A DNA stretch of 64,000 bases, from positions 1,612,001-1,676,000 of the forward strand of contig NZ_JAGF01000001.1 in assembly GCF_000526515.1 (NCBI RefSeq), in the 5' to 3' direction. The position numbers and the translations under genes are program-made. The notes under the pieces are model-generated. The model did not search any database. It worked only from the letters and a program-made list of their open reading frames with translations, and was not told the DNA's origin. The first letter of the stretch is position 1. Each line of letters begins with the position of its first letter. This document shows positions 1 to 64,000 of this stretch, piece after piece. Source of the DNA: Cellulomonas sp. KRMCY2 (GTDB lineage Bacteria; Actinomycetota; Actinomycetes; Actinomycetales; Cellulomonadaceae).

Positions 1-1
1 C

Positions 2-1534
2 ATCCGGCTGGTCCTGGACATGGTCGTCAACCACACGTCGGACCAGCATCCGTGGTTCGTCGAGTCGGCGTCGGGTGCGGACAGCCCCAAGCGCGACTGG
101 TACTGGTGGCGACGGCCACGCCCCGGAGCCGCCTTCGGGGAGCCCGGCGCGGAGCCGACCAACTGGACGTCGTTCTTCTCGGGTCCGACCTGGACCGCCG
201 ACGCCGCGTCCCGCGAGTACTACCTGCACCTCTTCTCGCCGCGTCAGCCGGACCTGAACTGGGAGAACCCGCAGGTCAGACGTGCCATCTACGACATGAT
301 GCGGTGGTGGGTCGACCGCGGGGTCGACGGCTTCCGGATGGACGTCGTGAACCTGCTCTCGAAGGACCCCGCGCTCCCCGACGGTCCGGTCCGGCCCGGT
401 GAGGTCAGCGGTGACGGCTTCGCCTCCTACGGCCACGGCCCGCGGATCCACGAGTTCCTCCAGGAGATGCGGCGGGAGGTGCTGGCAGGCCGTGACGACC
501 TGCCGTTCGTGATCGTCGGCGAGACCCCGGGGGTGACGGTCGACCAGGCGCGGCTCTACACCGACCCGGCCCGCGGCGAGCTGGACATGGTCTTCCAGTT
601 CGATCACATGGGGGTCGACCACGGCCCGGGCGGCAAGTGGGACGTCCAGCCGCTCGACATCCGGGCGCTCAAGGCGAGCTTCCGGCGCTGGCAGGACGGC
701 CTGGCCGACTGCGGCTGGAACAGCCTGTACTGGTGCAACCACGACCAGCCGCGCCCGGTGTCACGGTTCGGTGACGACGGCGCGTACTGGCGGGAGTCCG
801 CGACTGCGCTCGCGACGGTGCTCCACCTCCAGCGGGGGACGCCGTTCGTCTACCAGGGCGAGGAGATCGGCATGCGCAACCGCACGTTCTCCTCGGTGGA
901 CGACTTCGAGGACATCGAGTCGATCAACCACTACCGGTCGGCGACGCTGCGCGGCGAGCCCCCGGCCGCGGTGCTCGACGCGTTGCGCAGGATGAGCAGG
1001 GACAACGCCAGGGCGCCCTTCCCGTGGGACGAAGGCCCGACGTCAGGGCTCTCGACGACGCCGCCGTGGACGCCGGTCGGCGCCGACGGTCGTGAGGTGA
1101 GCGTCGCCGCCGAGCGCGGGGTCAAGGGCTCGATCTACGAGCACTACCGCGCGCTCGTCGCGCTCCGGCACGCGGAGCCGGCAGTGGTGGACGGTCGCTT
1201 CGAGATGCTGCTGCCCGACGATGCCGCGATCTTCGCCTTCCTCAGGCGGTGGCACCGGACCGAGCTCCTGGTGGTCGCCAACCTGTCCGGGGTGCCGCAG
1301 ACCGCGACGTTCGGCGAAGAGGTCGGCGACGACGAAGTGGTCGGCGACGCAGCGCGGGTCGGTGGACGAGCCGGGTCCTGGCCTGGTGCGGAGGTCGTGC
1401 TGACCAACCAGCAGAGCGACGACGCGGGCACCGGCGACCCGGTCTGGCTCGGCCCGTCACACCTGGCGTTGCGGCCCTGGGAGGCAGTCGTCCTGCGGCG
1501 GACGCACGGCGCAGGTGCAGCAGCCTGGCGCTAG
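2..1534 (+). CDS. GH13 alpha-glucosidase (oligo-1,6-glucosidase type), 5' truncated by window
   Basis: Intracellular glycoside hydrolase that should release glucose from the non-reducing end of short alpha-glucosides. The reading frame is open from base 2, so the N-terminus lies outside the window; the first visible residues read IRLVLDMVVNHTSD, which is GH13 conserved region I. Region II (DGFRMDVV, nucleophile Asp), region III (VIVGETPG, acid/base Glu) and region IV (WCNHDQPR, with Asp) are all present in order, followed by a C-terminal beta-sandwich. The exact specificity (maltose, isomaltose, sucrose, trehalulose) cannot be read from the motifs. It ends 8 bases before the convergent DUF4235 gene. 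Family assignment is firm; the substrate is open. Confidence 0.93.
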   Translation: MRLVLDMVVNHTSDQHPWFVESASGADSPKRDWYWWRRPRPGAAFGEPGAEPTNWTSFFSGPTWTADAASREYYLHLFSPRQPDLNWENPQVRRAIYDMMRWWVDRGVDGFRMDVVNLLSKDPALPDGPVRPGEVSGDGFASYGHGPRIHEFLQEMRREVLAGRDDLPFVIVGETPGVTVDQARLYTDPARGELDMVFQFDHMGVDHGPGGKWDVQPLDIRALKASFRRWQDGLADCGWNSLYWCNHDQPRPVSRFGDDGAYWRESATALATVLHLQRGTPFVYQGEEIGMRNRTFSSVDDFEDIESINHYRSATLRGEPPAAVLDALRRMSRDNARAPFPWDEGPTSGLSTTPPWTPVGADGREVSVAAERGVKGSIYEHYRALVALRHAEPAVVDGRFEMLLPDDAAIFAFLRRWHRTELLVVANLSGVPQTATFGEEVGDDEVVGDAARVGGRAGSWPGAEVVLTNQQSDDAGTGDPVWLGPSHLALRPWEAVVLRRTHGAGAAAWR

Positions 1535-1542
1535 TGCAGAAG

Positions 1543-1788
1543 TCAGTGCAGCAGCTTGGCGGCGCCTCGGGTGGCCATCACGCGGGACAGCGCGACCACC
1601 GCACCGGTGATCGCGGCGGCGGCGGCGATCTCGCCGAAGCGTGCGTCGCCCTCGTCCTCCGGCTTCGGTGGCTTGTGACCGACCGTCATCTTCCAGGCGC
1701 CGGCGATGAGCTGCTGGGCCGCCCAGGCCGCGGCCAGCGCGACCCCGAGCCCGACGAGCTTGGCGATCATGGACTGCTTGTCGGCCAC
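1543..1788 (-). CDS. DUF4235 small membrane protein
   Basis: An 81-residue protein with a GTG start preceded by a strong AGGAGG 5 bases upstream. It has two hydrophobic stretches, roughly residues 8-28 (KLVGLGVALAAAWAAQQLI) and 53-68 (IAAAAAITGAVVALSRV), joined by a charged segment with KPPKPEDEG. This layout matches the actinobacterial DUF4235 family, whose function is unknown. It faces the alpha-glucosidase gene across 8 bases, so the two transcripts converge with almost no terminator space. Confidence 0.75.
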   Translation of the reverse strand: MADKQSMIAKLVGLGVALAAAWAAQQLIAGAWKMTVGHKPPKPEDEGDARFGEIAAAAAITGAVVALSRVMATRGAAKLLH

Positions 1789-1884
1789 AGGGACCTCCTG
1801 GTTCGGCGGGGGCGGTTCGGCGTGAGCGGTTCACTCGGGTTCACGGTCACGCTAGTGCGCGGGCCTGGTCGGTGCCCGCCGGTC

Positions 1885-2322
1885 TCAGGCGTCCTGGACC
1901 CACAGGTAGACGTCGAGCCCCGCCGCGTCGGCCTGGGTGGCGAGCCCGATGACGGCCTGCACGACGGGCAGCAGATCCTGCCCCGCCAGGTCCAGCTCCT
2001 CGGAGCCCGCCCACTCGGTCGCCACATCGCCCGGCAGGTCCGGGTCCTCGGCGACCCCGAGGTCGACGAGGACCTCGCAGAGGAACTCCGGCAGCCGGAA
2101 GAGCTGCTCGTGCTCGAGGTCGATCTCGGCGACCTCGAGATCGCCCGCGCCGAAGTGCACGGCCCGGGCCGCGACCTCACCGAGCACCTCGAGGTCGAGC
2201 GGGCCCATCGACGGCAGGTCGACGTGCGGCACGTCGCCGGGGACCGGACCGAGGTCGAGGGCGTCGGCGCGATGCAGCGCCTCGGCGTGGGTCGCGGCGA
2301 AGAGCTGGGCGAGGACAGCCAT
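1885..2322 (-). CDS. Conserved hypothetical acidic protein
   Basis: A 145-residue acidic protein starting MAVLAQLFAATHAEAL. I chose the ATG at 2322 because an AGGAGG lies 4 bases before it; an in-frame start 19 codons upstream lacks such a site. The sequence is rich in Asp, Glu and Leu with no signal peptide, membrane segment or recognised catalytic motif. It is probably a soluble alpha/beta protein; a loose similarity to DUF1877-like proteins was considered but I cannot support it. It diverges from the thiamine riboswitch and transporter genes, sharing a 119-base spacer. Confidence 0.65.
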   Translation of the reverse strand: MAVLAQLFAATHAEALHRADALDLGPVPGDVPHVDLPSMGPLDLEVLGEVAARAVHFGAGDLEVAEIDLEHEQLFRLPEFLCEVLVDLGVAEDPDLPGDVATEWAGSEELDLAGQDLLPVVQAVIGLATQADAAGLDVYLWVQDA

Positions 2323-2441
2323 GGTTCCTCCTGGTGCGCTGGGCCGCCGCGACGCGACGCCCGGCGTCGGGCACCGCACCGCAGTGACGGTTCCGCATGG
2401 TCCGTACCCCGAGCGTATCCGGGTACTCTTGCGGCGAACGA

Positions 2442-2538
2442 CAGGGGAGCGTCGTCCGGCGAGCCGGACACAGACGCTGAGAGTGCGGACATCCGCAGAC
2501 CCTCGAACCTGATCCGGTTGGTACCGGCGTAGGGAGTC
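2442..2538 (+). promoter_or_regulatory. TPP (thiamine pyrophosphate) riboswitch, THI element
   Basis: The conserved THI-box pieces are present in order: AGGGGAGC near 2443, CTGAGAGTG near 2477, GACCCTCGAACCTGATCC near 2498 and ACCGGCGTAGGGAG near 2523. These correspond to the P2/P3 and P4/P5 arms that bind thiamine pyrophosphate. It lies about 100 bases upstream of the thiB start, and a GC-rich self-complementary stretch between them (GGGACGTCTCTGACGTCGGCCC region, 2538-2560) could act as the expression platform. TPP is therefore expected to shut off the transporter when thiamine is plentiful. Confidence 0.93.
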
Positions 2539-2640
2539 GGGACGTCTCTGACGTCGGCCCGGTCGTCACGTGGCGTGCCCGATCGGCGTGCCCCGTGACG
2601 CCGGTCGGCGTCCCCCTCCTGGACCCACGAGGAGGACGAC

Positions 2641-3807
2641 ATGGCGGGCACAGCCCACCGGCCGGCAGCAGCCGGCACCAGCACGCGCCACACACCCAGC
2701 ACGAGACGCCCGACGACCCTGCGCCCGACGGCGATGCCGCTGCGCACCGTCGGGGCCGTGGTCGGCCTGCTCGCGCTCGCCGGCTGCTCGGCGATCGGAG
2801 CGGACTCCGGAGCGTCCGGCACCGACTCCACCGGCGGCACCGGCGGCACCGGCGGGACGGTCGTGCTGGTCACGCACGACTCCTTCGCCCTGAGCGAGGA
2901 GCTCATCGCCGACTTCGAGGCGACCACCGGCCTGACGCTCGAGCAGCGCGCACCCGGTGACGGCGGGGCCCTGGTCAACCAGCTCATCCTGACCAAGGAC
3001 GCCCCGCTCGGCGACGTGGTCTACGGGATCGACAACACGTTCGCCTCCCGGGCGATCGACGAGGGCGTGCTCGACCCGTACACGTCGCCGGCCGCCGGCG
3101 AGGACTCGGCCCGCTACGCCGCGGACGACGAGGGCCACCTCACGGCGATCGACGTCGGCGACGTGTGCCTCAACGTCGACCACGAGTGGTTCGCCGAGTC
3201 CGGGGTGCCCGAACCGGTGAGCCTCGAGGACCTGACCGACCCGGCGTACCGCGACCTGCTCGTCGTGACCAACCCGGCGACGTCGTCCCCGGGCCTCGCC
3301 TTCCTGCTCGCGACGGTCGGCGCCTTCGGCGAGGACGGCTGGCTCGACTACTGGGCCGCGCTGCGCGACAACGGGCTCACGGTCGTCAGCGGCTGGTCCG
3401 ACGCGTACTACGTCGACTTCTCCGGACCGTCGTCCGAGGGCGACCGGCCGATCGTGCTGTCCTACGCGTCGTCGCCGCCGTACGAGGTCGCCGAGGGCGC
3501 GACGTCGGCGCCGACCGGCGCGCTGCTCGACACGTGCTTCCGCCAGGTCGAGTACGCCGGGGTCCTGGCCGGCGCCGCCAACCCGGAGGGCGCCCGCCAG
3601 GTGATCGACTGGCTGCTCAGCGCGGAGGTCCAGGCAGACATCCCGGAGAGCATGTACGTCTACCCGGTGGACTCCTCGATCGGGCTCCCGGAGTCGTGGA
3701 CGCAGTACGCGCCGCAGCCCACGGACCCGTTCACCGTGGATCCGGCGACGATCAGCGCGAACCGTGACGACTGGATCCAGCAGTGGACGGATACCGTGAT
3801 CGGTTGA
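2641..3807 (+). CDS. thiB: Thiamine ABC transporter substrate-binding lipoprotein
   Basis: Extracellular lipoprotein that captures thiamine (or its phosphates) for the ThiPQ importer. The ATG follows GAGGAGGACGAC. The N-terminal 30 residues are Arg/Thr/Pro-rich, then a hydrophobic core and lipobox LALAGCSA place the acylated Cys at about residue 49, an unusually long n-region. The mature part begins with TVVLVTHDSFALSEEL and contains the ThiB-type APLGDVVYGIDNTF segment, typical of ThiB proteins. At 388 residues it is longer than E. coli ThiB (about 330), mostly due to the leader. It lies directly behind a TPP riboswitch and one base before thiP, which supports the function independently. An in-frame ATG at residue 31 (MPLRTVG) could be the true start. 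Confidence 0.92.
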   Translation: MAGTAHRPAAAGTSTRHTPSTRRPTTLRPTAMPLRTVGAVVGLLALAGCSAIGADSGASGTDSTGGTGGTGGTVVLVTHDSFALSEELIADFEATTGLTLEQRAPGDGGALVNQLILTKDAPLGDVVYGIDNTFASRAIDEGVLDPYTSPAAGEDSARYAADDEGHLTAIDVGDVCLNVDHEWFAESGVPEPVSLEDLTDPAYRDLLVVTNPATSSPGLAFLLATVGAFGEDGWLDYWAALRDNGLTVVSGWSDAYYVDFSGPSSEGDRPIVLSYASSPPYEVAEGATSAPTGALLDTCFRQVEYAGVLAGAANPEGARQVIDWLLSAEVQADIPESMYVYPVDSSIGLPESWTQYAPQPTDPFTVDPATISANRDDWIQQWTDTVIG

Positions 3808-3808
3808 C

Positions 3809-5518
3809 ATGACCACCGGCCCCACCGGCCCCCGCAGCGCCGGCCGCTACCTCGCGTGGACCCTCGCCGTCGTCGTGCCGCTGGCCTTCCTCGGCGTGTT
3901 CTTCGCGCTGCCGGTCGGCACGCTGGTGCTGCGCGGCTTCGTGCACGACGGCACGCTCGACCTGTCCGGGTTCGCGGACGTCTTCGGGCGCCCGCGCACC
4001 TGGCGGATCATCGGCCTGACCGTCGGGCAGGCGACAGCGGCGACAGTCGTCGCCGTGCTGCTCGGCATCCCCGGGGCCTACCTGCTGCACCGCTGCGACT
4101 TCCGCGGCCGGGCCGCCCTGCGGGCGTTCGTCGTGGTGCCCTTCGTGCTGCCGACGGTCGTCGTCGGGGTGGCCTTCCGGTCGGTGCTCAGCGACTCGGG
4201 GCCGCTCGGGGCGCTCGGCCTCGACGGGACGTTCGTCGCGATCGTCGCCGCGCTGGTCTTCTTCAACTACGCCGTCGTGGTCCGGACCGTCGGCGGGTTC
4301 TGGGCGCACCTCGACCCCCGCACCGAGCAGGCCGCCCGGGCGCTGGGCGCACCACCGTGGCGGGCCTTCCTGACCGTCACCCTGCCGGCGCTCGGACCGG
4401 CGATCGCCTCGGCGGCGGCGATCGTGTTCCTGTTCTGCGCGACGGCCTTCGGGGTGGTCCTGGTGCTGGGCGGGACGAGGTACGGCACGGTCGAGACCGA
4501 GATCTGGGTCCAGACGACGCAGTTCCTCGACCTGCGCGCGGCCGCGGTGCTGTCCGTCGTCCAGCTCGTCGTCGTCGCCGGGGTGCTCGCGGCTGCCGGC
4601 CTGGCCAGGTCCCAGCGCGAGCGTGCCCTGCAGCTCGGCGCGGCCGACCGGACGGTCCACCCCGTGCGCCTCGCCCTGCGCGGTCCGCAGCGTCGCGCCG
4701 GCGACCTGCTCGCGGTCGGCGTGACCGGCGTCGTCGTCGTCGGACTGCTCGCCCTGCCGCTCGCGACAGTGCTCGTGCGCTCGTTCCACACACCGAGCGG
4801 CTGGGGGCTGGGCAACTACGTCAACCTGGGCACGACGGGCGGCGCGAACACCCTCAGCGTGACGGTCTGGGAGGCCGCGCTGACCTCGCTGCGGATCGCC
4901 CTGGACGCCACCGTGATGGCCGTGGTCGTCGGCGGCCTGGTGGCGCTGGTCGTCTCGCGCCGGCCGCGCGCGAAGGGGGCCCGGCGGGCCGTGCGGCTGC
5001 TCGACGCGGTGTTCATGCTGCCGCTGGGCGTCTCGGCCGTCACGGTCGGCTTCGGCTTCCTGGTCGCCCTGCACCGCCCGCTCGGGCTCGACCTGGACCT
5101 GCGCAGCTCCCCCGTGCTGATCCCGATCGCGCAGGCCGTGGTGGCGACGCCGCTCGTCGTGCGCACCGTGCTGCCCGTGCTGCGCGCCATCGACACCCGC
5201 CTGCACGAGGCGGCGGCCGTGCTCGGCGCATCGCCCGGCCGGGTGGTCGCGTCGGTCGACTGGCCGATCGCCGCGCGCTCCCTCGGCCTCGCGCTCGGAC
5301 TGGCGTTCGCGGTGAGTCTCGGGGAGTTCGGCGCGACGTCGTTCCTGGCGCGGCCCGAGCGTCCGACGCTCCCGGTCGTCATCTTCCGCTTGATCGGACG
5401 GCCCGGGGCGGACAACCTGGGCATGGCGCTCGCGGCGTCGGTGCTGCTCGCCCTGATGACCGCGGCCGTCATGGCGCTCGCGGAACGACTGCGAGCCGGC
5501 GGGGCGGGAGACCTCTGA
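3809..5518 (+). CDS. thiP: Thiamine ABC transporter permease
   Basis: A 569-residue polytopic inner-membrane permease with two fused BPD_transp_1 modules of about six helices each, as in E. coli ThiP. Each half carries an EAA-type loop: one around residues 172-190 (EQAARALGAPPWRAF) and one around 470-490 (HEAAAVLGASPGRVV). It starts one base after the thiB stop and its TGA overlaps the thiQ ATG (TGATG), which indicates translational coupling. It should move thiamine across the membrane with ThiQ supplying energy. Confidence 0.92.
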   Translation: MTTGPTGPRSAGRYLAWTLAVVVPLAFLGVFFALPVGTLVLRGFVHDGTLDLSGFADVFGRPRTWRIIGLTVGQATAATVVAVLLGIPGAYLLHRCDFRGRAALRAFVVVPFVLPTVVVGVAFRSVLSDSGPLGALGLDGTFVAIVAALVFFNYAVVVRTVGGFWAHLDPRTEQAARALGAPPWRAFLTVTLPALGPAIASAAAIVFLFCATAFGVVLVLGGTRYGTVETEIWVQTTQFLDLRAAAVLSVVQLVVVAGVLAAAGLARSQRERALQLGAADRTVHPVRLALRGPQRRAGDLLAVGVTGVVVVGLLALPLATVLVRSFHTPSGWGLGNYVNLGTTGGANTLSVTVWEAALTSLRIALDATVMAVVVGGLVALVVSRRPRAKGARRAVRLLDAVFMLPLGVSAVTVGFGFLVALHRPLGLDLDLRSSPVLIPIAQAVVATPLVVRTVLPVLRAIDTRLHEAAAVLGASPGRVVASVDWPIAARSLGLALGLAFAVSLGEFGATSFLARPERPTLPVVIFRLIGRPGADNLGMALAASVLLALMTAAVMALAERLRAGGAGDL

Positions 5519-6771
5519 TGGCACGCGGCAACCCCGGCGGCCGGCTCCGCGACCCCCGCCGGCACCCCCGACCCGATCTCCGCCCCGATCGGGCGAGGTC
5601 TCCGGGGCAGATCACCCCCGATACCTTGCCCGACCGTGATCGCGGGGCGGGCGGGGCGCTCGGGGCGGGCGGGGCGGACGGGGCGGGGCGCGGGCTGGGC
5701 GTGCGGGACGTCGTCGTGCACTACCGGGACGACGACGGCACGACGGCGACGGCCGTCGACGGGCTGAGCCTCGACGTGTCGCCCGGTGAGGTCGTCGCGC
5801 TCCTCGGACCGTCCGGCAGCGGGAAGTCCAGCCTGCTGCGGGCCGTCGCGGGCCTCGAGCCGATCTCGGCCGGCTCGATCACCTGGGACGGCGCCGACCT
5901 CGCGGGCGTCCCGGTCCACCGACGCGGCTTCGGGCTGATGTTCCAGGACGGCCAGCTCTTCCCGCACCGCGACGTCGCGCGCAACGTCGCCTACGGGTTG
6001 GAGATGGAGCACGTCGACCGCGCCGGCCGGCGGGCGCGTGTCGCCGAGCTGCTCGGGCTCGTCGGGCTCGTCGGGTTCGGTGCGCGCGAGGTGGCGAGCC
6101 TCTCGGGTGGGGAGCGGCAGCGCGTCGCGCTGGCCAGGTCGCTCGCCCCGCGGCCACGCCTGCTCCTGCTCGACGAGCCGCTGTCAGCCCTGGACCGTGC
6201 GCTGCGCGAGCGGCTCGCGGGGGAGGTGCGGGCCGCGCTCACCCGGACGGGCACGACGGCGATCTTCGTGACCCACGACCACGACGAGGCGTTCGCGGTG
6301 GCGGACCGGATCGCGGTGATGGACCTCGGCCGGCTGCTCCAGGTCGCGCCGCCGGCCGAGCTGTGGCACCGACCCGCATCGCGCCGGGTGGCCGAGTTCC
6401 TCGGCTACGAGGCCTTCGTGCCGGCCGGCGCACCCGAGGCGGTGGCCCTGGCGCAGCCAGGTTCGCCGGCGCGCGCCGATGACGACGTGCTGGCCATCGG
6501 CCCCGGCTCGCTGCTGCGTGCCGACGACGGCGTGCTCGCCGGCCGCGTGGTGCGGTCCGGCTTCCGGCGCGGTGTCGTCGAGACCCTCGTCGACGTCGAC
6601 GGCATCGGGCAGGTCACGGTTGTCGAGCCGAGCCGGGCGTACCTCACGGGCGCCGCACCGGAGCCCGCATCCGGTGCGGAGCTCGCCCCGGCATCGGGTC
6701 TGCCCGTGCCGGGGGACCGCGTCCGGCTGCGGCCCGATCCGGCCGCGATCGCCGTCGTGCCCGGCTCCTGA
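5518..6771 (+). CDS. thiQ: Thiamine ABC transporter ATP-binding protein
   Basis: ATPase subunit of the thiamine importer. Walker A is GPSGSGKSS, the Q-loop lies in LMFQDGQLFPHRD, the signature is LSGGERQRVALARSL, Walker B is LLLLDEPLSALD and the switch His lies in VTHDHDE. A C-terminal region of about 130 residues extends past the ATPase core, a TOBE-like regulatory domain. The start is uncertain. The ATG at 5518 is coupled to thiP but yields about 60 low-complexity residues rich in Arg, Asp, Pro and Gly before the first beta strand; a GTG at 5701 would start right at the domain (VRDVVVHY). The stop codon is immediately followed by the reversed stop of the convergent GNAT gene (TGATCA). Confidence 0.9.
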   Translation: MARGNPGGRLRDPRRHPRPDLRPDRARSPGQITPDTLPDRDRGAGGALGAGGADGAGRGLGVRDVVVHYRDDDGTTATAVDGLSLDVSPGEVVALLGPSGSGKSSLLRAVAGLEPISAGSITWDGADLAGVPVHRRGFGLMFQDGQLFPHRDVARNVAYGLEMEHVDRAGRRARVAELLGLVGLVGFGAREVASLSGGERQRVALARSLAPRPRLLLLDEPLSALDRALRERLAGEVRAALTRTGTTAIFVTHDHDEAFAVADRIAVMDLGRLLQVAPPAELWHRPASRRVAEFLGYEAFVPAGAPEAVALAQPGSPARADDDVLAIGPGSLLRADDGVLAGRVVRSGFRRGVVETLVDVDGIGQVTVVEPSRAYLTGAAPEPASGAELAPASGLPVPGDRVRLRPDPAAIAVVPGS

Positions 6772-7881
6772 TCAGGTCAGGCGGAGCTGCCACCCGCCGG
6801 AGCCCCCTGCAGGCCGGAAACCGAGCGCTGCGTTGATGGCGAGCATGTGGCTGTTCTCCTCGGCGTTCCAGGTGCCGATCCGACGGACGGTCGGCTTCCG
6901 GGCGACCAGGTGCTCGAGGTTCGCTGCCTTGACCAGCATGCCGAGCCGGCGCCCGCGGTGCTCGCGGAGCACGAGGGTGTCGTGCTGATGGACGACCTGG
7001 TCGGTCCAGCCGAGGCAGACGAACGAGGTGTACGCGGCCAGTGTGCTTGACGGCGTGTGGACGGCCGCGGTCGTGAGCTGGCGTCGTCCCCGGCTGCGCA
7101 GGAGGTCCTCGCTCGCGCGCACGCGCTCGGCATCCCATGGGGCCTCCGCCGCGTCGAAGCCTCCGAGCGGTGCGTCCGTGCTCATCCGGGTCTTGAGCAC
7201 GGCGAACTGGTCGACCAGCTGGTCGGGACATGCGTCCTCCCAGGTGGCGAGGCGATAGTCGGCACCGGCGGAGGACTCGGCACGTGCGCGGTGCACGGCC
7301 AGCCGGTCAGCGTCGAGCGGCACGTCGAGGATCGAGTAGCGCTCGACCTGCGCGAGGGTGAAGCCGCGCGTGAGGGCGAAGCGGACCGACGGATCCGACG
7401 TCCGGACGAGCCCGGTGCCTGAGCCGGGGGCGAGCGTGCCGGGCCCCGGGCTTGGCTCGGAGGCCTGGCCGGTCCCGACCGCGAGGGTGGTCCGGCCGGC
7501 ATCGCGCGCGAACGCCACAGTCGCCGCGAAGAGATCGGTGCCGACACCCTGCCGCCGCGCCGAGGGCCGCACGTCGAGCGCGAACCGCACCGTGTGGGTG
7601 TTGTCGCGCGTCCACATCTGCAGGTGCGCTCGGCCGAGGACCCGTGCCGGATCCGGTGCGTCCGTCGGATCGTCCCGGACGGCGGCGAGCAGGACGTGGT
7701 TCGCATAGCGGTCGTCGTGGAGTGTGACGAGCATCTCGAGAGCGGTCAGCGCCTGGTCGTCGGTGCCCCACGACTCGAAGGAGCTCGCCCGCTCCGCCTC
7801 GACGGCCCCGTGCAGCAGCCAGGCGCCGGGCGCGTCGAGATCGGCGGGTGCTGGCACGATCCGAATGGACCACGACGTCAT
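6772..7881 (-). CDS. Double-domain GNAT N-acetyltransferase, paralogue 1
   Basis: A 369-residue protein starting MTSWSIRIVPAPADLDAP. The N-terminal GNAT-like half contains VRPSARRQGVGTDLFAA (about residues 107-123), a good acetyl-CoA binding A-motif (RxxGxG/A); the second half ends with LREHRGRRLGMLVKAANLEHL, a second A-motif. Two-lobed architecture of this length resembles actinobacterial tandem GNAT enzymes such as mycothiol synthase, but substrate residues cannot be judged, and the downstream neighbour is a close paralogue, which argues against assigning a housekeeping role. The ATG at 7881 aligns with the paralogue's start. Substrate unknown. Confidence 0.85.
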   Translation of the reverse strand: MTSWSIRIVPAPADLDAPGAWLLHGAVEAERASSFESWGTDDQALTALEMLVTLHDDRYANHVLLAAVRDDPTDAPDPARVLGRAHLQMWTRDNTHTVRFALDVRPSARRQGVGTDLFAATVAFARDAGRTTLAVGTGQASEPSPGPGTLAPGSGTGLVRTSDPSVRFALTRGFTLAQVERYSILDVPLDADRLAVHRARAESSAGADYRLATWEDACPDQLVDQFAVLKTRMSTDAPLGGFDAAEAPWDAERVRASEDLLRSRGRRQLTTAAVHTPSSTLAAYTSFVCLGWTDQVVHQHDTLVLREHRGRRLGMLVKAANLEHLVARKPTVRRIGTWNAEENSHMLAINAALGFRPAGGSGGWQLRLT

Positions 7882-7934
7882 GGGCGAAGATTGCCCGCCC
7901 TGGACGCTCGCGGTCCACTTGGGCAGACCCGCTG

Positions 7935-9047
7935 TCAGCCGAGCTTCTTCTGCCACGCGCCGCAGACCCCGGTGGGTCGGAACCCCAGCGCGACGTTGAT
8001 GCCGAGCATGAAGGCGTTCTCCTCGGCGTTCCAGGTGTGGATCCGTCGGGCGTCCGGCCGGATCCCGGCGAGCCGCCGCAGCAGGTCCGTCTTGACCAGC
8101 ATGCCGAGCCGGTGCCCCCGGTGCTCGCGGACGACCAGCGTGTCCTCCTGGAAGACGACCTCGGGCTGGCGCCAGGGGTACTCGACCATCGTGAAGGCCA
8201 CCAGCCTGCCGGTGGGGCCGTGCACGGCCGCGACGGTCAGGTACCCGTGGCCGCGCGCGGCGATGTCCTGCTCGGCCGTGCGGATGCGCTCGACGTCCCA
8301 GGGGTCCTCCTTCATCTCGAGCTGCCCCATCGGGGCGTCCGTGCTCATCCGCGTCTCGAGCCCGGCGAACTGGTCGACCCACTCGTCCGGCGCCCGGTCG
8401 GACCACGCGACCAGGCGGTAGTCCGGCCCGGCCTGCGCCGCGGCGTCGTCGTGCAGACGCTCGACCAGGCCCGGGTCGATCGGCAGCTGCAGGACGCTGT
8501 ACCGCTCGGCCTGCTCGAGCGCGTAGCCGCGGTGCAGGGCAAAGGCGGCCTCGGGGTCGGCCGCCGAGATGCGCCCGCTGCCGGTCGGTGGCTCGATCGC
8601 GAAGGGGTCGTCGGCGGCGGGTTCATCGGGGTGCTCGCTCGAGGCGATGAGGGTCCGGCGGCCGTGCTCCGCTGCGATCCGCTCGCACTCGGCGAGCAGC
8701 GCCGTTCCCACGCCGGCCCCGCGATGCTCCGGGTGCACCAGGACCTCGAGGTACGCGAGGTGCTCGTTGCTCGTCCTGGGCATGGCGATGCCTGCGGTGC
8801 CGATGACCTCGCTCGGCTGGGGCGGGGTGCCGGCGTCGGCGCGCATCGCGACGAGCTGGATCCGGGTCGAGTAGTCCTGCCGCCGGAGGTAGGTCAGCGC
8901 GTACAGCGGGCTGTAGGCGAGGTCGTCGTGGCCCCAGTGGTCGAGGTCGACCGCGACGGACACGGCCGACGTGCCATGGACGGCCCAGGCGTCGGGGGCG
9001 TCGAGGTCGGCGGGCACCGGTGCCCGCGTGATGGTCCACGTGGTCAT
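7935..9047 (-). CDS. Double-domain GNAT N-acetyltransferase, paralogue 2
   Basis: A 370-residue paralogue of the following gene, 53 bases upstream of it on the same strand. Both start with the same pattern (MTTWTITRAPVPADLDAP here), share the internal ETRMSTDAP segment and end in similar LGFRPTGVCGAWQKKL-type tails. A-motifs are VHPEHRGAGVGTALLAE (first half) and VREHRGHRLGMLVKTDLL (second half). The ATG at 9047 was preferred over an upstream GTG at 9083 because it aligns with the paralogue, although neither has a strong ribosome-binding site. The pair probably arose by tandem duplication and is likely co-transcribed. Acetyl acceptor unknown. Confidence 0.85.
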   Translation of the reverse strand: MTTWTITRAPVPADLDAPDAWAVHGTSAVSVAVDLDHWGHDDLAYSPLYALTYLRRQDYSTRIQLVAMRADAGTPPQPSEVIGTAGIAMPRTSNEHLAYLEVLVHPEHRGAGVGTALLAECERIAAEHGRRTLIASSEHPDEPAADDPFAIEPPTGSGRISAADPEAAFALHRGYALEQAERYSVLQLPIDPGLVERLHDDAAAQAGPDYRLVAWSDRAPDEWVDQFAGLETRMSTDAPMGQLEMKEDPWDVERIRTAEQDIAARGHGYLTVAAVHGPTGRLVAFTMVEYPWRQPEVVFQEDTLVVREHRGHRLGMLVKTDLLRRLAGIRPDARRIHTWNAEENAFMLGINVALGFRPTGVCGAWQKKLG

Positions 9048-9117
9048 GCGCCACTGTGGGCGCACGACGGCGTCGCGCGCCACGCGTTTTCGAACATGGG
9101 CCGGTGCGTGCCGGGGC

Positions 9118-9678
9118 TCAGTGGCTGAGCAGCCAGGTCAGCACCTCGTGGGCGTGCTGGTCGGGCGGGAAGACCGGGTAGAAGACGTGCTCGGCCACTC
9201 CGCCGGTGACCACGAGGGTCAGCCGCTTGAAGAGCCGCATGCCGTCGACCTCGAAGGTCGGCAGAGCGAGTGCCGCGGCCAGCTCGAGGTGGGGGTCCGA
9301 GAGCATCGGGAAGGGCAGGTGCAGCCGTGCGACGGCTTCGCGCTGGTAGCGCAACCCCTGGCTCGAGAGGCCGAACACCGCCGCGGCGCCGGCGCGAAGC
9401 AGGCTCTCGTGGTCGTCGCGGAAGCCGCAGGCCTCAGGCGTGCAGCCGCGCGCGCCGGGGATGGCTTCCCAGCCCTGCGGCAGCTCGACGCCGGGATGTG
9501 CGGTCAGGGGGTAGAGGAACACGATCGTGCGTGGGCCGGGCAGGTCGGCGAGGTCGACAGTGGTGTGGTCGGTCGAGCGCAGGCTCAGCTCGGGCATCCA
9601 CGCGCCGCGCACGTGGGCTGCGGCGCCGTCGTCGCGCGGCACGGGAAGGCCCGGTGCCGGTGACAGATGGGTCGTCAC
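9118..9678 (-). CDS. PrxQ/Bcp-like peroxiredoxin with active-site-proximal insertion
   Basis: A 186-residue cytosolic thiol peroxidase that should reduce hydroperoxides. The segment GCTPEACGFRD carries Cys79 (peroxidatic) and Cys84 (resolving, five residues later), the atypical 2-Cys arrangement of PrxQ. About 13 extra residues separate the FLYP strand from the active-site loop compared with canonical PrxQ, where YP and the PGCT motif are nearly adjacent. The C-terminus has the usual PVFPPDQHAHEVLTWL helix. The GTG start at 9678 sits behind a GGGGGG run; the next in-frame Met is residue 28. It diverges from the SRPBCC gene. Confidence 0.82.
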   Translation of the reverse strand: MTTHLSPAPGLPVPRDDGAAAHVRGAWMPELSLRSTDHTTVDLADLPGPRTIVFLYPLTAHPGVELPQGWEAIPGARGCTPEACGFRDDHESLLRAGAAAVFGLSSQGLRYQREAVARLHLPFPMLSDPHLELAAALALPTFEVDGMRLFKRLTLVVTGGVAEHVFYPVFPPDQHAHEVLTWLLSH

Positions 9679-9846
9679 GTCTGGCCCCCTTCCCCGATGA
9701 GCGAAACCGTACCGAACCGGGAGCCCCCGTGGGACCTGTCGCCTCGAGATGCGCGTCGGCGCGGGTCGCCGGTCATCACATGCGCCCCCGGCGGTGCGGT
9801 GCCATGCTCGAAGAGCCCACTGCGGCTCACTGTCCGAGGAGGACCC

Positions 9847-10596
9847 ATGTCCGAGAACCGCCGAGTCCTGGTCGACATGGTCCTGGGAGCCCGCGCCGAC
9901 GCCGTCTGGGCCGCCCTGCGGGAGCCCGATCAGATCGAGCGGTGGTTCGGCTGGGACTACGACGGTCTGGCCGCCGAGATCCGGCAGATCTTCGTCGACG
10001 ACGTCGAGGCGGACCAGCAGGCCGGCTCGCTCGCCTTCCCGGACGGCGACCGGATCGTGCTCGATCCGCAGGGCGACGACCGGACCGGTCTGCGGGTGCT
10101 CCGCAACGAGCACCCGGCGGGCTACGTCGGCGAGTACGACCCGATCGACGAGGGCTGGATCACCTTCACCCAGCAGCTGCGGTTCGGGCTCGAGCGGCAC
10201 CGCGGCCAGGCGCGGCGCACGGTCTCGGCGCTCGGCGTGGGACTCGGCCCGCAGGACGACCCGCTGCTCGCCCGGCTCGGCATCCGGCTGCTGGGCGACG
10301 AGCCGGTCGGTTCCCGGTACACCGTCGACCGCGCGGACGGGACGCAGTTCGGCGGCGAGATCTTCTTCCAGACCGACCTCCAGCTGGGCCTGACCGTCGA
10401 GCAGGAGGGTGATGACCTGCTCGTCATCGCGCGCACCCCACCGTCGAGCGCTCCGCCGGACGGTGCGGCGATGTTCGTCCTGAGCACCTACGGCCAGGAC
10501 GACGCCGGGCACGCGGCGACCGAGGAGCGGTGGACCGGGTGGTGGGGCAACGCCGACGTGACACCGGCTCAGCGCCAGGTGCCGTCCCACTCGTAG
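9847..10596 (+). CDS. SRPBCC (START/AHSA1-like) domain protein
   Basis: A 249-residue soluble protein starting MSENRRVLVDMVLGARADAV, with CGAGGAGG four bases before the ATG. The opening beta strand and the WAALREPDQIERWFGWDYDGL helix match the SRPBCC/AHSA1 fold, a hydrophobic ligand cavity. Such proteins bind small hydrophobic ligands or act as co-chaperones; no specific ligand is indicated. The body is longer than a single SRPBCC domain (about 150 residues) and may hold a second copy (from about residue 115, VSALGVGLG). The last 28 bases overlap the convergent SnoaL-like gene. Confidence 0.72.
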   Translation: MSENRRVLVDMVLGARADAVWAALREPDQIERWFGWDYDGLAAEIRQIFVDDVEADQQAGSLAFPDGDRIVLDPQGDDRTGLRVLRNEHPAGYVGEYDPIDEGWITFTQQLRFGLERHRGQARRTVSALGVGLGPQDDPLLARLGIRLLGDEPVGSRYTVDRADGTQFGGEIFFQTDLQLGLTVEQEGDDLLVIARTPPSSAPPDGAAMFVLSTYGQDDAGHAATEERWTGWWGNADVTPAQRQVPSHS

Positions 10597-10937
10597 AGCG
10601 GCGCCGTCGTCTGGTACTCGCGCAACCGGTGGACCCGCCCGCCGGTCGTCGTCGCGAGGGTGATGCCGTCGAACGTGCTGCGGTTGCCGGCCCAGGTGCA
10701 CTCGAAGGTCCACTCGGCGACCTCGAACCCGTCGCCCAGCCGGTGGGAGGTCGTCTCCCACCGGTGGATCTGCCCGCCCTGGCCGAACCACTGCTCCATC
10801 CACCGACGCACTGCCACCGGGCCGCGGTAGACCGGACCGTACGACTCGGTGACGACGCAGTCGTGGGCCAGGGTCGCCAGCACCGCGTCCACATCATCAC
10901 GTCGCCAGCCGTCGATGTACTCCTCGAGCACCGTCAC
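10569..10937 (-). CDS. SnoaL-like / NTF2-fold polyketide-cyclase-type protein
   Basis: A 122-residue cone-shaped NTF2-fold protein: the opening helix LEEYIDGWRRDDVDAVLATLAHDCVV is followed by the strand-rich body (YRGPVAVRRWMEQWF, WETTSHRLGDGFEVAEWTFE), the usual SnoaL_2 order. Members bind or isomerise small molecules; this one's ligand is unknown. The GTG start overlaps the TGA of the upstream YdeI-family gene (GTGA), so the two are translationally coupled. Confidence 0.78.
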   Translation of the reverse strand: MTVLEEYIDGWRRDDVDAVLATLAHDCVVTESYGPVYRGPVAVRRWMEQWFGQGGQIHRWETTSHRLGDGFEVAEWTFECTWAGNRSTFDGITLATTTGGRVHRLREYQTTAPLYEWDGTWR

Positions 10938-11557
10938 TGCTCGGCCTTCCCGGCCGCTGCGTCCGGCTCGGGCGAGCGCCGCTGGGGGTACGGCGTCCGA
11001 CCTTGTGCGAGAGCTGCCACGAACTCGGCGATCTTGCGGGTGCGGGTCTCGGCACGCTTGACCGAGGTGATCCGGTAGATGATCGCGTACCGGTTGGTCC
11101 CGGTCAGGACGTCGAACCAGGCCTGCGCGCGGGGTTCGGCGGCGAGTGCGTCGGCCAGGTCCGCCGGCACCTGCGCCCCGGCCTGACCGCCGTAGGCCTG
11201 CTCCCAGCGACCGTCCGCCTGGGCCGCGCGGACCTGGGCGCGCCCGGCCTCGTGCATCAGGCCCGCACTCTCGAGGCGGGCGACGTGGCCGACGTTCCGG
11301 GCCGACCAACGGCTGCGCGCGCGCCGGGGTGTCATCCGCTGCAGCACGGTCTCCGCGTCCCGTCGAGCGCCCTGACCGTCGATCCAGCCGAAGCACAGCG
11401 CCTCGTCGAGGGCCTGGGCGTAGGTCAGGGACGTCACCGTCCCACCCTTCTTGTGCAGCACGAGCCACACCCCGGGGGACGTGTCGTGGTGCTCGGCCAG
11501 CCAGGCACGCCACGCGGGCGCATCCGGCAGGAGCAGCTCAGGGAGGTCGACAGCCAT
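10934..11557 (-). CDS. YdeI/OmpD-associated family protein
   Basis: A 207-residue cytosolic protein of the YdeI (bacteriocin-protection/OmpD-associated) family. The N-terminal half contains the family block SPGVWLVLHKKGG, SLTYAQALDEALCFGWIDGQ and TPRRARSRWSARN; the C-terminal DUF1905-like part contains ALAAEPRAQAWFDVLTGTNRYAIIYRITSVKRAETR. Family function is not established biochemically. ATG at 11557 is preceded by weak purines only. It diverges from the dnaK control region, whose first HAIR element begins about 75 bases upstream of this start. Confidence 0.85.
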   Translation of the reverse strand: MAVDLPELLLPDAPAWRAWLAEHHDTSPGVWLVLHKKGGTVTSLTYAQALDEALCFGWIDGQGARRDAETVLQRMTPRRARSRWSARNVGHVARLESAGLMHEAGRAQVRAAQADGRWEQAYGGQAGAQVPADLADALAAEPRAQAWFDVLTGTNRYAIIYRITSVKRAETRTRKIAEFVAALAQGRTPYPQRRSPEPDAAAGKAEQ

Positions 11558-11630
11558 GCTGCCATCGTGCCCCTGCGGTCCGACACGCGTCAGGGTCCAC
11601 GGCCGAGGGAATGCCGGGCGGCCTGTTGTA

Positions 11631-11651
11631 GTTGAGCCGAGTGGACTCAAG
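11631..11651. promoter_or_regulatory. HAIR element 1 (HspR operator)
   Basis: The sequence GTTGAGC-N7-ACTCAAG matches the HspR-associated inverted repeat consensus CTTGAGT-N7-ACTCAAG in 12 of 14 half-site positions. HspR bound here represses the dnaK operon. The hspR gene is the last gene of this operon, closing the autoregulatory loop. Confidence 0.9.
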
Positions 11652-11693
11652 TCTGGGCCCGGCGACTTGCATCGTGCCCGACGACGGCGCAGA

Positions 11694-11714
11694 CTTGAGC
11701 GCAGCAGGCTCAAC
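11694..11714. promoter_or_regulatory. HAIR element 2 (HspR operator)
   Basis: CTTGAGC-N7-GCTCAAC, a second HspR-type inverted repeat. Its centre is 63 bp from that of the first, almost exactly six helical turns, so two HspR dimers could bind the same DNA face. It lies about 120 bases upstream of the dnaK start. Confidence 0.88.
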
Positions 11715-11832
11715 CATCGGTCGGCATCGTCCGTCGACACGCACTGTGTCCACACGCGATGCCGGACCACACGCAACGCAGCTCTCGCGGCGAGACGCGC
11801 CGAGGAGCACGAATGATCAAGGAGCGCCTCAC

Positions 11833-13685
<1,853 letters not shown>

Positions 13686-13689
<4 letters not shown>

Positions 13690-14342
13690 CCGACCACCTC
13701 ACCGCTCAGGGTGGGGCCGACGACGTCGACCCCACCCGGCCGCGGTTCACCGACAAGCGGCGCATCGATCCGCAGACCGGCGCGGTGCGCGAGCCCGCCG
13801 CACCCGCAGGCGCTACCGCAGCGGGCCCAGCCGGCGCGTCCGACGCGTCCGACGGGTCCGACGGGTCCGACGAGAGACTGCTCACGGGCGCCGACGCCCC
13901 GCCCGAGCTCGAGGCCGCCCAGGCGGTCGCCACCGAGCGGCTCGAGGACCTGCAGCGACTGCAGGCGGAGTACGTCAACTACCGCAAGCGGGTCGAGCGG
14001 GACCGTCTGGTCGCCCGTGACCAGACGGTGGTCGCGATGGTCGAGGCGCTGATCGGCGTGCTCGACGAGATCGACCTGGCCCGGAAGCACGGCGAGCTCA
14101 CCGAGGGCCCGTTCGCCTCCATCGCCGAGAAGCTCGAGGCCACGCTGGGTCGCTTCGGCTGGGAGAGCTACGGCGCCGAGGGTGAGACGTTCGACCCCAC
14201 GGTGCACGAGGCGCTGATGCACCAGCACTCCGACGACGTCACGGAGCCGACTGTCGTGGCTGTGCTTCAGCCCGGGCACCGGGTCGGGGACCGGATCGTG
14301 CGGGCGGCGCGGGTGTCGGTCGCCGAGCCTGAGGACTCCTGA
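13686..14342 (+). CDS. grpE: Nucleotide exchange factor GrpE
   Basis: A 218-residue homodimeric exchange factor that releases ADP from DnaK. It has an acidic, disordered N-terminal 70 residues with an Asp-Ala-Ser-Asp-Gly repeat (about residues 48-60), then a long coiled coil ([26 protein letters not shown]) and the beta-wing ending [28 protein letters not shown], which is the family signature. The GTG start lies within the dnaK stop (GTGA), indicating coupling. Confidence 0.97.
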
Positions 14343-14400
14343 CGGTCACTGACCCGCGGACCACGACTGATCGGACGACGACGGACGGAAGGGGGTAGGG

Positions 14401-15399
14401 ATGGCCGGCCAGGACTGGTTCGAGAAGGATTTCTACGCGACCCTCGGCGTGCCGAAGAACGCGGACGCCGCGGCGATCAAGAAGGCCTACCGCAAGCTGG
14501 CGCGAACCCTGCACCCTGACCACAACCCCGGCGACGACGCGGCAGAGGCCCGCTTCAAGGAGGTCGGCGAGGCGTACGCCGTGCTCTCGGACGCCGAGCA
14601 GCGTCAGCAGTACGACGCCGTCCGGGCGATGGCCGGCGGCGGGGCCCGCTTCTCCGCACCGGGTGGCGCGGGCAGCTCGGCGGGATTCGAGGACCTCTTC
14701 GGTGGTCTGTTCGGCGGCGGTGCACCGGGCGGCGGCCAGCGGGTCCGGTACACGACCCAGGGCGGTGGCGGCGGCTTCGACGACATCCTCGGCGGGCTGT
14801 TCGGCGGCGGCGGCGGTGGTCAGACGGGCTTCCGGCCGAATCGCGCACCCCGGCAGGGTGCCGACGTCTCGGCGACCACGACCCTGCCGTTCCGGCAGGC
14901 CTTCGAAGGCTCGACCGTCTCCCTCCAGGTCGACGGGCGTCGGGTCAACGCCCGGATCCCGGCCGGGGTGCGGGACGGCCAGAAGATCAGGTTGCGCGGC
15001 AAGGGCCGGCCGGGCGAGCTCGGTGGGCCTGCCGGTGACCTGGTGATCGCGGTCAAGGTCGAGCCGCACCCGGTGTTCAGCATCGACGGGCGTGATCTTC
15101 GGGTCACCGTCCCGGTCACCTTCGCCGAGGCCGCCCTCGGAGCCCAGATCGAGGTGCCGACGATCGACGGTGCCACGGTGCGGGTCAAGGTCCCGGAGGG
15201 CACGCCGTCCGGCCGCACCCTGCGGGTCCGGGGCAAGGGCGTCGTGACGTCGCAGGGCACCGGCGACCTGCTGGTCAACGTCCAGGTGGTCGTCCCGCAG
15301 CGGCTCTCGGACCAGGCGCGCAGTGCGGTCGAAGCCTTCGCGCTGGCGACGAGCGACGCTGACGTCCGGGCCGACCTGCGGGCCAACGCGGCGACCTAG
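14401..15399 (+). CDS. dnaJ: Hsp40 co-chaperone DnaJ (CbpA-like, no zinc finger)
   Basis: A 332-residue J-protein that stimulates DnaK ATPase. The J domain (residues 10-75) carries the HPD tripeptide in [14 protein letters not shown]; a Gly/Phe-rich stretch (about 80-145, FGGLFGGG repeated) and two C-terminal beta domains follow ([16 protein letters not shown] to [12 protein letters not shown]). The four CxxCxGxG zinc repeats of classical DnaJ are absent, giving a type II/CbpA-like layout, even though the gene is in the dnaK operon. GGAAGGGGGTAGGG precedes the ATG. Fifty-eight bases separate it from grpE. Confidence 0.95.
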
Positions 15400-15461
15400 G
15401 CAGGTCAGCACACCGGACGAGCGGCTCACGACGAGCCGCTCAGGACGACGAGGGAGGCGTG

Positions 15462-15881
15462 ATGGGTGTCCCGTACGACGAGCCCGCCTTCGTGATCTCG
15501 GTCGCGGCGGAGCTCGCCGGCATGCACCCGCAGACCCTGCGGCAGTACGACCGGCTCGGCCTGGTGTCCCCCGGCCGGGCACGCGGCCGCGGTCGTCGCT
15601 ACTCGCTGCGGGACGTCGCGACCCTGCGTGAGGTGCAGCGGCTGTCGCAGGACGAGGGCATCAACCTCGCCGGGATCAAGCGCATCCTCGCGCTCGAGTC
15701 GCACGTGAGCCGTCTGGAGCAGCAGGTCGAGCTGTTGCGGTCGATGGCCGACCCGGGCCGCCGGGTGTTCACCGCGGGTCCGCAGGGAGAGGTCGTGGCC
15801 GTCCCGCGCGGCCACCGGCCCGCCCGTGTGACCTCCACCGGCGCCCTGGTGGTGTGGCGCCCCAGCCCGCCGCGGACCTGA
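15462..15881 (+). CDS. hspR: MerR-family heat-shock repressor HspR
   Basis: A 139-residue repressor that binds HAIR elements, with DnaK as co-repressor. The MerR-type winged helix is at residues 8-75 (VISVAAELAGMHPQTLRQYDRLGLVSPGR, then RYSLRDVATLREVQRLSQDEGINLAGIKRIL), followed by a short coiled coil (HVSRLEQQVELLRSM). The ATG at 15462 was chosen because GGAGG lies 4 bases upstream; the GTG one codon earlier is too close. It ends the dnaK operon and sits just before a strong hairpin. Confidence 0.95.
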   Translation: MGVPYDEPAFVISVAAELAGMHPQTLRQYDRLGLVSPGRARGRGRRYSLRDVATLREVQRLSQDEGINLAGIKRILALESHVSRLEQQVELLRSMADPGRRVFTAGPQGEVVAVPRGHRPARVTSTGALVVWRPSPPRT

Positions 15882-15905
15882 TCGACGGGCGGGCTGTGAC
15901 CGGAT

Positions 15906-15943
15906 GACGAAGAGCGCGACCCGTGGGGGTCGCGCTCTTCGTC
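15906..15943. terminator. Bidirectional hairpin terminator after hspR
   Basis: A perfect 17-bp stem (GACGAAGAGCGCGACCC paired with its complement) around a 4-base loop, lying between the convergent hspR and the GGDEF-like gene. It is followed by a G-rich rather than T-rich tract on the top strand, usual for high-GC actinobacterial terminators. It probably ends transcripts from both sides. Confidence 0.85.
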
Positions 15944-15970
15944 GTGGGGGGATGCTGGACTCTCGTGTGC

Positions 15971-16738
15971 CTACCGACGGAGCTGGTTGAGCAGCTCGAC
16001 CGCGCGGGCGTGGGTCTCCGGAAGGGGTTCGATCCAGATCCGGGGCGGCTGGCGCAGCAGGTCGGTGATCTGGAGCTTGGCAGCCTGCTCGTTGACCCGC
16101 AGGCGCATCCGGCGAACGGCCTCGCCGAGGTCCCAGTCGCGAGCGACCAGGACGGCGAAGGCCCCGCCACCCAGTGCGGCCATCGGGTGACCCGGCGCCA
16201 TCGCGGACGTCAGTGCCCGGCCCATGGCGGCCGAGCGCGCCATCCGGCGCCACGGCGCGAGGTCCTGGGACGCGACGTCGACCAGGACGAGGCAGTGCGT
16301 GTGGAAGGCGTAGTGCGCGTGCTTGCCCGCGGCGCCGTAGGTCTCGCCGAGCCGCACACCCAGGTACTCCGCCGTCGGCAGGCCGGACTCGGGGTCCATG
16401 CAGGCGGCCTGGACGGGTGCCGACTCGATCGCGCCGGCCCAGCCCTCGCACAGCGCGCGGACGACGTCGAGGCCGGGGTCACGGCCGATCAGCCGGAAGA
16501 GCACGCCGACGTCGTCGAGCGTCTCGGCGATGCCGACACCGGCGGCACCGCGGACCTCGCCCAGCCGTCCGGCGGCTGCGCAGGCATTCGCACCGGCGCT
16601 CAGCGCCTCGGCCAGGGCGTCCACAGCAGGGTGGTACCAGTCGCCCGGACGTAGCCACACGGAGTCGACAGTCTCGGCCCGCCACTGCTCCCGCAGGGTC
16701 GAGGCCCAGGCGTCGCGCATCTGCTCGGTCGAGGTCAC
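15971..16738 (-). CDS. Degenerate GGDEF-like domain protein
   Basis: A 255-residue soluble protein. I do not find a named family with certainty. Residues 115-130 (DPESGLPTAEYLGVRL) resemble the opening of GGDEF domains (DxLTGLxNRxxLxxRL), and residues 189-197 (LGGGAFAVL) stand where GGDEFAVLL would be. With GGGAF in place of GGDEF, the metal and catalytic residues are lost, so diguanylate cyclase activity is not expected; a GTP-binding, c-di-GMP-sensing or purely structural role is possible. The first 110 residues are helical with no membrane segment. It is divergent from the fused sigma-factor gene across 247 bases. The GGDEF link is an inference from motif spacing. Confidence 0.6.
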   Translation of the reverse strand: MTSTEQMRDAWASTLREQWRAETVDSVWLRPGDWYHPAVDALAEALSAGANACAAAGRLGEVRGAAGVGIAETLDDVGVLFRLIGRDPGLDVVRALCEGWAGAIESAPVQAACMDPESGLPTAEYLGVRLGETYGAAGKHAHYAFHTHCLVLVDVASQDLAPWRRMARSAAMGRALTSAMAPGHPMAALGGGAFAVLVARDWDLGEAVRRMRLRVNEQAAKLQITDLLRQPPRIWIEPLPETHARAVELLNQLRR

Positions 16739-16985
16739 GCCTGATGAGACAGCCCTCAGGCCCGCCTATGACGCGACTTCTGGGGGGAATGTGCCCGAAG
16801 TGCACCGATCTCACCCAGGTGGGCGGCGCCCGACGCCCGGCCGACGTGAGACGCTGTGACCAGAGGGCCCGTACACTGGGACGGCTCCCCGCGCCCGGAC
16901 GCCGTCGTCCGGGCGTCTGCAGCACCCGGACCGCTGGGGCGCGGTGTGCCCGCGCACGCCGACGATCGCCGGAGGGGAGGACGCC

Positions 16986-19900
16986 GTGAGGCTCGCCAGC
17001 GACTGGGAGCTGTCCAGCGACGCTGAGCTGATCACGGCTGTCCGCAGCGGCGTCTCGGAGGCCTTCGGGACGTTGTACGAGCGGCATGCCGACGCCGCCC
17101 GGGCGGTCGCCCGCCAGTACTCGAACTCCGCCGCCGACGCCGAGGACGCCGTCGCCGACGCCTTCTCGCGGGTGTTCGTCGCGATCCAGGGCGGCGGCGG
17201 GCCCGACGTCGCCTTCCGGGCCTACCTGTTCACCGTGATCCGCCGGGTCGCCCTCGTCCGGGTCGAGAGCGGCCGGCGCGCGCAGCCGACGGACGACCTC
17301 GAAACCTTCGAGGAGGCGTTCGGCGCAGGCGAGTCGACCGAAGAGCCGACGATGGCGGGCTTCGAGCGCGGCGTCGTCTCCCAGGCGTACAAGTCGCTGC
17401 CCGAACGGTGGCAGGCGGTCCTCTGGTACACCGAGGTCGAGGAGCTGACGCCGGCCGAGATCGCACCGGTGCTCGGCCTGACCGCCAACGGCGTCGCCGC
17501 GCTCGCGTACCGCGCGCGCGAGGGCCTGCGGCAGGCCTACCTCCAGCAGCACCTCGCAGCACCGGCCAGCGAGGCGTGCACGATCGTCAACCGCAAGCTC
17601 GGTGCCTACGTCCGTGGCGGTCTGGCCAAGCGCGAGACCGCGCTGGTCGAGTCGCACCTCGAGGAGTGCGGGACCTGCCGCCCCCTCGTGCTCGAGCTCG
17701 GCGACGTCAACCACGGCATGCGGGTGGTCATCGCCCCGCTCGTGCTCGGGGCGGCTGCTCTGGTCGCGCTCAAGGGGCTCGGCTTCGGCGGTGCGGCGGG
17801 TGCCGTCGGCGCTGCAGCCGGTGCCGGGGTGGGTGCCGGGGCCGGGGTGGGTGCGGGAGCCGGTTCGGGTGCTGGTGCCGGTGCTGGTGCGGGAGCCGGT
17901 GCCGGAGCTGGTGCGGGTGCCGGGGTCGGTGCGGGCGCTGCCGCCGGCGGGGGATCCCTCGTCGGGGCCGGCAGCGGGGCGCTCGGTCTGGCCGCGAGCG
18001 GTCTGGTCGGCGCGAGTGCCGGCGCAGCCGTGCTGGTCGACGCGGTGCACGGTGCCGCGTCGGCGTCGGGCGCCACCTCGTCGGTCGGCGCAGGGTCGAT
18101 CGCCGGTGCGGGCGCCGGAGCGGGTGCCGGAGCCGCCGGTGCTGGTGCCGCTGCCGCCGGCGGCCTGGCTGGGTTCCTGGCCGGGGTCCCGGTGGTCATC
18201 GGGCTGGTCGCAGCCACGGTGGTCGTGGCCGCAGCCGTCGGTGTCGCGGGGCTGCTGGGCGTCTTCTCCCCGAACGACGAGCCCCAGGAGGCGGCGACGC
18301 TCGCCGCCGTCGAGGAGCCTGAGCCCACGAGCCCCGCGGGAACCACCGACGAGGGTGCAGCAGGCGAGCCGGACCAGAGCGTGACCCCCGAGGGGACCGA
18401 CCCGGCGATCGTGCCGGGGCCCGTCGGGGTGCCGGTGGTGAGCACGACGACGCCTGACATGACGACGTCGGTCACGACACCGACCACCACGACACCGACC
18501 ACGCCGCCGACCACGCCGCCGACGACACCGCCGACGACACCACCGACCACGCCGCCGGAGCCTGACGAGCCCGTGCAGGTGGCGACGGTCGGTGCGCTGG
18601 CGTTGGTCTCCGGTCAGCCGACGCCCGTCTCGGTCACCGTCACCAGCGTGATCGACGGCGTGGTCAACGCGGAGTTCGCGTTCGGCGCCGGCCAGATCGG
18701 CAAGGTCACGATCGCTCCTGACGCCGCCGACCTCGCCTCCGGCACCGCCCGTGCCGCAGCGGGCCCCGATGACTGGACCTGCCAGAGCACGTCATCGACC
18801 GTCTCCGTCTGCACGAACCCGGCCCTCGTCGCCGGGGTCCCGAGCGTGCTCGAGGTGCTCGTCTCCGTCACCGACGACCGCGTCGACGGCGAGGAGGACG
18901 TCACGTTCGACATCACCACGTGGATGGACGGGTCCGAGGCGCCCAAGGCATCGGTCCCGGTGACCGGACGGCTCGCATCGCAGCCGGCCCGCATCACGGC
19001 ACAGGTCGCCGAGGGTGTCCAGCTCACCGGCGCCGTCGAGGGGCCGAGGACCACCACCGTGAGCATCCCGGTGAGCAACGCGGGCAGCACGTCCGTCCCG
19101 GTGACGGCGATCGTGACACCGCCGGAGGACCTGCCGGCCGGCGTCACGTTGCGCGACAACGCGACCGACGCGTGGACGTGTGCGCCGACCGGCGAGAGGT
19201 CGTTGACCTGCAGGAACGGCAGGCTCCTCCGGGGCTCCAGCCGAGCACTCCAGGTCGACCTCACGGCGGCGGCACCGGATCTCGCGGCGCACACCGGACT
19301 GATCGACGTCGACTACGCAGATGCGCTCACGATCGACATCCCGGCCGCCACGATCACGGTTGCGGCTCCGATCGAGATCCGCTCGGCGCCGGCGGACGTG
19401 GGTGTCTCGTTCGGACCCGACGGTGACGTGTTCGTCGCAGGGACCTACGACGCCGTCGTCGGGCTCGAGAACCTCGGTGCCACCACGACGGGCGCGCTGA
19501 CCGCCGAGGTCGACCTGCCGGTGGGCGTCAGCTGGGTCAAGGGCAGCTCCCCACGATGGACCGAGTGCTCCGACTCGGCAGACGACGCTCCGCTGGTCCG
19601 GCTGTGCGCGGCCGACATCGTGCTGTCGGCCGGTGCACCGACCGACAAGCCCGTGGAGCTACCGTTGCGGCTGAGCATCTCGGCGCGGTTGGCACCGGGC
19701 GAGTACTCGATCACCTCGAGGGTCCGCCACGGAACGACCCCGGTGGCGACCGCCGACCTCGTGCTCAACGTCCAGCCCGCGACGCCTGCGTCCCTCTCAA
19801 TCGAGGCGGCCGAGGCCGAGGCGATCTTTGAGGCCCGTGTCCCTCGGGCGGTGACCTTCACGGTCGTGAACGATGGCGGGACCACGATCGAGAACCTCAC

Positions 19901-20318
19901 TGCTGAGATCACCCTGCCGCCCGCGGTGACCTGGGCTCGTCCTGCGACTGCGTCGGACTGGTCGTGCACCGGCAAGGAGGGCTCGAACGGCATCGTCACA
20001 TGCACCCTCGCGGAGCTGTCGCCCGGGGAGCCCACCACCCTCGCAACCGAGGTCTCCGCGACGGGGACAGTCGCGTACCGCCAGATCGCCGCCAAGGTCT
20101 CCGGTGGAGGCCTGAGCGACACGGACGTCACGGCTGTGGTCGTGGCGTCGGAGCCGTGCGCTCCCGTGGAGTGGACGGAAGGCGTCTGGTACGCCAAGGA
20201 CGCGGTGGTCACGTACAAGGGCTGGAACTACCTGCGGCTGCAGGCGGAGGAAGCTCGGTTCCCGCCTGACACCATCCCGGACTACTGGCGACCGATCGCC
20301 CAGTGCTACTCCAGCTGA
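16986..20318 (+). CDS. ECF sigma factor fused to zinc anti-sigma-like, membrane, surface-repeat and chitin-binding-like modules
   Basis: One 1110-residue chain. Residues about 25-90 are sigma region 2 (FGTLYERHADAARAVARQYS, DAEDAVADAFSRVF) and 138-187 sigma region 4 (LPERWQAVLWYTEVEELT, LGLTANGVAALAYRAREGL). Residues 197-231 hold a zinc anti-sigma-like motif, Cys197 then HLEECGTC. Hydrophobic segments lie at about 246-262 and 395-427, separated by a Gly/Ala-rich tract with GAGAGAG repeats. A Thr/Pro-rich linker spans about 484-526. Then come three or four DUF11/Ig-like repeats (WTCxxT motifs) and a C-terminal module (about 1055-1110: WTEGVWYAKDAVVTYKGWNY, PDYWRPIAQC) resembling CBM5/12. The GTG at 16986 follows GGAGGGGAGG. 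The layout suggests a membrane-tethered sigma factor responding to an extracellular glycan; release mechanism unknown. Confidence 0.85.
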   Translation: MRLASDWELSSDAELITAVRSGVSEAFGTLYERHADAARAVARQYSNSAADAEDAVADAFSRVFVAIQGGGGPDVAFRAYLFTVIRRVALVRVESGRRAQPTDDLETFEEAFGAGESTEEPTMAGFERGVVSQAYKSLPERWQAVLWYTEVEELTPAEIAPVLGLTANGVAALAYRAREGLRQAYLQQHLAAPASEACTIVNRKLGAYVRGGLAKRETALVESHLEECGTCRPLVLELGDVNHGMRVVIAPLVLGAAALVALKGLGFGGAAGAVGAAAGAGVGAGAGVGAGAGSGAGAGAGAGAGAGAGAGAGVGAGAAAGGGSLVGAGSGALGLAASGLVGASAGAAVLVDAVHGAASASGATSSVGAGSIAGAGAGAGAGAAGAGAAAAGGLAGFLAGVPVVIGLVAATVVVAAAVGVAGLLGVFSPNDEPQEAATLAAVEEPEPTSPAGTTDEGAAGEPDQSVTPEGTDPAIVPGPVGVPVVSTTTPDMTTSVTTPTTTTPTTPPTTPPTTPPTTPPTTPPEPDEPVQVATVGALALVSGQPTPVSVTVTSVIDGVVNAEFAFGAGQIGKVTIAPDAADLASGTARAAAGPDDWTCQSTSSTVSVCTNPALVAGVPSVLEVLVSVTDDRVDGEEDVTFDITTWMDGSEAPKASVPVTGRLASQPARITAQVAEGVQLTGAVEGPRTTTVSIPVSNAGSTSVPVTAIVTPPEDLPAGVTLRDNATDAWTCAPTGERSLTCRNGRLLRGSSRALQVDLTAAAPDLAAHTGLIDVDYADALTIDIPAATITVAAPIEIRSAPADVGVSFGPDGDVFVAGTYDAVVGLENLGATTTGALTAEVDLPVGVSWVKGSSPRWTECSDSADDAPLVRLCAADIVLSAGAPTDKPVELPLRLSISARLAPGEYSITSRVRHGTTPVATADLVLNVQPATPASLSIEAAEAEAIFEARVPRAVTFTVVNDGGTTIENLTAEITLPPAVTWARPATASDWSCTGKEGSNGIVTCTLAELSPGEPTTLATEVSATGTVAYRQIAAKVSGGGLSDTDVTAVVVASEPCAPVEWTEGVWYAKDAVVTYKGWNYLRLQAEEARFPPDTIPDYWRPIAQCYSS
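17808..17940 (+). repeat. Gly/Ala-coding low-complexity tract
   Basis: About 130 bases of imperfect GGTGCCGG/GGTGCGGG 6-mers encoding alternating Gly-Ala(-Val) inside the fused sigma-factor gene, between its two hydrophobic segments. Slippage here could change tract length in steps of two residues without a frameshift. Confidence 0.8.
18474..18556 (+). repeat. Thr/Pro-coding short tandem repeat
   Basis: ACCACGCCGCCGAC-type units repeated six or more times, encoding a TTPTTPPTTPPTTPP linker between membrane region and surface repeats of the fused sigma factor. It resembles the glycosylated Thr/Pro linkers of cellulomonad carbohydrate-active enzymes. Confidence 0.8.
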
Positions 20319-20533
20319 TCACGCACGGAGCCACTGTCGGCTGAACGCCCGGGTCGATGCTCCGGCCTGCCATCGTCGCCCCAAGGCGCATCTCCCGACG
20401 CCGGCGGCTGCTCAGCCGTGCGCCCCTCCGCTCCCACGGCGGCGCCATCACGGCACGTCGCCGGGCCCGGTGCGTCATCCTTGACCCGCGACGATGACGG
20501 AGATCTCCCGGGACATCGCGACCTGGAGGGAAT

Positions 20534-20553
20534 ATGTTCAGCATGCTGAGCAT
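20534..20553. promoter_or_regulatory. 20-bp palindromic operator candidate of the carotenoid operon
   Basis: ATGTTCAGCATGCTGAGCAT pairs with itself at 9 of 10 positions. It overlaps a -10-like TATGTT (20533-20538; a weak -35-like GGACAT lies 16 bases upstream) and lies 48 bases before the idi ATG. A dimeric repressor here would block the promoter. In Corynebacterium a MarR-family protein represses the crt operon; no such gene is visible in this window. Confidence 0.6.
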
Positions 20554-20600
20554 TCACTCCGAGAACCGAGCACCATGACCGCGACAGAAGGCAGCCGCGC

Positions 20601-21146
20601 ATGACCACCACCGAGACCGTCGTCCTGCTGGACGACGACGGGACGCGCCTCGGCACCGCCGACAAGGCCACCGTGCACACGACGCAGACCTCGCTGCACC
20701 TCGCGTTCTCGTGCCACGTCCTGAACGCCGCCGGCCTCGTGCTCGTCACGCGGCGCTCGCTGGCAAAGGCGACCTGGCCCGGGGTGTGGACGAACAGCGT
20801 GTGCGGCCACCCTGCCCCCGACGAGGAGCCGACCGATGCGGTACGCAGGCGAGCACGCTTCGAGCTCGGGCTCGAGCTCACCGACCTGCAGCTGGTGGCG
20901 CCGGACTTCCGCTACCGCGCGACCGACGCCTCGGGCCTGGTGGAGAACGAGATCTGCCCGATCTACACCGCACGTGCCGTCGCAGAGCCCGTGCCGAACC
21001 CCGACGAGGTCATGGACCACGCGTGGGTCACTCCCCAAGGGCTGCGTACCGCGATCACCGCGGCCCCCTGGGCCCTGAGCCCCTGGCTCGTCAGCTCCGC
21101 ACCCCACCTCGGCAGGCTCGACGACCGCCTCGTGAGCCGGTCATGA
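20601..21146 (+). CDS. idi: Isopentenyl-diphosphate delta-isomerase, type I
   Basis: A 181-residue Nudix-fold enzyme interconverting IPP and DMAPP, the first step supplying carotenoid precursors. The active-site Cys lies in TNSVCGHP and the metal/catalytic Glu in LVENEICP, both diagnostic of type I. GAAGG lies about 10 bases before the ATG. A nine-codon reading frame (start 20574) ends on the idi ATG but looks coincidental. The idi stop overlaps the next ATG (ATGA), placing it at the head of the carotenoid operon. Confidence 0.95.
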   Translation: MTTTETVVLLDDDGTRLGTADKATVHTTQTSLHLAFSCHVLNAAGLVLVTRRSLAKATWPGVWTNSVCGHPAPDEEPTDAVRRRARFELGLELTDLQLVAPDFRYRATDASGLVENEICPIYTARAVAEPVPNPDEVMDHAWVTPQGLRTAITAAPWALSPWLVSSAPHLGRLDDRLVSRS

Positions 21147-22240
21147 GCGCCCTGACGATCGCACCCGCGCGCGACCTCGAGCTCCAGGTCGAGGACCTCG
21201 TCACCACCGCGACCGAGCGTGCACGCCTCCGGGCGGCACCGTTCGGTCCCGAGTACGTGCTGCTGTGGTCCGAGATCGCGCGCAGCGTCCGCGGCGGCAA
21301 ACGCTTCCGGTCGGCCATCGTCCTGCGCACCCACGAGGCCCTGCGCGGTGAGCACCCGTCAGCCGCGGTGAGCGTCGCGGCGGGCTTCGAGATGCTGCAC
21401 ACCGCCTTCCTGATCCACGACGACCTCATCGACGGCGACACCATGCGACGCGGGCAGCCGAACCTTGCCGCGACCATGCACCGCCAGGCCATGGCCGCCG
21501 GGCACGGCACCGAGTGCTCGCGCCGGTGGTCGGACGCCGCCGCCGTCCTGGCCGGTGACCTCGCCCTGAGCCAGGCGCACCGGCTGATCGCGTCCGCGGA
21601 CGTGTCCCCCGCACGTCGCGAGGCCCTGCTGGACCTGCTCGACGAGACGCTCGTCGTCACGGCCGGCGGCGAGCTCGCAGACACCGCGTTCGGTCTCGGG
21701 CTGCACACGCCGAGCCTCCAGGAGTCGCTGCTGGTCGCGGAGACGAAGACGGCGATGTACTCCTTCCGGGCCCCGCTGCGCGCCGGGGCCGTGCTGGCCG
21801 GGGCCGGGCAGCGCGTGCTCGACGAGCTCGACGACCTGGGCCGTCTGCTCGGCCGTGCCTTCCAGCTCGTCGACGACCTCCTGGGCGTGTTCGCCCCGGA
21901 GGAGGCCAGCGGCAAGAGCAACCTGAGCGACCTGCGCGAGGGCAAACGGACCCCGCTGATCCTGTTCGCCGCGACCATGCCGGTATGGGCGGAGCTCGCC
22001 GACCACGTCGGGCGCCCCGACCTCGACGAGGCGACGGCCGCCGGCCTTCGACGTGCCCTGGCCCGCTCGGTGGCGCCGACGATGGTGCAGGACGCCATCC
22101 GCGCGGACCTGACGGTCGTGCGCAGCCGCCTGTCGACCGGACGCCTGCCCGATGCGCTCGCGCTCGTCGTCGCCTCGGTGGCCGACCAGATCGGTGCGGC
22201 GCTCGGCGATGTCGCGCGGCACATCGACGAGGCCCGATGA
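21143..22240 (+). CDS. crtE: Geranylgeranyl diphosphate synthase
   Basis: A 365-residue all-helical prenyl transferase that condenses IPP with allylic diphosphates to GGPP (C20). The first Asp-rich motif is DDLIDGDTMRRG, with GKRFRS upstream, and the second is QLVDDLLG. The start ATG overlaps the idi stop and the TGA overlaps the crtB ATG. In this context the product should feed phytoene synthase. Chain-length specificity is inferred from the operon. Confidence 0.93.
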   Translation: MSALTIAPARDLELQVEDLVTTATERARLRAAPFGPEYVLLWSEIARSVRGGKRFRSAIVLRTHEALRGEHPSAAVSVAAGFEMLHTAFLIHDDLIDGDTMRRGQPNLAATMHRQAMAAGHGTECSRRWSDAAAVLAGDLALSQAHRLIASADVSPARREALLDLLDETLVVTAGGELADTAFGLGLHTPSLQESLLVAETKTAMYSFRAPLRAGAVLAGAGQRVLDELDDLGRLLGRAFQLVDDLLGVFAPEEASGKSNLSDLREGKRTPLILFAATMPVWAELADHVGRPDLDEATAAGLRRALARSVAPTMVQDAIRADLTVVRSRLSTGRLPDALALVVASVADQIGAALGDVARHIDEAR

Positions 22241-23115
22241 GCGGCCGGCTGAGCCTCTACGACACGGTCGCCCAGCGTGCGGCCGACGTGATGGTCCGGG
22301 GCTACTCGACGAGCTTCGGCCTGGCCACCCGCCTGCTGCCGCCGATCGAGCGGGTGCACGTGCGCAACGTCTATGCCCTGGTGCGCCTGGCGGACGAGGT
22401 CGTCGACGGCGCGACCCAGGAGGCAGGCGCCGACGCCGGCACGGCCAGGGGACTGCTCGACCGCCTCGAGGCGGAGACCTACGAGGCGATGACCACCGGC
22501 TACAGCACCAACGTCCTGGTGCACGCCTTCGCGACGACGGCACGGTGGGCGGGGATCGGCACCGAGCTCGTCGAGCCGTTCTTCGCCTCGATGCGCACCG
22601 ACCTGGACCGCTCCGACCACGACGCCGCGAGCCTGGCCCGGTACATCCACGGCTCCGCCGAGGTCGTCGGTCTGATGTGCCTGCGGATCTTCCTCGCGAG
22701 CGCGCCGGCGGCGAACCGGCCGGCCCGGTACGACGCGCTCGCACCAGGGGCCAAGGCGCTCGGCGCGGCCTTCCAGAAGATCAACTTCCTTCGCGACCTG
22801 GCCGAGGACCATGAGGCGCTGGGCCGCAGCTACTTCGTCGGGGTCGACCCGCAGCGGCTCACCGAGACCCAGAAGCGGGCGATCATCGCCGACATCGACG
22901 CCGACCTGGCCGTGGCCGCCGTCGCCGTCCGTGACCTGCCGCCGTCGGCACGCCGGGCCGTGCGGGTCGCGCACGCGCTCTTCGCCGAGCTGTCGCGCCG
23001 GTTGGCGGCGACCCCGGCGCGCGACGTCCTGCGCAGTCGCGTGCGCGTACCCGGGCCGGTCAAGGTCCGGCTCGCCGTCGTGGCGTTGCTGCCGAACCGG
23101 CCAGGGGGTCAGTGA
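22237..23115 (+). CDS. crtB: Phytoene synthase
   Basis: A 292-residue squalene/phytoene synthase that joins two GGPP into phytoene. It starts MSGRLSLYDTVAQRAADVMV and has both Asp-rich motifs: RLADEVVDG (about residues 48-56) and NFLRDLAEDHEALGRSYF. YSTSF near residue 25 is the conserved family start. The start overlaps the crtE stop (ATGA). Confidence 0.95.
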   Translation: MSGRLSLYDTVAQRAADVMVRGYSTSFGLATRLLPPIERVHVRNVYALVRLADEVVDGATQEAGADAGTARGLLDRLEAETYEAMTTGYSTNVLVHAFATTARWAGIGTELVEPFFASMRTDLDRSDHDAASLARYIHGSAEVVGLMCLRIFLASAPAANRPARYDALAPGAKALGAAFQKINFLRDLAEDHEALGRSYFVGVDPQRLTETQKRAIIADIDADLAVAAVAVRDLPPSARRAVRVAHALFAELSRRLAATPARDVLRSRVRVPGPVKVRLAVVALLPNRPGGQ

Positions 23116-24851
23116 TGTCCAGGAGCGCTGTCGTCGTCGGCGGCGGGATCGCGGGGCTGGCCACCGCTGCCCTGCTCTCGCACGAGGGGTACCAGGTCAC
23201 CGTGCTCGAGGCGCGCGACGAGGTCGGTGGGCGGGCCGGCTCCTGGGTCGCCGACGGCTTCCGGTTCGACATCGGGCCGTCGTGGTACCTGATGCCGGAG
23301 GTCTTCGAGCACTTCTTCGCGCTCCTGGGGACCACCGCGGCCGAGCAGCTCGAGCTCGTGCGCCTCGACCCCGCGTACCGCGTCTACTACGAGCACCACG
23401 AGCCGCTCGACGTCCGGTCGGACCTCGAGGACAGCGTCCGGCTCTTCGAGGGCGTCGAGCCCGGCGCCGGCGAGCGGCTGCGCGGCTACCTGGCGTCGGC
23501 GTCGGACGCCTACACGATGGCCACCCGTCACTTCCTCTACACGACGTACGCCTCGCTGCTGCCCCTGGCGAGCGTCGAGGTGTTGACCCGGTTGCCCCAG
23601 CTCGGCCGGCTCCTGACGCAGTCCCTCAAGAGCCGCATCCACGAGACGGTCAGCGACACCCGGCTGCGGCAGATCCTGGGGTATCCCGCGGTGTTCCTCG
23701 GTGCGGCCCCCAGCCTGACCCCGAGCATGTACCACCTGATGAGCCACCTCGACCTCGTCGACGGTGTGCTCTACCCCCGGGGCGGCTTCACCGAGCTCAT
23801 CGCCGCGATCCACCGCCTCGCGGCGAAGGCCGGCGTCGAGGTGCGCACCGGGGCGGACGTCGTGGCGATCACGACCGGGCCCACCCGTGGGCCGCGGGAG
23901 CGCGGGCTGCTGCGCCGCGCCCGCGCGACAGGTGTCCGGTACCGGGACGCCGACGGCAGGACCTACGAGCTGCGGGCCGACCTCGTCGTGGCCACCACCG
24001 ACCTGAGCCACGCCGAGCGCGACCTCCTGCCACCGCGTCTGCAGTCGTACTCCCGGCGCTGGTGGCGTGCGCAGCTGCCAGGTCCCAGCGCTGTGATGGT
24101 CTACCTGGGCGTGCGAGGACCGTTGCCGCAGCTCGAGCACCACAGCCTGTTCTTCGCCGAGAACTGGGACCGGACGTTCGAGCAGATCTTCGCCCCCCTG
24201 ACGGCGGACGACCCGCGGCCCATGCCCGACCCGACGTCGGTCTACGTCAGCCGGGTGACCGCCACCGACCCGACGGCTGCGCCCGACGGCATGGAGAACG
24301 TCGTCGTGCTCGTCCCGGTGCCGCCGGACGTCCGCCTCGGCCGGGGGGGACTCGACGGTGCGGGCGATCCCTGGGTCGAGCGCGTCGCCGATGCGGCGAT
24401 CGCGCAGATCGCCGGCTGGGCGGGTGTGGCGGACCTTGCCGAGCGCGTGGTGCTGCGACGCACGATCGGACCGGCCGACTGGGCGCACGACCTGCGTGCG
24501 TGGCGCGGTACGGCGCTCGGCCCGGCTCACACGCTGCGGCAGAGCGCCATGTTCCGGGCCGGCAACGCCTCGCGACGGGTCGCCGGGCTGTACTACGCGG
24601 GCGGCTCGGTCGTGCCAGGCATCGGCCTGCCGATGTGCCTGATCAGCGCGGAGCTCGTGATCAAGCGGCTGCGCGGGGACACCTCGACCGGGGCGCTCCC
24701 TGTCCCGGCCTTCGAGCGGCGCCATGCATCGGTGCCGGTGCCGGTGCCGGTGGCGGCCGAGGTCCGGGCCCCGGCTGAGGTCCCGGCCCCGGCCGAGGTC
24801 CCGACGCCGGCTGAGGTCCCGCTGCACCACCCCGGTGCGGGAGCTGCATGA
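23115..24851 (+). CDS. crtI: Phytoene desaturase, lycopene-forming type, with repeat tail
   Basis: A 578-residue FAD enzyme that desaturates phytoene to lycopene. The N-terminal dinucleotide fold is VVVGGGIAGLATA and the C-terminal FAD motif is GLYYAGGSVVPGIGLPMCL, both CrtI hallmarks. AGGGGG lies 6 bases before the ATG at 23115; a GTG one codon upstream overlaps the crtB stop. About 60 residues follow the catalytic core, ending in Val-Pro and PAEVP repeats (residues about 535-570), which typical CrtI proteins of about 500-550 residues lack. Confidence 0.95.
   Translation: MSRSAVVVGGGIAGLATAALLSHEGYQVTVLEARDEVGGRAGSWVADGFRFDIGPSWYLMPEVFEHFFALLGTTAAEQLELVRLDPAYRVYYEHHEPLDVRSDLEDSVRLFEGVEPGAGERLRGYLASASDAYTMATRHFLYTTYASLLPLASVEVLTRLPQLGRLLTQSLKSRIHETVSDTRLRQILGYPAVFLGAAPSLTPSMYHLMSHLDLVDGVLYPRGGFTELIAAIHRLAAKAGVEVRTGADVVAITTGPTRGPRERGLLRRARATGVRYRDADGRTYELRADLVVATTDLSHAERDLLPPRLQSYSRRWWRAQLPGPSAVMVYLGVRGPLPQLEHHSLFFAENWDRTFEQIFAPLTADDPRPMPDPTSVYVSRVTATDPTAAPDGMENVVVLVPVPPDVRLGRGGLDGAGDPWVERVADAAIAQIAGWAGVADLAERVVLRRTIGPADWAHDLRAWRGTALGPAHTLRQSAMFRAGNASRRVAGLYYAGGSVVPGIGLPMCLISAELVIKRLRGDTSTGALPVPAFERRHASVPVPVPVAAEVRAPAEVPAPAEVPTPAEVPLHHPGAGAA
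24767..24829 (+). repeat. Tandem repeat encoding the crtI C-terminal tail
   Basis: Imperfect copies of a unit near GCCCCGGCTGAGGTCCC, coding three to four PAEVP-like pentapeptides at the end of CrtI, after a VPVPVPV run. It lies just before the crtYe start. Confidence 0.75.
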
Positions 24852-25198
24852 GCGCCGCGTACGGTCTTGCCCTGCTGGTCTCGCTCGCGGGGATGGCGAT
24901 GCTCGACCGCCGGTTCCGGCTCTTCTTCTTCGACGCGCCGCGTCGCGCAGCCGTGGTGCTGGTGTCCGGGGTGGCCTTCTTCGTCGTCTGGGACCTCGTC
25001 GGGGTCGACCTCGGGATCTTCTTCCGCGGCCGGACCGAGTTCATGTCCGGCTGGCTGCTCGCGCCACAGCTCCCGGTGGAGGAGATCGGCTTCCTCGCCC
25101 TGCTGTGCTACCTGACGATGAACCTCTACGTCGCGTTCACCCGACTCACCGTCCGGGACCGGGAGCGGGCAGCGCCACGCCCGGGAGGTCACGGGTGA
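24848..25198 (+). CDS. crtYe: C50 carotenoid cyclase subunit 1
   Basis: A 116-residue membrane protein with three helices, one half of a heterodimeric lycopene-cyclase-domain enzyme. The conserved PVEEIGFLAL (PxE(E/D) motif) lies at about residues 76-85. The partner half is the next gene. Together they cyclise the C50 intermediate made by the elongase. The ring type (epsilon, gamma or beta) cannot be told from sequence motifs here, so the symbol is by analogy with Corynebacterium. ATG overlaps the crtI stop. Confidence 0.88.
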   Translation: MSAAYGLALLVSLAGMAMLDRRFRLFFFDAPRRAAVVLVSGVAFFVVWDLVGVDLGIFFRGRTEFMSGWLLAPQLPVEEIGFLALLCYLTMNLYVAFTRLTVRDRERAAPRPGGHG

Positions 25199-25572
25199 CG
25201 TACCTGTACCTGGCCATGGTGTTCATCGGCCTCGCCACGACGGTGGCGCTCGTCGCCCGATGGCGCACCGGCGGGCCGTCCGTCACGGCGATCGCCCTGA
25301 GCGTCGTCGTGCTCGCCGCGACGACGGCCGTGTTCGACAACCTGATGATCTCCGCGGAGCTGTTCGGCTTCGCCGAGGAGCACCTGATCGGTGCGTTCGT
25401 CGGGCGGGCCCCGGTGGAGGACGTCAGCTATCCGGTGGCCGGTGCACTGCTGCTCCCGGCCCTGTGGCACCTGCTCGCCGGACGTGAGCGCGACCGGGCC
25501 GAGGGGCGGGCCGAGCCTGACCCAGCCGAGGACGGCCGTTCGACGCACGCCCCGAGCGGGGGCGACCGGTGA
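25195..25572 (+). CDS. crtYf: C50 carotenoid cyclase subunit 2
   Basis: A 125-residue partner subunit with three hydrophobic segments and the second conserved motif APVEDVSYP (about residues 72-80). The GTG start overlaps the previous stop and has GGGAGG 8 bases upstream. The C-terminal 25 residues are hydrophilic and acidic. It should function only as a complex with the preceding protein. Confidence 0.87.
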   Translation: MTYLYLAMVFIGLATTVALVARWRTGGPSVTAIALSVVVLAATTAVFDNLMISAELFGFAEEHLIGAFVGRAPVEDVSYPVAGALLLPALWHLLAGRERDRAEGRAEPDPAEDGRSTHAPSGGDR

Positions 25573-26447
25573 CCGCAGGTGGCGTCACCGCGACGCTGCG
25601 TCAGCTGGCCCTGGCGTCCCGGCCGCTCAGCTGGGTCAACACCGCCTACCCGTTCGCCGCCGCCTACGTCATGGCCGCGCATGAGATCGACCTCCGCCTG
25701 GTCGTCGGGACGGTGTTCTTCCTGATCCCCTACAACCTGCTGATGTACGGCGTCAACGACGTGTTCGACCACGAGTCGGACCTGCAGAACCCGCGCAAGG
25801 GTGGCGTCGAGGGCGCGCTGCTGGACCGGCGTCTGCACCGGACGACGCTGGCCGCGGCCCTGCTGCTCCCGCTGCCGTTCGTCGCGGTCCTGGTGGCGGT
25901 GGGCCCGCCGCTGTCCTGGCTGGTCCTGGCGGTGTCCCTGTTCGCGGTGCTCGCCTACTCGGTGCCGGTGCTCCGGTTCAAGGAACGCCCCGTGCTGGAC
26001 TCGCTGACCTCCAGCACGCACTTCGTCTCGCCGGCCCTGTACGGGCTGGTCCTGGCCGGACAGCCGATCGGACGCGCGGCATGGCTCGTGCTCGCCGCCT
26101 TCTTCGTGTGGGGCGCGGCGAGCCAGGCTTTCGGCGCCGTCCAGGACATCGCCGCCGACCGCGCGGCCGGGATCGGCTCGATCGCGACAGTCCTCGGTAC
26201 CCGCGGCACCGTCCGGTTCTCGCTGGGCTGTTACCTGCTGGCCGGTCTGCTCCTGCTCGCAACCCCGTGGCCCGGCCCGCTCGCCGCCCTGCTGGTCCTG
26301 CCCTATGCCGCGATCGTCTGGCCCTTCCGGTCCGTGCCCGACGCCGCCGCGGAGTCGGCCAACCGTGGCTGGCGCCAGTTCCTCGGCGCCAACTACGCGG
26401 TCGGCTTCCTCGTCACGATGCTCCTGATCTGGAGCGCCCGCCTCTGA
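25569..26447 (+). CDS. crtEb: Lycopene elongase (UbiA-type prenyltransferase)
   Basis: A 292-residue membrane protein with eight to nine helices that attaches two C5 units (DMAPP) to lycopene, giving C45 and C50 carotenoids. The first Asp-rich motif is NDVFDHESD (about residues 64-72) and the second is VQDIAADRAAG. Residues LQNPRKGG after the first motif match the CrtEb/LbtBC subgroup. GTG start overlaps the crtYf stop, so six genes from crtE to crtEb are chained by 4-base (or shorter) overlaps. Confidence 0.92.
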   Translation: MTAGGVTATLRQLALASRPLSWVNTAYPFAAAYVMAAHEIDLRLVVGTVFFLIPYNLLMYGVNDVFDHESDLQNPRKGGVEGALLDRRLHRTTLAAALLLPLPFVAVLVAVGPPLSWLVLAVSLFAVLAYSVPVLRFKERPVLDSLTSSTHFVSPALYGLVLAGQPIGRAAWLVLAAFFVWGAASQAFGAVQDIAADRAAGIGSIATVLGTRGTVRFSLGCYLLAGLLLLATPWPGPLAALLVLPYAAIVWPFRSVPDAAAESANRGWRQFLGANYAVGFLVTMLLIWSARL

Positions 26448-26488
26448 CCCACGGGTGCGTCGCGCGGACGCGCAAGGGGGAGAACGCA

Positions 26489-26533
26489 CTGCCGGGTCGG
26501 ACACCAGCCCCCTGGTTCGGCCCGACCCGGCAG
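26489..26533. terminator. Bidirectional terminator between crtEb and the regulator gene
   Basis: CTGCCGGGTCGG and its exact reverse complement form a 12-bp stem; an inner ACCAG/CTGGT pair stacks on top. It lies between two convergent genes and has no T-run. Confidence 0.8.
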
Positions 26534-26543
26534 CGCGAGGTCC

Positions 26544-27212
26544 TCAGCCAGCATCCCCCGAGCCGACGAGGACATTCTCGGGTGTGGAGTCACAGCGATA
26601 CCCCACACCCCTGACGGTGGCGATCTGCAGGCAGCCCCCCAGCTTCTCCCGCAGTCGCCGCACATGAACGTCTATGGTGCGCGTGCCCACGGCGGACGCG
26701 CCCTTGTGCCACACGGTCTCCAGCAGCTCCTCACGGCTCACCGCGCGGTGAGCGGAGCGCAGCAGGTACTCGAGCAGCGCGAACTCCTTGAAGGTGAGCG
26801 TCACGTCGCGCCCGTCGATGGCCAGGGTGCGCGCGTCGGTGTCGAGGACGACCTGCACCGGCTGGGTCGTCAGCCACGCCGTCCTGGCCCGCGTGGCCGC
26901 GGTGCCGGCGGTGGGCTGTGGGGCGTCGTCGGGCAGCGTGCTCGACTCCTCGAGGGCCTCGCGGAGCCGGGCGACGACGTCACCCTGGGAGCCGTGCCCG
27001 CCGAGAGCGAGGGCCGATCGGGTGGTTGCCTGGGGCGCGACGTCCGACACCAGGCGGACGATGGCCTGGGCCAGATCGGCGAGGAGCGCCCGTCCGGCGA
27101 CCCCTGCCTCGCCCATCCCGACGTACAGGGCGAAGCCCGGTTCGACCGGGCGTGACTGTGCCCGAGCACGCACCGCGGATGCGGCGGTCACAGGGAACGC
27201 GACAGCAGTCAT
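26544..27212 (-). CDS. OmpR-type winged-helix regulator lacking a receiver domain
   Basis: A 222-residue DNA-binding protein. Residues about 120-210 form a Trans_reg_C winged helix (LTFKEFALLEYLLRSAHRAVSREELLETVW, GTRTIDVHVRRLREKLG, IATVRGVGYRC). The first 115 residues lack the Asp-Asp...Lys pattern of receiver domains and show only EAGVAGRALLADLAQAIVRL and GGHGSQGDVVARLREAL, so control by phosphorylation is unlikely. A 21-bp tandem repeat lies about 80-120 bp upstream of the start and may be its binding site. No kinase gene is nearby. Target unknown. Confidence 0.82.
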   Translation of the reverse strand: MTAVAFPVTAASAVRARAQSRPVEPGFALYVGMGEAGVAGRALLADLAQAIVRLVSDVAPQATTRSALALGGHGSQGDVVARLREALEESSTLPDDAPQPTAGTAATRARTAWLTTQPVQVVLDTDARTLAIDGRDVTLTFKEFALLEYLLRSAHRAVSREELLETVWHKGASAVGTRTIDVHVRRLREKLGGCLQIATVRGVGYRCDSTPENVLVGSGDAG

Positions 27213-27290
27213 AGGTGCAGTGTGACTGCCCCCGCGGCCACGACCAAGCCCCCGGAGCCGACTGTCTCAGATCGTGGACAAGGATCACCC

Positions 27291-27332
27291 GGTCGAGGCA
27301 GTGCCACGGCTGGTCGACGCAGTGCCACGGCG
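27291..27332. repeat. Two tandem 21-bp direct repeats upstream of the winged-helix regulator
   Basis: Two adjacent copies, identical at 19 of 21 positions, each containing GCAGTGCCACGGC. The period equals two DNA helical turns, as in OmpR/PhoB-type direct-repeat operators. Shorter GCAGGTCGA copies follow near 27370-27385. Confidence 0.65.
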
Positions 27333-27435
27333 CGCGAGGACCGCGGTGGGGCGAGGCGGGTCGGCAGCAGGTCGAGAGCAGGTCGACGGCAGGATCGGCG
27401 GGCGCCCGTCGGGCACGCGCCGGGGGCGACCTCGG

Positions 27436-28071
27436 TCAGACCAGGCCGTAGAGCCGGTCGCCGGCATCGCCGAGACCGGGCACGATGTACGCCTTGTCGT
27501 TGAGCCGCTCGTCGACCGCCGCCACGACGATCTTGACGTCGGCGCGGTCACCGACGTGCTGACGGACGAGCTCGAGCCCCTCGGGCGCGGCGAGCAGGCA
27601 GATGCAGGTCACGTCGCGCGCGCCCCGCTCGAAGAGGTAGTCGATGCTGGCCACGAGCGTGCCGCCGGTCGCGAGCATCGGGTCGAGGACGAAGCACTGC
27701 CGGCCGGACAGGTCGTCGGGCAGCCGGTTGGCGTAGGTGATCGCCTTCAGCGTCTTCTCGTCGCGCTGCAGCCCGAGGAACCCGACCTCTGCGGTGGGCA
27801 GCAGGCGGGTCATGCCCTCGAGCATGCCGAGGCCCGCCCGCAGGATCGGGACGACCAGGGGCCGGGGCTCGGCCAGGTGGGTGCCGATCGTGCTGGCCAC
27901 CGGGGTGGTGATCTCGACCGGCTCGACGCGCACCTCGCGGGTGGCCTCGTAGGCGAGCAGGGTGACGAGCTCGTCGACGAGCAGACGGAACGTCGGGGAC
28001 GTCGTCCGCTCGTCGCGCAGGATGGTGAGCTTGTGGGCGATGAGAGGGTGGTCGGCGACGTGCAGGCGCAT
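27436..28071 (-). CDS. upp: Uracil phosphoribosyltransferase
   Basis: A 211-residue salvage enzyme making UMP from uracil and PRPP. The PRPP-binding loop is [17 protein letters not shown] (about residues 125-141), and the C-terminal DAGDRLYGL is the uracil-binding signature (GxxGDRxxGT-like). The ATG at 28071 begins [15 protein letters not shown], the family start. It diverges from tadA across 108 bases. It is a housekeeping gene with nothing unusual. Confidence 0.96.
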
Positions 28072-28113
28072 GACTGAACCGTACCGGCTGGTAGCCCCTG
28101 CTCTGTGGGCTAA

Positions 28114-28635
<522 letters not shown>

Positions 28636-28697
28636 CGGGGTCAGGCCGCGGCGGCGGGGCCACGTCGCGCTGACCGGCGTCCCGGCACGGACGGCAG

Positions 28698-29564
28698 TCA
28701 GCCGACCGCCGGGAGGACCTCCGCGAGGTGGACGAGCGTCTCCGACGTCCCGGCCTCGACCCGGACGGTGGCGAGCTCGTCGCCGCGGGTGGCACCCCGG
28801 TTGACGATGACGACGGGCAGCTGCGACCTGGCGGCGTGCCGGACGAAGCGCAACCCGGACAGCACGGCGAGCGACGACCCGGCGACGAGCAGCGCGTCGG
28901 CGCCGTCCACGACGGCGAAGGCGTCGGCCACCCTCGCCCTGGGCACGTTCTCGCCGAAGTAGACGATGTCCGGCTTGAGCATCCCGCCGCAGCGCTCGCA
29001 GTCGGCGACGACGAAGCCCGCGGTCGACTCGATCACGGCGTCGGCGTCCGGCGCGATCTCCACGTCGGCCACCGCGGCGACCGTCTTGGTGAAGCCCGGG
29101 TTGAGCGCCTCGAGGCGACGCGCGAGGTCCGCCCGGCCGGTGCGGGCCTCGCAGGCGAGGCACACGACGTCGACGTAGCTGCCGTGCAGGTCGATGACGC
29201 GGCGGCTCCCGGCGAGCTGGTGCAGCCGGTCGACGTTCTGGGTGATCACGCCGAGCACGACGCCGCGTGCCTCCAGCTCGGCCAGGGCGCTGTGGCCGGC
29301 GTTGGGCAGCGTGCGGTGGACGTGCTGCCAGCCGACGTGGTTGCGGGCCCAGTAGGTGCGCCGGAAGGCCGGGTCGGAGACGAACTGCTGGTAGGTCATC
29401 GGCCGCCGGGGAGGAGAGTCCGGACCGCGGTAGTCGGGGATGCCCGAGTCCGTCGAGATGCCGGCGCCGGTCAGCACGGCCACCCGCCGACCGGACAGCA
29501 CGTCCGCGGCTCGGTCCACCGCCTCGGGCCGGGCGGCGTCCGCGGTGGAGGTGGAGGTCGACAT
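28698..29564 (-). CDS. Sirtuin (NAD-dependent protein deacetylase)
   Basis: A 288-residue Sir2 enzyme that removes acyl groups from lysines using NAD. NAD-binding motifs are [15 protein letters not shown] and TQNVDRLHQ; the catalytic His is in VIDLHGS; zinc is held by CLAC and CERC pairs (about residues 136-139 and 189-192). An insertion of about 45 residues separates the two Cys pairs. GTG one codon upstream of the ATG at 29564 is an alternative start. It is convergent with tadA. Confidence 0.94.
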
Positions 29565-29637
29565 CACCGCTCCACGGTACGTCCGGCGACCGGACGATTC
29601 GGAGTCCGGTGCGCCGACCGGGTATCGTCACCCGCGA

Positions 29638-29727
29638 GGTAGCGTGTCCGAGCGGCCTAAGGAGCACGCCTCGAAAGCGTGTGAGGGTGAAAGTCCTCCG
29701 TGGGTTCAAATCCCACCGCTACCGCCA
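29638..29727 (+). tRNA. tRNA-Ser (anticodon CGA)
   Basis: Acceptor stem GGTAGCG pairs with CGCTACC, discriminator G and an encoded CCA follow. The anticodon arm is CACGC-CTCGAAA-GCGTG (anticodon CGA, reads UCG). A long variable arm (GTGAGGGTGAAAGTCCTCC) and T arm GTGGGTTCAAATCCCAC confirm a class II tRNA-Ser. Confidence 0.97.
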
Positions 29728-29930
29728 TGGGGTACTGACGGAACTCAGGCTCTTGCAGTGACAGAACCCCTCGTGAGGGGCCCGACAGGGCCTTCGGCGG
29801 GGGGTTCGGTCGTCTCGGGGCACGGCTTGCGAACGCGTGCGTCGGCCTCACGATCCCGATGACGGTTGCCCCACACGTCCCGCTGCCGATCTACCACAAC
29901 AGCGGGCTCTGCACCTGACGGGAGTCCAAC

Positions 29931-30170
29931 ATGGTTGCGCTGCTGATCGTGGCCGCTGCGGTTGCCGTGGGAGCCGGCTGGTTCCTGGCAGGACTCAGGG
30001 GCGCGCCTGCGACGGTCCTGACGCTGCTCGGCTTCGCTGTGGTGATCGGTGCCGCGTGGGTCACCGACGGTGACGGTCAGAGGGTTGCGACGGCAGCCAT
30101 GGTCGGCTACGTCGTCGCTGTGACCGTGCGCTCGACGTCCCGGTTGGTCGTGCACCGCAACGCCGTGTAA
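29931..30170 (+). CDS. Small three-helix membrane protein, unrecognised
   Basis: A 79-residue hydrophobic protein with segments at about residues 2-20 (VALLIVAAAVAVGAGWFLAG), 28-44 (VLTLLGFAVVIGAAW) and 52-66. The ATG follows CGGGAG six bases upstream. The C-terminus is basic. I recognise no family. Codon use is typical of the genome, and the second and third positions look coding, but without homologues a chance frame cannot be excluded. Confidence 0.5.
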   Translation: MVALLIVAAAVAVGAGWFLAGLRGAPATVLTLLGFAVVIGAAWVTDGDGQRVATAAMVGYVVAVTVRSTSRLVVHRNAV

Positions 30171-30272
30171 GGGGGCGTCGCGCGCCCGGTGTCACCGGAC
30201 GCAGTCACTCGTCCGCCGGGCGCGCTGGCGCACGCGGACCCCCTAGCGTCAAGCCGACGGGAGGGGGCCGAC

Positions 30273-31184
30273 GTGCGACGCACCGCCTGGCTCGTGCTGT
30301 CCCCGTGGCTCGTCGTCGCGGTCGTGAGCGGGGTCGCCTGGGCGACGATGCTCATCCTCCGGGAGCTCCTCACCACCGACGGTGGGGGGCTCGGGAACCT
30401 CGGGGGCGAGCTCCTCGCCGTCCTCGGCGCCGCGGTCGTGTGGCTCGGCGGATCCGTCGCGCTCCTGCGCGAGGTCGCGCGCCGAACCTTCGCGGCACCC
30501 CTCGCGCGCGGGGCGGTCCGCGGGGCCGTGGTTGGCGCGGTCGTGTGCGCCGTGCCCGTTGCCGGCACCATCGGCCTCCTCGACTCCGGCGGTGCGCCGT
30601 GGGTGGCGGGGCTCGTGCCCGTCTTCCTGCCCGCCGCCGGCACGGTGGCCTTCCTCGTCACGGAGCGTCGGCTCACGGGTCGTGTGGTGCCACCTCACGA
30701 CGGCCGGCGACGAGCCGCGCCTGCCGCGCTCCTCGTCGCGCTGGCGGGCGCTCTCGTAGGAGCGACGGCGGGTGTCGTCGTCGACGTCGTCGTGCTCGGG
30801 CCGTCGTCGGACGAGCTCGGGACCGCCGCTCGCGGGCTCGTGCCGCCCGGGTACACCGTGGAGGATCCCGTGCCGATCAACGGGACGGTGCTGCTCAGCG
30901 CGCACCCGCCGTCGTCGGCGCCCGACGCCGGTGACGTGGAGGCGACGGTCGCTGCCGCGGGGTGGCGCACCGACGACGTCGAGCGTGAACCTTGGGGGAC
31001 GACGCTGGTGGTCTCACGGGGCGACGTCGAGGGGACGGTCTTGCTGGACGAGGACGGGATTGCGCCGTACACCGTGACGGTGCGGCGACGCCCCGTGGAC
31101 GGGCGCGGCGCCTTGGCAGGGGGCCTGCTCGGTGCGGGTGCGGGTGCGGGTGCCGTCGGAGCGATCGTCCGGCGCCGCACCTGA
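30273..31184 (+). CDS. Polytopic membrane protein, unrecognised
   Basis: A 303-residue protein with a GTG start behind GGGAGGGGG. It has about five predicted helices in the first 180 residues (for example WLVLSPWLVVAVVSGVAW and GAVVGAVVCAVPVAGTIGLL), then a soluble domain of about 100 residues (residues 190-280) with alternating strands (VPINGTVLLSAHPP, GTTLVVSRGDVEGTVLLDE) and a final Gly/Ala helix. The order suggests an extracellular domain held between helices. No family recognised and no functional neighbours. Confidence 0.65.
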   Translation: MRRTAWLVLSPWLVVAVVSGVAWATMLILRELLTTDGGGLGNLGGELLAVLGAAVVWLGGSVALLREVARRTFAAPLARGAVRGAVVGAVVCAVPVAGTIGLLDSGGAPWVAGLVPVFLPAAGTVAFLVTERRLTGRVVPPHDGRRRAAPAALLVALAGALVGATAGVVVDVVVLGPSSDELGTAARGLVPPGYTVEDPVPINGTVLLSAHPPSSAPDAGDVEATVAAAGWRTDDVEREPWGTTLVVSRGDVEGTVLLDEDGIAPYTVTVRRRPVDGRGALAGGLLGAGAGAGAVGAIVRRRT

Positions 31185-31312
31185 GGCTGGTCCTTGCCGC
31201 CGGACGCCTTCGCGGGCAGCTGGAGCGGCCGGGTCGGCCCGTCACCGTCGGTGCTGAACGCGCTCCTGGCTTCTGACAACATCGAGATCTTCATCCACGT
31301 CCCGAGGACACC

Positions 31313-32377
31313 ATGATTCAGTTCGCGCAGATCTCGTTCGAGCGTGCGGTGGAGTTCCGTGACCACGTGGAGGCGCGTGAGCCGTTCTTCCTCCAGGAGT
31401 TGGCGGGGTGGATGGACGCCACCGGTGGCCCGGTGGAGGGGATGGACGCGTCCGCGGAGTCGTTGGTGGAGCTGTGGGCGTGGTTCGTCGGCTTCGTCGA
31501 TGCAGGGTGTCCGGGGGTGGCGACCGACCTGCTGCCGGCCGACCAACCCGACTCCGAGCCGTGCGAGACGTCGCGGCTGTCCGCGGTGGCGGAGCGGGTG
31601 AACCACGACGTGCGGCTGGTGGTGGCCCGATACGATCCGCCGGCCCCGTGGGCGGTGCTCCGCTCGCCGAAGGGCAGGCCACCGCACATCTACCAGAACC
31701 ACACCGGCATCCAGCGTTCGGACGGGCAGGTGCCGGACTTCGAGTTCGTCGGGATCATCAGTCGAGGGCTCGTGACGGGTCGGGCGCGGACCCGTGAGCC
31801 GGACCGGTTGCTCCAGCTCGTGCAGGCGCGTTATCCCGCGGTGGTGCTTGGCGGGGTGCGGGGGGAGTCGGTGCTGGCGCCGTACCTGACCGCGGATTTG
31901 GGTCCGGTCCCGCCGCAGGCGGTGTCCCCGGTGCTGCGCTGGCTGGCCGAACCCGAACCCCCGGCACGGCCGGCCCCGGCCCCACCGGCCCCGGCCGGGC
32001 GGGGCATGGTCAAGCAGCCGCAGCTGGTGGTGATGCGCGGGCCGGGCGCGGGCCTGGAGGACCCGCGCCTGCTGGAGCCCCTGGACGAGGCAGTGGTCGC
32101 GGCCGCGCTGGTCGACCTCGGGTACACCATCGAGGGACGCCGGCCCGCACCCGCGGACCTGACCCTGGACGAGGCGACCTTCACCGCCGGGGCCGACGAC
32201 ATGTGGGTCAGCGAATTGTGCGTCGCGGCGCACGACGGGCGCCTGCGCCTGGTCGACGTCAACCAGACCGTCGCCACCCCCGAGCACTGGGACCGTGTGG
32301 TCTCGCGGTTGCGTCGCCTGGCCCGCGACCTGGGCGCCGCCCTCGGCGAACCCGACGACCTCGACACCGACGACTGA
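31313..32377 (+). CDS. Two-domain protein of unknown function
   Basis: A 354-residue acidic soluble protein with no recognised family. The N-terminal domain (1-215) contains WMDATGGPVEGMDASAESL and VNHDVRLVVARYDPPAPWAVL; a Pro/Ala linker (about 216-235) leads to a second domain (236-345) with VVMRGPGAGLEDPRLL and a C-terminal helix WDRVVSRLRRLARDLG. A highly acidic end (EPDDLDTDD) follows. The start ATG has GAGGACACC upstream. Trp-rich, acidic two-domain proteins of this kind are often immunity or SMI1-like proteins, but nothing here proves it. Confidence 0.7.
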   Translation: MIQFAQISFERAVEFRDHVEAREPFFLQELAGWMDATGGPVEGMDASAESLVELWAWFVGFVDAGCPGVATDLLPADQPDSEPCETSRLSAVAERVNHDVRLVVARYDPPAPWAVLRSPKGRPPHIYQNHTGIQRSDGQVPDFEFVGIISRGLVTGRARTREPDRLLQLVQARYPAVVLGGVRGESVLAPYLTADLGPVPPQAVSPVLRWLAEPEPPARPAPAPPAPAGRGMVKQPQLVVMRGPGAGLEDPRLLEPLDEAVVAAALVDLGYTIEGRRPAPADLTLDEATFTAGADDMWVSELCVAAHDGRLRLVDVNQTVATPEHWDRVVSRLRRLARDLGAALGEPDDLDTDD

Positions 32378-32452
32378 GGACGACCCGCGAACCACCCGCC
32401 GAACCTGTCTGCCGATCGCGCCACTCGCGGCGGCTCGGCCGGTGCGGGTGGA

Positions 32453-33718
32453 TCATCCAGCAGAGGCAGGTCGAGCGCCGAGCTCGTTCAGTCGGGTGCG
32501 AAGGAACGCATGCTCGGCCGGGTTGGTCGCCAGCTCGAGAGCACGCCGGTACGCCGTCACCGCCGCGTCTCGTCTCCCGGCTCGACGGAGCAGGTCCGCG
32601 CGGGTGACCTGGTAGGCGTGGTACCCGGCGAGGTCGAGCGTGTCGAGGATGTCGAGGGCCGCCTCTGGCCCGTCCGTCTCCGCGACCGCGACGGCACGGT
32701 TGAGTGCGACGACGGGGGTGGGGTCCACGGCGTACAGCTGGTCGTAGAGGGCGACGATCTGGCGCCAGTCCGTGTCTTCGAGACTCCTGGCGTCGGTGTG
32801 GACGGCGTTGATGGCGGCGAGGATCTGGTAGCGGCCGGGCTGTCCCCTGCGCAGGCAGGCGCGGACGATGTCGTGGCCCTCGGCGATGAGGGCGCGATCC
32901 CAGCGGGAGCGGTCCTGGTGCGCCAGCAGGACCAGGACGCCGTCCTCGACCCGGCTCGGCCGGCGCGCGTCGGTCAGGAGCATCAGGGCGAGCAGTCCGA
33001 GCACCTCGAGGTCGTCCGGCATGAGGGCCGCGAGGATCCTCGTCAGCCGGACCGCCTCGACGCACAGGTCGGTCCGGACCACCGGGCGCCCGTCGCCTGC
33101 CGGTGCGGCGGTCGGCGTCGAGGGTAGGTAGCCCTCGTTGAAGATGAGGAAGAGCGTCGCGAGGACCGCGCTCAGGCGGTCGGGCAGCTCGGCGTCCGAC
33201 GGCACCCGGTACGGGATCCGTGCCGCCTTGATCTTCTGCTTGGACCGGGTCAGCCGCTTCGCCATCGCCGCCTCGTCGACCAGGAAGGCGCTCGCGATCT
33301 CGGCGACGGTCAGGCCGCCGAGGAGTCGCAGGGTGAGCGCGACCTGGGCGCCGGTCGCCAGCGCCGGGTGGCAGCAGGTGAACATCAGCCGGAGCCGGTC
33401 GTCCACGACCGAGGAGACGGGTGCGGTGGCCCAGTCGCTGGTGTCGCTGATCATGGCGGCCTGCGCATGTTTGGCGTCGCGGATCGACTCGCGGCGGATC
33501 CGGTCGATCGCCCGGTTGCGGGCCGTCGTCGTCAGCCAGGCCCCGGGGTTCGGAGGCAGGCCGGACTCGGGCCAGCGCTGCACGGCGATGAGGTACGCCT
33601 CCTGGGCCGCCTCCTCGGCCACGTCGATGTCGCCGAAGTGGCGGACCAGGGTCGCGACGACCCGACCGTGCTCCTCCCGGAAGACACGGTCGAGATCGGG
33701 CGTCCCGCGCGTCGACAC
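32453..33718 (-). CDS. ECF42-type sigma factor with TPR extension
   Basis: A 421-residue RNA polymerase sigma factor. Sigma region 2 is VFREEHGRVVATLVRHFGDIDVAEEAAQEAY and region 4 lies around residues 125-165 (ALTLRLLGGLTVAEIASAFLV, AMAKRLTRSKQKI). The long C-terminal TPR-like extension (residues about 190-415) includes FNEGYLPS and DGPEAALDILDTLDLAGYHAY, hallmarks of group ECF42. No anti-sigma factor is present; in this group the extension itself regulates activity and the partner is a DGPF/YciI protein, found 7 bases upstream. The GTG at 33718 is the likely start. Expected targets are the neighbouring YciI and RibD-like genes. Confidence 0.92.
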   Translation of the reverse strand: MSTRGTPDLDRVFREEHGRVVATLVRHFGDIDVAEEAAQEAYLIAVQRWPESGLPPNPGAWLTTTARNRAIDRIRRESIRDAKHAQAAMISDTSDWATAPVSSVVDDRLRLMFTCCHPALATGAQVALTLRLLGGLTVAEIASAFLVDEAAMAKRLTRSKQKIKAARIPYRVPSDAELPDRLSAVLATLFLIFNEGYLPSTPTAAPAGDGRPVVRTDLCVEAVRLTRILAALMPDDLEVLGLLALMLLTDARRPSRVEDGVLVLLAHQDRSRWDRALIAEGHDIVRACLRRGQPGRYQILAAINAVHTDARSLEDTDWRQIVALYDQLYAVDPTPVVALNRAVAVAETDGPEAALDILDTLDLAGYHAYQVTRADLLRRAGRRDAAVTAYRRALELATNPAEHAFLRTRLNELGARPASAG

Positions 33719-33725
33719 GAGGCCG

Positions 33726-34079
33726 TCAGGCTTGCGGCTCGTCCTGGAACGGGCGCACCTCGACGGGCCCGGCGCAGGCCGCGGACCCCCTGCGGGCCAG
33801 CTCGAGCGCGGCGTCGAGGTCGGGGACGTCGACGATCCAGAAGCCGCCGAGGTGCTCCTTGGACTCGAGGTAGGGCCCGTCGGTGACGACCGGGTCGCCC
33901 GTGCGGGTCGCATCGACCACCGTGGCGGTGTGCGCCGGGTGCAGACCGCCGGCGAACACCCACGAGCCGGACCGCTGGAGATCGGCGTTGAACCGGTCGA
34001 CGGCCGCATAGAGGTCGTCGACGTTGTCCGGGACGGGGTCGGCGTCGCTGCCGTGGACCGACAGCAGGTACTGCGTCAT
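33726..34079 (-). CDS. YciI/DGPF-family protein, ECF42 partner
   Basis: A 117-residue ferredoxin-like fold protein beginning MTQYLLSVHG. The signature is TDGPYLESKEHLGGFWIVD, with DGPY in place of the usual DGPF. These proteins are genomic companions and regulon members of ECF42 sigma factors; the biochemical role is unresolved. The gene ends 7 bases before the sigma-factor start, indicating one operon. Confidence 0.9.
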   Translation of the reverse strand: MTQYLLSVHGSDADPVPDNVDDLYAAVDRFNADLQRSGSWVFAGGLHPAHTATVVDATRTGDPVVTDGPYLESKEHLGGFWIVDVPDLDAALELARRGSAACAGPVEVRPFQDEPQA

Positions 34080-34106
34080 GTGTGCTCCTCGTTCTCGGGA
34101 CCCTGG

Positions 34107-34748
34107 TCAGGCCTGGTGGATGACTTCCTTGCCGTCGATGACCTCGATGTCGCCGCGGTCGAGCACCCCGGCCGGTTGCAGCGTCAGGGCGACGGCCCCC
34201 GTGGACGTCGTCGTCGAGCCGATGAGGGTGAACGACCCAGGGGCGCTGCCGTCGCGGAAGAGCCGCTTCCCCTGGCCGACGACCACGGGGAAGACGATCA
34301 GTCGGTACTGGTCGATCAGGCCGGCGTCGTGCAGCGTGTGGGCCAGCGCGCAGCTGCCGTGGACCTGGAGCTCGCCGCCCGGCTTCGCCTTGAGCAGCTC
34401 CACCGCCGCGACGACGTCGCCGGCGATGACGGACGAGTTGCGCCACGAGGGCTCGCGCAGCGTGGTCGAGACGACGTGCTTGGGCCGGGTGTTGAGCACC
34501 GTGGCCACGACGTCGTCCGGGTCGGTGATCTGGGACCAGAAGGCCTGCATCATGTCGTAGGTCGTCCGGCCGAGCAGGATCTCGTCGGTCTTCGCGAACC
34601 AGTCGCCGACGATCGCCCCGAACTCCTCGTCCACGAAGGGGACGACCCCCCCGCCCTGGTCGAAGCCGTCCGATCGGTCCTCGTCCGGTCCGCCGGGTCC
34701 CTGCATGACGCCGTCGAGGCTGACGAACGCGTTGAGGGTGAGCTTCAT
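34107..34748 (-). CDS. Dihydrofolate reductase-like (RibD C-terminal) protein
   Basis: A 213-residue NADPH-binding reductase-like protein. MKLTLNAFVSLDGVMQGPGG, KTDEILLGRTTYDMMQAFW and GELQVHGSCALAHTLHDAGLIDQYRLIVFPVVVGQGKRLF match the RibD_C/YwjB family. Substrate unknown. It lies 27 bases upstream of the YciI gene, first in the ECF42 operon. Confidence 0.88.
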   Translation of the reverse strand: MKLTLNAFVSLDGVMQGPGGPDEDRSDGFDQGGGVVPFVDEEFGAIVGDWFAKTDEILLGRTTYDMMQAFWSQITDPDDVVATVLNTRPKHVVSTTLREPSWRNSSVIAGDVVAAVELLKAKPGGELQVHGSCALAHTLHDAGLIDQYRLIVFPVVVGQGKRLFRDGSAPGSFTLIGSTTTSTGAVALTLQPAGVLDRGDIEVIDGKEVIHQA

Positions 34749-34980
34749 CGTGTCTCCTTGTCGAGGCTGCCTGACAGCCGTGTGAGCTGTCCTTCACCTA
34801 CTCCACGAACGGGCCGTGCTCCGTAGGACACCCTGCCGGAGACAACACGCGCCGTACACCCGGGGAGCGCCCCGGACGACCACGCCAGGTCGCCGCCGCC
34901 GTTGCGCCCGACCTCCTGCCAGCCCCAGACCTCGTACTGCCCGGCCGGAGCGGTCGCCGGCGGCCGTCGGGTCCGCCACG

Positions 34981-35985
34981 TCAGGCTCGCGGCGGTGCCG
35001 TCGACTCGCGGACCGTCAGGGTGGGCGGGATGGGCAGCTCCGGCGGGAGCTCGTTGCCGGTGAGCTGGTCGAGGAGCAACGACACGCATCGACGCCCGAG
35101 CGCGGAGAAGTCCGGGCGCACCGTCGTCAGGGCCGGCCAGAAGAACTCGGCCTCGGGGATGTCGTCGAAGCCGACCACGCTGAGGTCCGCCGGGACGCGC
35201 ACGCCGGACCGGTGGAGGCCCTGCAGGAGGCCCAGGGCCATCTGGTCGTTCGAGACGAACACGGCGGTGACGTCCAGGTGGCGGGCCAGCTCGATGGCAA
35301 GGTCGTGCCCGAACCGCGGCGACCAGTCACCCACGACGGGCTCGGGTGCCGGCAGCCCGGCCTGTGCCATCACGGTGCGCCAGCCCTGGACCCGCGCCTG
35401 GGAGTCCAGCCAGTCGGACGGGCCGGAGATGTGCATGATCCGGCGATGCCCCAGCCCGACCAGGTGCCGGGTGGCCAGCCGTGCCCCTTCGGCCTGGTCG
35501 ATCGCGACGGTGCGTCGGCCGCCGCGACCGGCGGAGTCCACGGTGACGAAGGGGAGCTTCAGGGAGAACTCGTCGAACGAGTCGAGCATCGCCGCCTGGG
35601 GCGCGATCAGCACGAGGCCGTCGATGCCCTGGTCGACGAGGTGTCCCAGGGCGTCCTGCATCGGCTCGTGCCCGATCGAGGCGAGGTTCACGGTGCTCAC
35701 GAAGTAGCCGGCGTCCCGCGCGGCCGTCTCGATGGCACGCTGGGTCTTCGGCGGCCCGTAGCGACCGTTGTCCGTCGAGACGATGCCGATCGTGCCCGAC
35801 CGGCCATTCGCGAGCGCCTGTGCCACGCGGCTGGGCCGGTAGTGGAGGCGCTCCATGCTCGCCTCCACCCGCAGCCTGGTCGCAGCGCTGATGTTCGGGT
35901 GGTTGTTGATCACGCGGGAGACCGTCTGGTGCGAGACGCCGGCGGCGCGCGCGACGTCGCGGATGTTGGCTGCCTTCCCGCCCAT
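34981..35985 (-). CDS. LacI-family repressor of the arabinoside/GH127 gene set
   Basis: A 334-residue repressor. The helix-turn-helix is NIRDVARAAGVSHQTVSRVINN (residues 7-28), followed by the hinge helix RPSRVAQALANG and a periplasmic-binding-protein-like effector domain (IGIVSTDNG to DLSVVGFDDIPEAEFF). It is divergent from the sugar ABC operon, whose promoter holds a perfect 28-bp palindrome. Effector is probably a sugar taken up by that transporter. Confidence 0.93.
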   Translation of the reverse strand: MGGKAANIRDVARAAGVSHQTVSRVINNHPNISAATRLRVEASMERLHYRPSRVAQALANGRSGTIGIVSTDNGRYGPPKTQRAIETAARDAGYFVSTVNLASIGHEPMQDALGHLVDQGIDGLVLIAPQAAMLDSFDEFSLKLPFVTVDSAGRGGRRTVAIDQAEGARLATRHLVGLGHRRIMHISGPSDWLDSQARVQGWRTVMAQAGLPAPEPVVGDWSPRFGHDLAIELARHLDVTAVFVSNDQMALGLLQGLHRSGVRVPADLSVVGFDDIPEAEFFWPALTTVRPDFSALGRRCVSLLLDQLTGNELPPELPIPPTLTVRESTAPPRA

Positions 35986-36145
35986 GGCTCACCCGGTCCC
36001 GTCGACGATCACGTCCAGCACGGCTGCGCCGCGAAGCGCCCCTCTCGGACGACCCTCGCGACGATCCTAAGCCCGGTGCGGATTGTCGCGACGTGCTCCC
36101 CGCCGACGTGGTCGCGTTCCCACCGGACCTCACCCAGAACACGCC

Positions 36146-36175
36146 TTGACAACACCGAGATCAGGCGCCTACGTT
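36146..36175 (+). promoter_or_regulatory. Sigma-70-type promoter of the sugar ABC operon
   Basis: TTGACA (36146-36151), 18-base spacer, TACGTT (36170-36175). The operator begins 9 bases after the -10, so it covers the start of transcription. Confidence 0.75.
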
Positions 36176-36184
36176 GGCGGCACG

Positions 36185-36212
36185 GTCAGATTGTGACCGG
36201 TCACAATCTGAC
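36185..36212. promoter_or_regulatory. LacI-family operator, perfect 28-bp palindrome
   Basis: GTCAGATTGTGACC followed directly by its exact reverse complement GGTCACAATCTGAC. The TTGTGACCGGTCACAA core is typical of actinobacterial LacI-type sites with a central CG pair. The overlap with the transcription start implies repression. Confidence 0.9.
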
Positions 36213-36356
36213 AACACATCGGCTAAGACAAGCGGGCGCTCCTCACTGCCGAGGCGTGCGGACGTCCTTCGTGCACAGCCGCTCGAGCAAAGATCGTCCC
36301 CCACCTGCCCGGTGCACTCATTCCGGCGCATCGCCCACCCGAACGGGAGCATGACA

Positions 36357-37676
36357 ATGGTTCACAGGAGACTTCTTTCCGGCGTCGTCGGCGCGGGCAT
36401 TCTTGCTCTCGCCCTGGCGGGTTGCTCCGGCGGCGACGCCGCGCCCACCGCGGACGACGGCACCGCCACCCCGGAGACCACCGCCGAGGCCGAGCCCGCC
36501 GAGCCCGTCACCCTGACGATGTGGACCCGGTCGGTCACGGCCGCCCAGTCCGAGGCGCTGGTGGCAGCGTTCAACGACGAGCACGACGGCGAGATCACTG
36601 TCGAGCTCACGGTCGTGCCGTTCCAGGAGTACCTGCAGAAGGTCAGTGCCGCTGCCAGCGGGGACAACCTCCCCGACCTGCTCGCGGCCAACGTGATCGA
36701 CGGCCCGAACTACGCCGAGCTGGGCCTGTGGACCGACCTCACCGACCGGATCGCCGGCCTCGACTACGCCGACGCCCTCGCCCCGGCGCACATCGCCGCC
36801 GCGACGACCGACGGCGTCACCTACGCGGTGCCGCACGTCCTGGATGCCTCGGCGCTCTACTACAACAAGGTCCTCTTCGAGCAGGCCGGCCTCGACCCCG
36901 AGTCCCCGCCGACCACGCTCGCCGAGGTCGCGGAGGACGCTGCGGCGATCGCAGCCCTCGGCAACGGCATCGGCGGCCTGTACCTGCCGGGCGACTGCGG
37001 TGGCTGCCTCGCCTTCACCGTCTTCCCGTCCATCTGGGCAGCCGGCGGCACCGTGATGAACGAGGACGGCACCGAGGCGACGCTCGACTCGCCCGAGGCC
37101 GCTGAGGTCCTCGGCATCTACAACCAGATGTGGAACGACGGCTCGATGATCCCCGAGTCCCGCAACGAGAACGGTGCGACGCAGAACGCCGCGTTCGAGG
37201 CGGGCACCGCCGGCTTCGCGCTCCTGGGTTCGAAGGCCCTCGGGACGATCGCCGAGAACGACAAGCTCGAGATCGGCGTCGCGCCGATCCCCGGCCTCGA
37301 CGGCGGCTCGTCGACCTTCGTCGGCGGCGACGTCATCGGGATCTCGTCCTCGTCCGAGTACGCCGACGCCGCCTGGACCTTCCTCGAGTGGACGCTCGAC
37401 GAGCAGGTCCAGCTCGACATCTACGCCTCGGCCGGCTTCATGCCGGTGCGCACGGACCTCGCCGAGAACGAGTTCGCTGCCCAGGACCCCCGGGTCATGC
37501 TCTTCAACACCCTCGTGGAAGACGGTCAGACGCCGTACTCCGCCCGGTTCTTCCAGACGTTCAACGACCCGCAGGGACCGTTCCTCGCACTGGTCCGGGA
37601 AGCCGTCTTCGGCTCCGGCCCGGACAGCTTGCCGGCGAGCAACACCCTGGTGACCGAGTCCCTCCAGGACTCCTGA
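36357..37676 (+). CDS. Sugar ABC transporter substrate-binding lipoprotein
   Basis: A 439-residue family 1 solute-binding protein that captures an extracellular oligosaccharide. The ATG at 36357 has GGGAG 7 bases upstream; an ATG two codons earlier is too close to it. Signal peptide MVHRRLLSGVVGAGILAL leads to lipobox ALAGCSGG (Cys about residue 22). The mature protein has the MalE-type blocks LTMWTRSVTAAQSEALVAAFN and PDLLAANVID. Two Cys (GDCGGC) near residue 215 may form a disulfide. Sugar is inferred from the downstream GH127 enzyme: arabinofuranosides. Confidence 0.93.
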   Translation: MVHRRLLSGVVGAGILALALAGCSGGDAAPTADDGTATPETTAEAEPAEPVTLTMWTRSVTAAQSEALVAAFNDEHDGEITVELTVVPFQEYLQKVSAAASGDNLPDLLAANVIDGPNYAELGLWTDLTDRIAGLDYADALAPAHIAAATTDGVTYAVPHVLDASALYYNKVLFEQAGLDPESPPTTLAEVAEDAAAIAALGNGIGGLYLPGDCGGCLAFTVFPSIWAAGGTVMNEDGTEATLDSPEAAEVLGIYNQMWNDGSMIPESRNENGATQNAAFEAGTAGFALLGSKALGTIAENDKLEIGVAPIPGLDGGSSTFVGGDVIGISSSSEYADAAWTFLEWTLDEQVQLDIYASAGFMPVRTDLAENEFAAQDPRVMLFNTLVEDGQTPYSARFFQTFNDPQGPFLALVREAVFGSGPDSLPASNTLVTESLQDS

Positions 37677-37684
37677 CCCAGCGC

Positions 37685-37717
37685 GGCCCGGTCGCCGTCG
37701 TCCCCGGCGACCGGGCC
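37685..37717 (+). terminator. Intra-operon hairpin after the binding-protein gene
   Basis: GGCCCGGTCGCCG and its exact complement form a 13-bp stem over a 7-base loop, 9 bases after the stop codon and 64 bases before the permease ATG. It probably stabilises or partly terminates the transcript so that binding protein exceeds permease. Confidence 0.8.
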
Positions 37718-37780
37718 CCTCTGGGCGGCTCGACCTCCCCTGACCCGACCCGACGCTCGACTCCCACGAAGGGCAGAACG

Positions 37781-38713
37781 ATGACCACTGCAGTCGCGAC
37801 TCCTCGCGCGACGATCGGGTCCTCGGACGCGTCCAGGAAGCGCCGTCGGCGCACCTCGTTGCGGGCGTGGCTCTACGCCGCGCCCGCAACGGCGGTCCTG
37901 ATCCTGCTGTTCGTGATCCCGCTCGGGCTCGCCGTCTGGATGTCCCTGCACGACTGGCCCCTGCTCGGCGACGCGCCGACCCTGAACTTCCCGGCGAACT
38001 ACGCCGAGATCCCCGACGAGCGGCTGTTCACCGCCGCCGTGGGCTTCACCGTGAAGTACACGGCGATCATCGCGGTCGTCCTGCTCACGCTCAGCCTCGG
38101 TCTCGCCCTGCTGATCCAGGAGTCGAAGCGGCGGGGCACCGGCGTCCTGCGCACGGTGTTCTTCCTGCCGGTGGTGACCGGGCTGACGACGGCCGCGCTG
38201 CTGTTCCTCGGGCTGCTCTCGCCGAGCGCCGGTCCGGTCGACGACATCCTGGCGTGGTTCGGGATCTCGGTGGACTTCCTCGGTGACCCGACGTGGGCCC
38301 TGATCTCGACGGTCGTCATGATGACGTGGCGGTTCGCCGGCTTCTACATGATCATCCTGCTCGCCGGCCTGCAGGCGATCCCGACCGAGCTCTACGAGGC
38401 GGCAGCGATCGACGGCGCCAACAAGTGGCGCGCCCTGCGCTCGGTGACGATCCCGCTGCTGCGCTCGACCCTCGCCCTGTGCACGGTCCTGATCGTCACC
38501 GGTGGGCTGGTCGCCTTCGAGCAGTTCTACGTGCTGACCCGCGGCGGGCCGGACAACTCCACCGTGACGATGGTGATGACGATCTTCCGCCAGGCCTTCA
38601 GCCAGTTCAACCTCGGCATGGCCGCGGCGATGTCCGTCGTCGTCCTGCTCGGTCTGGTGCTCCTGAACATGCTGCAGCTGCGCCTGATGCGCGACAAGGA
38701 CGAGGTGGCCTGA
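37781..38713 (+). CDS. Sugar ABC transporter permease (MalF-type)
   Basis: A 310-residue inner-membrane permease with six helices. The EAA loop is LYEAAAIDGANKWRALRSVTIPLL (about residues 205-228). The cytoplasmic N-terminus is basic (RKRRRR). It pairs with the next gene, whose ATG overlaps its stop. No ATPase gene is in the cluster, so a shared MsiK-type ATPase elsewhere is expected, as is common in actinobacteria. Confidence 0.93.
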   Translation: MTTAVATPRATIGSSDASRKRRRRTSLRAWLYAAPATAVLILLFVIPLGLAVWMSLHDWPLLGDAPTLNFPANYAEIPDERLFTAAVGFTVKYTAIIAVVLLTLSLGLALLIQESKRRGTGVLRTVFFLPVVTGLTTAALLFLGLLSPSAGPVDDILAWFGISVDFLGDPTWALISTVVMMTWRFAGFYMIILLAGLQAIPTELYEAAAIDGANKWRALRSVTIPLLRSTLALCTVLIVTGGLVAFEQFYVLTRGGPDNSTVTMVMTIFRQAFSQFNLGMAAAMSVVVLLGLVLLNMLQLRLMRDKDEVA

Positions 38714-39606
38714 TGACTGCGACCTGGACACCGACACCTGACTCGACCACACCGGCCCGCCTGCCGCTGTCGATACCCACGACCGCTCGTGCGGCCCGCA
38801 GCGGTGCCGGGCGCCGGGCCCTGCGCATCGCCGGCGTCGTCCTCGTCGTCGTGCTGGTGATCTTCTTCGTCGGCCCGATCTTCTGGGTCGTCTGGGGCTC
38901 GATCCGCAACGACGGCGCGCTGTCCGGCGCGAACTACGCCCGCCTGGTGACCTATGGCGAAGGCCTCGGGACGTACCTGGCGAACACCGGGGTCGTGGTG
39001 CTCCTGACAGTGGTCGGTTCGCTGGTCGTCTCGGTCCTCGCCGGGTACGCCTTCGCCCGGTTGGCCTTCCCCGGGTCCAAGGCGCTGTTCGTCGGCATCC
39101 TGGCGATCCTCATGGTGCCGCACACGAGCCTGCTCATCCCGCTCTACATCTGGCTGGACCGGCTGTCGCTCGGCAACAGCCTGGTCGGCGTGAGCCTCGT
39201 GATGATCATGTATCAGATGCCCTTCTCGGTCTTCATGATGCGCAACGCGTTCGAGTCGGTGCCGCCCGAGCTCGAGGAGGCCGCGCTGATGGACGGCTGC
39301 TCACCGTTCGGTGCGCTGCGGCGGGTCGTGCTACCGGCGGTGGCGCCCGGGACGATCACCGTCGCCCTCTTCGCCTTCCTCGCCTCGTGGAACGAGTTCG
39401 TCACACCGCTGATCCTGCTGAGCGACGGCAACAAGTACACGCTCCCGCTGGCCCTCGTGAATCTCGTCCAGGGCGACTGGGGAATGATCGACTTCGGCGC
39501 CCTCCAGGCCGGGATCATCATTTCTGCGGCGCCGTGCATCGCATTGTTCTTCTTCCTGCAGCGCGCATTCGTCAACGGATTCACGAATGGCGCGGTCAAG
39601 GGATGA
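38713..39606 (+). CDS. Sugar ABC transporter permease (MalG-type)
   Basis: A 297-residue partner permease. The EAA loop is LEEAALMDGCSPFGALRRVVLP, and LASWNEFVTPLILL is the usual MalG C-terminal block. Overlaps the previous stop (TGATG). It is followed by the GH127 gene. Confidence 0.93.
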   Translation: MTATWTPTPDSTTPARLPLSIPTTARAARSGAGRRALRIAGVVLVVVLVIFFVGPIFWVVWGSIRNDGALSGANYARLVTYGEGLGTYLANTGVVVLLTVVGSLVVSVLAGYAFARLAFPGSKALFVGILAILMVPHTSLLIPLYIWLDRLSLGNSLVGVSLVMIMYQMPFSVFMMRNAFESVPPELEEAALMDGCSPFGALRRVVLPAVAPGTITVALFAFLASWNEFVTPLILLSDGNKYTLPLALVNLVQGDWGMIDFGALQAGIIISAAPCIALFFFLQRAFVNGFTNGAVKG

Positions 39607-39647
39607 CCACCCCCGCCGAGACGTACCAGAAACGACCAGGAGCACCG

Positions 39648-41621
39648 ATGTCACACCCTGCACCGGGCGTCAGCCCCGTGATTCCCTCCGTCGGGGCGGT
39701 GGCACCCGTCGCGGCGAGCGCCGTGCGGCTCACCGCCGGCTTCTGGCGCACGCGCCAGGACCTCAACACCACGGCGCTGCTGGACCACTGCGACACCTGG
39801 ATCGACCGCATGGGCTGGTACGACACGTTCAAGACGGCTGCCGGCATCGGTCCGGACAAGCCCCTCCAGGGCAAGCTCTTCACCGACGCCGACGTGTACA
39901 AGCTGCTCGAGGCGTTCGCCTGGGAGGTGGCGCAGCGGCCGGACAGCGTTCGCGAGGCCCGGATCGCGGAGATCGCCGGCCTGATCGCCGCAGCCCAGGA
40001 GGACGACGGGTACCTCAACACGTTCTTCGGGCCGCGCGGCCGCGAGGCGCGGTACACCGACCTCGCCCACGGTCACGAGCTCTACTGCGCGGGGCACCTG
40101 TTCCAGGCCGCTGTCGCGCGACTGCGCGGTGGCACCGAGGACGACCTGACCCGGGCCGCCATCCGGCTCGCGGACCGGATCTGCGAGGACTTCGGCGAGG
40201 GCGGCCTGACCGGCTCGGACGGCCACCCGGAGGTCGAGGTGGGCCTGATGGAGCTGTACCGGGCCACCGGGCAGACGCGCTACCTCGACCAGGCCCGGCG
40301 ATTCGTCGACCAGCGCGGCCACCAGACGTTCGAGCACCACGCGATCGGGCACGAGTACTACCTCGACGACGTCCCGGTCCGCGAGGCGACGGTGCTGCGC
40401 GGGCACGTGGTGCGCGCGATGTACCTGACTGCCGGTGCCGTCGACCTCGCCGTCGAGTCCGGTGACGCCGAGCTGCTGGCCGCCCTGGTCACCCAGTGGG
40501 AGAACACCTGGGCGCGTCGGACGTACATCACCGGCGGCATGGGCTCGCGGCACCTGGGTGAGTCCTTCGGACGTGACTTCGAGCTGCCGCCGGACCGCGC
40601 CTACACCGAGACCTGTGGCGCCGTGGCCGCGATCCAGGTCGCCTGGCGGCTGCTGCTGGCGACCGGCCAGAGCCACTACGCCGACGCGATCGAACGCCTG
40701 CTCTACAACATGATCGCGACGTCGCCGAACGCCGAGGGCGACCGCTTCTTCTACGTCAACCCGCTGCTGGCCCGCGAGCCCGGCATCGAGGTGGCCGAGG
40801 GGGAGGCGCCGTTCCGCAAGGACACCCTGCGGGCCAACTGGTTCTGGGTCTCGTGCTGCCCGACCAACGTGGTGCGCCTGCTCTCCTCCCTGACCGGGTA
40901 CTTCGCCACCGTGGACGACGCCGCGCTGACCGTCCAGCAGTACTTCACCGGCGAGGTCAGGACGCGGCTCGCGGACGGCCGTGAGGTCGGCATCGACGTC
41001 ACGACGGACTATCCGTGGGACGGGCAGGTCGCGGTGCGGGTCGCCGGCTCACCCGGCACCTGGACGCTGCGCCTGCGCATCCCCGCCTGGGCGGCTGGGG
41101 CCACCGTCGAGGTCGACGGGCAGACCACGCAGGCGGAGCCGGGCTACGTGAGCCTCACCCGGGCCTGGGCCGACGGCGACGTCGTCCTGCTGAACCTGCC
41201 GGTGGTGGCGCGGCTGCAGCGCCCCGACAGCCGCATCGACGCCCTGCGCGGGACGGCCGCCGTCCAGCGCGGGCCCCTGGTCTACTGCGCCGAGTCCGTG
41301 GTGGCCGACACCGGGGCCGTGGATCTCGACACCTTCCGGCTCGACACCACCGCGCCGCTGGTGGAGGCCGCGGCCCAGGGGCCGAGCGACGCCGCCGAGG
41401 TGGTCAGGGTCCGCGGTGTGCTCGCCGACCCTGAGCCGACCCGTGCGTGGCCGTACGCCGAACCGGGAACCGGCGCGGTGCCGGTGCCCGGGGCCGGCGT
41501 CGGTGCCGGAGCTGCGGGCGCTGCGGGCGCTGCGGCCGAGATCGAGCTCGTCCCCTACTACGCGTGGTCCAACCGCGGACCGTCGACGATGCGGGTCTGG
41601 ATCCCGGTCGACGGCGGCTGA
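39648..41621 (+). CDS. GH127 beta-L-arabinofuranosidase, cytoplasmic
   Basis: A 657-residue enzyme that should release L-arabinose from beta-L-arabinofuranosides such as those on hydroxyproline-rich plant proteins. Zinc and catalytic residues stand out: Glu321 and Cys323 in TETCGAV, Cys403-Cys404 in VSCCPTN, matching Glu338, Cys340, Cys417 and Cys418 of HypBA1. No signal peptide, so it acts on imported oligosaccharides. The ATG at 39648 has AGGAG 6 bases upstream; an earlier in-frame ATG at 39603 overlaps the permease stop. An Ala/Gly insert lies near residues 615-630 before the final beta strands. Related family GH146 is possible but less fitting. Confidence 0.92.
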   Translation: MSHPAPGVSPVIPSVGAVAPVAASAVRLTAGFWRTRQDLNTTALLDHCDTWIDRMGWYDTFKTAAGIGPDKPLQGKLFTDADVYKLLEAFAWEVAQRPDSVREARIAEIAGLIAAAQEDDGYLNTFFGPRGREARYTDLAHGHELYCAGHLFQAAVARLRGGTEDDLTRAAIRLADRICEDFGEGGLTGSDGHPEVEVGLMELYRATGQTRYLDQARRFVDQRGHQTFEHHAIGHEYYLDDVPVREATVLRGHVVRAMYLTAGAVDLAVESGDAELLAALVTQWENTWARRTYITGGMGSRHLGESFGRDFELPPDRAYTETCGAVAAIQVAWRLLLATGQSHYADAIERLLYNMIATSPNAEGDRFFYVNPLLAREPGIEVAEGEAPFRKDTLRANWFWVSCCPTNVVRLLSSLTGYFATVDDAALTVQQYFTGEVRTRLADGREVGIDVTTDYPWDGQVAVRVAGSPGTWTLRLRIPAWAAGATVEVDGQTTQAEPGYVSLTRAWADGDVVLLNLPVVARLQRPDSRIDALRGTAAVQRGPLVYCAESVVADTGAVDLDTFRLDTTAPLVEAAAQGPSDAAEVVRVRGVLADPEPTRAWPYAEPGTGAVPVPGAGVGAGAAGAAGAAAEIELVPYYAWSNRGPSTMRVWIPVDGG

Positions 41622-41676
41622 CCGGACCCACCGCACTGCGCTGCAGCTCACCGCACCACCCACCGAGAGGAACGCC

Positions 41677-42312
41677 ATGTCCATGCCCGCGGAGAAGACC
41701 GCCATCGTGCTCATCGAGCCGCAGAACGACTTCCTGTCGCCCGGCGGCACCATGTACGCCCACATCGCCGACCAGCTCGCCGAGCGCGGTGTGATCGGCA
41801 ACCTGCAGGCGCTGCTCGCCGGTGCCCGCGCGAAGGGCATCAAGGTCTTCTACGTGCCGTTCCACTCCTACGAGAAGGGCTTCCCCGAGCTCAAGGCCGG
41901 CGGCCCGGCGGTCGAGGGGCTGCGTGGCGTCGAGATGGACATGGTGGCGGACTGGGGCACCGGCGCCTGGCTGCGCGGAACGCCCGGTCCGGAGATCATC
42001 ACCGAGCTGACCCCGGAGCCCGGCGACATCGTCATCGAGGGCAAGAAGACGCTCGACGCCTTCCACTCCACCGCGCTGGACTACCTGCTGCGGGCCAACG
42101 AGATCGAGCACGTCGCGATGACCGGCTTCCACACCAACTGGTGCGTCGAGTCGACCGCGCGCTCGGCCTACGACAAGGGTTACCGGGTCACGGTCCTGGC
42201 CGACTGCACCGCGACCGACACCGAGGAGGAGCAGTCCTACGCCGAGCGGATCATCTTCCCGCGGATCGGCAAGGTCATGACCTCCACGGAGTTCCTCGCC
42301 GGTGTCGTCTAG
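41677..42312 (+). CDS. Isochorismatase-family cysteine hydrolase
   Basis: A 211-residue hydrolase. The triad Asp is in VLIEPQNDFL, a Lys in EGKKTLDAF and the nucleophile Cys in HTNWCVESTAR. The family hydrolyses amides or vinyl ethers; no specific substrate is evident. GAGAGG lies 6 bases upstream. The end overlaps the glycerate kinase gene by 11 bases. Its position after the GH127 gene may be read-through rather than function. Confidence 0.9.
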   Translation: MSMPAEKTAIVLIEPQNDFLSPGGTMYAHIADQLAERGVIGNLQALLAGARAKGIKVFYVPFHSYEKGFPELKAGGPAVEGLRGVEMDMVADWGTGAWLRGTPGPEIITELTPEPGDIVIEGKKTLDAFHSTALDYLLRANEIEHVAMTGFHTNWCVESTARSAYDKGYRVTVLADCTATDTEEEQSYAERIIFPRIGKVMTSTEFLAGVV

Positions 42313-43429
42313 CGCTCCGTGCGTCCTGCTGGCACCCGACAAGTTCAAGGCCTCGGCCTCGGCGGCTGCCGTGGTCGCGGCCCTGGCCGACGGTGTGCGG
42401 CACAGCGCACCCGGGTCCGTCGTCATCGGCCGGCCGATCGCCGACGGCGGCGACGGGACGGTCGACGTGCTCCTGCACGGCGGCTACCGGCCGATGGGGG
42501 TGCCGGCCGCTGACGTGCTCGGTCGGCCACGCGTGACGGTGGTGGCGACCCGGGGCGGTCTGGCCGTGATCGAGCTGGCGTCCACCTGTGGGCTGGCCCA
42601 GCTCGGCTCCCGGCGCGAGCCGCTGCGCGCGACCAGCCTCGGTCTGGGGGTCGCGCTCCGGGAGGTGCTCGCGGCCGGCTTCCGCGACGTCGTCCTGGGG
42701 CTGGGGGGCAGCGCCTCGACGGACGGCGGGCTGGGGCTGCTCACGGCCATGGGCGCGCGCGGGCTGGACGTCCGTGGCCGGGTGGTGCCGCCCGACGGCG
42801 CCGGGCTGCTGCGCCTGACCGACCTGGACGTGTCCGGGATCGACCTCCCGGTCGGGGTGCGGATCCGGCTCGCCTGCGACGTCGTCTCGCCGATGCACGG
42901 CCCCGCCGGCGCAGCGACGGTCTTCGGGCCCCAGAAGGGCGCCTCGCCCACCGAGGTCGCGTCGCTCGACGCGGCCCTGGTGCGGCTCGCCGGGGTGCTT
43001 CGGGAGCGTTGCGGCGCCGATCCGGCGCAGACGCCCGGCGCGGGCGCGGCGGGGGCGGTCGCCGGTGCCGCGATCGCCGCCCTCGGGGCCGAGGTCGTCG
43101 ACGGAGCGGTGTTCGTCCTGACGGCGACCGGCTTCGACGAGGCGCTCGCGACGGCCGACCTCGTGGTGACCGGAGAGGGGTCGTGGGACGCCCAGAGCCT
43201 CCTGGGCAAGGGGCCCGGCGAGGTGGTGCGCCGGGCCCGGCAGGCCGGCGTGCCGGCTGTCGTCGTCGCGGGCCAGATCGACGCCGGATCCCTCGACGGC
43301 ACCGGCGTCGTCATGGGGGTGAGCCTGGCGGAGGTCGCGGGCTCGGTCGACCGTGCGATCGTCGACGTGCTGCCGCTGCTCCGCGGGGCCGGGGTCGCTG
43401 TCGGCGAGCTGCTGCTCCGCGACAGGTGA
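42302..43429 (+). CDS. glxK: Glycerate 2-kinase
   Basis: A 375-residue type I glycerate kinase that phosphorylates D-glycerate. Family blocks are LLAPDKFKASASAAAV, PIADGGDGTVDVL, VVLGLGGSASTDGGLGLL and VTGEGSWDAQSLLGKGPGEV. The GTG start lies inside the previous gene's end, so the genes are coupled. It would channel glycerate into glycolysis. Confidence 0.95.
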   Translation: MSSSAPCVLLAPDKFKASASAAAVVAALADGVRHSAPGSVVIGRPIADGGDGTVDVLLHGGYRPMGVPAADVLGRPRVTVVATRGGLAVIELASTCGLAQLGSRREPLRATSLGLGVALREVLAAGFRDVVLGLGGSASTDGGLGLLTAMGARGLDVRGRVVPPDGAGLLRLTDLDVSGIDLPVGVRIRLACDVVSPMHGPAGAATVFGPQKGASPTEVASLDAALVRLAGVLRERCGADPAQTPGAGAAGAVAGAAIAALGAEVVDGAVFVLTATGFDEALATADLVVTGEGSWDAQSLLGKGPGEVVRRARQAGVPAVVVAGQIDAGSLDGTGVVMGVSLAEVAGSVDRAIVDVLPLLRGAGVAVGELLLRDR

Positions 43430-43499
43430 TCCCGCCCGCGCCGCCGGTGTTCCCGCCGTCGACCGGTGATCCCGCCGGCGACGTGGGTACCCTCACCCC

Positions 43500-44441
43500 G
43501 TGCCAGAGGGTCATACCGTCCATCGGATCGCCATGCAGCTGACCGCCGACCTCGTCGGGCACCCGGCCGCCGTGAGCTCACCCCAGGGCCGGTTCGCGGC
43601 CGGGGCGGCGCTGCTCGACGGGCGGACGATCACGCAGGCCCGCGCGGTCGGCAAGCAGCTGCTGGTCGCCTTCGACGCCGGGGACGCCGACCTCACCCGC
43701 TGGTTGCGGGTCCACCTGGGCCTGTACGGCGCCTGGGACTTCCACGGCCGGATCTCGGCGGTCACCGCCGAGAGCGTCGCGGTCGGCTCGATGGGTGCGC
43801 CCCGGCTGCGGCGCGCGGTGCGGATGGGCGAGGGGGAGCACGCGGTCGGGCCCGACGACGGCGCCGCCCCCGCCTTCCCGCCCGCACCGGTCGGCCAGGT
43901 CCGGGTGCGCCTGCTGACCGACGAGTCCCTGGCCGACCTGCGTGGCCCGGCGGCGTGCGAGGTGCTGACCCCGGACGACGTCGCGGCCCTGGTCGCCGCG
44001 GCGGGTCCCGACCCGCGGGTCGACGCGTGGCCGGACCCTGAGGCGACGGCCGTCGAGCGCCTGACCGCTCGCCGGACCGCCGTCGGCCAGCTCCTCATGG
44101 ACCAGTCGGTGATCAGCGGGATCGGCAACATCTACCGGGCCGAGCTGCTCTTCCGGGCCCGGCTGGACCCACGCACCCCCGGTCGGCAGGTCCCGGTCGA
44201 GATCGCCCGCGGTCTCTGGCGGGACTGGGTCGGTCTGCTGGACGACGGCGTGCGCACCGGGGTGATGGTCACGCGCGAGGGGCTCGACGCCGAGGGTCGG
44301 TCTCGGGCGCTCGCCGACCGCTCCGAGCGGCATGCGGTCTACGGCCGGGCCGGCGAGCCGTGCCTGGTCTGCGGGACGCCGATCGCCCGGGCGGACCTGG
44401 CGGGCCGCACCCTCTACTGGTGCCCGGCCTGCCAGGTGTGA
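43500..44441 (+). CDS. Nei-type endonuclease VIII DNA glycosylase
   Basis: A 313-residue base-excision repair enzyme. After GTG, Pro2-Glu3 (PEGHTVHR) are the catalytic N-terminus. The H2TH segment is QLLMDQSVISGIGNIYRAE and a C-terminal zinc finger has CLVCGT and CPACQV pairs. PEGHTVHR rather than PELPEV marks the Nei/Nei2 group. It should remove oxidised pyrimidines. Confidence 0.93.
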   Translation: MPEGHTVHRIAMQLTADLVGHPAAVSSPQGRFAAGAALLDGRTITQARAVGKQLLVAFDAGDADLTRWLRVHLGLYGAWDFHGRISAVTAESVAVGSMGAPRLRRAVRMGEGEHAVGPDDGAAPAFPPAPVGQVRVRLLTDESLADLRGPAACEVLTPDDVAALVAAAGPDPRVDAWPDPEATAVERLTARRTAVGQLLMDQSVISGIGNIYRAELLFRARLDPRTPGRQVPVEIARGLWRDWVGLLDDGVRTGVMVTREGLDAEGRSRALADRSERHAVYGRAGEPCLVCGTPIARADLAGRTLYWCPACQV

Positions 44442-44489
44442 CGGCCGAGCGCCCGGCGTGACGGCCTGGTGTGACGGCGGGGTGGCCGG

Positions 44490-45752
44490 TCAGAGCTCGT
44501 CGAGCGGCACGTCGGGATCGGCGAGCCGGGCGAGGTCGACTGTGCGTCCCGAGACGATCAGCGCCTCGATCCGCTCGCTGACGTCCCAGATGTTGATGGT
44601 GGCACCGGCCAGCACCGTCCCGGAGCCGGCTCCGTCGGTCCGTACCCAGAACGCCAGGAGCTCGCGACCTGCGACGTCGCCGCGGAGCACGACCTCGTCG
44701 GACCGGCCCGGCTCGACGTGACCGACGTACTCCATGCCCAGGTCGTACTGGTCGGTGAAGAAGAAGGGCAGCCGCGCGTCGACCGCGTCGATCCCGAGGA
44801 TGGTCCGTGCCGCGACCTCGCCCTGGCGGGTCGCGTTGGCCCAGTGCTCGACGCGCAGCCGGCGGTGCAGCACGGGGTGCAGGGCGTCGGCCACGTCGCC
44901 GATCGCGAGCACGTGCGGATCGGCGGTCCGCAGGTGCTCGTCGACGACGATGCCGTCGTCGACCTCAAGGCCCGCGTCCGCCGCCAAGGAGACGTTCGGC
45001 ACGATCCCGATGCCGACCAGGACGGCGTCGGCCGCGACGGTGCTGCCGTCCGCGAGGCGCACGCCGCTGACCGAGCGTCCGTCCTCGGTGAGCAGCTCGC
45101 TGACCTGCACCCCCGTGCGCAGGTCCACACCGTGCTCGCGGTGCAGCTCCGCCAGGATCGTGGCGACCCGGGGGCCGAGCACCCGGAGCAGCGGCAGCTC
45201 CGCCACCTCGAGCACCGTGACCTCGAGCCCGGCTCCGCGTGCGGCGGCGGCGGCCTCCAGGCCGATCCAGCCGCCACCGACGATCGCCAGACGGTCCGCG
45301 GCGACGAAGGCGTCGGCGAGCTCGTCGGAGTCCTCCAGCCGGCGCAGGTAGTGCACGCCGTCCAGGCCGGCGCCGGGGACGTCGAGCAGGCGCGGGCGCG
45401 ATCCGGTCGCCAGGACGAGGTCCGTCCAGCCGATCCGTTCGCCGTCGTCGAGCAGCACCTCGCGGGAGTCCCGGTCGACGGCGGTGACCGTCCGGCCCAG
45501 CCGTAGCTCGACGTCGTGCTCGTCGTACCAGTCGGCCGGGTGGACGAAGACGGTGCTCCGCTCGGCGGTGCCCTGCAGGTACGCCTTGGACAGCGGCGGC
45601 CGCTCGTAGGGCAGGTGCTCCTCGTCGCCGACCAGCACGATCCGCCCGGTCCAGCCCTCGGCGCGCAGGGTCGTGGCCACGGTGGCACCGGCAAGGCTCG
45701 CGCCGACGACGACGACGACGGTGGGTCCGGCTGGTGCTGCTGATGACGTCAT
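44490..45752 (-). CDS. FAD-dependent ferredoxin/rubredoxin reductase
   Basis: A 420-residue NAD(P)H oxidoreductase. It has the FAD motif VVVGASLAGATVA, the NADH motif AIVGGGWIGLEAAAAA and the FAD closing motif LAIGDVAD, then a Reductase_C domain of about 90 residues. This is the layout of reductases serving Rieske oxygenases or P450s. The ATG at 45752 follows CGGAGGACACG. No oxygenase or ferredoxin gene is nearby, so its partner is unknown. It diverges from the LLM gene. Confidence 0.93.
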   Translation of the reverse strand: MTSSAAPAGPTVVVVVGASLAGATVATTLRAEGWTGRIVLVGDEEHLPYERPPLSKAYLQGTAERSTVFVHPADWYDEHDVELRLGRTVTAVDRDSREVLLDDGERIGWTDLVLATGSRPRLLDVPGAGLDGVHYLRRLEDSDELADAFVAADRLAIVGGGWIGLEAAAAARGAGLEVTVLEVAELPLLRVLGPRVATILAELHREHGVDLRTGVQVSELLTEDGRSVSGVRLADGSTVAADAVLVGIGIVPNVSLAADAGLEVDDGIVVDEHLRTADPHVLAIGDVADALHPVLHRRLRVEHWANATRQGEVAARTILGIDAVDARLPFFFTDQYDLGMEYVGHVEPGRSDEVVLRGDVAGRELLAFWVRTDGAGSGTVLAGATINIWDVSERIEALIVSGRTVDLARLADPDVPLDEL

Positions 45753-45831
45753 CGTGTCCTCCGAAGTCTCACGGCCGGGCCGGGCGGCTGCGGGAGCCGC
45801 GTCGTCGCGGTCCCAATGGCAGGGTAGGGCC

Positions 45832-46779
45832 ATGGATCTGCGCATCTTCACCGAGCCCCAGCAGGGCGCGACCTACGACGACATCCTGCGCGTGGCCCAG
45901 GCCACCGAGGAGCTCGGCTACGACGGCTTCTTCCGGTCGGACCACTACCTGGCCACGGGCGACAGCCATGGCCTGCCCGGACCGACCGACGCCTGGACCA
46001 CCCTCGCCGGGTTGGCCCGCGAGACCAGCCGGATCCGGCTCGGCACCCTGGTGTCCTCGGCGACCTTCCGTCACCCCGGGGTCCTGGCGATCCAGGTGGC
46101 CCAGGTGGACCAGATGTCCGGCGGCCGGGTCGAGCTGGGCCTGGGCGCCGGGTGGTTCGCGCGGGAGCACGAGGCCTACGGCATCCCGTTCCCCGAGAAG
46201 CGGTTCGACCTGCTCACCGAGCAGCTCGAGATCGTCACCGGGCTCTGGGCGACGCCCGTGCGCGGGACCTTCGAGCACCACGGTGCGCACTACACGCTGA
46301 CCGACTGCCCCGGGCTGCCCAAGCCCGTGCAGCGCAGCACCGTCCTGCCCGGCGCCGCCGGTGTGCCGGTGATCGTCGGGGGCAGCGGGCCGCGCCGGAC
46401 GCCCGCGCTCGCAGCCCGGTTCGCCGGCGAGTACAACGCGTCCTTCCCGCCACTGGCGGAGATCGGACCCCGGTTCGCCCGGGTGCGGGCCGCGTGCGAG
46501 GAGATCGGCAGACCCGCGGACGACCTCGTCTACTCGGTGGCCCTGGTGATGTGCGTCGGCGCGGACGATGCCGAGGTCGCCCGGCGGGCCGAGGCGATCG
46601 GCCGCGAACCCCAGGAGCTGCGCGCCAACGGGGTCGCGGGCACCGTCGACGAGGCCACCGAGCGGCTGGCGGCCCTCGCGGCCGAGGGCGTCCAGCGGGT
46701 GTACCTCCAGGTGCTCGACCTGGCGGACCTCGACCATCTGGCGCTGGTCGCCCAGGAGGTCGCTCCGCGGCTGCGCTGA
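45832..46779 (+). CDS. LLM-class (F420-dependent) flavin oxidoreductase
   Basis: A 315-residue TIM-barrel protein of the luciferase-like family. MDLRIFTEPQQGATYDDILR, FRSDHYLATGD, IRLGTLVSSATFRHP and GRVELGLGAGWFAREHEAYG are the typical blocks. The pattern fits F420-dependent actinobacterial subfamilies. Substrate unknown. The ATG at 45832 follows a G/A-rich AGGGTAGGG. Confidence 0.9.
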   Translation: MDLRIFTEPQQGATYDDILRVAQATEELGYDGFFRSDHYLATGDSHGLPGPTDAWTTLAGLARETSRIRLGTLVSSATFRHPGVLAIQVAQVDQMSGGRVELGLGAGWFAREHEAYGIPFPEKRFDLLTEQLEIVTGLWATPVRGTFEHHGAHYTLTDCPGLPKPVQRSTVLPGAAGVPVIVGGSGPRRTPALAARFAGEYNASFPPLAEIGPRFARVRAACEEIGRPADDLVYSVALVMCVGADDAEVARRAEAIGREPQELRANGVAGTVDEATERLAALAAEGVQRVYLQVLDLADLDHLALVAQEVAPRLR

Positions 46780-46841
46780 GCCGCCCGGGCCTCGGCGTCG
46801 TACCCGGGCCTGCGTCGACCGCCCCTCGTCGTCCGCCCGGT

Positions 46842-46859
46842 ATGTGACCTGTTCCACAT
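46842..46859. promoter_or_regulatory. CRP/GlxR-like binding site candidate
   Basis: ATGTGACCTGTTCCACAT; the core TGTGA-N6-CCACA differs from TGTGA-N6-TCACA at one base. It lies about 165 bases upstream of the beta-glucan synthase start, in an otherwise empty 244-base spacer. Confidence 0.5.
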
Positions 46860-47023
46860 GTCCAGTTCATGCCGATGTCATCCGGTCTTGCTAGGTTCGT
46901 GCACCTCACGGAGAGCGCGCACCAGGTGCGCACCGTGCACCGGGCGCCAACGTTGCCGTCGCACCCGGTGGTGACGGCCTGTCGGCCCACCATCGCCCTG
47001 AGTCCCCGATCCCGGGAGTCCCA

Positions 47024-48775
47024 GTGACGACGCAGACCACCTTCGACCGACTCGTGACCGAACCCCGCAGGACCGACCCGACGCGCGCCGGACGGGCGTC
47101 CGCCCCGACCGGAGCGCCGACCCGCACCCCGGAGAACGCCGCAGCGCAGAGCCCGTCGCTGATGCTGCTCGTGCTGCTCGCCAGCGCAGGTGTCGTGGTG
47201 TACGCGGTCTTCCTGCTCAACCCGGCCAACCGTGGCGACTGGCTGCCGTACCTGCTGGTCATCACCGCGGAGACCGTGCTCGTGAGCCACGCCCTGCTGG
47301 CGATGTGGACAGTGCTCTCCAGCGGCCACGACCCCCGCGGGTTCGCCTTCCACCACGCCCAGGACCAGCTCTACGACCTGCCTGGCATCATCGGGGCAGG
47401 GGCCGAGAACCAGCCCCACCGGTGGCCGATGCTCCTGCGGGACCGCGAGGTGGGCATCGACGTGTTCATCACCACGTACGGCGAGGACCTGAGCACGATC
47501 CGGCGGACCGTCTCGGCTGCCGTCGGGATGCACGGCGAGCACATCACCTGGGTGCTCGACGACGGCCGCTCGGACGAGGTCCGGGACCTGGCGGCCGAGC
47601 TCGGCGCCCGCTACGTGCGGCGGCTGTCGGGCAACGGCGCCAAGGCCGGCAACATCAACCACGCGCTGAGCCTCGCCTCGGGCGAGTACTTCGCGATCTT
47701 CGATGCCGACTTCGTGCCGTTGCCGGGGTTCTTGCACGAGACGGTGCCGTTCTTCGCCTCCGACGACGTCGCGTTCGTGCAGACGCCGCAGACCTACGGC
47801 AACCTGAACAACCTCGTCTCGCGTGGCGCCGGCTACATGCAGGCCGTGTTCTACCGGTTCGTCCAGCCGGGGCGGAACCGGTTCAACGCCGCGTTCTGCG
47901 TCGGCACCAACGTCATCTTCCGGCGGGCCGCGATCGACCAGATCGGCGGCATCTACTCGGACTCGAAGTCCGAGGACGTCTGGACCTCGCTCATGCTGCA
48001 CCAGCGCGGGTGGCGGTCGGTCTACATCCCGATGACCCTCGCCATCGGGGACACCCCCGAGACCATCGAGGCGTACACCAAGCAGCAGCTGCGCTGGGCG
48101 ACCGGCGGCTTCGAGATCATGCTCACGCACAACCCGATGACCCGACGTCGTGGGCTCACCCTCGACCAGCGGCTGCAGTACACGGTCACCGCCACGCACT
48201 ACCTGACCGGGATCTGCCCGCTGCTCCTGCTGCTCGTGCCACCGCTGCAGATCTATCTGGGCCTGTCCCCGATGAACCTGCAGATCTCGCCGCTGACCTG
48301 GCTGCTGTACTACGCCGGGTTCTACGTCCTGCAGATCGTCGTCGCGTTCTACACCCTCGGCTCGTTCCGCTGGGAGGTGCTGATGCTGGCGACCGTCTCG
48401 TTCCCGATCTACCTGCGCGCCCTGGTCAACGCGGTCCTCCGGCGGGAGCAGCGGTGGCACGTGACGGGCAGCACCGGGACGGCCACGTCACCGTTCAACT
48501 ACATCCTTCCGCAGGCGCTCTTCTTCGCCTTCCTGCTGCTGACCTCGGTCGTGGGCGGCTGGAAGGACCTCGCCAACGGAACCCTGAGCCTCGCGCTCGC
48601 CTGGAACGTGACCAACACCGTCGTGCTCGGCGCGTTCATGGTCACGGCGCTGCGCGAGGCACACGCCGCCCGCCGGGTGCGGCGCGTCGAGCGGATCGCG
48701 GCGCGCCACCCGCGCCGGAGGCTCGACGGCCCGATCGCGACGGCCGAGGCCCAGCCGGCGGGAGGTGCACGATGA
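47024..48775 (+). CDS. Processive GT2 glycosyltransferase, putative beta-glucan (curdlan-type) synthase
   Basis: A 583-residue inner-membrane synthase. Two N-terminal helices (about 46-66 and 80-100) precede a cytosolic GT2 domain with DDGRSD, DADF, a SKSED acceptor motif and QQLRW, the D,D,D,QxxRW set of processive polysaccharide synthases such as BcsA and CrdS. Five further helices follow. There is no C-terminal PilZ domain, so direct c-di-GMP control as in BcsA is not expected; curdlan synthase CrdS also lacks it. GTG start with GGGAG upstream. It overlaps the next gene (ATGA). The GH81 gene two downstream suggests that the polymer is beta-1,3-glucan. Confidence 0.88.
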   Translation: MTTQTTFDRLVTEPRRTDPTRAGRASAPTGAPTRTPENAAAQSPSLMLLVLLASAGVVVYAVFLLNPANRGDWLPYLLVITAETVLVSHALLAMWTVLSSGHDPRGFAFHHAQDQLYDLPGIIGAGAENQPHRWPMLLRDREVGIDVFITTYGEDLSTIRRTVSAAVGMHGEHITWVLDDGRSDEVRDLAAELGARYVRRLSGNGAKAGNINHALSLASGEYFAIFDADFVPLPGFLHETVPFFASDDVAFVQTPQTYGNLNNLVSRGAGYMQAVFYRFVQPGRNRFNAAFCVGTNVIFRRAAIDQIGGIYSDSKSEDVWTSLMLHQRGWRSVYIPMTLAIGDTPETIEAYTKQQLRWATGGFEIMLTHNPMTRRRGLTLDQRLQYTVTATHYLTGICPLLLLLVPPLQIYLGLSPMNLQISPLTWLLYYAGFYVLQIVVAFYTLGSFRWEVLMLATVSFPIYLRALVNAVLRREQRWHVTGSTGTATSPFNYILPQALFFAFLLLTSVVGGWKDLANGTLSLALAWNVTNTVVLGAFMVTALREAHAARRVRRVERIAARHPRRRLDGPIATAEAQPAGGAR

Positions 48776-49506
48776 CCTGGGGCAACCGGTTCCGGCTGGC
48801 CGTCGGGCTGATCGCGGTGTTCGTCGTCGCCGCCCTCGGCACCTACCACCTCAACGAGACGCGCGGCGTCGCGGAGAGCTCGTCCGCGCAGATCGCCGCC
48901 GACTCCTACACGGTCGGGGCCGCCTACGCGGGCCTCGTGGTCGACCAGCTGGTCGAGGTCGGGCAGGTGGTCGCCGAGAACGACGCCCTGTTCGTGATCG
49001 AGTCGGCGACCCTGCAGCACGACATCGCCGTGGGGCTCGTGCCGTCGGGTGCGATCGGTGAGGATCTCGACGAGCAGGGCCGATTCGTGGTCCGGGCCAC
49101 GGGCCCCGGGACCGTCACCGAGCTGGACGCCGCCGCGGGGACGTTCGTGCAGGCGTCGAGCGAGGTGGCCACCGTGCAGAAGGCCGCCAGCCTCTACGTG
49201 CAGGCCGAGTACGAGCTCGGCACGCAGGAGTACGCGCGCCTCGCGGACGACGCCCGGGTCACCATCGTGCTGCCGGACGAGCGGGAGCTCACCGGGCGGG
49301 TCGACGGGCTGTCCGTCACCACGGCCGGCGGCCGCGCCCAGGTCGTGGTCCGGGTGACGTCGCCGACGTTGACCGACGACGCGGACGGCGACCCCCTGGT
49401 GGCAGCCGGCACCCCGGTGACCGCCCGGCTGCACCTGCGCAACGACGGGGTGGTGACCCGGGTCTCGGCGGCCGTCGAACGGTTCGTCCGGGAGGTGGCG
49501 CCGTGA
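48772..49506 (+). CDS. Membrane-fusion (HlyD/biotinyl-lipoyl-like) protein of the glucan operon
   Basis: A 244-residue protein anchored by one N-terminal helix (residues 8-26, LAVGLIAVFVVAALGTY). The extracytoplasmic part has two half-lipoyl motifs (GAAYAGLVVDQLVEVGQVVAENDALF and VRATGPGTVTELDAAAGTFVQ) joined by a short loop rather than a long coiled coil, then a beta-barrel. It probably guides or docks the polymer outside the membrane, like Alg44-type subunits. Coupled both ways: ATGA with the synthase, GTGA with the glucanase. Confidence 0.78.
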   Translation: MTWGNRFRLAVGLIAVFVVAALGTYHLNETRGVAESSSAQIAADSYTVGAAYAGLVVDQLVEVGQVVAENDALFVIESATLQHDIAVGLVPSGAIGEDLDEQGRFVVRATGPGTVTELDAAAGTFVQASSEVATVQKAASLYVQAEYELGTQEYARLADDARVTIVLPDERELTGRVDGLSVTTAGGRAQVVVRVTSPTLTDDADGDPLVAAGTPVTARLHLRNDGVVTRVSAAVERFVREVAP

Positions 49507-51719
49507 CCGGGCGGTCGACCGGGCGGTCGACCGGGCGGCGGCGGATGGTGCTGATCGGCAGCGTCGGCACTGTCGGCACTGTCGGCGTGATCGCCGTGCT
49601 CCTGGCCGCGTCGGCCCTGCGTCTGGGGCACAGTGGGGGAGTGATCTCCGACGGCGGCCCGACCGACAGTCCGTCCGGCAGCCCGATCGGCACGGTGGCC
49701 GGTGACGGCACCGCCGACGGTCCGCCCGACGCGCCGCTGCCCGAGGTCGACACCGATGGCCTGGTCGGAGCGATCCACCACGCCGCCGCGGCGAAGGTCG
49801 ACCCCGCACGGCTGGCACCCGGGCTGGTCCCGCCGACCAACCGCTGGTTCAGCGGGCTGGTCTTCGGCGACGAGCCGCAGCCGGTCTTCCCGCTGCCGCT
49901 CTCCGCTGCGCTGACCGGGTCCGGCTTCTCGCTCGGCGTGCCGGAGCCGGTGACGAGCGCGGCGGCGATCGTCGGCCCGCACCAGCCCGCGCTGACGGTC
50001 GACGTGGCCGCCGGCGGCGTGCGGGTCGGCGCCTACGACGCCGCGAGCGTGACGGTCGAGCTGCTCGGCGACGACGGCCAGGCGGGCGCCGCCGTCCTCG
50101 GCCGGCTGCTGCTGGCCGAGGGTTCGCCGTTCGTGAGCCTGACGGCCGACGAGTCCGGCCCCGGCCTGAGCATGACTGTCGACGCCGTTTTCGAACCGAC
50201 CCCGGACGGCCCGGCATCCGCGACGGCGGTGATCTCCGGCCGCGAGTGGGCCCTGGTCGTGCCCGACGGCTCGATCACCGACACCGGCGGTCTCCGGCTG
50301 GCAGCGGGACAGAGCGCGACCTGGTACCCGCTGCCGGACGAGCCCGGCTCGTCGTCGGGCCCGTCCGGCAGCGCGGCGGAGGTGCTCGCCCGGGCCGCCG
50401 CCGACCAGGTCGTCGGTACCGAGGTGAGCTACGGGGTCGGCGAGGGTCACGCGCGCACGACGATCGCCTACCGGACCCGGACCGGTCAGCCCACGGCGGT
50501 CGTCACCATGCCGCACCATCGCACCGGGGAGCAGCCGGACCGGGACGGGTGCGGTCTGGGCAGCTACCCGAGCGTCCACGGCACGCTCGAGCTGTGCGCC
50601 GGGTCGATCCTCACGTCCTGGGCCCCGGTCATCGAGCCCGCCGGCTCCCTCGACCTGTCAGCGGTACCGGCCGACCGCCGCGCCGCCGTCGTCGAGCAGC
50701 TGCGCCTGGACGTCGTGGCAACGCCTGCGTTCCCTTCGGACACCTACTTCGGCGGGAAGGCCCTGTACCGGGCCGCGACCCTCGTCGCCCTCGGCCGCGA
50801 GCTCGGGGCCGACGACGTCGTCGCGCCGTTGCGGGAGCAGGTCGAGGCGGCGCTGCGCGAGTGGACCGAGCCCGACGGCTGCGCCCGCCGGGACGCCCGG
50901 TGCTTCGTCTACGACGAGGCAGCGCGTGGCGTCGTCGGCCTGACCCCGTCCTTCGGGTCGGACGAGTTCAACGACCATCACTTCCACTACGGCTACCTGC
51001 TCGCGGCGGCCGGGATCCTTGCCGCGGACGACCCGGCGCTCGCGCGCGACCTGGCCCCGGTGATGGACCTGCTGGCCCAGGACATCGCCGCCGCCCGGCC
51101 CGGTCCGTGGTTCCCGCAGCTCAGGGTCTTCGACGTCTACGCCGGGCACTCGTGGGCCTCGGGGACGGTGCCGTTCGCCGACGCCAACAACCAGGAGTCC
51201 AGCTCCGAGGCCGTCAACGCCTGGAACGGCCTGGGGCTGTGGGCGCAGGCGACCGGGCAGGCGGAGCTCGTCACCGAGGCGACCTGGCTGGCCTCGACCG
51301 AGGCGGCCTCGGCCCGCACCTACTGGACCGACCTCGACCTGGACGACCCGCTCTACGACGGGTTCGAGCACCAGGTCGTCTCGCTGGTCTGGGGCGGCAA
51401 GCGGGACTACGCGACGTGGTTCAGCGCGGAGCCGAACGCGATGCTGGGCATCCTGCTCATCCCGATGGGGCCGGTCTCGCAGTACCTGGCAGGCGACCCG
51501 GCGGGGATCCGGGAGCGTGTCGCGGAGGCTGCCCCCGACGGGTACGGCGTGCAGTTCGGCGACTACCTGCTGATGTACCTGGCGCTCGCCGGTCGGCAGG
51601 ACGCCGAGCAGGCATGGCAGGCCGCGGCCGGCCTGCCCGACACCGCGATCGACGACGGCAGCTCCCGCGCGTACCTGATGGCGTGGCTCGCCCAGCACGC
51701 GGCCGCGGCCACGGGCTGA
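49503..51719 (+). CDS. GH81 endo-beta-1,3-glucanase, membrane-anchored
   Basis: A 738-residue enzyme cleaving beta-1,3-glucan. The signal anchor is at about residues 14-38 (RMVLIGSVGTVGTVGVIAVL), followed by an Asp/Gly/Ser/Pro linker to about 75. Diagnostic GH81 blocks: NRWFSGLVFG, FNDHHFHYGYL (catalytic Asp), FDVYAGHSWASG and NNQESSSEAVNAWNG (catalytic Glu). No cleavable signal site is clear, so it may remain tethered. Overlaps the previous stop (GTGA). In cellulose operons a glucanase (BcsZ) plays a trimming role; this may be the beta-1,3 counterpart. Confidence 0.93.
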   Translation: MTGRSTGRSTGRRRMVLIGSVGTVGTVGVIAVLLAASALRLGHSGGVISDGGPTDSPSGSPIGTVAGDGTADGPPDAPLPEVDTDGLVGAIHHAAAAKVDPARLAPGLVPPTNRWFSGLVFGDEPQPVFPLPLSAALTGSGFSLGVPEPVTSAAAIVGPHQPALTVDVAAGGVRVGAYDAASVTVELLGDDGQAGAAVLGRLLLAEGSPFVSLTADESGPGLSMTVDAVFEPTPDGPASATAVISGREWALVVPDGSITDTGGLRLAAGQSATWYPLPDEPGSSSGPSGSAAEVLARAAADQVVGTEVSYGVGEGHARTTIAYRTRTGQPTAVVTMPHHRTGEQPDRDGCGLGSYPSVHGTLELCAGSILTSWAPVIEPAGSLDLSAVPADRRAAVVEQLRLDVVATPAFPSDTYFGGKALYRAATLVALGRELGADDVVAPLREQVEAALREWTEPDGCARRDARCFVYDEAARGVVGLTPSFGSDEFNDHHFHYGYLLAAAGILAADDPALARDLAPVMDLLAQDIAAARPGPWFPQLRVFDVYAGHSWASGTVPFADANNQESSSEAVNAWNGLGLWAQATGQAELVTEATWLASTEAASARTYWTDLDLDDPLYDGFEHQVVSLVWGGKRDYATWFSAEPNAMLGILLIPMGPVSQYLAGDPAGIRERVAEAAPDGYGVQFGDYLLMYLALAGRQDAEQAWQAAAGLPDTAIDDGSSRAYLMAWLAQHAAAATG

Positions 51720-51725
51720 ACCCGG

Positions 51726-52967
51726 TCAGCGCTCGGAGCGCCCGACCGGTGCGCCGCGGACGGCGTGCGCCAGCCCGACCGCGGCGACGGTGAGCACCGC
51801 GACTAGCAGCACGTTGCGGGCTGCCAGGGTCAGCGCGGGCAGGGCGTCGCCCGCGAGCAGGTCCATGTACCACCAGGGGAAGACCGCCTGCGTCAAGCCC
51901 GCCGCCACGAGTGCGAGCACGGCTGCCCCGACGACCCACCGCGGCCTGCCGCCCCGGTCGACGCCCGCGGTGAGCAGAACCGCGAACGGCGCGGCGAGCC
52001 AGGCCAGGAACTGCGGCGAGCCGACCTTGTTGGTCACGATCAGCACCGTCAGAAGGGTCAGCGCCGCAGGGAGCAGCGCAGCCTGCGCCGTCCCTCGGCG
52101 CCGGGCGAGGAGCAGCACCGCGGCGAGCGCGGCGACGGCGAGGGCGAGCACGACGTCGAGGGCCGCCGCGGCCGTCGTCGTACCGGGACCGGTGACCTCG
52201 TACGTGGTCAGGGCCTCGTTGAGCGTGATCCGTACGTCGTCGCGGGACAGGGTGGCGAGCACCCACGGTGTGGCGGTGACCGACTCGACCTGCAGACCAC
52301 GGCCCTGCTGGGTGGTCAGGAACCCGGTGAGCCGGGAGAGCCCGCCGCCGGCCGCGACGGTGCACACGACGACCGCGCAGACCGCCGCTGCCGGGGCGAC
52401 GACGTCGCGCACAGGCCGACGGGACGCCGCGACCAGTGGCAGCAGGAGCGCGCCCGGGGCGACCTTGACCCAGGCCCCGGCGGTGAGCAGCGCGGTGGCG
52501 ATCGCCATGGCCGGTGGGCTGCGCAGCGCGAGCACCAGCGCGACCACCATGAGCGGTGCGACGATCGCGTCGAGCCGTCCGACGGCCACCGGACCGAGCA
52601 GGGCGAGGAAGGCGAGCCACCACCAGGCGCCGGCCGTGGTCGCAGCTCGTCGGACCAGCACGACGACCGCCACCGCGTCGAGGGCCGTCACCAGGAGGCA
52701 CCAGCCGAGGGCGTAGCCGACGGTGGAGACGGTCGTGCCCACCGCCGGCAGCAGCATCGGGACCAGCGCGCCGACGGGGTACACCCAGGCGTCGTCGAGC
52801 ACCGGCCACTGGCCCCGCTCCAGGGCGAGGTACATCCACCAGCGGTAGAGGTCGACGTCGTGGAACGCCTCGGCCGGGACGACGAGCACCCCGAGGACCG
52901 TCAGCCACAGGTGCACCAGGACGAAGGCCACCCACAGTGCGGCACGGCCCCGTGCCGCACCGGTCAC
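51726..52967 (-). CDS. GT87-like polytopic membrane glycosyltransferase
   Basis: A 413-residue protein with about ten to eleven helices. An acidic loop after the first helix (FHDVDLYRWWMYLALERGQWP) has the Asp pair typical of GT-C enzymes using polyprenyl-phosphate sugars. QFLAWLAAPFAV near residue 315 is typical of DUF2029/GT87. The product could be a mannan, as in mycobacterial PimE relatives, but this is unproved. Convergent with the GH81 gene across 6 bases, with start GTG at 52967. Confidence 0.72.
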   Translation of the reverse strand: MTGAARGRAALWVAFVLVHLWLTVLGVLVVPAEAFHDVDLYRWWMYLALERGQWPVLDDAWVYPVGALVPMLLPAVGTTVSTVGYALGWCLLVTALDAVAVVVLVRRAATTAGAWWWLAFLALLGPVAVGRLDAIVAPLMVVALVLALRSPPAMAIATALLTAGAWVKVAPGALLLPLVAASRRPVRDVVAPAAAVCAVVVCTVAAGGGLSRLTGFLTTQQGRGLQVESVTATPWVLATLSRDDVRITLNEALTTYEVTGPGTTTAAAALDVVLALAVAALAAVLLLARRRGTAQAALLPAALTLLTVLIVTNKVGSPQFLAWLAAPFAVLLTAGVDRGGRPRWVVGAAVLALVAAGLTQAVFPWWYMDLLAGDALPALTLAARNVLLVAVLTVAAVGLAHAVRGAPVGRSER

Positions 52968-52972
52968 AGCGG

Positions 52973-53506
52973 TCAGTTGTAGTCGATCGTGCTGAACGAG
53001 GCGGCGAAGACACCCCAGAAGAGCAGCATGGCGAGGACGCCGAGGACGGCGAGGCCGATCCCGATCCAGCCGGTGATGACCCCGGCCGTGGCCATGCCCT
53101 GGCCCTGCTCACCGGTGCGGGCCATCTCCTTGCGGGCCATCGGGCCCATGATCACGGCGGCGATCGAACCGATGAGGGGCAGGAGCGTCAGGCCTGCGAT
53201 GCCCGCGATCATGGCGAGCATGGCCATCGTGTTCGTCGGCGTCACCGGTGCGTACTGCTGGCTCGGGTAGCCCTGGTAGGCCTGGCCGGGGTAGGGCTGC
53301 CCGGCGTAGGGCTGCTGGGCGCCGTAGGGCTGCTGGGCGCCGTAGGGCTGCTGGGCGCCGTAAGGCTGCTGCGCGCCGTAGGGCTGCTCCGTCGGGTAGG
53401 GCTGCTGCTGCGGGTACGGCTGGCCGACGGGTGCCACCGGCGGGTAGGGCTGCGCAGCGCCGGACGGCTGTGCACTCGGGTCGCTGGGGGATCCTGGCTC
53501 GCTCAC
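52973..53506 (-). CDS. DUF4190 membrane protein with QQPYGA repeats
   Basis: A 177-residue protein. Residues 1-95 are Pro/Gln/Tyr-rich with four to five PYGAQQ repeats; then two helices (MLAMIAGIAGLTLLPLIGSI and GVITGWIGIGLAVLGVLAM) form the DUF4190 domain. Such Pro/Tyr-rich tails are common in actinobacterial envelope proteins and their role is not known. GTG start follows CAGGGAG. It lies 5 bases upstream of the GT87-like gene and is likely co-transcribed. Confidence 0.82.
   Translation of the reverse strand: MSEPGSPSDPSAQPSGAAQPYPPVAPVGQPYPQQQPYPTEQPYGAQQPYGAQQPYGAQQPYGAQQPYAGQPYPGQAYQGYPSQQYAPVTPTNTMAMLAMIAGIAGLTLLPLIGSIAAVIMGPMARKEMARTGEQGQGMATAGVITGWIGIGLAVLGVLAMLLFWGVFAASFSTIDYN
53311..53382. 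repeat. Four tandem 18-bp repeats in the DUF4190 gene
   Basis: Units GCTGCTGGGCGCCGTAGG at 53311, 53329, 53347 and 53365, the last two with one change each. They code six-residue QQPYGA units on the minus strand and could vary in number by slippage. Confidence 0.9.
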
Positions 53507-53651
53507 GATGCTCCCTGGTTAGGTCTGGATTCGCGCGTTTCAGCATCCCATAGGTCGCCCGCTCCGGGTCGCGGATCGCTACTCTTCGTGCGGGTCACCG
53601 GTGGCGCCCCTACGCCATTCCGGGCAGGCCCGTCACCTGAGGGAGTCGCGG

Positions 53652-54977
53652 ATGAGCAGCATCGGTTGGCGCGTGCACGGAGATGGCCGCCAGGTGAGTC
53701 CGGGGACCGTCGTCGGCCCGGACGAGCGCCTGAGCTGGCCCCGCACCATCGGCATCGGCATGCAGCACGTCGTCGCGATGTTCGGCGCGACCTTCCTGGT
53801 TCCGTTGATCACCGGCCTGCCGCCGGCGACGACGCTGTTCTTCTCCGCCGTCGGCACCTCGATCTTCCTGCTGATCACGCGCAACCGGCTGCCCAGCTAC
53901 CTGGGTTCGAGCTTCGCGTTCCTGGCCCCGATCGCCGCGGCCAAGGCGCAGGGCGGGATGGCGGTCGCCCTCGGCGGCGTGATGATCACCGGTGTGCTGC
54001 TCGCCGTCGTCGGTCTGGTGGTGCACCTGGCCGGCTCGCGCTGGATCGACATCGTGATGCCGCCCGTCGTGACCGGCACGATCGTCGCTCTCATCGGGCT
54101 CAACCTGGCGCCGGTCGCGTGGACCAACGTGCAGGCGTCGCCGATCACCGCGATGGTCACGCTCTTCGCGATCATCCTGATCACTGTCTTCTTCCGCGGC
54201 ATCGTCGGGCGGTTGGCGATCCTGCTGGGTGTGCTCGTGGGCTACGCCGTCGCGGTGATCCGCGGCGAGATCGACTTCACCTCGGTCGAGGCCGCCGGGT
54301 GGGTCGGCCTGCCGCACTTCACCGCACCGTCCTTCGACCTCGCCGTCCTCGGCCTGTTCATCCCGGTGGTCTTCGTCCTGATCGCCGAGAACGTCGGCCA
54401 CGTGAAGTCGGTCGCCGCGATGACCGGCAAGGACCTCGACCCGATGATCGGCCGCGCGCTGCTCGCGGACGGCCTGGCCACGACGCTCGCCGGCGCGGGG
54501 GGCGGCTCCGGCACGACGACGTACGCCGAGAACATCGGCGTCATGGCGGCGACGCGGGTGTACTCGACCGCCGCCTACTGGGTCGCAGCCGCGACGGCGC
54601 TGGTGCTGAGCCTGTCGCCGAAGTTCGGGGAGCTCATCGCGACGATCCCCGGCGGGGTGCTCGGCGGGGCGACGACGGTCCTCTACGGCATGATCGGCAT
54701 CCTCGGTGCGCGGATCTGGGTCCAGAACAAGGTCGACTTCTCCGACCCGGTCAACCTCACGACGGCCGCCGTCGCGCTCATCGTCGGCATCGCGAACTAC
54801 AGCTGGACAGCCGGTGACGTCCGCTTCGAGGGGATCGCACTGGGCACCGCCGCGGCGATCGGCATCTACCACCTGATGCGTTCGATCGCCCGGTGGCGGG
54901 GAACGACGGCCGAGCCGGTCAGCCCGGCGTCGGTGCCCGGCGGCGACGAGCTCGAGCGTCAGAGCGACAGGCACTGA
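53652..54977 (+). CDS. NCS2 uracil/xanthine permease
   Basis: A 441-residue proton symporter with about 14 helices. Family signatures: IGIGMQHVVAMFGATFLVP, PVVTGTIVALIGLNLAP, VLIAENVGHVKSVAAMTG and GGGSGTTTYAENIGVMAATR. The AENVGH motif of the UraA branch favours uracil over xanthine. ATG follows GAGGGAGTCGCG. It is not linked to upp, which lies 25 kb away. Confidence 0.92.
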   Translation: MSSIGWRVHGDGRQVSPGTVVGPDERLSWPRTIGIGMQHVVAMFGATFLVPLITGLPPATTLFFSAVGTSIFLLITRNRLPSYLGSSFAFLAPIAAAKAQGGMAVALGGVMITGVLLAVVGLVVHLAGSRWIDIVMPPVVTGTIVALIGLNLAPVAWTNVQASPITAMVTLFAIILITVFFRGIVGRLAILLGVLVGYAVAVIRGEIDFTSVEAAGWVGLPHFTAPSFDLAVLGLFIPVVFVLIAENVGHVKSVAAMTGKDLDPMIGRALLADGLATTLAGAGGGSGTTTYAENIGVMAATRVYSTAAYWVAAATALVLSLSPKFGELIATIPGGVLGGATTVLYGMIGILGARIWVQNKVDFSDPVNLTTAAVALIVGIANYSWTAGDVRFEGIALGTAAAIGIYHLMRSIARWRGTTAEPVSPASVPGGDELERQSDRH

Positions 54978-54992
54978 CCGGACTGCGTGACC

Positions 54993-55031
54993 AGCGGGGT
55001 GCCCGGGGCGTGGTGCCCTGGGTGCCCCGCT
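54993..55031. terminator. GC-rich hairpin between the permease and LytR_C genes
   Basis: AGCGGGG and CCCCGCT flank a G/C-rich loop that can fold further; placed between convergent genes, 16 bases after the permease stop. Likely bidirectional terminator without T-run. Confidence 0.6.
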
Positions 55032-55070
55032 CAGCCCTCGGCCGGTGGCGTCAGCCCTCGGCCGGTGGCG
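55031..55070. repeat. 20-bp tandem duplication at the end of the LytR_C gene
   Basis: Two exact copies of TCAGCCCTCGGCCGGTGGCG. One copy contains the stop codon of the LytR_C gene (minus strand), the other follows it. Confidence 0.9.
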
Positions 55071-55758
55071 CCGGGGTCTCGGTCGGGAAGCCCTCGCCAC
55101 CGTCCTGGAACTCCTCGTCGGGGTTCACGGTCGGTGTCGGCGTCGGGCCGGGTACCGCGTCGGCCAGGGCCGTCTCCAGGGCGACGCATCCGGGCACCCC
55201 GACCAAGGGGGCGACCGGGTCGATCGTGATCAAGGTCGGGTCGAGGAGGTCGGTGAAGTCCTCGCCGAGCACCAGGTCGACTGTCGCGTCCACCCGGGTG
55301 TCGAGCAGCAGCTGCGGGGTGTCGAACTGGGCGGCCAGCGTGTAGGCGGCGGCGAGGCCGGCCTCGCCGAAGCCGATCTGGACCGGGCTCGAGATGCTGG
55401 CCGGGTAGTTGCCCGTGCTCAGGACGGCGAACCCCCGCGTCGTCAGCGCGGTGCTCGTGGTGCCCGCCAGGCCTTCGCGACCCGAGCCGTTGAGGACGTT
55501 CACCTGGATCACGTTGTAGGCGACCGGCAGGGTGCCCTCGGGTGGGCACGGCGGGTCGGGCATCGCGGCGACGTCCTCGACGTCGGGGGTCGTGAACTCG
55601 CGGTCGAGCATCGGGACGGACAGCGTGCCGCTGTAGACGGCGACGGCGCCGAGGCTCGCCACGGCCAGGGCGGCGGCGATGGAGCCGAAGATCACAGCCT
55701 GGCGCTCGTGCTTGTGCCGCCGGCGCAGCATCCGCTCGCGGTCGGGGGACGTCGTCAT
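55051..55758 (-). CDS. LytR_C-domain membrane protein
   Basis: A 235-residue protein with a basic cytosolic start (RRRHKHERQ), one helix (VIFGSIAAALAVASLGAVAVYS) and an extracytoplasmic LytR_C domain (about residues 85-195: NVIQVNVLNGSGREGLAGTTSTALTTRGFAV, IGFGEAGLAAAYTLAAQF). The tail is Pro/Thr/Glu-rich. LytR_C domains occur on wall-polymer ligases, but this protein has no LCP catalytic domain. ATG overlaps the upstream stop (ATGA). Confidence 0.85.
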   Translation of the reverse strand: MTTSPDRERMLRRRHKHERQAVIFGSIAAALAVASLGAVAVYSGTLSVPMLDREFTTPDVEDVAAMPDPPCPPEGTLPVAYNVIQVNVLNGSGREGLAGTTSTALTTRGFAVLSTGNYPASISSPVQIGFGEAGLAAAYTLAAQFDTPQLLLDTRVDATVDLVLGEDFTDLLDPTLITIDPVAPLVGVPGCVALETALADAVPGPTPTPTVNPDEEFQDGGEGFPTETPAPPAEG

Positions 55759-56057
55759 CAGTCGTCCAGCACCAGCACGCGGGCGTGCAGGATCGCTCGC
55801 TGCTGCAGGGCGGCGCGGACCGCGCGGTGCAGGCCGTCCTCCAGGTACATCACGCCCTTGTACTGCACGACGTGAGCGAACAGGTCGCCGTAGAAGGTGG
55901 AGTCCTCGGAGAGCAGGTTGTCCAGGTTCAGCGTGCGCTTGGTCGTCACGAGGTCGTCGAGACGCACCTGGCGCGGCGGGACCTCCGACCACTGCTTGGG
56001 CGTGGTCAGGCCGTGGTCGGGATAGGGGCGTCCGTCGCCCACGGCCTTGAAGATCAC
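55758..56057 (-). CDS. Conserved small ParB-like-fold protein (often labelled VapB-type)
   Basis: A 99-residue protein starting (GTG) MIFKAVGDGRPYPDHGL. The second half, SEDSTFYGDLFAHVVQYKGVMYLEDGLHRAVRAALQQR, has the order seen in ParB/sulfiredoxin folds, where GxHR binds a nucleotide. Similar actinobacterial proteins are often labelled VapB antitoxins, but no toxin gene adjoins it and the sequence has no ribbon-helix-helix. It is linked by 4-base overlaps to the EamA gene before and the LytR_C gene after. Role unknown. Confidence 0.75.
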   Translation of the reverse strand: MIFKAVGDGRPYPDHGLTTPKQWSEVPPRQVRLDDLVTTKRTLNLDNLLSEDSTFYGDLFAHVVQYKGVMYLEDGLHRAVRAALQQRAILHARVLVLDD

Positions 56058-57097
56058 GGGTCGAGTCTAGTCGCGCGCGCGCGCTGCCGTCCCGGCCACG
56101 CGCGCACGGGGGCGCCCGCGGCGGCGATCGGGCCGTCCGGTGACGCCCGCCGTCCGGTGCGTCGGGTGACGGCGACGCCGATGAGGCAGAGCAGCCCGCC
56201 GGTGAGTGCGAGCACCGGTGGGACCTCGTCGAGCAGCAGCCAGCCGAGTCCGATCGCGATCGGTGGCACGAGGTAGGTGGTGGCGCCGAGCCGGCCGGCG
56301 TCGCTGCGCGCCAGGGCGTATGCCCAGGTCGTGAAGGCGATCGCGGTCGGGAACAGGCCGAGGTACACGATGCCCGCGGCTGCTTCCGGACCGGCCGCGC
56401 GCAGATCTGTGACCAGCTGCGGCGCGAAGGGCAGGCAGACGACCGCGCCGACGGTGCACGCGATCCAGGTGACCTGGAGCCCCGAGGAGCGCGCGAGCAA
56501 CGGCTTCTGCATGATCACCGACACCGCGTACGCGGCAGCGGCGACGAAGCACAGGACGACGCCCCAGACGTCCGCGTCCGCCGCGTTCGAGGTTGCGAGG
56601 CCGATCACCACGACGCCGACGAAGCCGATCACGCTGCCGACGATGAGCGGACGGGGGAAGCCCTCGCCGAGCCGGAGGCCGGCCAGGACGGCGAGCAGGA
56701 CCGGCGCGACGTTGACGAGCATCGCCGCCGTGCCGGCGTCGATCCGCTGCTCGGCGGCATTCAGCGCGACGTTGTACACGGCGAACCAGAGCACGCCGAT
56801 CCAGATCAAGGAGGGCCAGTCCGCGCGCGCGGGCCATGCCTGATGCTTCGTCGCCAGGAGGGCGCCGAGGGCGAGGCTGCCGACCAGGAGGCGGCCGAAG
56901 GTCAGGGCGCCGGGCGACACGTCCGACCCGAGGATGCGGATGCCGACGAACGCGGACGCCCAGAGCACCACCGACACGCCGATGGCCAGCGTGGGCAGAG
57001 CCGGGAGAGCCGACCGGGCTCGCGGGTCCGACATGGCCGGCGGGTCCGGCATGGCCGGCCGTCGACCCGGGTCGGCCTGTCGATCGCTCGTCGTCAT
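56054..57097 (-). CDS. EamA/DMT-family transporter
   Basis: A 347-residue membrane protein with ten helices in two EamA repeats (PTLAIGVSVVLWASAFVGIRIL; WGVVLCFVAAAAYAVSVIMQK). End motifs GLFPTAIAFTTWAYAL and PPIAIGLGWLLLDEVP are typical. Substrate unknown (metabolite or amino-acid export is common). The N-terminal 30 residues are Asp/Pro-rich. First gene of a three-gene operon and divergent from the gluconokinase gene. Confidence 0.9.
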   Translation of the reverse strand: MTTSDRQADPGRRPAMPDPPAMSDPRARSALPALPTLAIGVSVVLWASAFVGIRILGSDVSPGALTFGRLLVGSLALGALLATKHQAWPARADWPSLIWIGVLWFAVYNVALNAAEQRIDAGTAAMLVNVAPVLLAVLAGLRLGEGFPRPLIVGSVIGFVGVVVIGLATSNAADADVWGVVLCFVAAAAYAVSVIMQKPLLARSSGLQVTWIACTVGAVVCLPFAPQLVTDLRAAGPEAAAGIVYLGLFPTAIAFTTWAYALARSDAGRLGATTYLVPPIAIGLGWLLLDEVPPVLALTGGLLCLIGVAVTRRTGRRASPDGPIAAAGAPVRAWPGRQRARATRLDP

Positions 57098-57211
57098 GGG
57101 CAGACGCTACGGGCAGGCGGCGACATCGTCCGGCAGATTTCGGTCGTGGGCGGCCCTGGTGGGTCGTGGGCGGTTCGTGCGTCGGCGGCCGGTGTGGTCC
57201 ACAGTGGGCGG

Positions 57212-57754
57212 ATGGCGGACGACGCGCGGCCCGGACCACCGGCCCAGCACCTGGTGATCATGGGGGTCGCAGGCTCGGGAAAGACGACTCTCGCCGAGGT
57301 CCTCGCCGACCGCCTCGGCTGGCCTTACGCGGAGGCCGACGACTTCCATCCCCCGGCCAACGTGCAGAAGATGGCCGCGGGCATCGCCTTGACCGACGAC
57401 GACAGGTGGCCCTGGTTGCGCGCCCTGCGCGACTGGCTGACCGAGCAGTCCCGCGCGGGACGGAGCTCGATCGTCACGTGCTCCGCGCTGCGGTCCGCCT
57501 ACCGCGACGTCCTCGGCGAGGCCGAGGGCACGGTGCGGTTCGTGCACCTGACAGCGGCGCCGGAGGTCATCGGGAACCGGCTGGCGACCAGGGTCGGACA
57601 CTTCATGCCGGCGGCCCTGCTGCCGTCGCAGCTGGGCACCCTCGAGCCGCTGCGGGACTCCGAGGACGGCGTCACGGTCGTCGTCGACGCCCCGCCGGAC
57701 GTCGTGGCCGACCGGGTTCTCGAGGCGCTCGGCCTGGGCGCCGGGCAGTCCTGA
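57212..57754 (+). CDS. gntK: Gluconokinase
   Basis: A 180-residue P-loop kinase phosphorylating D-gluconate to 6-phosphogluconate. P-loop is GVAGSGKTT (about residues 18-26); DDFHPPANVQKMAAGIALTD and DRWPWLRAL are GntK signatures. ATG at 57212 is preferred; in-frame upstream bases code no conserved residues. No gluconate transporter is near. Confidence 0.93.
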   Translation: MADDARPGPPAQHLVIMGVAGSGKTTLAEVLADRLGWPYAEADDFHPPANVQKMAAGIALTDDDRWPWLRALRDWLTEQSRAGRSSIVTCSALRSAYRDVLGEAEGTVRFVHLTAAPEVIGNRLATRVGHFMPAALLPSQLGTLEPLRDSEDGVTVVVDAPPDVVADRVLEALGLGAGQS

Positions 57755-57812
57755 GCGGGTCGGCCGCGACCACGACGGTCCGCGGGGGGCGCGGGCGTCG
57801 ATCAGTGGTCGA

Positions 57813-57929
57813 TCAGCGACAGGTGCAGCGGCTCGACGGCTCGACGCTCGCCAGGACGGCGTCGGCGTGCTGGCCGCAACCGCTCCAGGTGACGTTGCCG
57901 CAGAACATGCAACGGGCGGGACTGCACAT
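57813..57929 (-). CDS. 38-residue Cys-rich small protein
   Basis: A short gene with AGGAGAC 5 bases before its ATG. It encodes 38 residues with six Cys (2, 7, 10, 18, 35, 37) and His21: it begins MCSPARCMFCGNVTWSGCGQ and ends CTCR. Similar small proteins with a CxxCGxxTWxGCGxH pattern occur in actinobacteria; they look like zinc- or metal-binding knuckles of unknown function. It is the third gene downstream of the CsoR/CstR-type operator, after thioredoxin and DUF302, all on the same strand, so a redox or metal role is likely. Confidence 0.75.
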   Translation of the reverse strand: MCSPARCMFCGNVTWSGCGQHADAVLASVEPSSRCTCR

Positions 57930-58042
57930 GGTTGTCTCCTGGTCGTTCTAGGGTCTCGTGCTTCTGGGGTGTGTTCGGGACGCGTGGGCGTGCGGGAGTG
58001 CGGGACGTGCGGGCGGTGCCGGCCGGGCGGGTGCCGCCGGGT

Positions 58043-58444
58043 TCAGCCGACCGGGACGGTCAGTGCGGCCAGGGCGAGCCGCAGGCGTGCGGCGGCGTCC
58101 TCCGCCACCTCGGCGAGGGCCGGGTTGCCGGTGAGGGTCACCATCGTCAGCGGGTCGAGGGCCTCGACCCGGGTGCTCGTGTCGCCGAGCGAGCGGACGA
58201 CGACGTTGCACGGCAGGAGCACGCCGAGGGACTCCTCGACCTGCAGGCCGTGGTGGGCCAGCGGGGGTCGACAGGCGCCGAGGATGACCTGCGGCGCGAT
58301 GTCGACGTCGAGCTTGGCCTTGAGGGTCGCCGCGAGGTCGATCTCGGTCAGGACGCCGAAGCCCTGGTCGGCGAGGGCGGTCCGGACCGCCGTGACGGTC
58401 TGCTCGAACGGCTGGTCGACGGTGGTGCTGATCGCATAGCTCAC
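58043..58444 (-). CDS. DUF302 protein
   Basis: A 133-residue soluble protein. VSYAISTTVDQPFEQTVTAV, LTEIDLAATLKAKLDVDI, ILGACRPPLAHHGLQ, GVLLPCNVVVRS and the closing NPALAEVAEDAAARL are DUF302 blocks. Two Cys (in GACRPP and LPCNVV) are placed to act as thiol or metal ligands. DUF302 proteins often accompany thiosulfate/persulfide and copper systems. GTG start with AGGAGG 8 bases upstream. Lies 62 bases after the thioredoxin gene. Confidence 0.9.
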   Translation of the reverse strand: MSYAISTTVDQPFEQTVTAVRTALADQGFGVLTEIDLAATLKAKLDVDIAPQVILGACRPPLAHHGLQVEESLGVLLPCNVVVRSLGDTSTRVEALDPLTMVTLTGNPALAEVAEDAAARLRLALAALTVPVG

Positions 58445-58506
58445 GGGTGGTCCTCCTGGATGTCGGGGATGGGTGTCGCGGGTGTCGCGGGTGTCGACAG
58501 TGCCGG

Positions 58507-58875
58507 TCAGGAGACCGGCTGCCGGGCGGCGACCTGGGCGTGGACGGCCGCCATGTCGAGGGCGCGCACCTGGCCGATCAGGTCGGCGAGGGCCGGACCG
58601 GGAAGGGCGCCGGGCTCGGCGTAGATCAGGATGCCGTCGCGGAAGACCATCAGGGTCGGGATCGACGTGATCCCGGCCTGTCCGGCGAGGGCCTGCTCGG
58701 CCTCGGTGTCGACCTTGCCGAAGACGATGTCCGGGTGCTGCTCGGACGCGGCCTGGAAGACCGGCGCGAACGCGCGGCACGGGCCGCACCAGGCGGCCCA
58801 GAAGTCCACGAGCACGATGTCGTTGTCACGGACCGTCTGCTCGAAGGTACTGGCGGTGAGATCGATGGTGGGCAT
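58507..58875 (-). CDS. trxA: Thioredoxin
   Basis: A 122-residue thioredoxin with active site WCGPC (Cys30 and Cys33), the buried Asp in VLVDFWAAW and cis-Pro in TSIPTLMVF. The C-terminus is about 15 residues longer than E. coli TrxA. First gene after the palindromic operator at 58911-58926, so it is probably a stress-inducible rather than the housekeeping thioredoxin. Confidence 0.95.
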   Translation of the reverse strand: MPTIDLTASTFEQTVRDNDIVLVDFWAAWCGPCRAFAPVFQAASEQHPDIVFGKVDTEAEQALAGQAGITSIPTLMVFRDGILIYAEPGALPGPALADLIGQVRALDMAAVHAQVAARQPVS

Positions 58876-58910
58876 GGTTGCCTCCTCGGGTCGGCGCGAT
58901 GGGGTCCTGG

Positions 58911-58926
58911 ATACCCCGGGGGGTAT
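58911..58926. promoter_or_regulatory. CsoR/CstR-type palindromic operator
   Basis: ATACCCC-GG-GGGGTAT, a perfect inverted repeat with the A/T-flanked G-tract core of CsoR-family (copper, persulfide) binding sites. It lies 35 bases upstream of the thioredoxin ATG. On the minus strand TATACC and GTTATA at its edge could be the -10. No CsoR-family gene is inside the window. Confidence 0.78.
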
Positions 58927-58995
58927 AACGACCGCAGGACGAGGGTATTCCCGCGACCAGGGAGGCGCATCCGGTGCACCCTGTGGCGCCGTGGG

Positions 58996-59664
58996 TCAGC
59001 GCCTGCTGCGCACCGGCTCTGCGGCCGGGCCGTCCGCCTCGGGTGTGCTGGACGCGCCGCCGTCGAGCGCGCGACCCTCCCAGGTCAGTGCCTGCCAGCC
59101 CGTGCCGGGGCTCCCCTCCAGGACCACGACCCCGGTGTTCGACAGCGGGTTGCTCGCCACGTGGTCGACGTCGACGTTCGACACCCGCGCGGCGGTCCAC
59201 GACCGGATCACGGCTCCGTGGCTGACCAGCGCGGCCGTGCCCGCCCCCGACGCGGCGATCTCGGCCACCACCTGGTCGTAGCGCTCGAAGACCTCCGTCC
59301 CGCTTTCGCCACCGGGCATCCGTAGGTCCAGGTCGCCGTCGCTCCACCGGAACGCGGTGTCCAGGTAGGTCTGCACCGAGGCGGCGTCGCCCAGCATCTC
59401 GAGCGCGCCCGCGCCGATCTCCCGGATGCCCGCGCGGACCTCGACCGTCAGGCCGAGGGTCAGGGCGAGCGGCTCGGCCGTCTGCTGGGTCCGGACCAGC
59501 GTCGAGGCGTAGAGCACGTCGATCGGCTCGGTCCCGACCGACCGCGACAGCGCCGCGGCCTGCGCGCGGCCCAGGCCCGTCAGGTCGGCGCCCGGAGCGC
59601 CCGTGTCCAGCAGGCCCCCGAGGTTGGAGGGCGTCTGGCCGTGGCGGATGAGCAGGAGTCGCAT
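58996..59664 (-). CDS. Histidine phosphatase (phosphoglycerate-mutase-like)
   Basis: A 222-residue enzyme with the catalytic LIRHGQTPSN (phospho-accepting His7), Arg in STLVRTQQTAEPL, Glu in IREIGAGALE and second His in LVSHGAVIRSW. The substrate is not predicted by the motif. ATG 59664 is chosen; one three codons earlier is possible. Divergent from the sucrose phosphorylase gene. Confidence 0.9.
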   Translation of the reverse strand: MRLLLIRHGQTPSNLGGLLDTGAPGADLTGLGRAQAAALSRSVGTEPIDVLYASTLVRTQQTAEPLALTLGLTVEVRAGIREIGAGALEMLGDAASVQTYLDTAFRWSDGDLDLRMPGGESGTEVFERYDQVVAEIAASGAGTAALVSHGAVIRSWTAARVSNVDVDHVASNPLSNTGVVVLEGSPGTGWQALTWEGRALDGGASSTPEADGPAAEPVRSRR

Positions 59665-59854
59665 GGGTCCCATTCTCGCCGATCGGAGCGCGAGGCCGGC
59701 CGGGTGGTCCGGGTGACCGGGTGGCCCTGGACCATGGCCCGGCCGGGCGCCCACCGGTAGGCTCCGCCCGGGGTTCGGGGCCGTCGATCGTCGCCGCTGC
59801 CGGCAGGACGGCGCTCGGACCGGCCCGAGGGTCGTCGAGGACGAAGGACGTGCC

Positions 59855-61339
59855 ATGCGCAACCAGGTTCAGCTCATCGCCTACGCCGATCGGTTCGGCG
59901 GCGACCTCCCGGGCGTCGGCCGCCTCCTGCGGGAGAAGTTCGGCGAGGCCTTCGGTGGCGTGCACGTGCTGCCGTTCTTCACCGCGTACGACGGCGTGGA
60001 CGCGGGCTTCGACCCGGTGGACCACACCGCTGTCGACCCGCGCCTCGGCTCCTGGGACGACGTGCGCGACCTGGGACGCGACCTCGACACCGTCGTCGAC
60101 GTGATCGTCAACCACGTCTCGGCCGACTCCGCGCAGTTCCAGGACGTCGTCGCCAAGGGTGCCGCGTCCCCGTGGGCGGACATGTTCCTCACGATGAGCA
60201 CGGTGTTCCCGGTGGGTGCGACCGAGAGCGACCTGACCGCCATCTACCGACCGCGGCCGGGCCTGCCCTTCACCCCCGTGACGCTCGGTGGGCAGCGGCG
60301 CCTGGTCTGGACGACCTTCACCGCAGCGCAGATCGACATCGACGTCGCCTCGCCGTCGGCCCAGGCGTACCTCGTCTCGGTCCTCGACACGCTGGCTGCG
60401 GCCGGCGTCACGCTCATCCGGTTCGACGCGGTCGGCTACGCCGTCAAGACGCCGGGCACCACCTGTTTCATGACACCCGAGACGTTCGCCTTCATCGACC
60501 GGCTCACGGCACTCGCCCGGCAGCGCGGCCTCGAGGTGCTCGTCGAGGTGCACTCCTACTATCGCCGCCAGGTCGAGATCGGTCGCTCGGTCGACCGCGT
60601 CTACGACTTCGCCCTTCCGCCGCTCGTGCTGCACGCCCTGTACACCGGTGACGGGGGTCCGCTGGCGGCGTGGATGCGGATCCGGCCGGCCAACGCGGTC
60701 ACGGTGCTCGACACCCACGACGGCATCGGTGTGATCGACGTCGGGCCGGACCAGACCGAGCCTGACCGACCCGGGCTGCTCACCCCGGCGCAGGTCGACG
60801 CGCTCGTCGAGGGCATCCACCAGCGCACGGACGGGGCGAGCCGGCAGGCGACCGGCTGGGCGGCGTCCAACCTCGACGTCTACCAGGTCAACTCGACCTT
60901 CTACGACGCGCTCGGTCGGGACGATCACCGGTACCTCGCGGCGCGTGCGCTGCAGTTCTTCACACCGGGGATCCCGCAGGTCTACTACGTCGGGGCACTG
61001 GCCGGTCACAACGACCTGGACCTGCTGGCACGGACCGGCGTCGGCCGGGACATCAATCGTCACCGCTACACGGACGCCGAGGTCGACGCGGCCCTCGAAC
61101 GGCCCGTGGTCACGGCTCTGCTCGCGCTCGCGCGCTTCCGCAACACGCTCGACGTGTTCGACGGCGACTTCTCGATGGCTGCCGAGCAGGACGGCCGGGT
61201 CCTGACGCTGACCTGGGTGGACGGCGACCGTCGGGCGAGTCTCCGGGTCGACCTCGGTGCGGGCAGGGCGTCGCTGGAGTGGACGGCGGACGGGACGACG
61301 CGGCGCACCGACGACCTGCTCGTCTCGCCGCCCGAGTAG
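59855..61339 (+). CDS. Sucrose phosphorylase (GH13_18)
   Basis: A 494-residue cytosolic enzyme that converts sucrose and phosphate to glucose-1-phosphate and fructose. Nucleophile Asp191 (RFDAVGY), acid/base Glu231 (LVEVHSYY) and stabiliser Asp289 (DTHDGIGVID) match Asp192, Glu232 and Asp290 of the Bifidobacterium enzyme with a shift of one. NHVSADSAQFQ and GTTCFMTPETFAF are subfamily blocks. Related subfamily members use sucrose-6-phosphate or glucosylglycerate, but the near-identical spacing favours sucrose. The downstream fructose-type importer and LacI gene support a sucrose/fructose module. Confidence 0.9.
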   Translation: MRNQVQLIAYADRFGGDLPGVGRLLREKFGEAFGGVHVLPFFTAYDGVDAGFDPVDHTAVDPRLGSWDDVRDLGRDLDTVVDVIVNHVSADSAQFQDVVAKGAASPWADMFLTMSTVFPVGATESDLTAIYRPRPGLPFTPVTLGGQRRLVWTTFTAAQIDIDVASPSAQAYLVSVLDTLAAAGVTLIRFDAVGYAVKTPGTTCFMTPETFAFIDRLTALARQRGLEVLVEVHSYYRRQVEIGRSVDRVYDFALPPLVLHALYTGDGGPLAAWMRIRPANAVTVLDTHDGIGVIDVGPDQTEPDRPGLLTPAQVDALVEGIHQRTDGASRQATGWAASNLDVYQVNSTFYDALGRDDHRYLAARALQFFTPGIPQVYYVGALAGHNDLDLLARTGVGRDINRHRYTDAEVDAALERPVVTALLALARFRNTLDVFDGDFSMAAEQDGRVLTLTWVDGDRRASLRVDLGAGRASLEWTADGTTRRTDDLLVSPPE

Positions 61340-61403
61340 ACCGGCGACCGCGGAGCGCTCCGCTCGACGGCGGACAGCTCCGCTCGGGCGGTCGTGCGCC
61401 GGG

Positions 61404-62471
61404 TCAGGGGGTCCAGTCGGTGGCCGGCGGCCTGATCTCCCCGGAGCCCCGCTCGATCAGCCGGGTCGGCACGACGGTCCGACACACGGGGAGGTGCCCG
61501 CCGTCGATCCGTGCGAAGACCTGCTCGGCTGCCAGGGCACCCATCCGGGCGGGGTCCTGGGCGATCACGGTCACCGCCGGCTCCAGCAGGTCGGCGAGCT
61601 CGAAGTCGTCGAAGCCGACCAGCGCGACGGTGTGCTGCACGCCGCGCGCACGCAGGGCACGGATGGTCCCGATGGTGACGAGGTTCTGGCTGGCGAACAG
61701 GGCTGTCGGTGGCTCCGGCCCGTCCAGCAGGCGCAGCGCCGCAGCCTCCGCCGCGTCCTCGCTGTGCAGGTCGTCGATCGCCCGGAGCTGGTCGGTGGGT
61801 ATCCCGGCCTCCAGCGCCGCCGCCAGGAATCCGGCATGACGCAGCCGCGCTGTCGCGATCCGCGAGAGGTCACCGAGGTAGGCGATGCGGCGGTGACCGT
61901 GTCGGATCAGGTGCGCCGTCGCCTGCCGCGCGCCCTCGGCGTTGTCCACCACGACGGAGTCGACCTCGAGCCCCTGCGGCGGGCGGTCGACCAGGATGAT
62001 CGGGGTACCCGACTCCTGCTCGTTGCGGAGGTAGGAGTGGTCGGTTGAGGCCGCTGTCATGATCAGGCCGTCGACGCGGCGTGAGGTGAAGGCTGCGACG
62101 AGGTCGCGCTCGCGTTCCGGGTCCTCGTCGATGCTGGCGGAGAACACGGCGACGCCGCGGAGCGCTGCGACGTCCTCGACCGCGCGGTGGACGGCCGCGC
62201 AGAAGGGATTGTCGACGCTGGCCAGGATGAGCCCGAGGCTGCGCGAGCGGCGGTCCGAGCGGCGCAGCGTGCCGGCGGTCAGGTCCGGCCGGAAGCTCAG
62301 GGCCCGCGCGGCAGCGTGCACGCGCTCGGCCGTGGCGGGCGTCACGCCGGGCTCGTCGTTGATCACTCTGGAGACCGTCTTGATGCCGACACCGGCGAGT
62401 GCGGCGACATCACGCATCGTCGGGCGCTGGCGCGGCGGCCGGCCCTGGTTCTCGTCAGACAACGTTGTCAT
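61404..62471 (-). CDS. LacI-family repressor of the fructose-type ABC operon
   Basis: A 355-residue repressor. HTH is MRDVAALAGVGIKTVSRVIND (about residues 19-39), hinge RPDLTAGTLRRS and an effector domain with LGLILASVDNPFCAAVH. Its first codons (ATG ACA ACG TTG TC) form one of two GACAACGTTGTC palindromes in the divergent region, so it is very likely autoregulated and controls the ABC importer. Effector probably fructose, sucrose or a phosphate ester. Confidence 0.93.
   Translation of the reverse strand: MTTLSDENQGRPPRQRPTMRDVAALAGVGIKTVSRVINDEPGVTPATAERVHAAARALSFRPDLTAGTLRRSDRRSRSLGLILASVDNPFCAAVHRAVEDVAALRGVAVFSASIDEDPERERDLVAAFTSRRVDGLIMTAASTDHSYLRNEQESGTPIILVDRPPQGLEVDSVVVDNAEGARQATAHLIRHGHRRIAYLGDLSRIATARLRHAGFLAAALEAGIPTDQLRAIDDLHSEDAAEAAALRLLDGPEPPTALFASQNLVTIGTIRALRARGVQHTVALVGFDDFELADLLEPAVTVIAQDPARMGALAAEQVFARIDGGHLPVCRTVVPTRLIERGSGEIRPPATDWTP
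62458..62469. promoter_or_regulatory. LacI operator 1, overlapping the repressor's start codon
   Basis: GACAACGTTGTC, 12-bp perfect palindrome made of codons 1-5 of the LacI gene. The same core occurs 77 bp away in front of the ABC operon. Confidence 0.85.
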
Positions 62472-62499
62472 CCTGTGACCATATCGCGATCCAACGCTC

Positions 62500-62528
62500 T
62501 TGACCGGCTACGTGCAGCCGGGTAGACA
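62500..62528 (+). promoter_or_regulatory. Promoter of the fructose-type ABC operon
   Basis: TTGACC, 17-base spacer, TAGACA (62523-62528). This places the ATG at 62528 inside the -10, so that ATG cannot be the translational start. Confidence 0.65.
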
Positions 62529-62534
62529 TGGCCG

Positions 62535-62548
62535 TGACAACGTTGTCA
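62535..62548. promoter_or_regulatory. LacI operator 2
   Basis: TGACAACGTTGTCA, 14-bp perfect palindrome directly downstream of the -10, covering the transcription start of the ABC operon. Confidence 0.88.
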
Positions 62549-62584
62549 GGCGCCTTGGCGCCGCCGACCCGGGGAGCTTCAACG

Positions 62585-63694
62585 GTGAACACACATCCGA
62601 TCACGCGCTCACGCCGACCGCGCACCATGACGACCGCAGCGCTGGGCGCCGCGGTCCTCGTCCTCGCCGGATGCACGTCGTCGCCGTCCGGCGACGAGGC
62701 CGGGTCGCCGTCGGCCGGTTCCGACGAGGAGATCGGCGTCTCGCTGATCGTCAAGACCACCACCAACCCGTTCTTCGTCGCGATGCAGGACGGTGCCAAG
62801 CAGGCCGCCGAGGACGAGGGTGTCACGCTGACCCTCGCGGCAGGCAAGGAGGACGGCGACGAGGACACCCAGATCCAGGCGATCGAGAACGCGATCTCCC
62901 AGGGGCAGCGCGGCATCCTGATCACTCCGAACGGCCCCGCGGTCGTCGACGCGATCGAGAAGGCGCGTGCGGAGGGGCTCTTCGTGATCGCCCTCGACAC
63001 GCCACCGGACCCCGCCGATGCCGTCGACATCACCTTCGCGACCGACAACTTCGACGCCGGCCTGCGCATCGGGGAGTGGACCGCTGGGCACCTGGACGGC
63101 CAGCCCGCCGTGATCGCCATGCTCGACCTCTTCGACGACAAGATCGTCTCGGTCGACTACAACCGCGACCAGGGCTTCCTCACCGGCATGGGCGTCGACG
63201 TCAAGGACGCCGCCGTGAACGGTGACGAGGACCCCACGGGCAGCTACAGCGGTGGCACCTACACGATCGTCTGCAACGAGGCCACCAACGGTGCCGAGGA
63301 CGGCGGGGCGACCGCCATGGAGACCTGCCTGTCGAAGAACCCGGACATCAACGTGGTCTACACGATCAACGAGCCGGCTGCCTATGGCGCCTACCAGGTG
63401 CTGCAGAACGCCGGCCGCGAGGGTGACGTGACCCTGGTGTCGGTCGACGGCGGCTGCGCAGGCGTCGGCTACGTCAAGGACGGGATCATCGGTGCGACGT
63501 CGCAGCAGTACCCGCTGCGGATGGCCCAGGAGGGCGTCAAGGCGATCGCCGAGCTGGTCCGGACCGGCGCCGCCCCGGAGACCTCCGAAGGGCTCGACTT
63601 CTTCGACACCGGCGTCGCGCTCGTGACCGAGAGCCCCGTCGACGGCGTCGAGAGCATTGACGTCGCCGCAGCCGAGGCGATCTGCTGGGGCTGA
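62585..63694 (+). CDS. Fructose-type sugar-binding lipoprotein (FrcB-like)
   Basis: A 369-residue RbsB/FrcB-class binding protein. GTG at 62585 has GGGGAG 8 bases upstream. Signal peptide with n-region TRSRRPRTMTT and lipobox LVLAGCTS (Cys about residue 29). Mature part: IGVSLIVKTTTNPFFVAMQDG, AISQGQRGILITPNG, TINEPAAYGAYQVLQ and a final EAICWG. The two-lobe pentose/hexose-binding pattern most resembles fructose-binding FrcB; two internal Cys may pair. The upstream ATG at 62528 lies in the promoter. Confidence 0.9.
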   Translation: MNTHPITRSRRPRTMTTAALGAAVLVLAGCTSSPSGDEAGSPSAGSDEEIGVSLIVKTTTNPFFVAMQDGAKQAAEDEGVTLTLAAGKEDGDEDTQIQAIENAISQGQRGILITPNGPAVVDAIEKARAEGLFVIALDTPPDPADAVDITFATDNFDAGLRIGEWTAGHLDGQPAVIAMLDLFDDKIVSVDYNRDQGFLTGMGVDVKDAAVNGDEDPTGSYSGGTYTIVCNEATNGAEDGGATAMETCLSKNPDINVVYTINEPAAYGAYQVLQNAGREGDVTLVSVDGGCAGVGYVKDGIIGATSQQYPLRMAQEGVKAIAELVRTGAAPETSEGLDFFDTGVALVTESPVDGVESIDVAAAEAICWG

Positions 63695-63788
63695 GCCCGG
63701 GTGGTCGGTGGCGCGCCGTCGCGACGCGCCACCGACCACGCCCGGTGACTTGGACGCACAGCCATCGCCACGACGCACAGGAGACACC

Positions 63789-64000
63789 GTGAACAGCCAA
63801 CCAGCTCCTGCTGATGCGTCGACCGCGCAGCATCACGACCTCGCGGAGGAGTTCCTCGAGCAGCAGACCGTCGGCCAGCGCATCCAGGGCACCCTGCACC
63901 GGTACCCCGCGCTGAGCCCGGCGCTCGTGCTCATCGTCTCGATCATCGCCTTCGGCATCCTCAACGACCGGTTCCTGCGGCCGGAGAACCTCTCCCTGAT
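63789..64000 (+). CDS. Sugar ABC transporter permease (FrcC/RbsC type), 3' truncated by window
   Basis: The first 70 residues of a permease. GTG start with CAGGAG 5 bases upstream; a hydrophilic N-terminus (HHDLAEEFLEQQTVGQRIQG) is followed by the first helix ALSPALVLIVSIIAFGILND and FLRPENLSL, the usual start of the RbsC/FrcC family. It follows the binding protein in the same operon; the ATPase gene should lie beyond the window. Confidence 0.85.
   Translation, partial: MNSQPAPADASTAQHHDLAEEFLEQQTVGQRIQGTLHRYPALSPALVLIVSIIAFGILNDRFLRPENLSL

Follow-up and report, generated by a model that had tools for sequence, protein, structure and literature searches.

The window, by which we mean the whole 64,000-nucleotide stretch of Cellulomonas sp. 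KRMCY2 DNA that was analyzed, carries a gene for a fused ECF σ factor and, on the opposite strand, a divergent gene with a likely ECF-type promoter in front of it (Table 1). From the N to the C terminus, the fusion protein is composed of σ regions 2 and 4, a zf-HC2 zinc finger, hydrophobic segment 1, a Gly/Ala-rich tract, hydrophobic segment 2, a Pro/Thr linker, four cysteine-paired Ig-like/DUF11 repeats, and a CBM5/12 module. Its start codon is not certain, since an in-frame GTG upstream at position 16944 would add 14 residues.

Table 1. Features of the fusion gene and its divergent neighbor, in window positions
Feature	Position	Strand	Remarks
Divergent gene, degenerate GGDEF-like (weak assignment)	15971..16738	-	255 aa; putative leaderless start
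Likely ECF-type promoter, GCGTCAT-N18-TCTCATC (equally GCGTCAT-N17-GTCTCATC)	16743..16774	-	4 bases ahead of divergent start codon
Fused ECF σ factor gene	16986-20318	+	1110 aa plus stop, open frame
σ region 2	17073..17276	+	residues 30-97; Pfam Sigma70_r2 PF04542, 44.6 bits, above cut-off
σ region 4	17385..17522	+	residues 134-179; Pfam Sigma70_r4_2 PF08281, 25.2 bits, slightly below cut-off 25.7
zf-HC2 anti-σ zinc finger	17577..17681	+	residues 198-232; Pfam PF13490, 33.9 bits, above cut-off
Hydrophobic segment 1	17724..17780	+	residues 247-265, VIAPLVLG; conserved
Gly/Ala-rich, almost charge-free tract	17781..18170	+	residues 266-395
Hydrophobic segment 2	18171..18266	+	residues 396-427
Acidic, then Thr/Pro-rich linker	18267..18590	+	residues 428-535; predicted outside, from sequence
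Four Ig-like/DUF11 repeats	18591..20150	+	one cysteine pair per repeat
CBM5/12 (chitin-binding-type) module	20157..20306	+	cysteines 1058/1107

The preliminary description had read σ regions 2 and 4 and a Cys/HxxxCxxC anti-σ-like zinc motif in a single protein, and this reading was upheld by profile matches to Sigma70_r2, zf-HC2, and the NCBIfam model sigma70-ECF, the last with 71.4 bits over residues 25 to 184. The zinc-finger residues C198, H224, C228, and C231 are invariant across 53 aligned heads, and the finger domain is kept in 31 of 31 aligned sequences. The first 255 residues were matched at an E value of ≤1e-15 in 57 of the 61 family genomes, a count that includes the window's own genome and shorter paralogues, and the heads of the long orthologues are 51 to 86% identical to that of the window protein. 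The structural model of the head is confident in the σ domains, and a Foldseek search with it retrieved σ factors, several of them bound to anti-σ factors, at low whole-chain TM scores. Because segment 1 reaches a pLDDT of only ~50 to 74, the model does not decide whether this segment packs on the σ part.

For the C-terminal arm, three or four DUF11/Ig-like repeats had been proposed. A Pfam scan of the repeat region alone returned DUF11 at 25.6 bits (above 24.6), and the cysteines past the zinc finger (599/609, 732/742, 861/874, 994/1006, and 1058/1107) settle the number at four, with five putative pairs that would belong to the four repeats and the end module. The suggestion that the last 60 residues resemble CBM5/12 was supported: Pfam detects CBM_5_12 in the last 57 residues with an E value of 6.6e-5, but at 23.3 bits, below the cut-off of 26.2. 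A profile of nine family C termini, whose match shows conserved aromatics, finds first, among PDB chains, the chitin-binding domain of chitinase C (2d49, E 2.1e-6) and also lists the binding domain of chitinase A1 (1ed7, E 4.9e-5). The tail model is β-rich with a mean pLDDT of 51.5 and usable in the end module (~90) and parts of the first repeats; its Foldseek likeness to integrin legs, pilins, and collagen-binding domains is only a hint. According to a simple pattern, the 32 family tails end in CBM5/12-like (12), LGVDAK (7), or other (13) modules. Since the heads of the long orthologues stay conserved whereas the end module varies, being swapped in some family members and absent from others, a fixed glycan ligand is disfavored.

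With regard to membrane topology, the preliminary description had placed the tail outside the cell, had seen two clear helices only, and had offered the Gly/Ala tract as a possible further span. Our assessment is based on hydropathy and flanking charges, with hydropathy and segment-energy scales (the energies are illustrative only) and 120 sequences left for comparison after length and hydropathy filters. Two hydrophobic segments are indeed found, with mean hydropathies of 2.13 and 2.30 in 33 family sequences, of which the second alone has the appearance of a membrane pass. The linker preceding segment 2 holds 79 K/R versus 5 D/E in 31 distant homologues; this ratio is 44:4 in the 12 residues before segment 2 and 5:32 in the 12 residues after it (Fisher p 1e-13, ignoring kinship). 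Paralogue and presumed Streptomyces sequences, 17 in all, show this charge asymmetry less strongly, with 12 K/R and 7 D/E before the segment and 16 and 26 after it. The number of cysteines after residue 300 is even and nonzero (2 to 14) in 32 of 32 family tails, and even in 16/17 and 28/30 tails of two further sets, that is, in 76 of 79 overall, counted without L041 and L044, both of which are cut by contig ends. Because of the cysteine parity, the charge rule, and the domain types, we likewise place the tail outside the cell. Segment 2 would then be the single membrane pass, while segment 1, probably not a membrane pass, and the Gly/Ala tract, which has 17 charged residues among 3,797 in 33 family sequences, would lie in the cytoplasm, the tract acting as a tether. 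Such a single-pass topology would resolve the puzzle that an even number of passes poses for fused tethered ECF proteins.

Two other arrangements have to be weighed against this one. If both hydrophobic segments and part of the Gly/Ala tract crossed the membrane, the odd number of passes would be preserved, and stretches of the tract do come near a hydropathy of 2 (1.86 for the window, 2.07 for L059). However, distant homologues have the same tail after linkers of 23 to 55 residues that contain K/R and in which a third hydrophobic stretch is absent by eye, and their segment 1 is flanked by acidic residues on its N-terminal and basic residues on its C-terminal side, the reverse of an inside-to-outside pass. 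These linkers and their charges, which put segment 1 and the tract in the cytoplasm, led us to reject the tract as a membrane pass, and we consider a three-pass protein improbable. It is highly improbable that both segments cross the membrane and return the tail to the cytoplasm, leaving no surface sensor; the presence of just two hydrophobic segments would suit this arrangement, but the even cysteine numbers, the K/R that precede and the D/E that follow segment 2 in the distant homologues, and the chitin-binding-type domain, Ig-like domains, and Thr/Pro linker of the tail all speak against it.

The divergent GGDEF-like gene adjoins the fusion gene in every one of the 34 family loci (the window included) and in 46/47 close and 25/33 distant loci of named genomes. 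Its assignment as a degenerate GGDEF-like protein is weak: the best PDB match of the partner profile is the GGDEF protein 7e6g with a weak E value of 0.0026, Pfam GGDEF_2 is matched by one of 17 members, the window's own copy has no Pfam match, and the 17-member alignment displays GxGx(F/Y) instead of the GG(D/E)EF active-site signature.

The candidate promoter in front of this gene recurs with 12 or more of its 14 bases in 28 of the 34 family loci. Among the 33 distant loci, 24 have CGTCAY-N17-GTC directed at the divergent gene (dinucleotide shuffles, mean 0.2; the two family sets of this comparison share genomes). Exact GCGTCAT-N18-TCTCATC sites number 39, in 28 of 61 family genomes, as compared to 0 for the reversed pattern, and all 39 precede genes of four signaling families, namely GGDEF-like, EAL, small GerE, and HATPase (38 were assigned by looking 420 bases downstream, and L042 supplies the remaining one). 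Among 295 genomes from outside the family, 10 contain one exact site apiece (reversed-pattern control, 1); each of these sites falls inside a reading frame of 140 codons or more, and none is ahead of the four families. A long orthologue is present in 27 of the 28 genomes with an exact site, and the nine genomes without one have no site (p 0.003, ignoring kinship and leaving out G053, which has no gene match and 160 contigs). Among the shorter fused paralogues, 27 of 28 of which were placeable, the pattern lies on the σ gene's own strand in 10 of 27 and on the other strand in 3 (shuffles, mean 0.2). It occurs in 0/8 among the 32 other σ matches of the window genome and, within 350 bases upstream, in 0/6 presumed Streptomyces genes (L100-L104, L107), whose starts are perhaps set too far downstream. 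As for the EAL link, at least 11 of the 14 promoter bases are found before 6 of 17 EAL genes, in a list of 27 rows that counts neighbors twice and leaves out one gene, G030; the EAL frame of the window genome runs open from its promoter, with neither ATG nor GTG found at leaderless distance.

The looser pattern CGTCAY-N17-GTCTCAYC also matches recurrent coding DNA, some of it in genomes that lack the fusion gene, and was excluded from the counts. A near-exact site, GCGTCAC-N17-GTCTCACC, lies ahead of a gene for type IV pilin in the window genome, and pilA was dropped as a target because the threshold is reached at 1 of 30 pilin loci, the other 29 examined falling below it.

By analogy to zf-HC2 anti-σ factors, the zinc-finger segment may keep the σ part inactive within the same chain, which would continue through a cytoplasmic Gly/Ala tether and the single pass of segment 2 into an outside stalk of four disulfide-bearing Ig-like repeats, carrying, in this species, the chitin-binding-type CBM5/12 module. 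It is conceivable that contact with a polysaccharide or surface alters or strains this arm and that the σ part is then released by a shape change or by cleavage, the latter a published proposal for ECF52. The released σ factor would act at GCGTCAT-N17/18-(G)TCTCATC, transcribing first of all the divergent degenerate-GGDEF gene and an EAL gene; small GerE and HATPase genes would join them in relatives. We give about even credence to a tethered, self-inhibited, ECF52-like σ factor that responds to a glycan or surface and has other signaling proteins as its direct output through this promoter. The wider notion of a direct outside-in relay from surface polysaccharide to the c-di-GMP family of signaling proteins, in which one tethered σ factor with an exchangeable glycan arm would read a dedicated promoter ahead of the four gene families in Actinotalea, Cellulomonas, and their relatives and have the GGDEF-like protein as its partner across orders, is a tentative one, which we hold to be possible rather than probable.

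Alternatively, the arm might be a stalk across the wall or matrix that responds to mechanical strain or to the state of the envelope, its end module merely serving as an anchor. The variation of this module beside a constant head and even cysteine numbers would fit such a stalk, as would the resemblance of the low-confidence arm model to integrin legs, pilins, and collagen-binding adhesins. Where present, however, the end module is a recognizable chitin-binding-type domain with conserved aromatics, and the only presumed Streptomyces ECF52 relative that was scanned, L100, has another sugar-binding module, NPCBM, at its end; we regard a non-glycan signal as rather unlikely. The promoter, in turn, could be read by another σ factor, with the fusion gene a mere neighbor: the window genome has 33 Sigma70_r2 matches, 20 of the 39 exact sites lie away from the divergent gene, and 24 of 51 genomes keep a long orthologue without an exact site. 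Against this, the pattern tracks two separate branches of fused ECFs, also in distant orders, and it does so in two arrangements, ahead of the divergent partner and ahead of the σ gene itself, and the nine genomes without a long orthologue lack exact sites; recognition by another σ factor appears unlikely to us. The constant partner gene and the likely target promoter make the fusion layout testable, and the candidate promoter with its leaderless partner gene alongside offers a ready reporter for signal, protease, and ligand of the tethered σ factor.

That fused ECF/anti-σ proteins with carbohydrate-binding ends exist was already part of the preliminary description and agrees with ECF52, for which the sections on SCO4117 of Streptomyces coelicolor describe an ECF σ factor, a zinc finger, a transmembrane region, a proline-rich extension, and a carbohydrate-binding end (PMC5826349). 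Release by binding-triggered proteolysis has likewise been proposed for ECF52 (PMC5826349; PMC8999054), so both layout and release proposal are known, and what sequence analysis adds here is a predicted topology, a fixed partner gene, and a candidate target promoter. The window protein shares with ECF52 σ regions 2 and 4, the fused zinc finger, a transmembrane region after the finger, a linker (residues 428 to 535), and a carbohydrate-binding end (by Pfam score alone below the cut-off). The presumed Streptomyces ECF52 relatives have the same segment order, including two hydrophobic segments that flank a Gly/Ala tract, and 41 to 47% identity to the window head. In contrast, they are about half as long (520 to 617 aa), the four Ig-like repeats set the window protein apart from ECF52, its end is CBM5/12 where L100 has NPCBM, and the divergent GGDEF-like partner is absent from the presumed Streptomyces loci. 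SCO4117, the first characterized ECF52 member according to its authors, whose overproduction attempts failed, neighbors atrA and was given the motif CSGYN-17-SRHA, one of two published motifs that they call theoretical (PMC5826349); the conserved window promoter differs from it in reading GCGTCAT-N17-GTC. The best 80 matches kept from one contig scan were all actinobacterial by title, and the whole-genome searches were within this phylum. The chitinase C (2d49) and chitinase A1 (1ed7) domains, which the family end-module profile matches best among domain-alone chains, belong to chitinases, whereas the window module ends a σ factor protein. ECF48 and ECF53 share the C-terminal zinc-finger anti-σ fusion and have one to two membrane helices and, in some members, carbohydrate-related domains (PMC8999054, PMC10766802); the shorter fused paralogues may stand nearer to these groups. 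Finally, IutY (ECF243) of Pseudomonas putida is a σ factor fused to a membrane anti-σ factor whose activation by regulated proteolysis is described as shown; it serves Gram-negative iron signaling, and the passages on it describe no glycan-binding arm (PMC8999054).

The fusion gene encodes a protein of 1110 residues whose ECF σ match reaches 71.4 bits in NCBIfam, and domain scans together with hydropathy bear out the layout given in the preliminary description, namely σ regions 2 and 4, a zinc finger, two hydrophobic segments, a Thr/Pro linker and DUF11 repeats, the last matching above cut-off. The ten cysteines C-terminal of the zinc finger fall by spacing into five pairs, of which each repeat holds one and the end module another. 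The CBM5/12 identity proposed for this module is supported by a profile built from nine family C-termini, which matches the chitin-binding domains of both chitinase C and chitinase A1; the final 57 residues score 23.3 bits against CBM_5_12 (E 6.6e-5), below the cut-off of 26.2.

Features of the fusion locus and of related sites (window positions unless a residue range or a compared locus, L, is named)
Feature	Position	Remarks
Fusion gene	16986-20318 (+)	
Sigma region 2, sigma region 4, zf-HC2 finger		Pfam scan
Hydrophobic segment 1	residues ~247-265	hydropathy
Gly/Ala tract	17781-18170	between segments 1 and 2
Hydrophobic segment 2	residues ~396-427	hydropathy
Thr/Pro linker		between segment 2 and repeats
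Divergent gene	15971-16738 (-)	
Candidate promoter GCGTCAT-N18-TCTCATC	16743-16774 (-)	between fusion and divergent genes; reads into the latter
Carotenoid/isoprenoid cluster	20601-26447	idi-like NUDIX (by domain match); GGPP synthase, phytoene synthase, desaturase, UbiA-like (by resemblance)
Second sigma-70 region 2 match	33485-33682 (-)	long C-terminal extension
Type IV pilin site	L295:2185-2756 (window genome 3595684-3596255)	downstream of pilT- and pilC-like genes
GerE/LuxR loci	L141, L143, L144, L145, L146, L150, L151, L160, L165, L166, L168, L170, L172, L173	

The head of the protein (its first 255 residues) was matched at E ≤ 1e-15 in 57 of the 61 family genomes, the window's own counted (no match in G004, G029, G046 and G053), and a long orthologue is present in 51 of them at 51-100% identity, as read from the match table. 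In five genomes (G012, G015, G019, G039 and G040) the only matches are shorter paralogues that do not exceed 42% identity, and the copy in G017 (C8:60794-61462), 52% identical in the head, has an open frame of just 251 codons, being either a tail-less gene or a frame break. In the phylum sample, 15 of 296 genomes (the window's own counted) match the head at E ≤ 1e-30. Among the best 80 matches listed, the closest named relatives are from Actinotalea (81-82%), followed by Cellulomonas, Cellulosimicrobium, Demequina and Isoptericola, with Amycolatopsis, Kribbella, Nocardiopsis and others at 51-57%. While family heads align well throughout, the end modules of 32 family tails fall by a simple pattern into 12 CBM5/12-like, 7 LGVDAK-type and 13 other; Pfam at E ≤ 0.01 finds CBM_5_12 in 5 and DUF11 in 18 of 31 sequences. 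The variable end module beside a conserved head favours an arm that serves as an interchangeable sensor or anchor over one dedicated to a single fixed ligand. At several loci (L041, L188, L189, L203, L222, L235, L241 and L246), contigs or frames stop within the Gly/Ala tract or shortly before it, apparently a place where assemblies break, so truncated copies should be treated with care. In the Cellulomonas timonensis record (L193), the fusion frame terminates in a foreign- or adapter-like stretch, possibly an assembly artefact.

Only two clear helices are visible in the protein, as initially described, and at face value these would be two passes that leave the tail inside the cell. However, cysteine parity, flank charges and the flanks of segment 1 all point otherwise. 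The cysteine number is even and non-zero (2 to 14) in all 32 family tails and even in 16 of 17 and 28 of 30 tails of two further sets, as expected of disulphides formed outside. The linker between the two segments is uninformative in the family because it is almost charge-free (17 charged residues in 3797), though the flank after segment 2 carries 51 D/E versus 3 K/R. Among the distant homologues (31 sequences), the linker is short and holds 79 K/R and 5 D/E, and segment 2 is preceded by 44 K/R and 4 D/E and followed by 5 K/R and 32 D/E, so that the positive-inside rule predicts a cytoplasmic linker and segment 2 as the single outward crossing. Among 17 sequences of paralogues or presumed Streptomyces origin, the signal is weaker (12 K/R and 7 D/E before segment 2; 16 K/R and 26 D/E after). 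Segment 1 of the distant set shows the opposite of an outward pass, its N-flank being acidic (65 D/E, 25 K/R) and its C-flank basic (1 D/E, 29 K/R). Segment 1, which contains a largely conserved Pro and Gly, more likely packs on the σ or anti-σ part or lies on the membrane; the predicted head structure is of low confidence there. Cysteine parity and the segment 2 flanks agree with the tail outside, as first proposed, making this predicted topology better supported, while the K/R excess of the distant linkers argues against the suggestion that the Gly/Ala tract spans the membrane.

A divergent 255-residue gene adjoins the fusion gene in all 34 family loci, window counted, and, in named genomes, at 46 of 47 close loci and 25 of 33 distant ones; around 20 genes that are shorter paralogues or other distant homologues, the flanking DNA examined does not contain it. 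The top structural match of its family profile is a GGDEF protein (E 0.0026), the alignment shows the GGDEF active-site signature to be lost, and the window's own protein has no Pfam match; with caution, its product may be called degenerate GGDEF-like. Upstream in the window lie dnaK, grpE, dnaJ and an hspR-like gene, neighbours present at many, not all, family loci. Of the compared loci, just the close relatives L039 and L040 share the carotenoid/isoprenoid cluster downstream. Further along, the frame with the second σ region 2 match presumably resembles ECF42-type proteins.

In most loci, the divergent start codon lies 3-5 bases after the candidate promoter (4 in the window), so the transcript should be leaderless. 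At least 12 of the 14 promoter bases are retained in 28 of 34 family loci. Of 34 family loci, 20 have the general form CGTCAY-N17-GTC directed at the divergent gene (σ strand 0; shuffle mean 0.3), as do 15 of a set of 47 (3; 0.6) and 24 of the 33 distant ones (6; 0.2). At shorter fused paralogues, where none of eight examined has the divergent partner, it lies on the σ gene's own strand in 10 of 27 cases, with 3 on the opposite strand and a shuffle mean of 0.2, as autoregulation would predict. That one element recurs in two settings, each belonging to its own branch of fused ECF genes, gives the strongest support for the prediction that these σ factors read it. The form was absent from the eight examined of the window genome's 32 other σ matches; a looser pattern was not specific. 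It was not found within 350 bases upstream of six presumed Streptomyces ECF52 (SCO4117-type) relatives, whose starts are possibly set too far downstream.

The exact pattern occurs at 39 sites in 28 of the 61 family genomes, where the reversed pattern gives none. All 39 precede one of four families, the predicted targets: GGDEF-like (19), small GerE/LuxR (14), EAL (3) and HATPase_c_2 (3). The family was assigned from short signatures in the 420 bases downstream for 38 sites and separately for the one at L042; Pfam confirms one or two examples each of the last three families. Beyond the family, a single exact site turned up in each of 10 genomes out of 295 (reversed pattern, 1); every one lies inside a frame of 140 codons or more and precedes none of these four families. 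The window genome has two, before the divergent gene and before an EAL protein. A long orthologue accompanies the site in 27 of 28 genomes; the exception, G053, consists of 160 contigs in which the fusion gene has no match, probably owing to an assembly gap. With G053 left out, the site is absent from all nine genomes lacking a long orthologue and from 24 of 51 with one (p 0.003, kinship ignored). The GerE/LuxR regulators behind this promoter are single-domain proteins (75-101 residues where the frame was called) from six genera. A near-exact site precedes a type IV pilin gene of the window genome but not the pilins of relatives (1 of 30 loci), and this gene was rejected as a conserved target.

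Among the titles and abstracts covered by the literature searches, none treats the divergent partner or the promoter, though either may already be in print. A fixed partner, a narrowly delimited candidate promoter and its candidate targets make the signal testable. As for the protein itself, the SCO4117 paper describes a zinc finger, a transmembrane region, a proline-rich extension and a carbohydrate-binding domain, crediting Pinto and Mascher 2016 for release by a protease cascade upon carbohydrate binding (PMC5826349); the motif it gives differs from the GCGTCAT-N17-GTC-type element. A 2022 review lists ECF48, ECF52 and ECF53 together as groups for which activation by proteolysis is expected (PMC8999054). 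With this layout described and proteolytic release proposed in print for ECF52, the one-protein device first suggested is of a known kind: the fusion protein is a real, conserved, long-armed variant of it.
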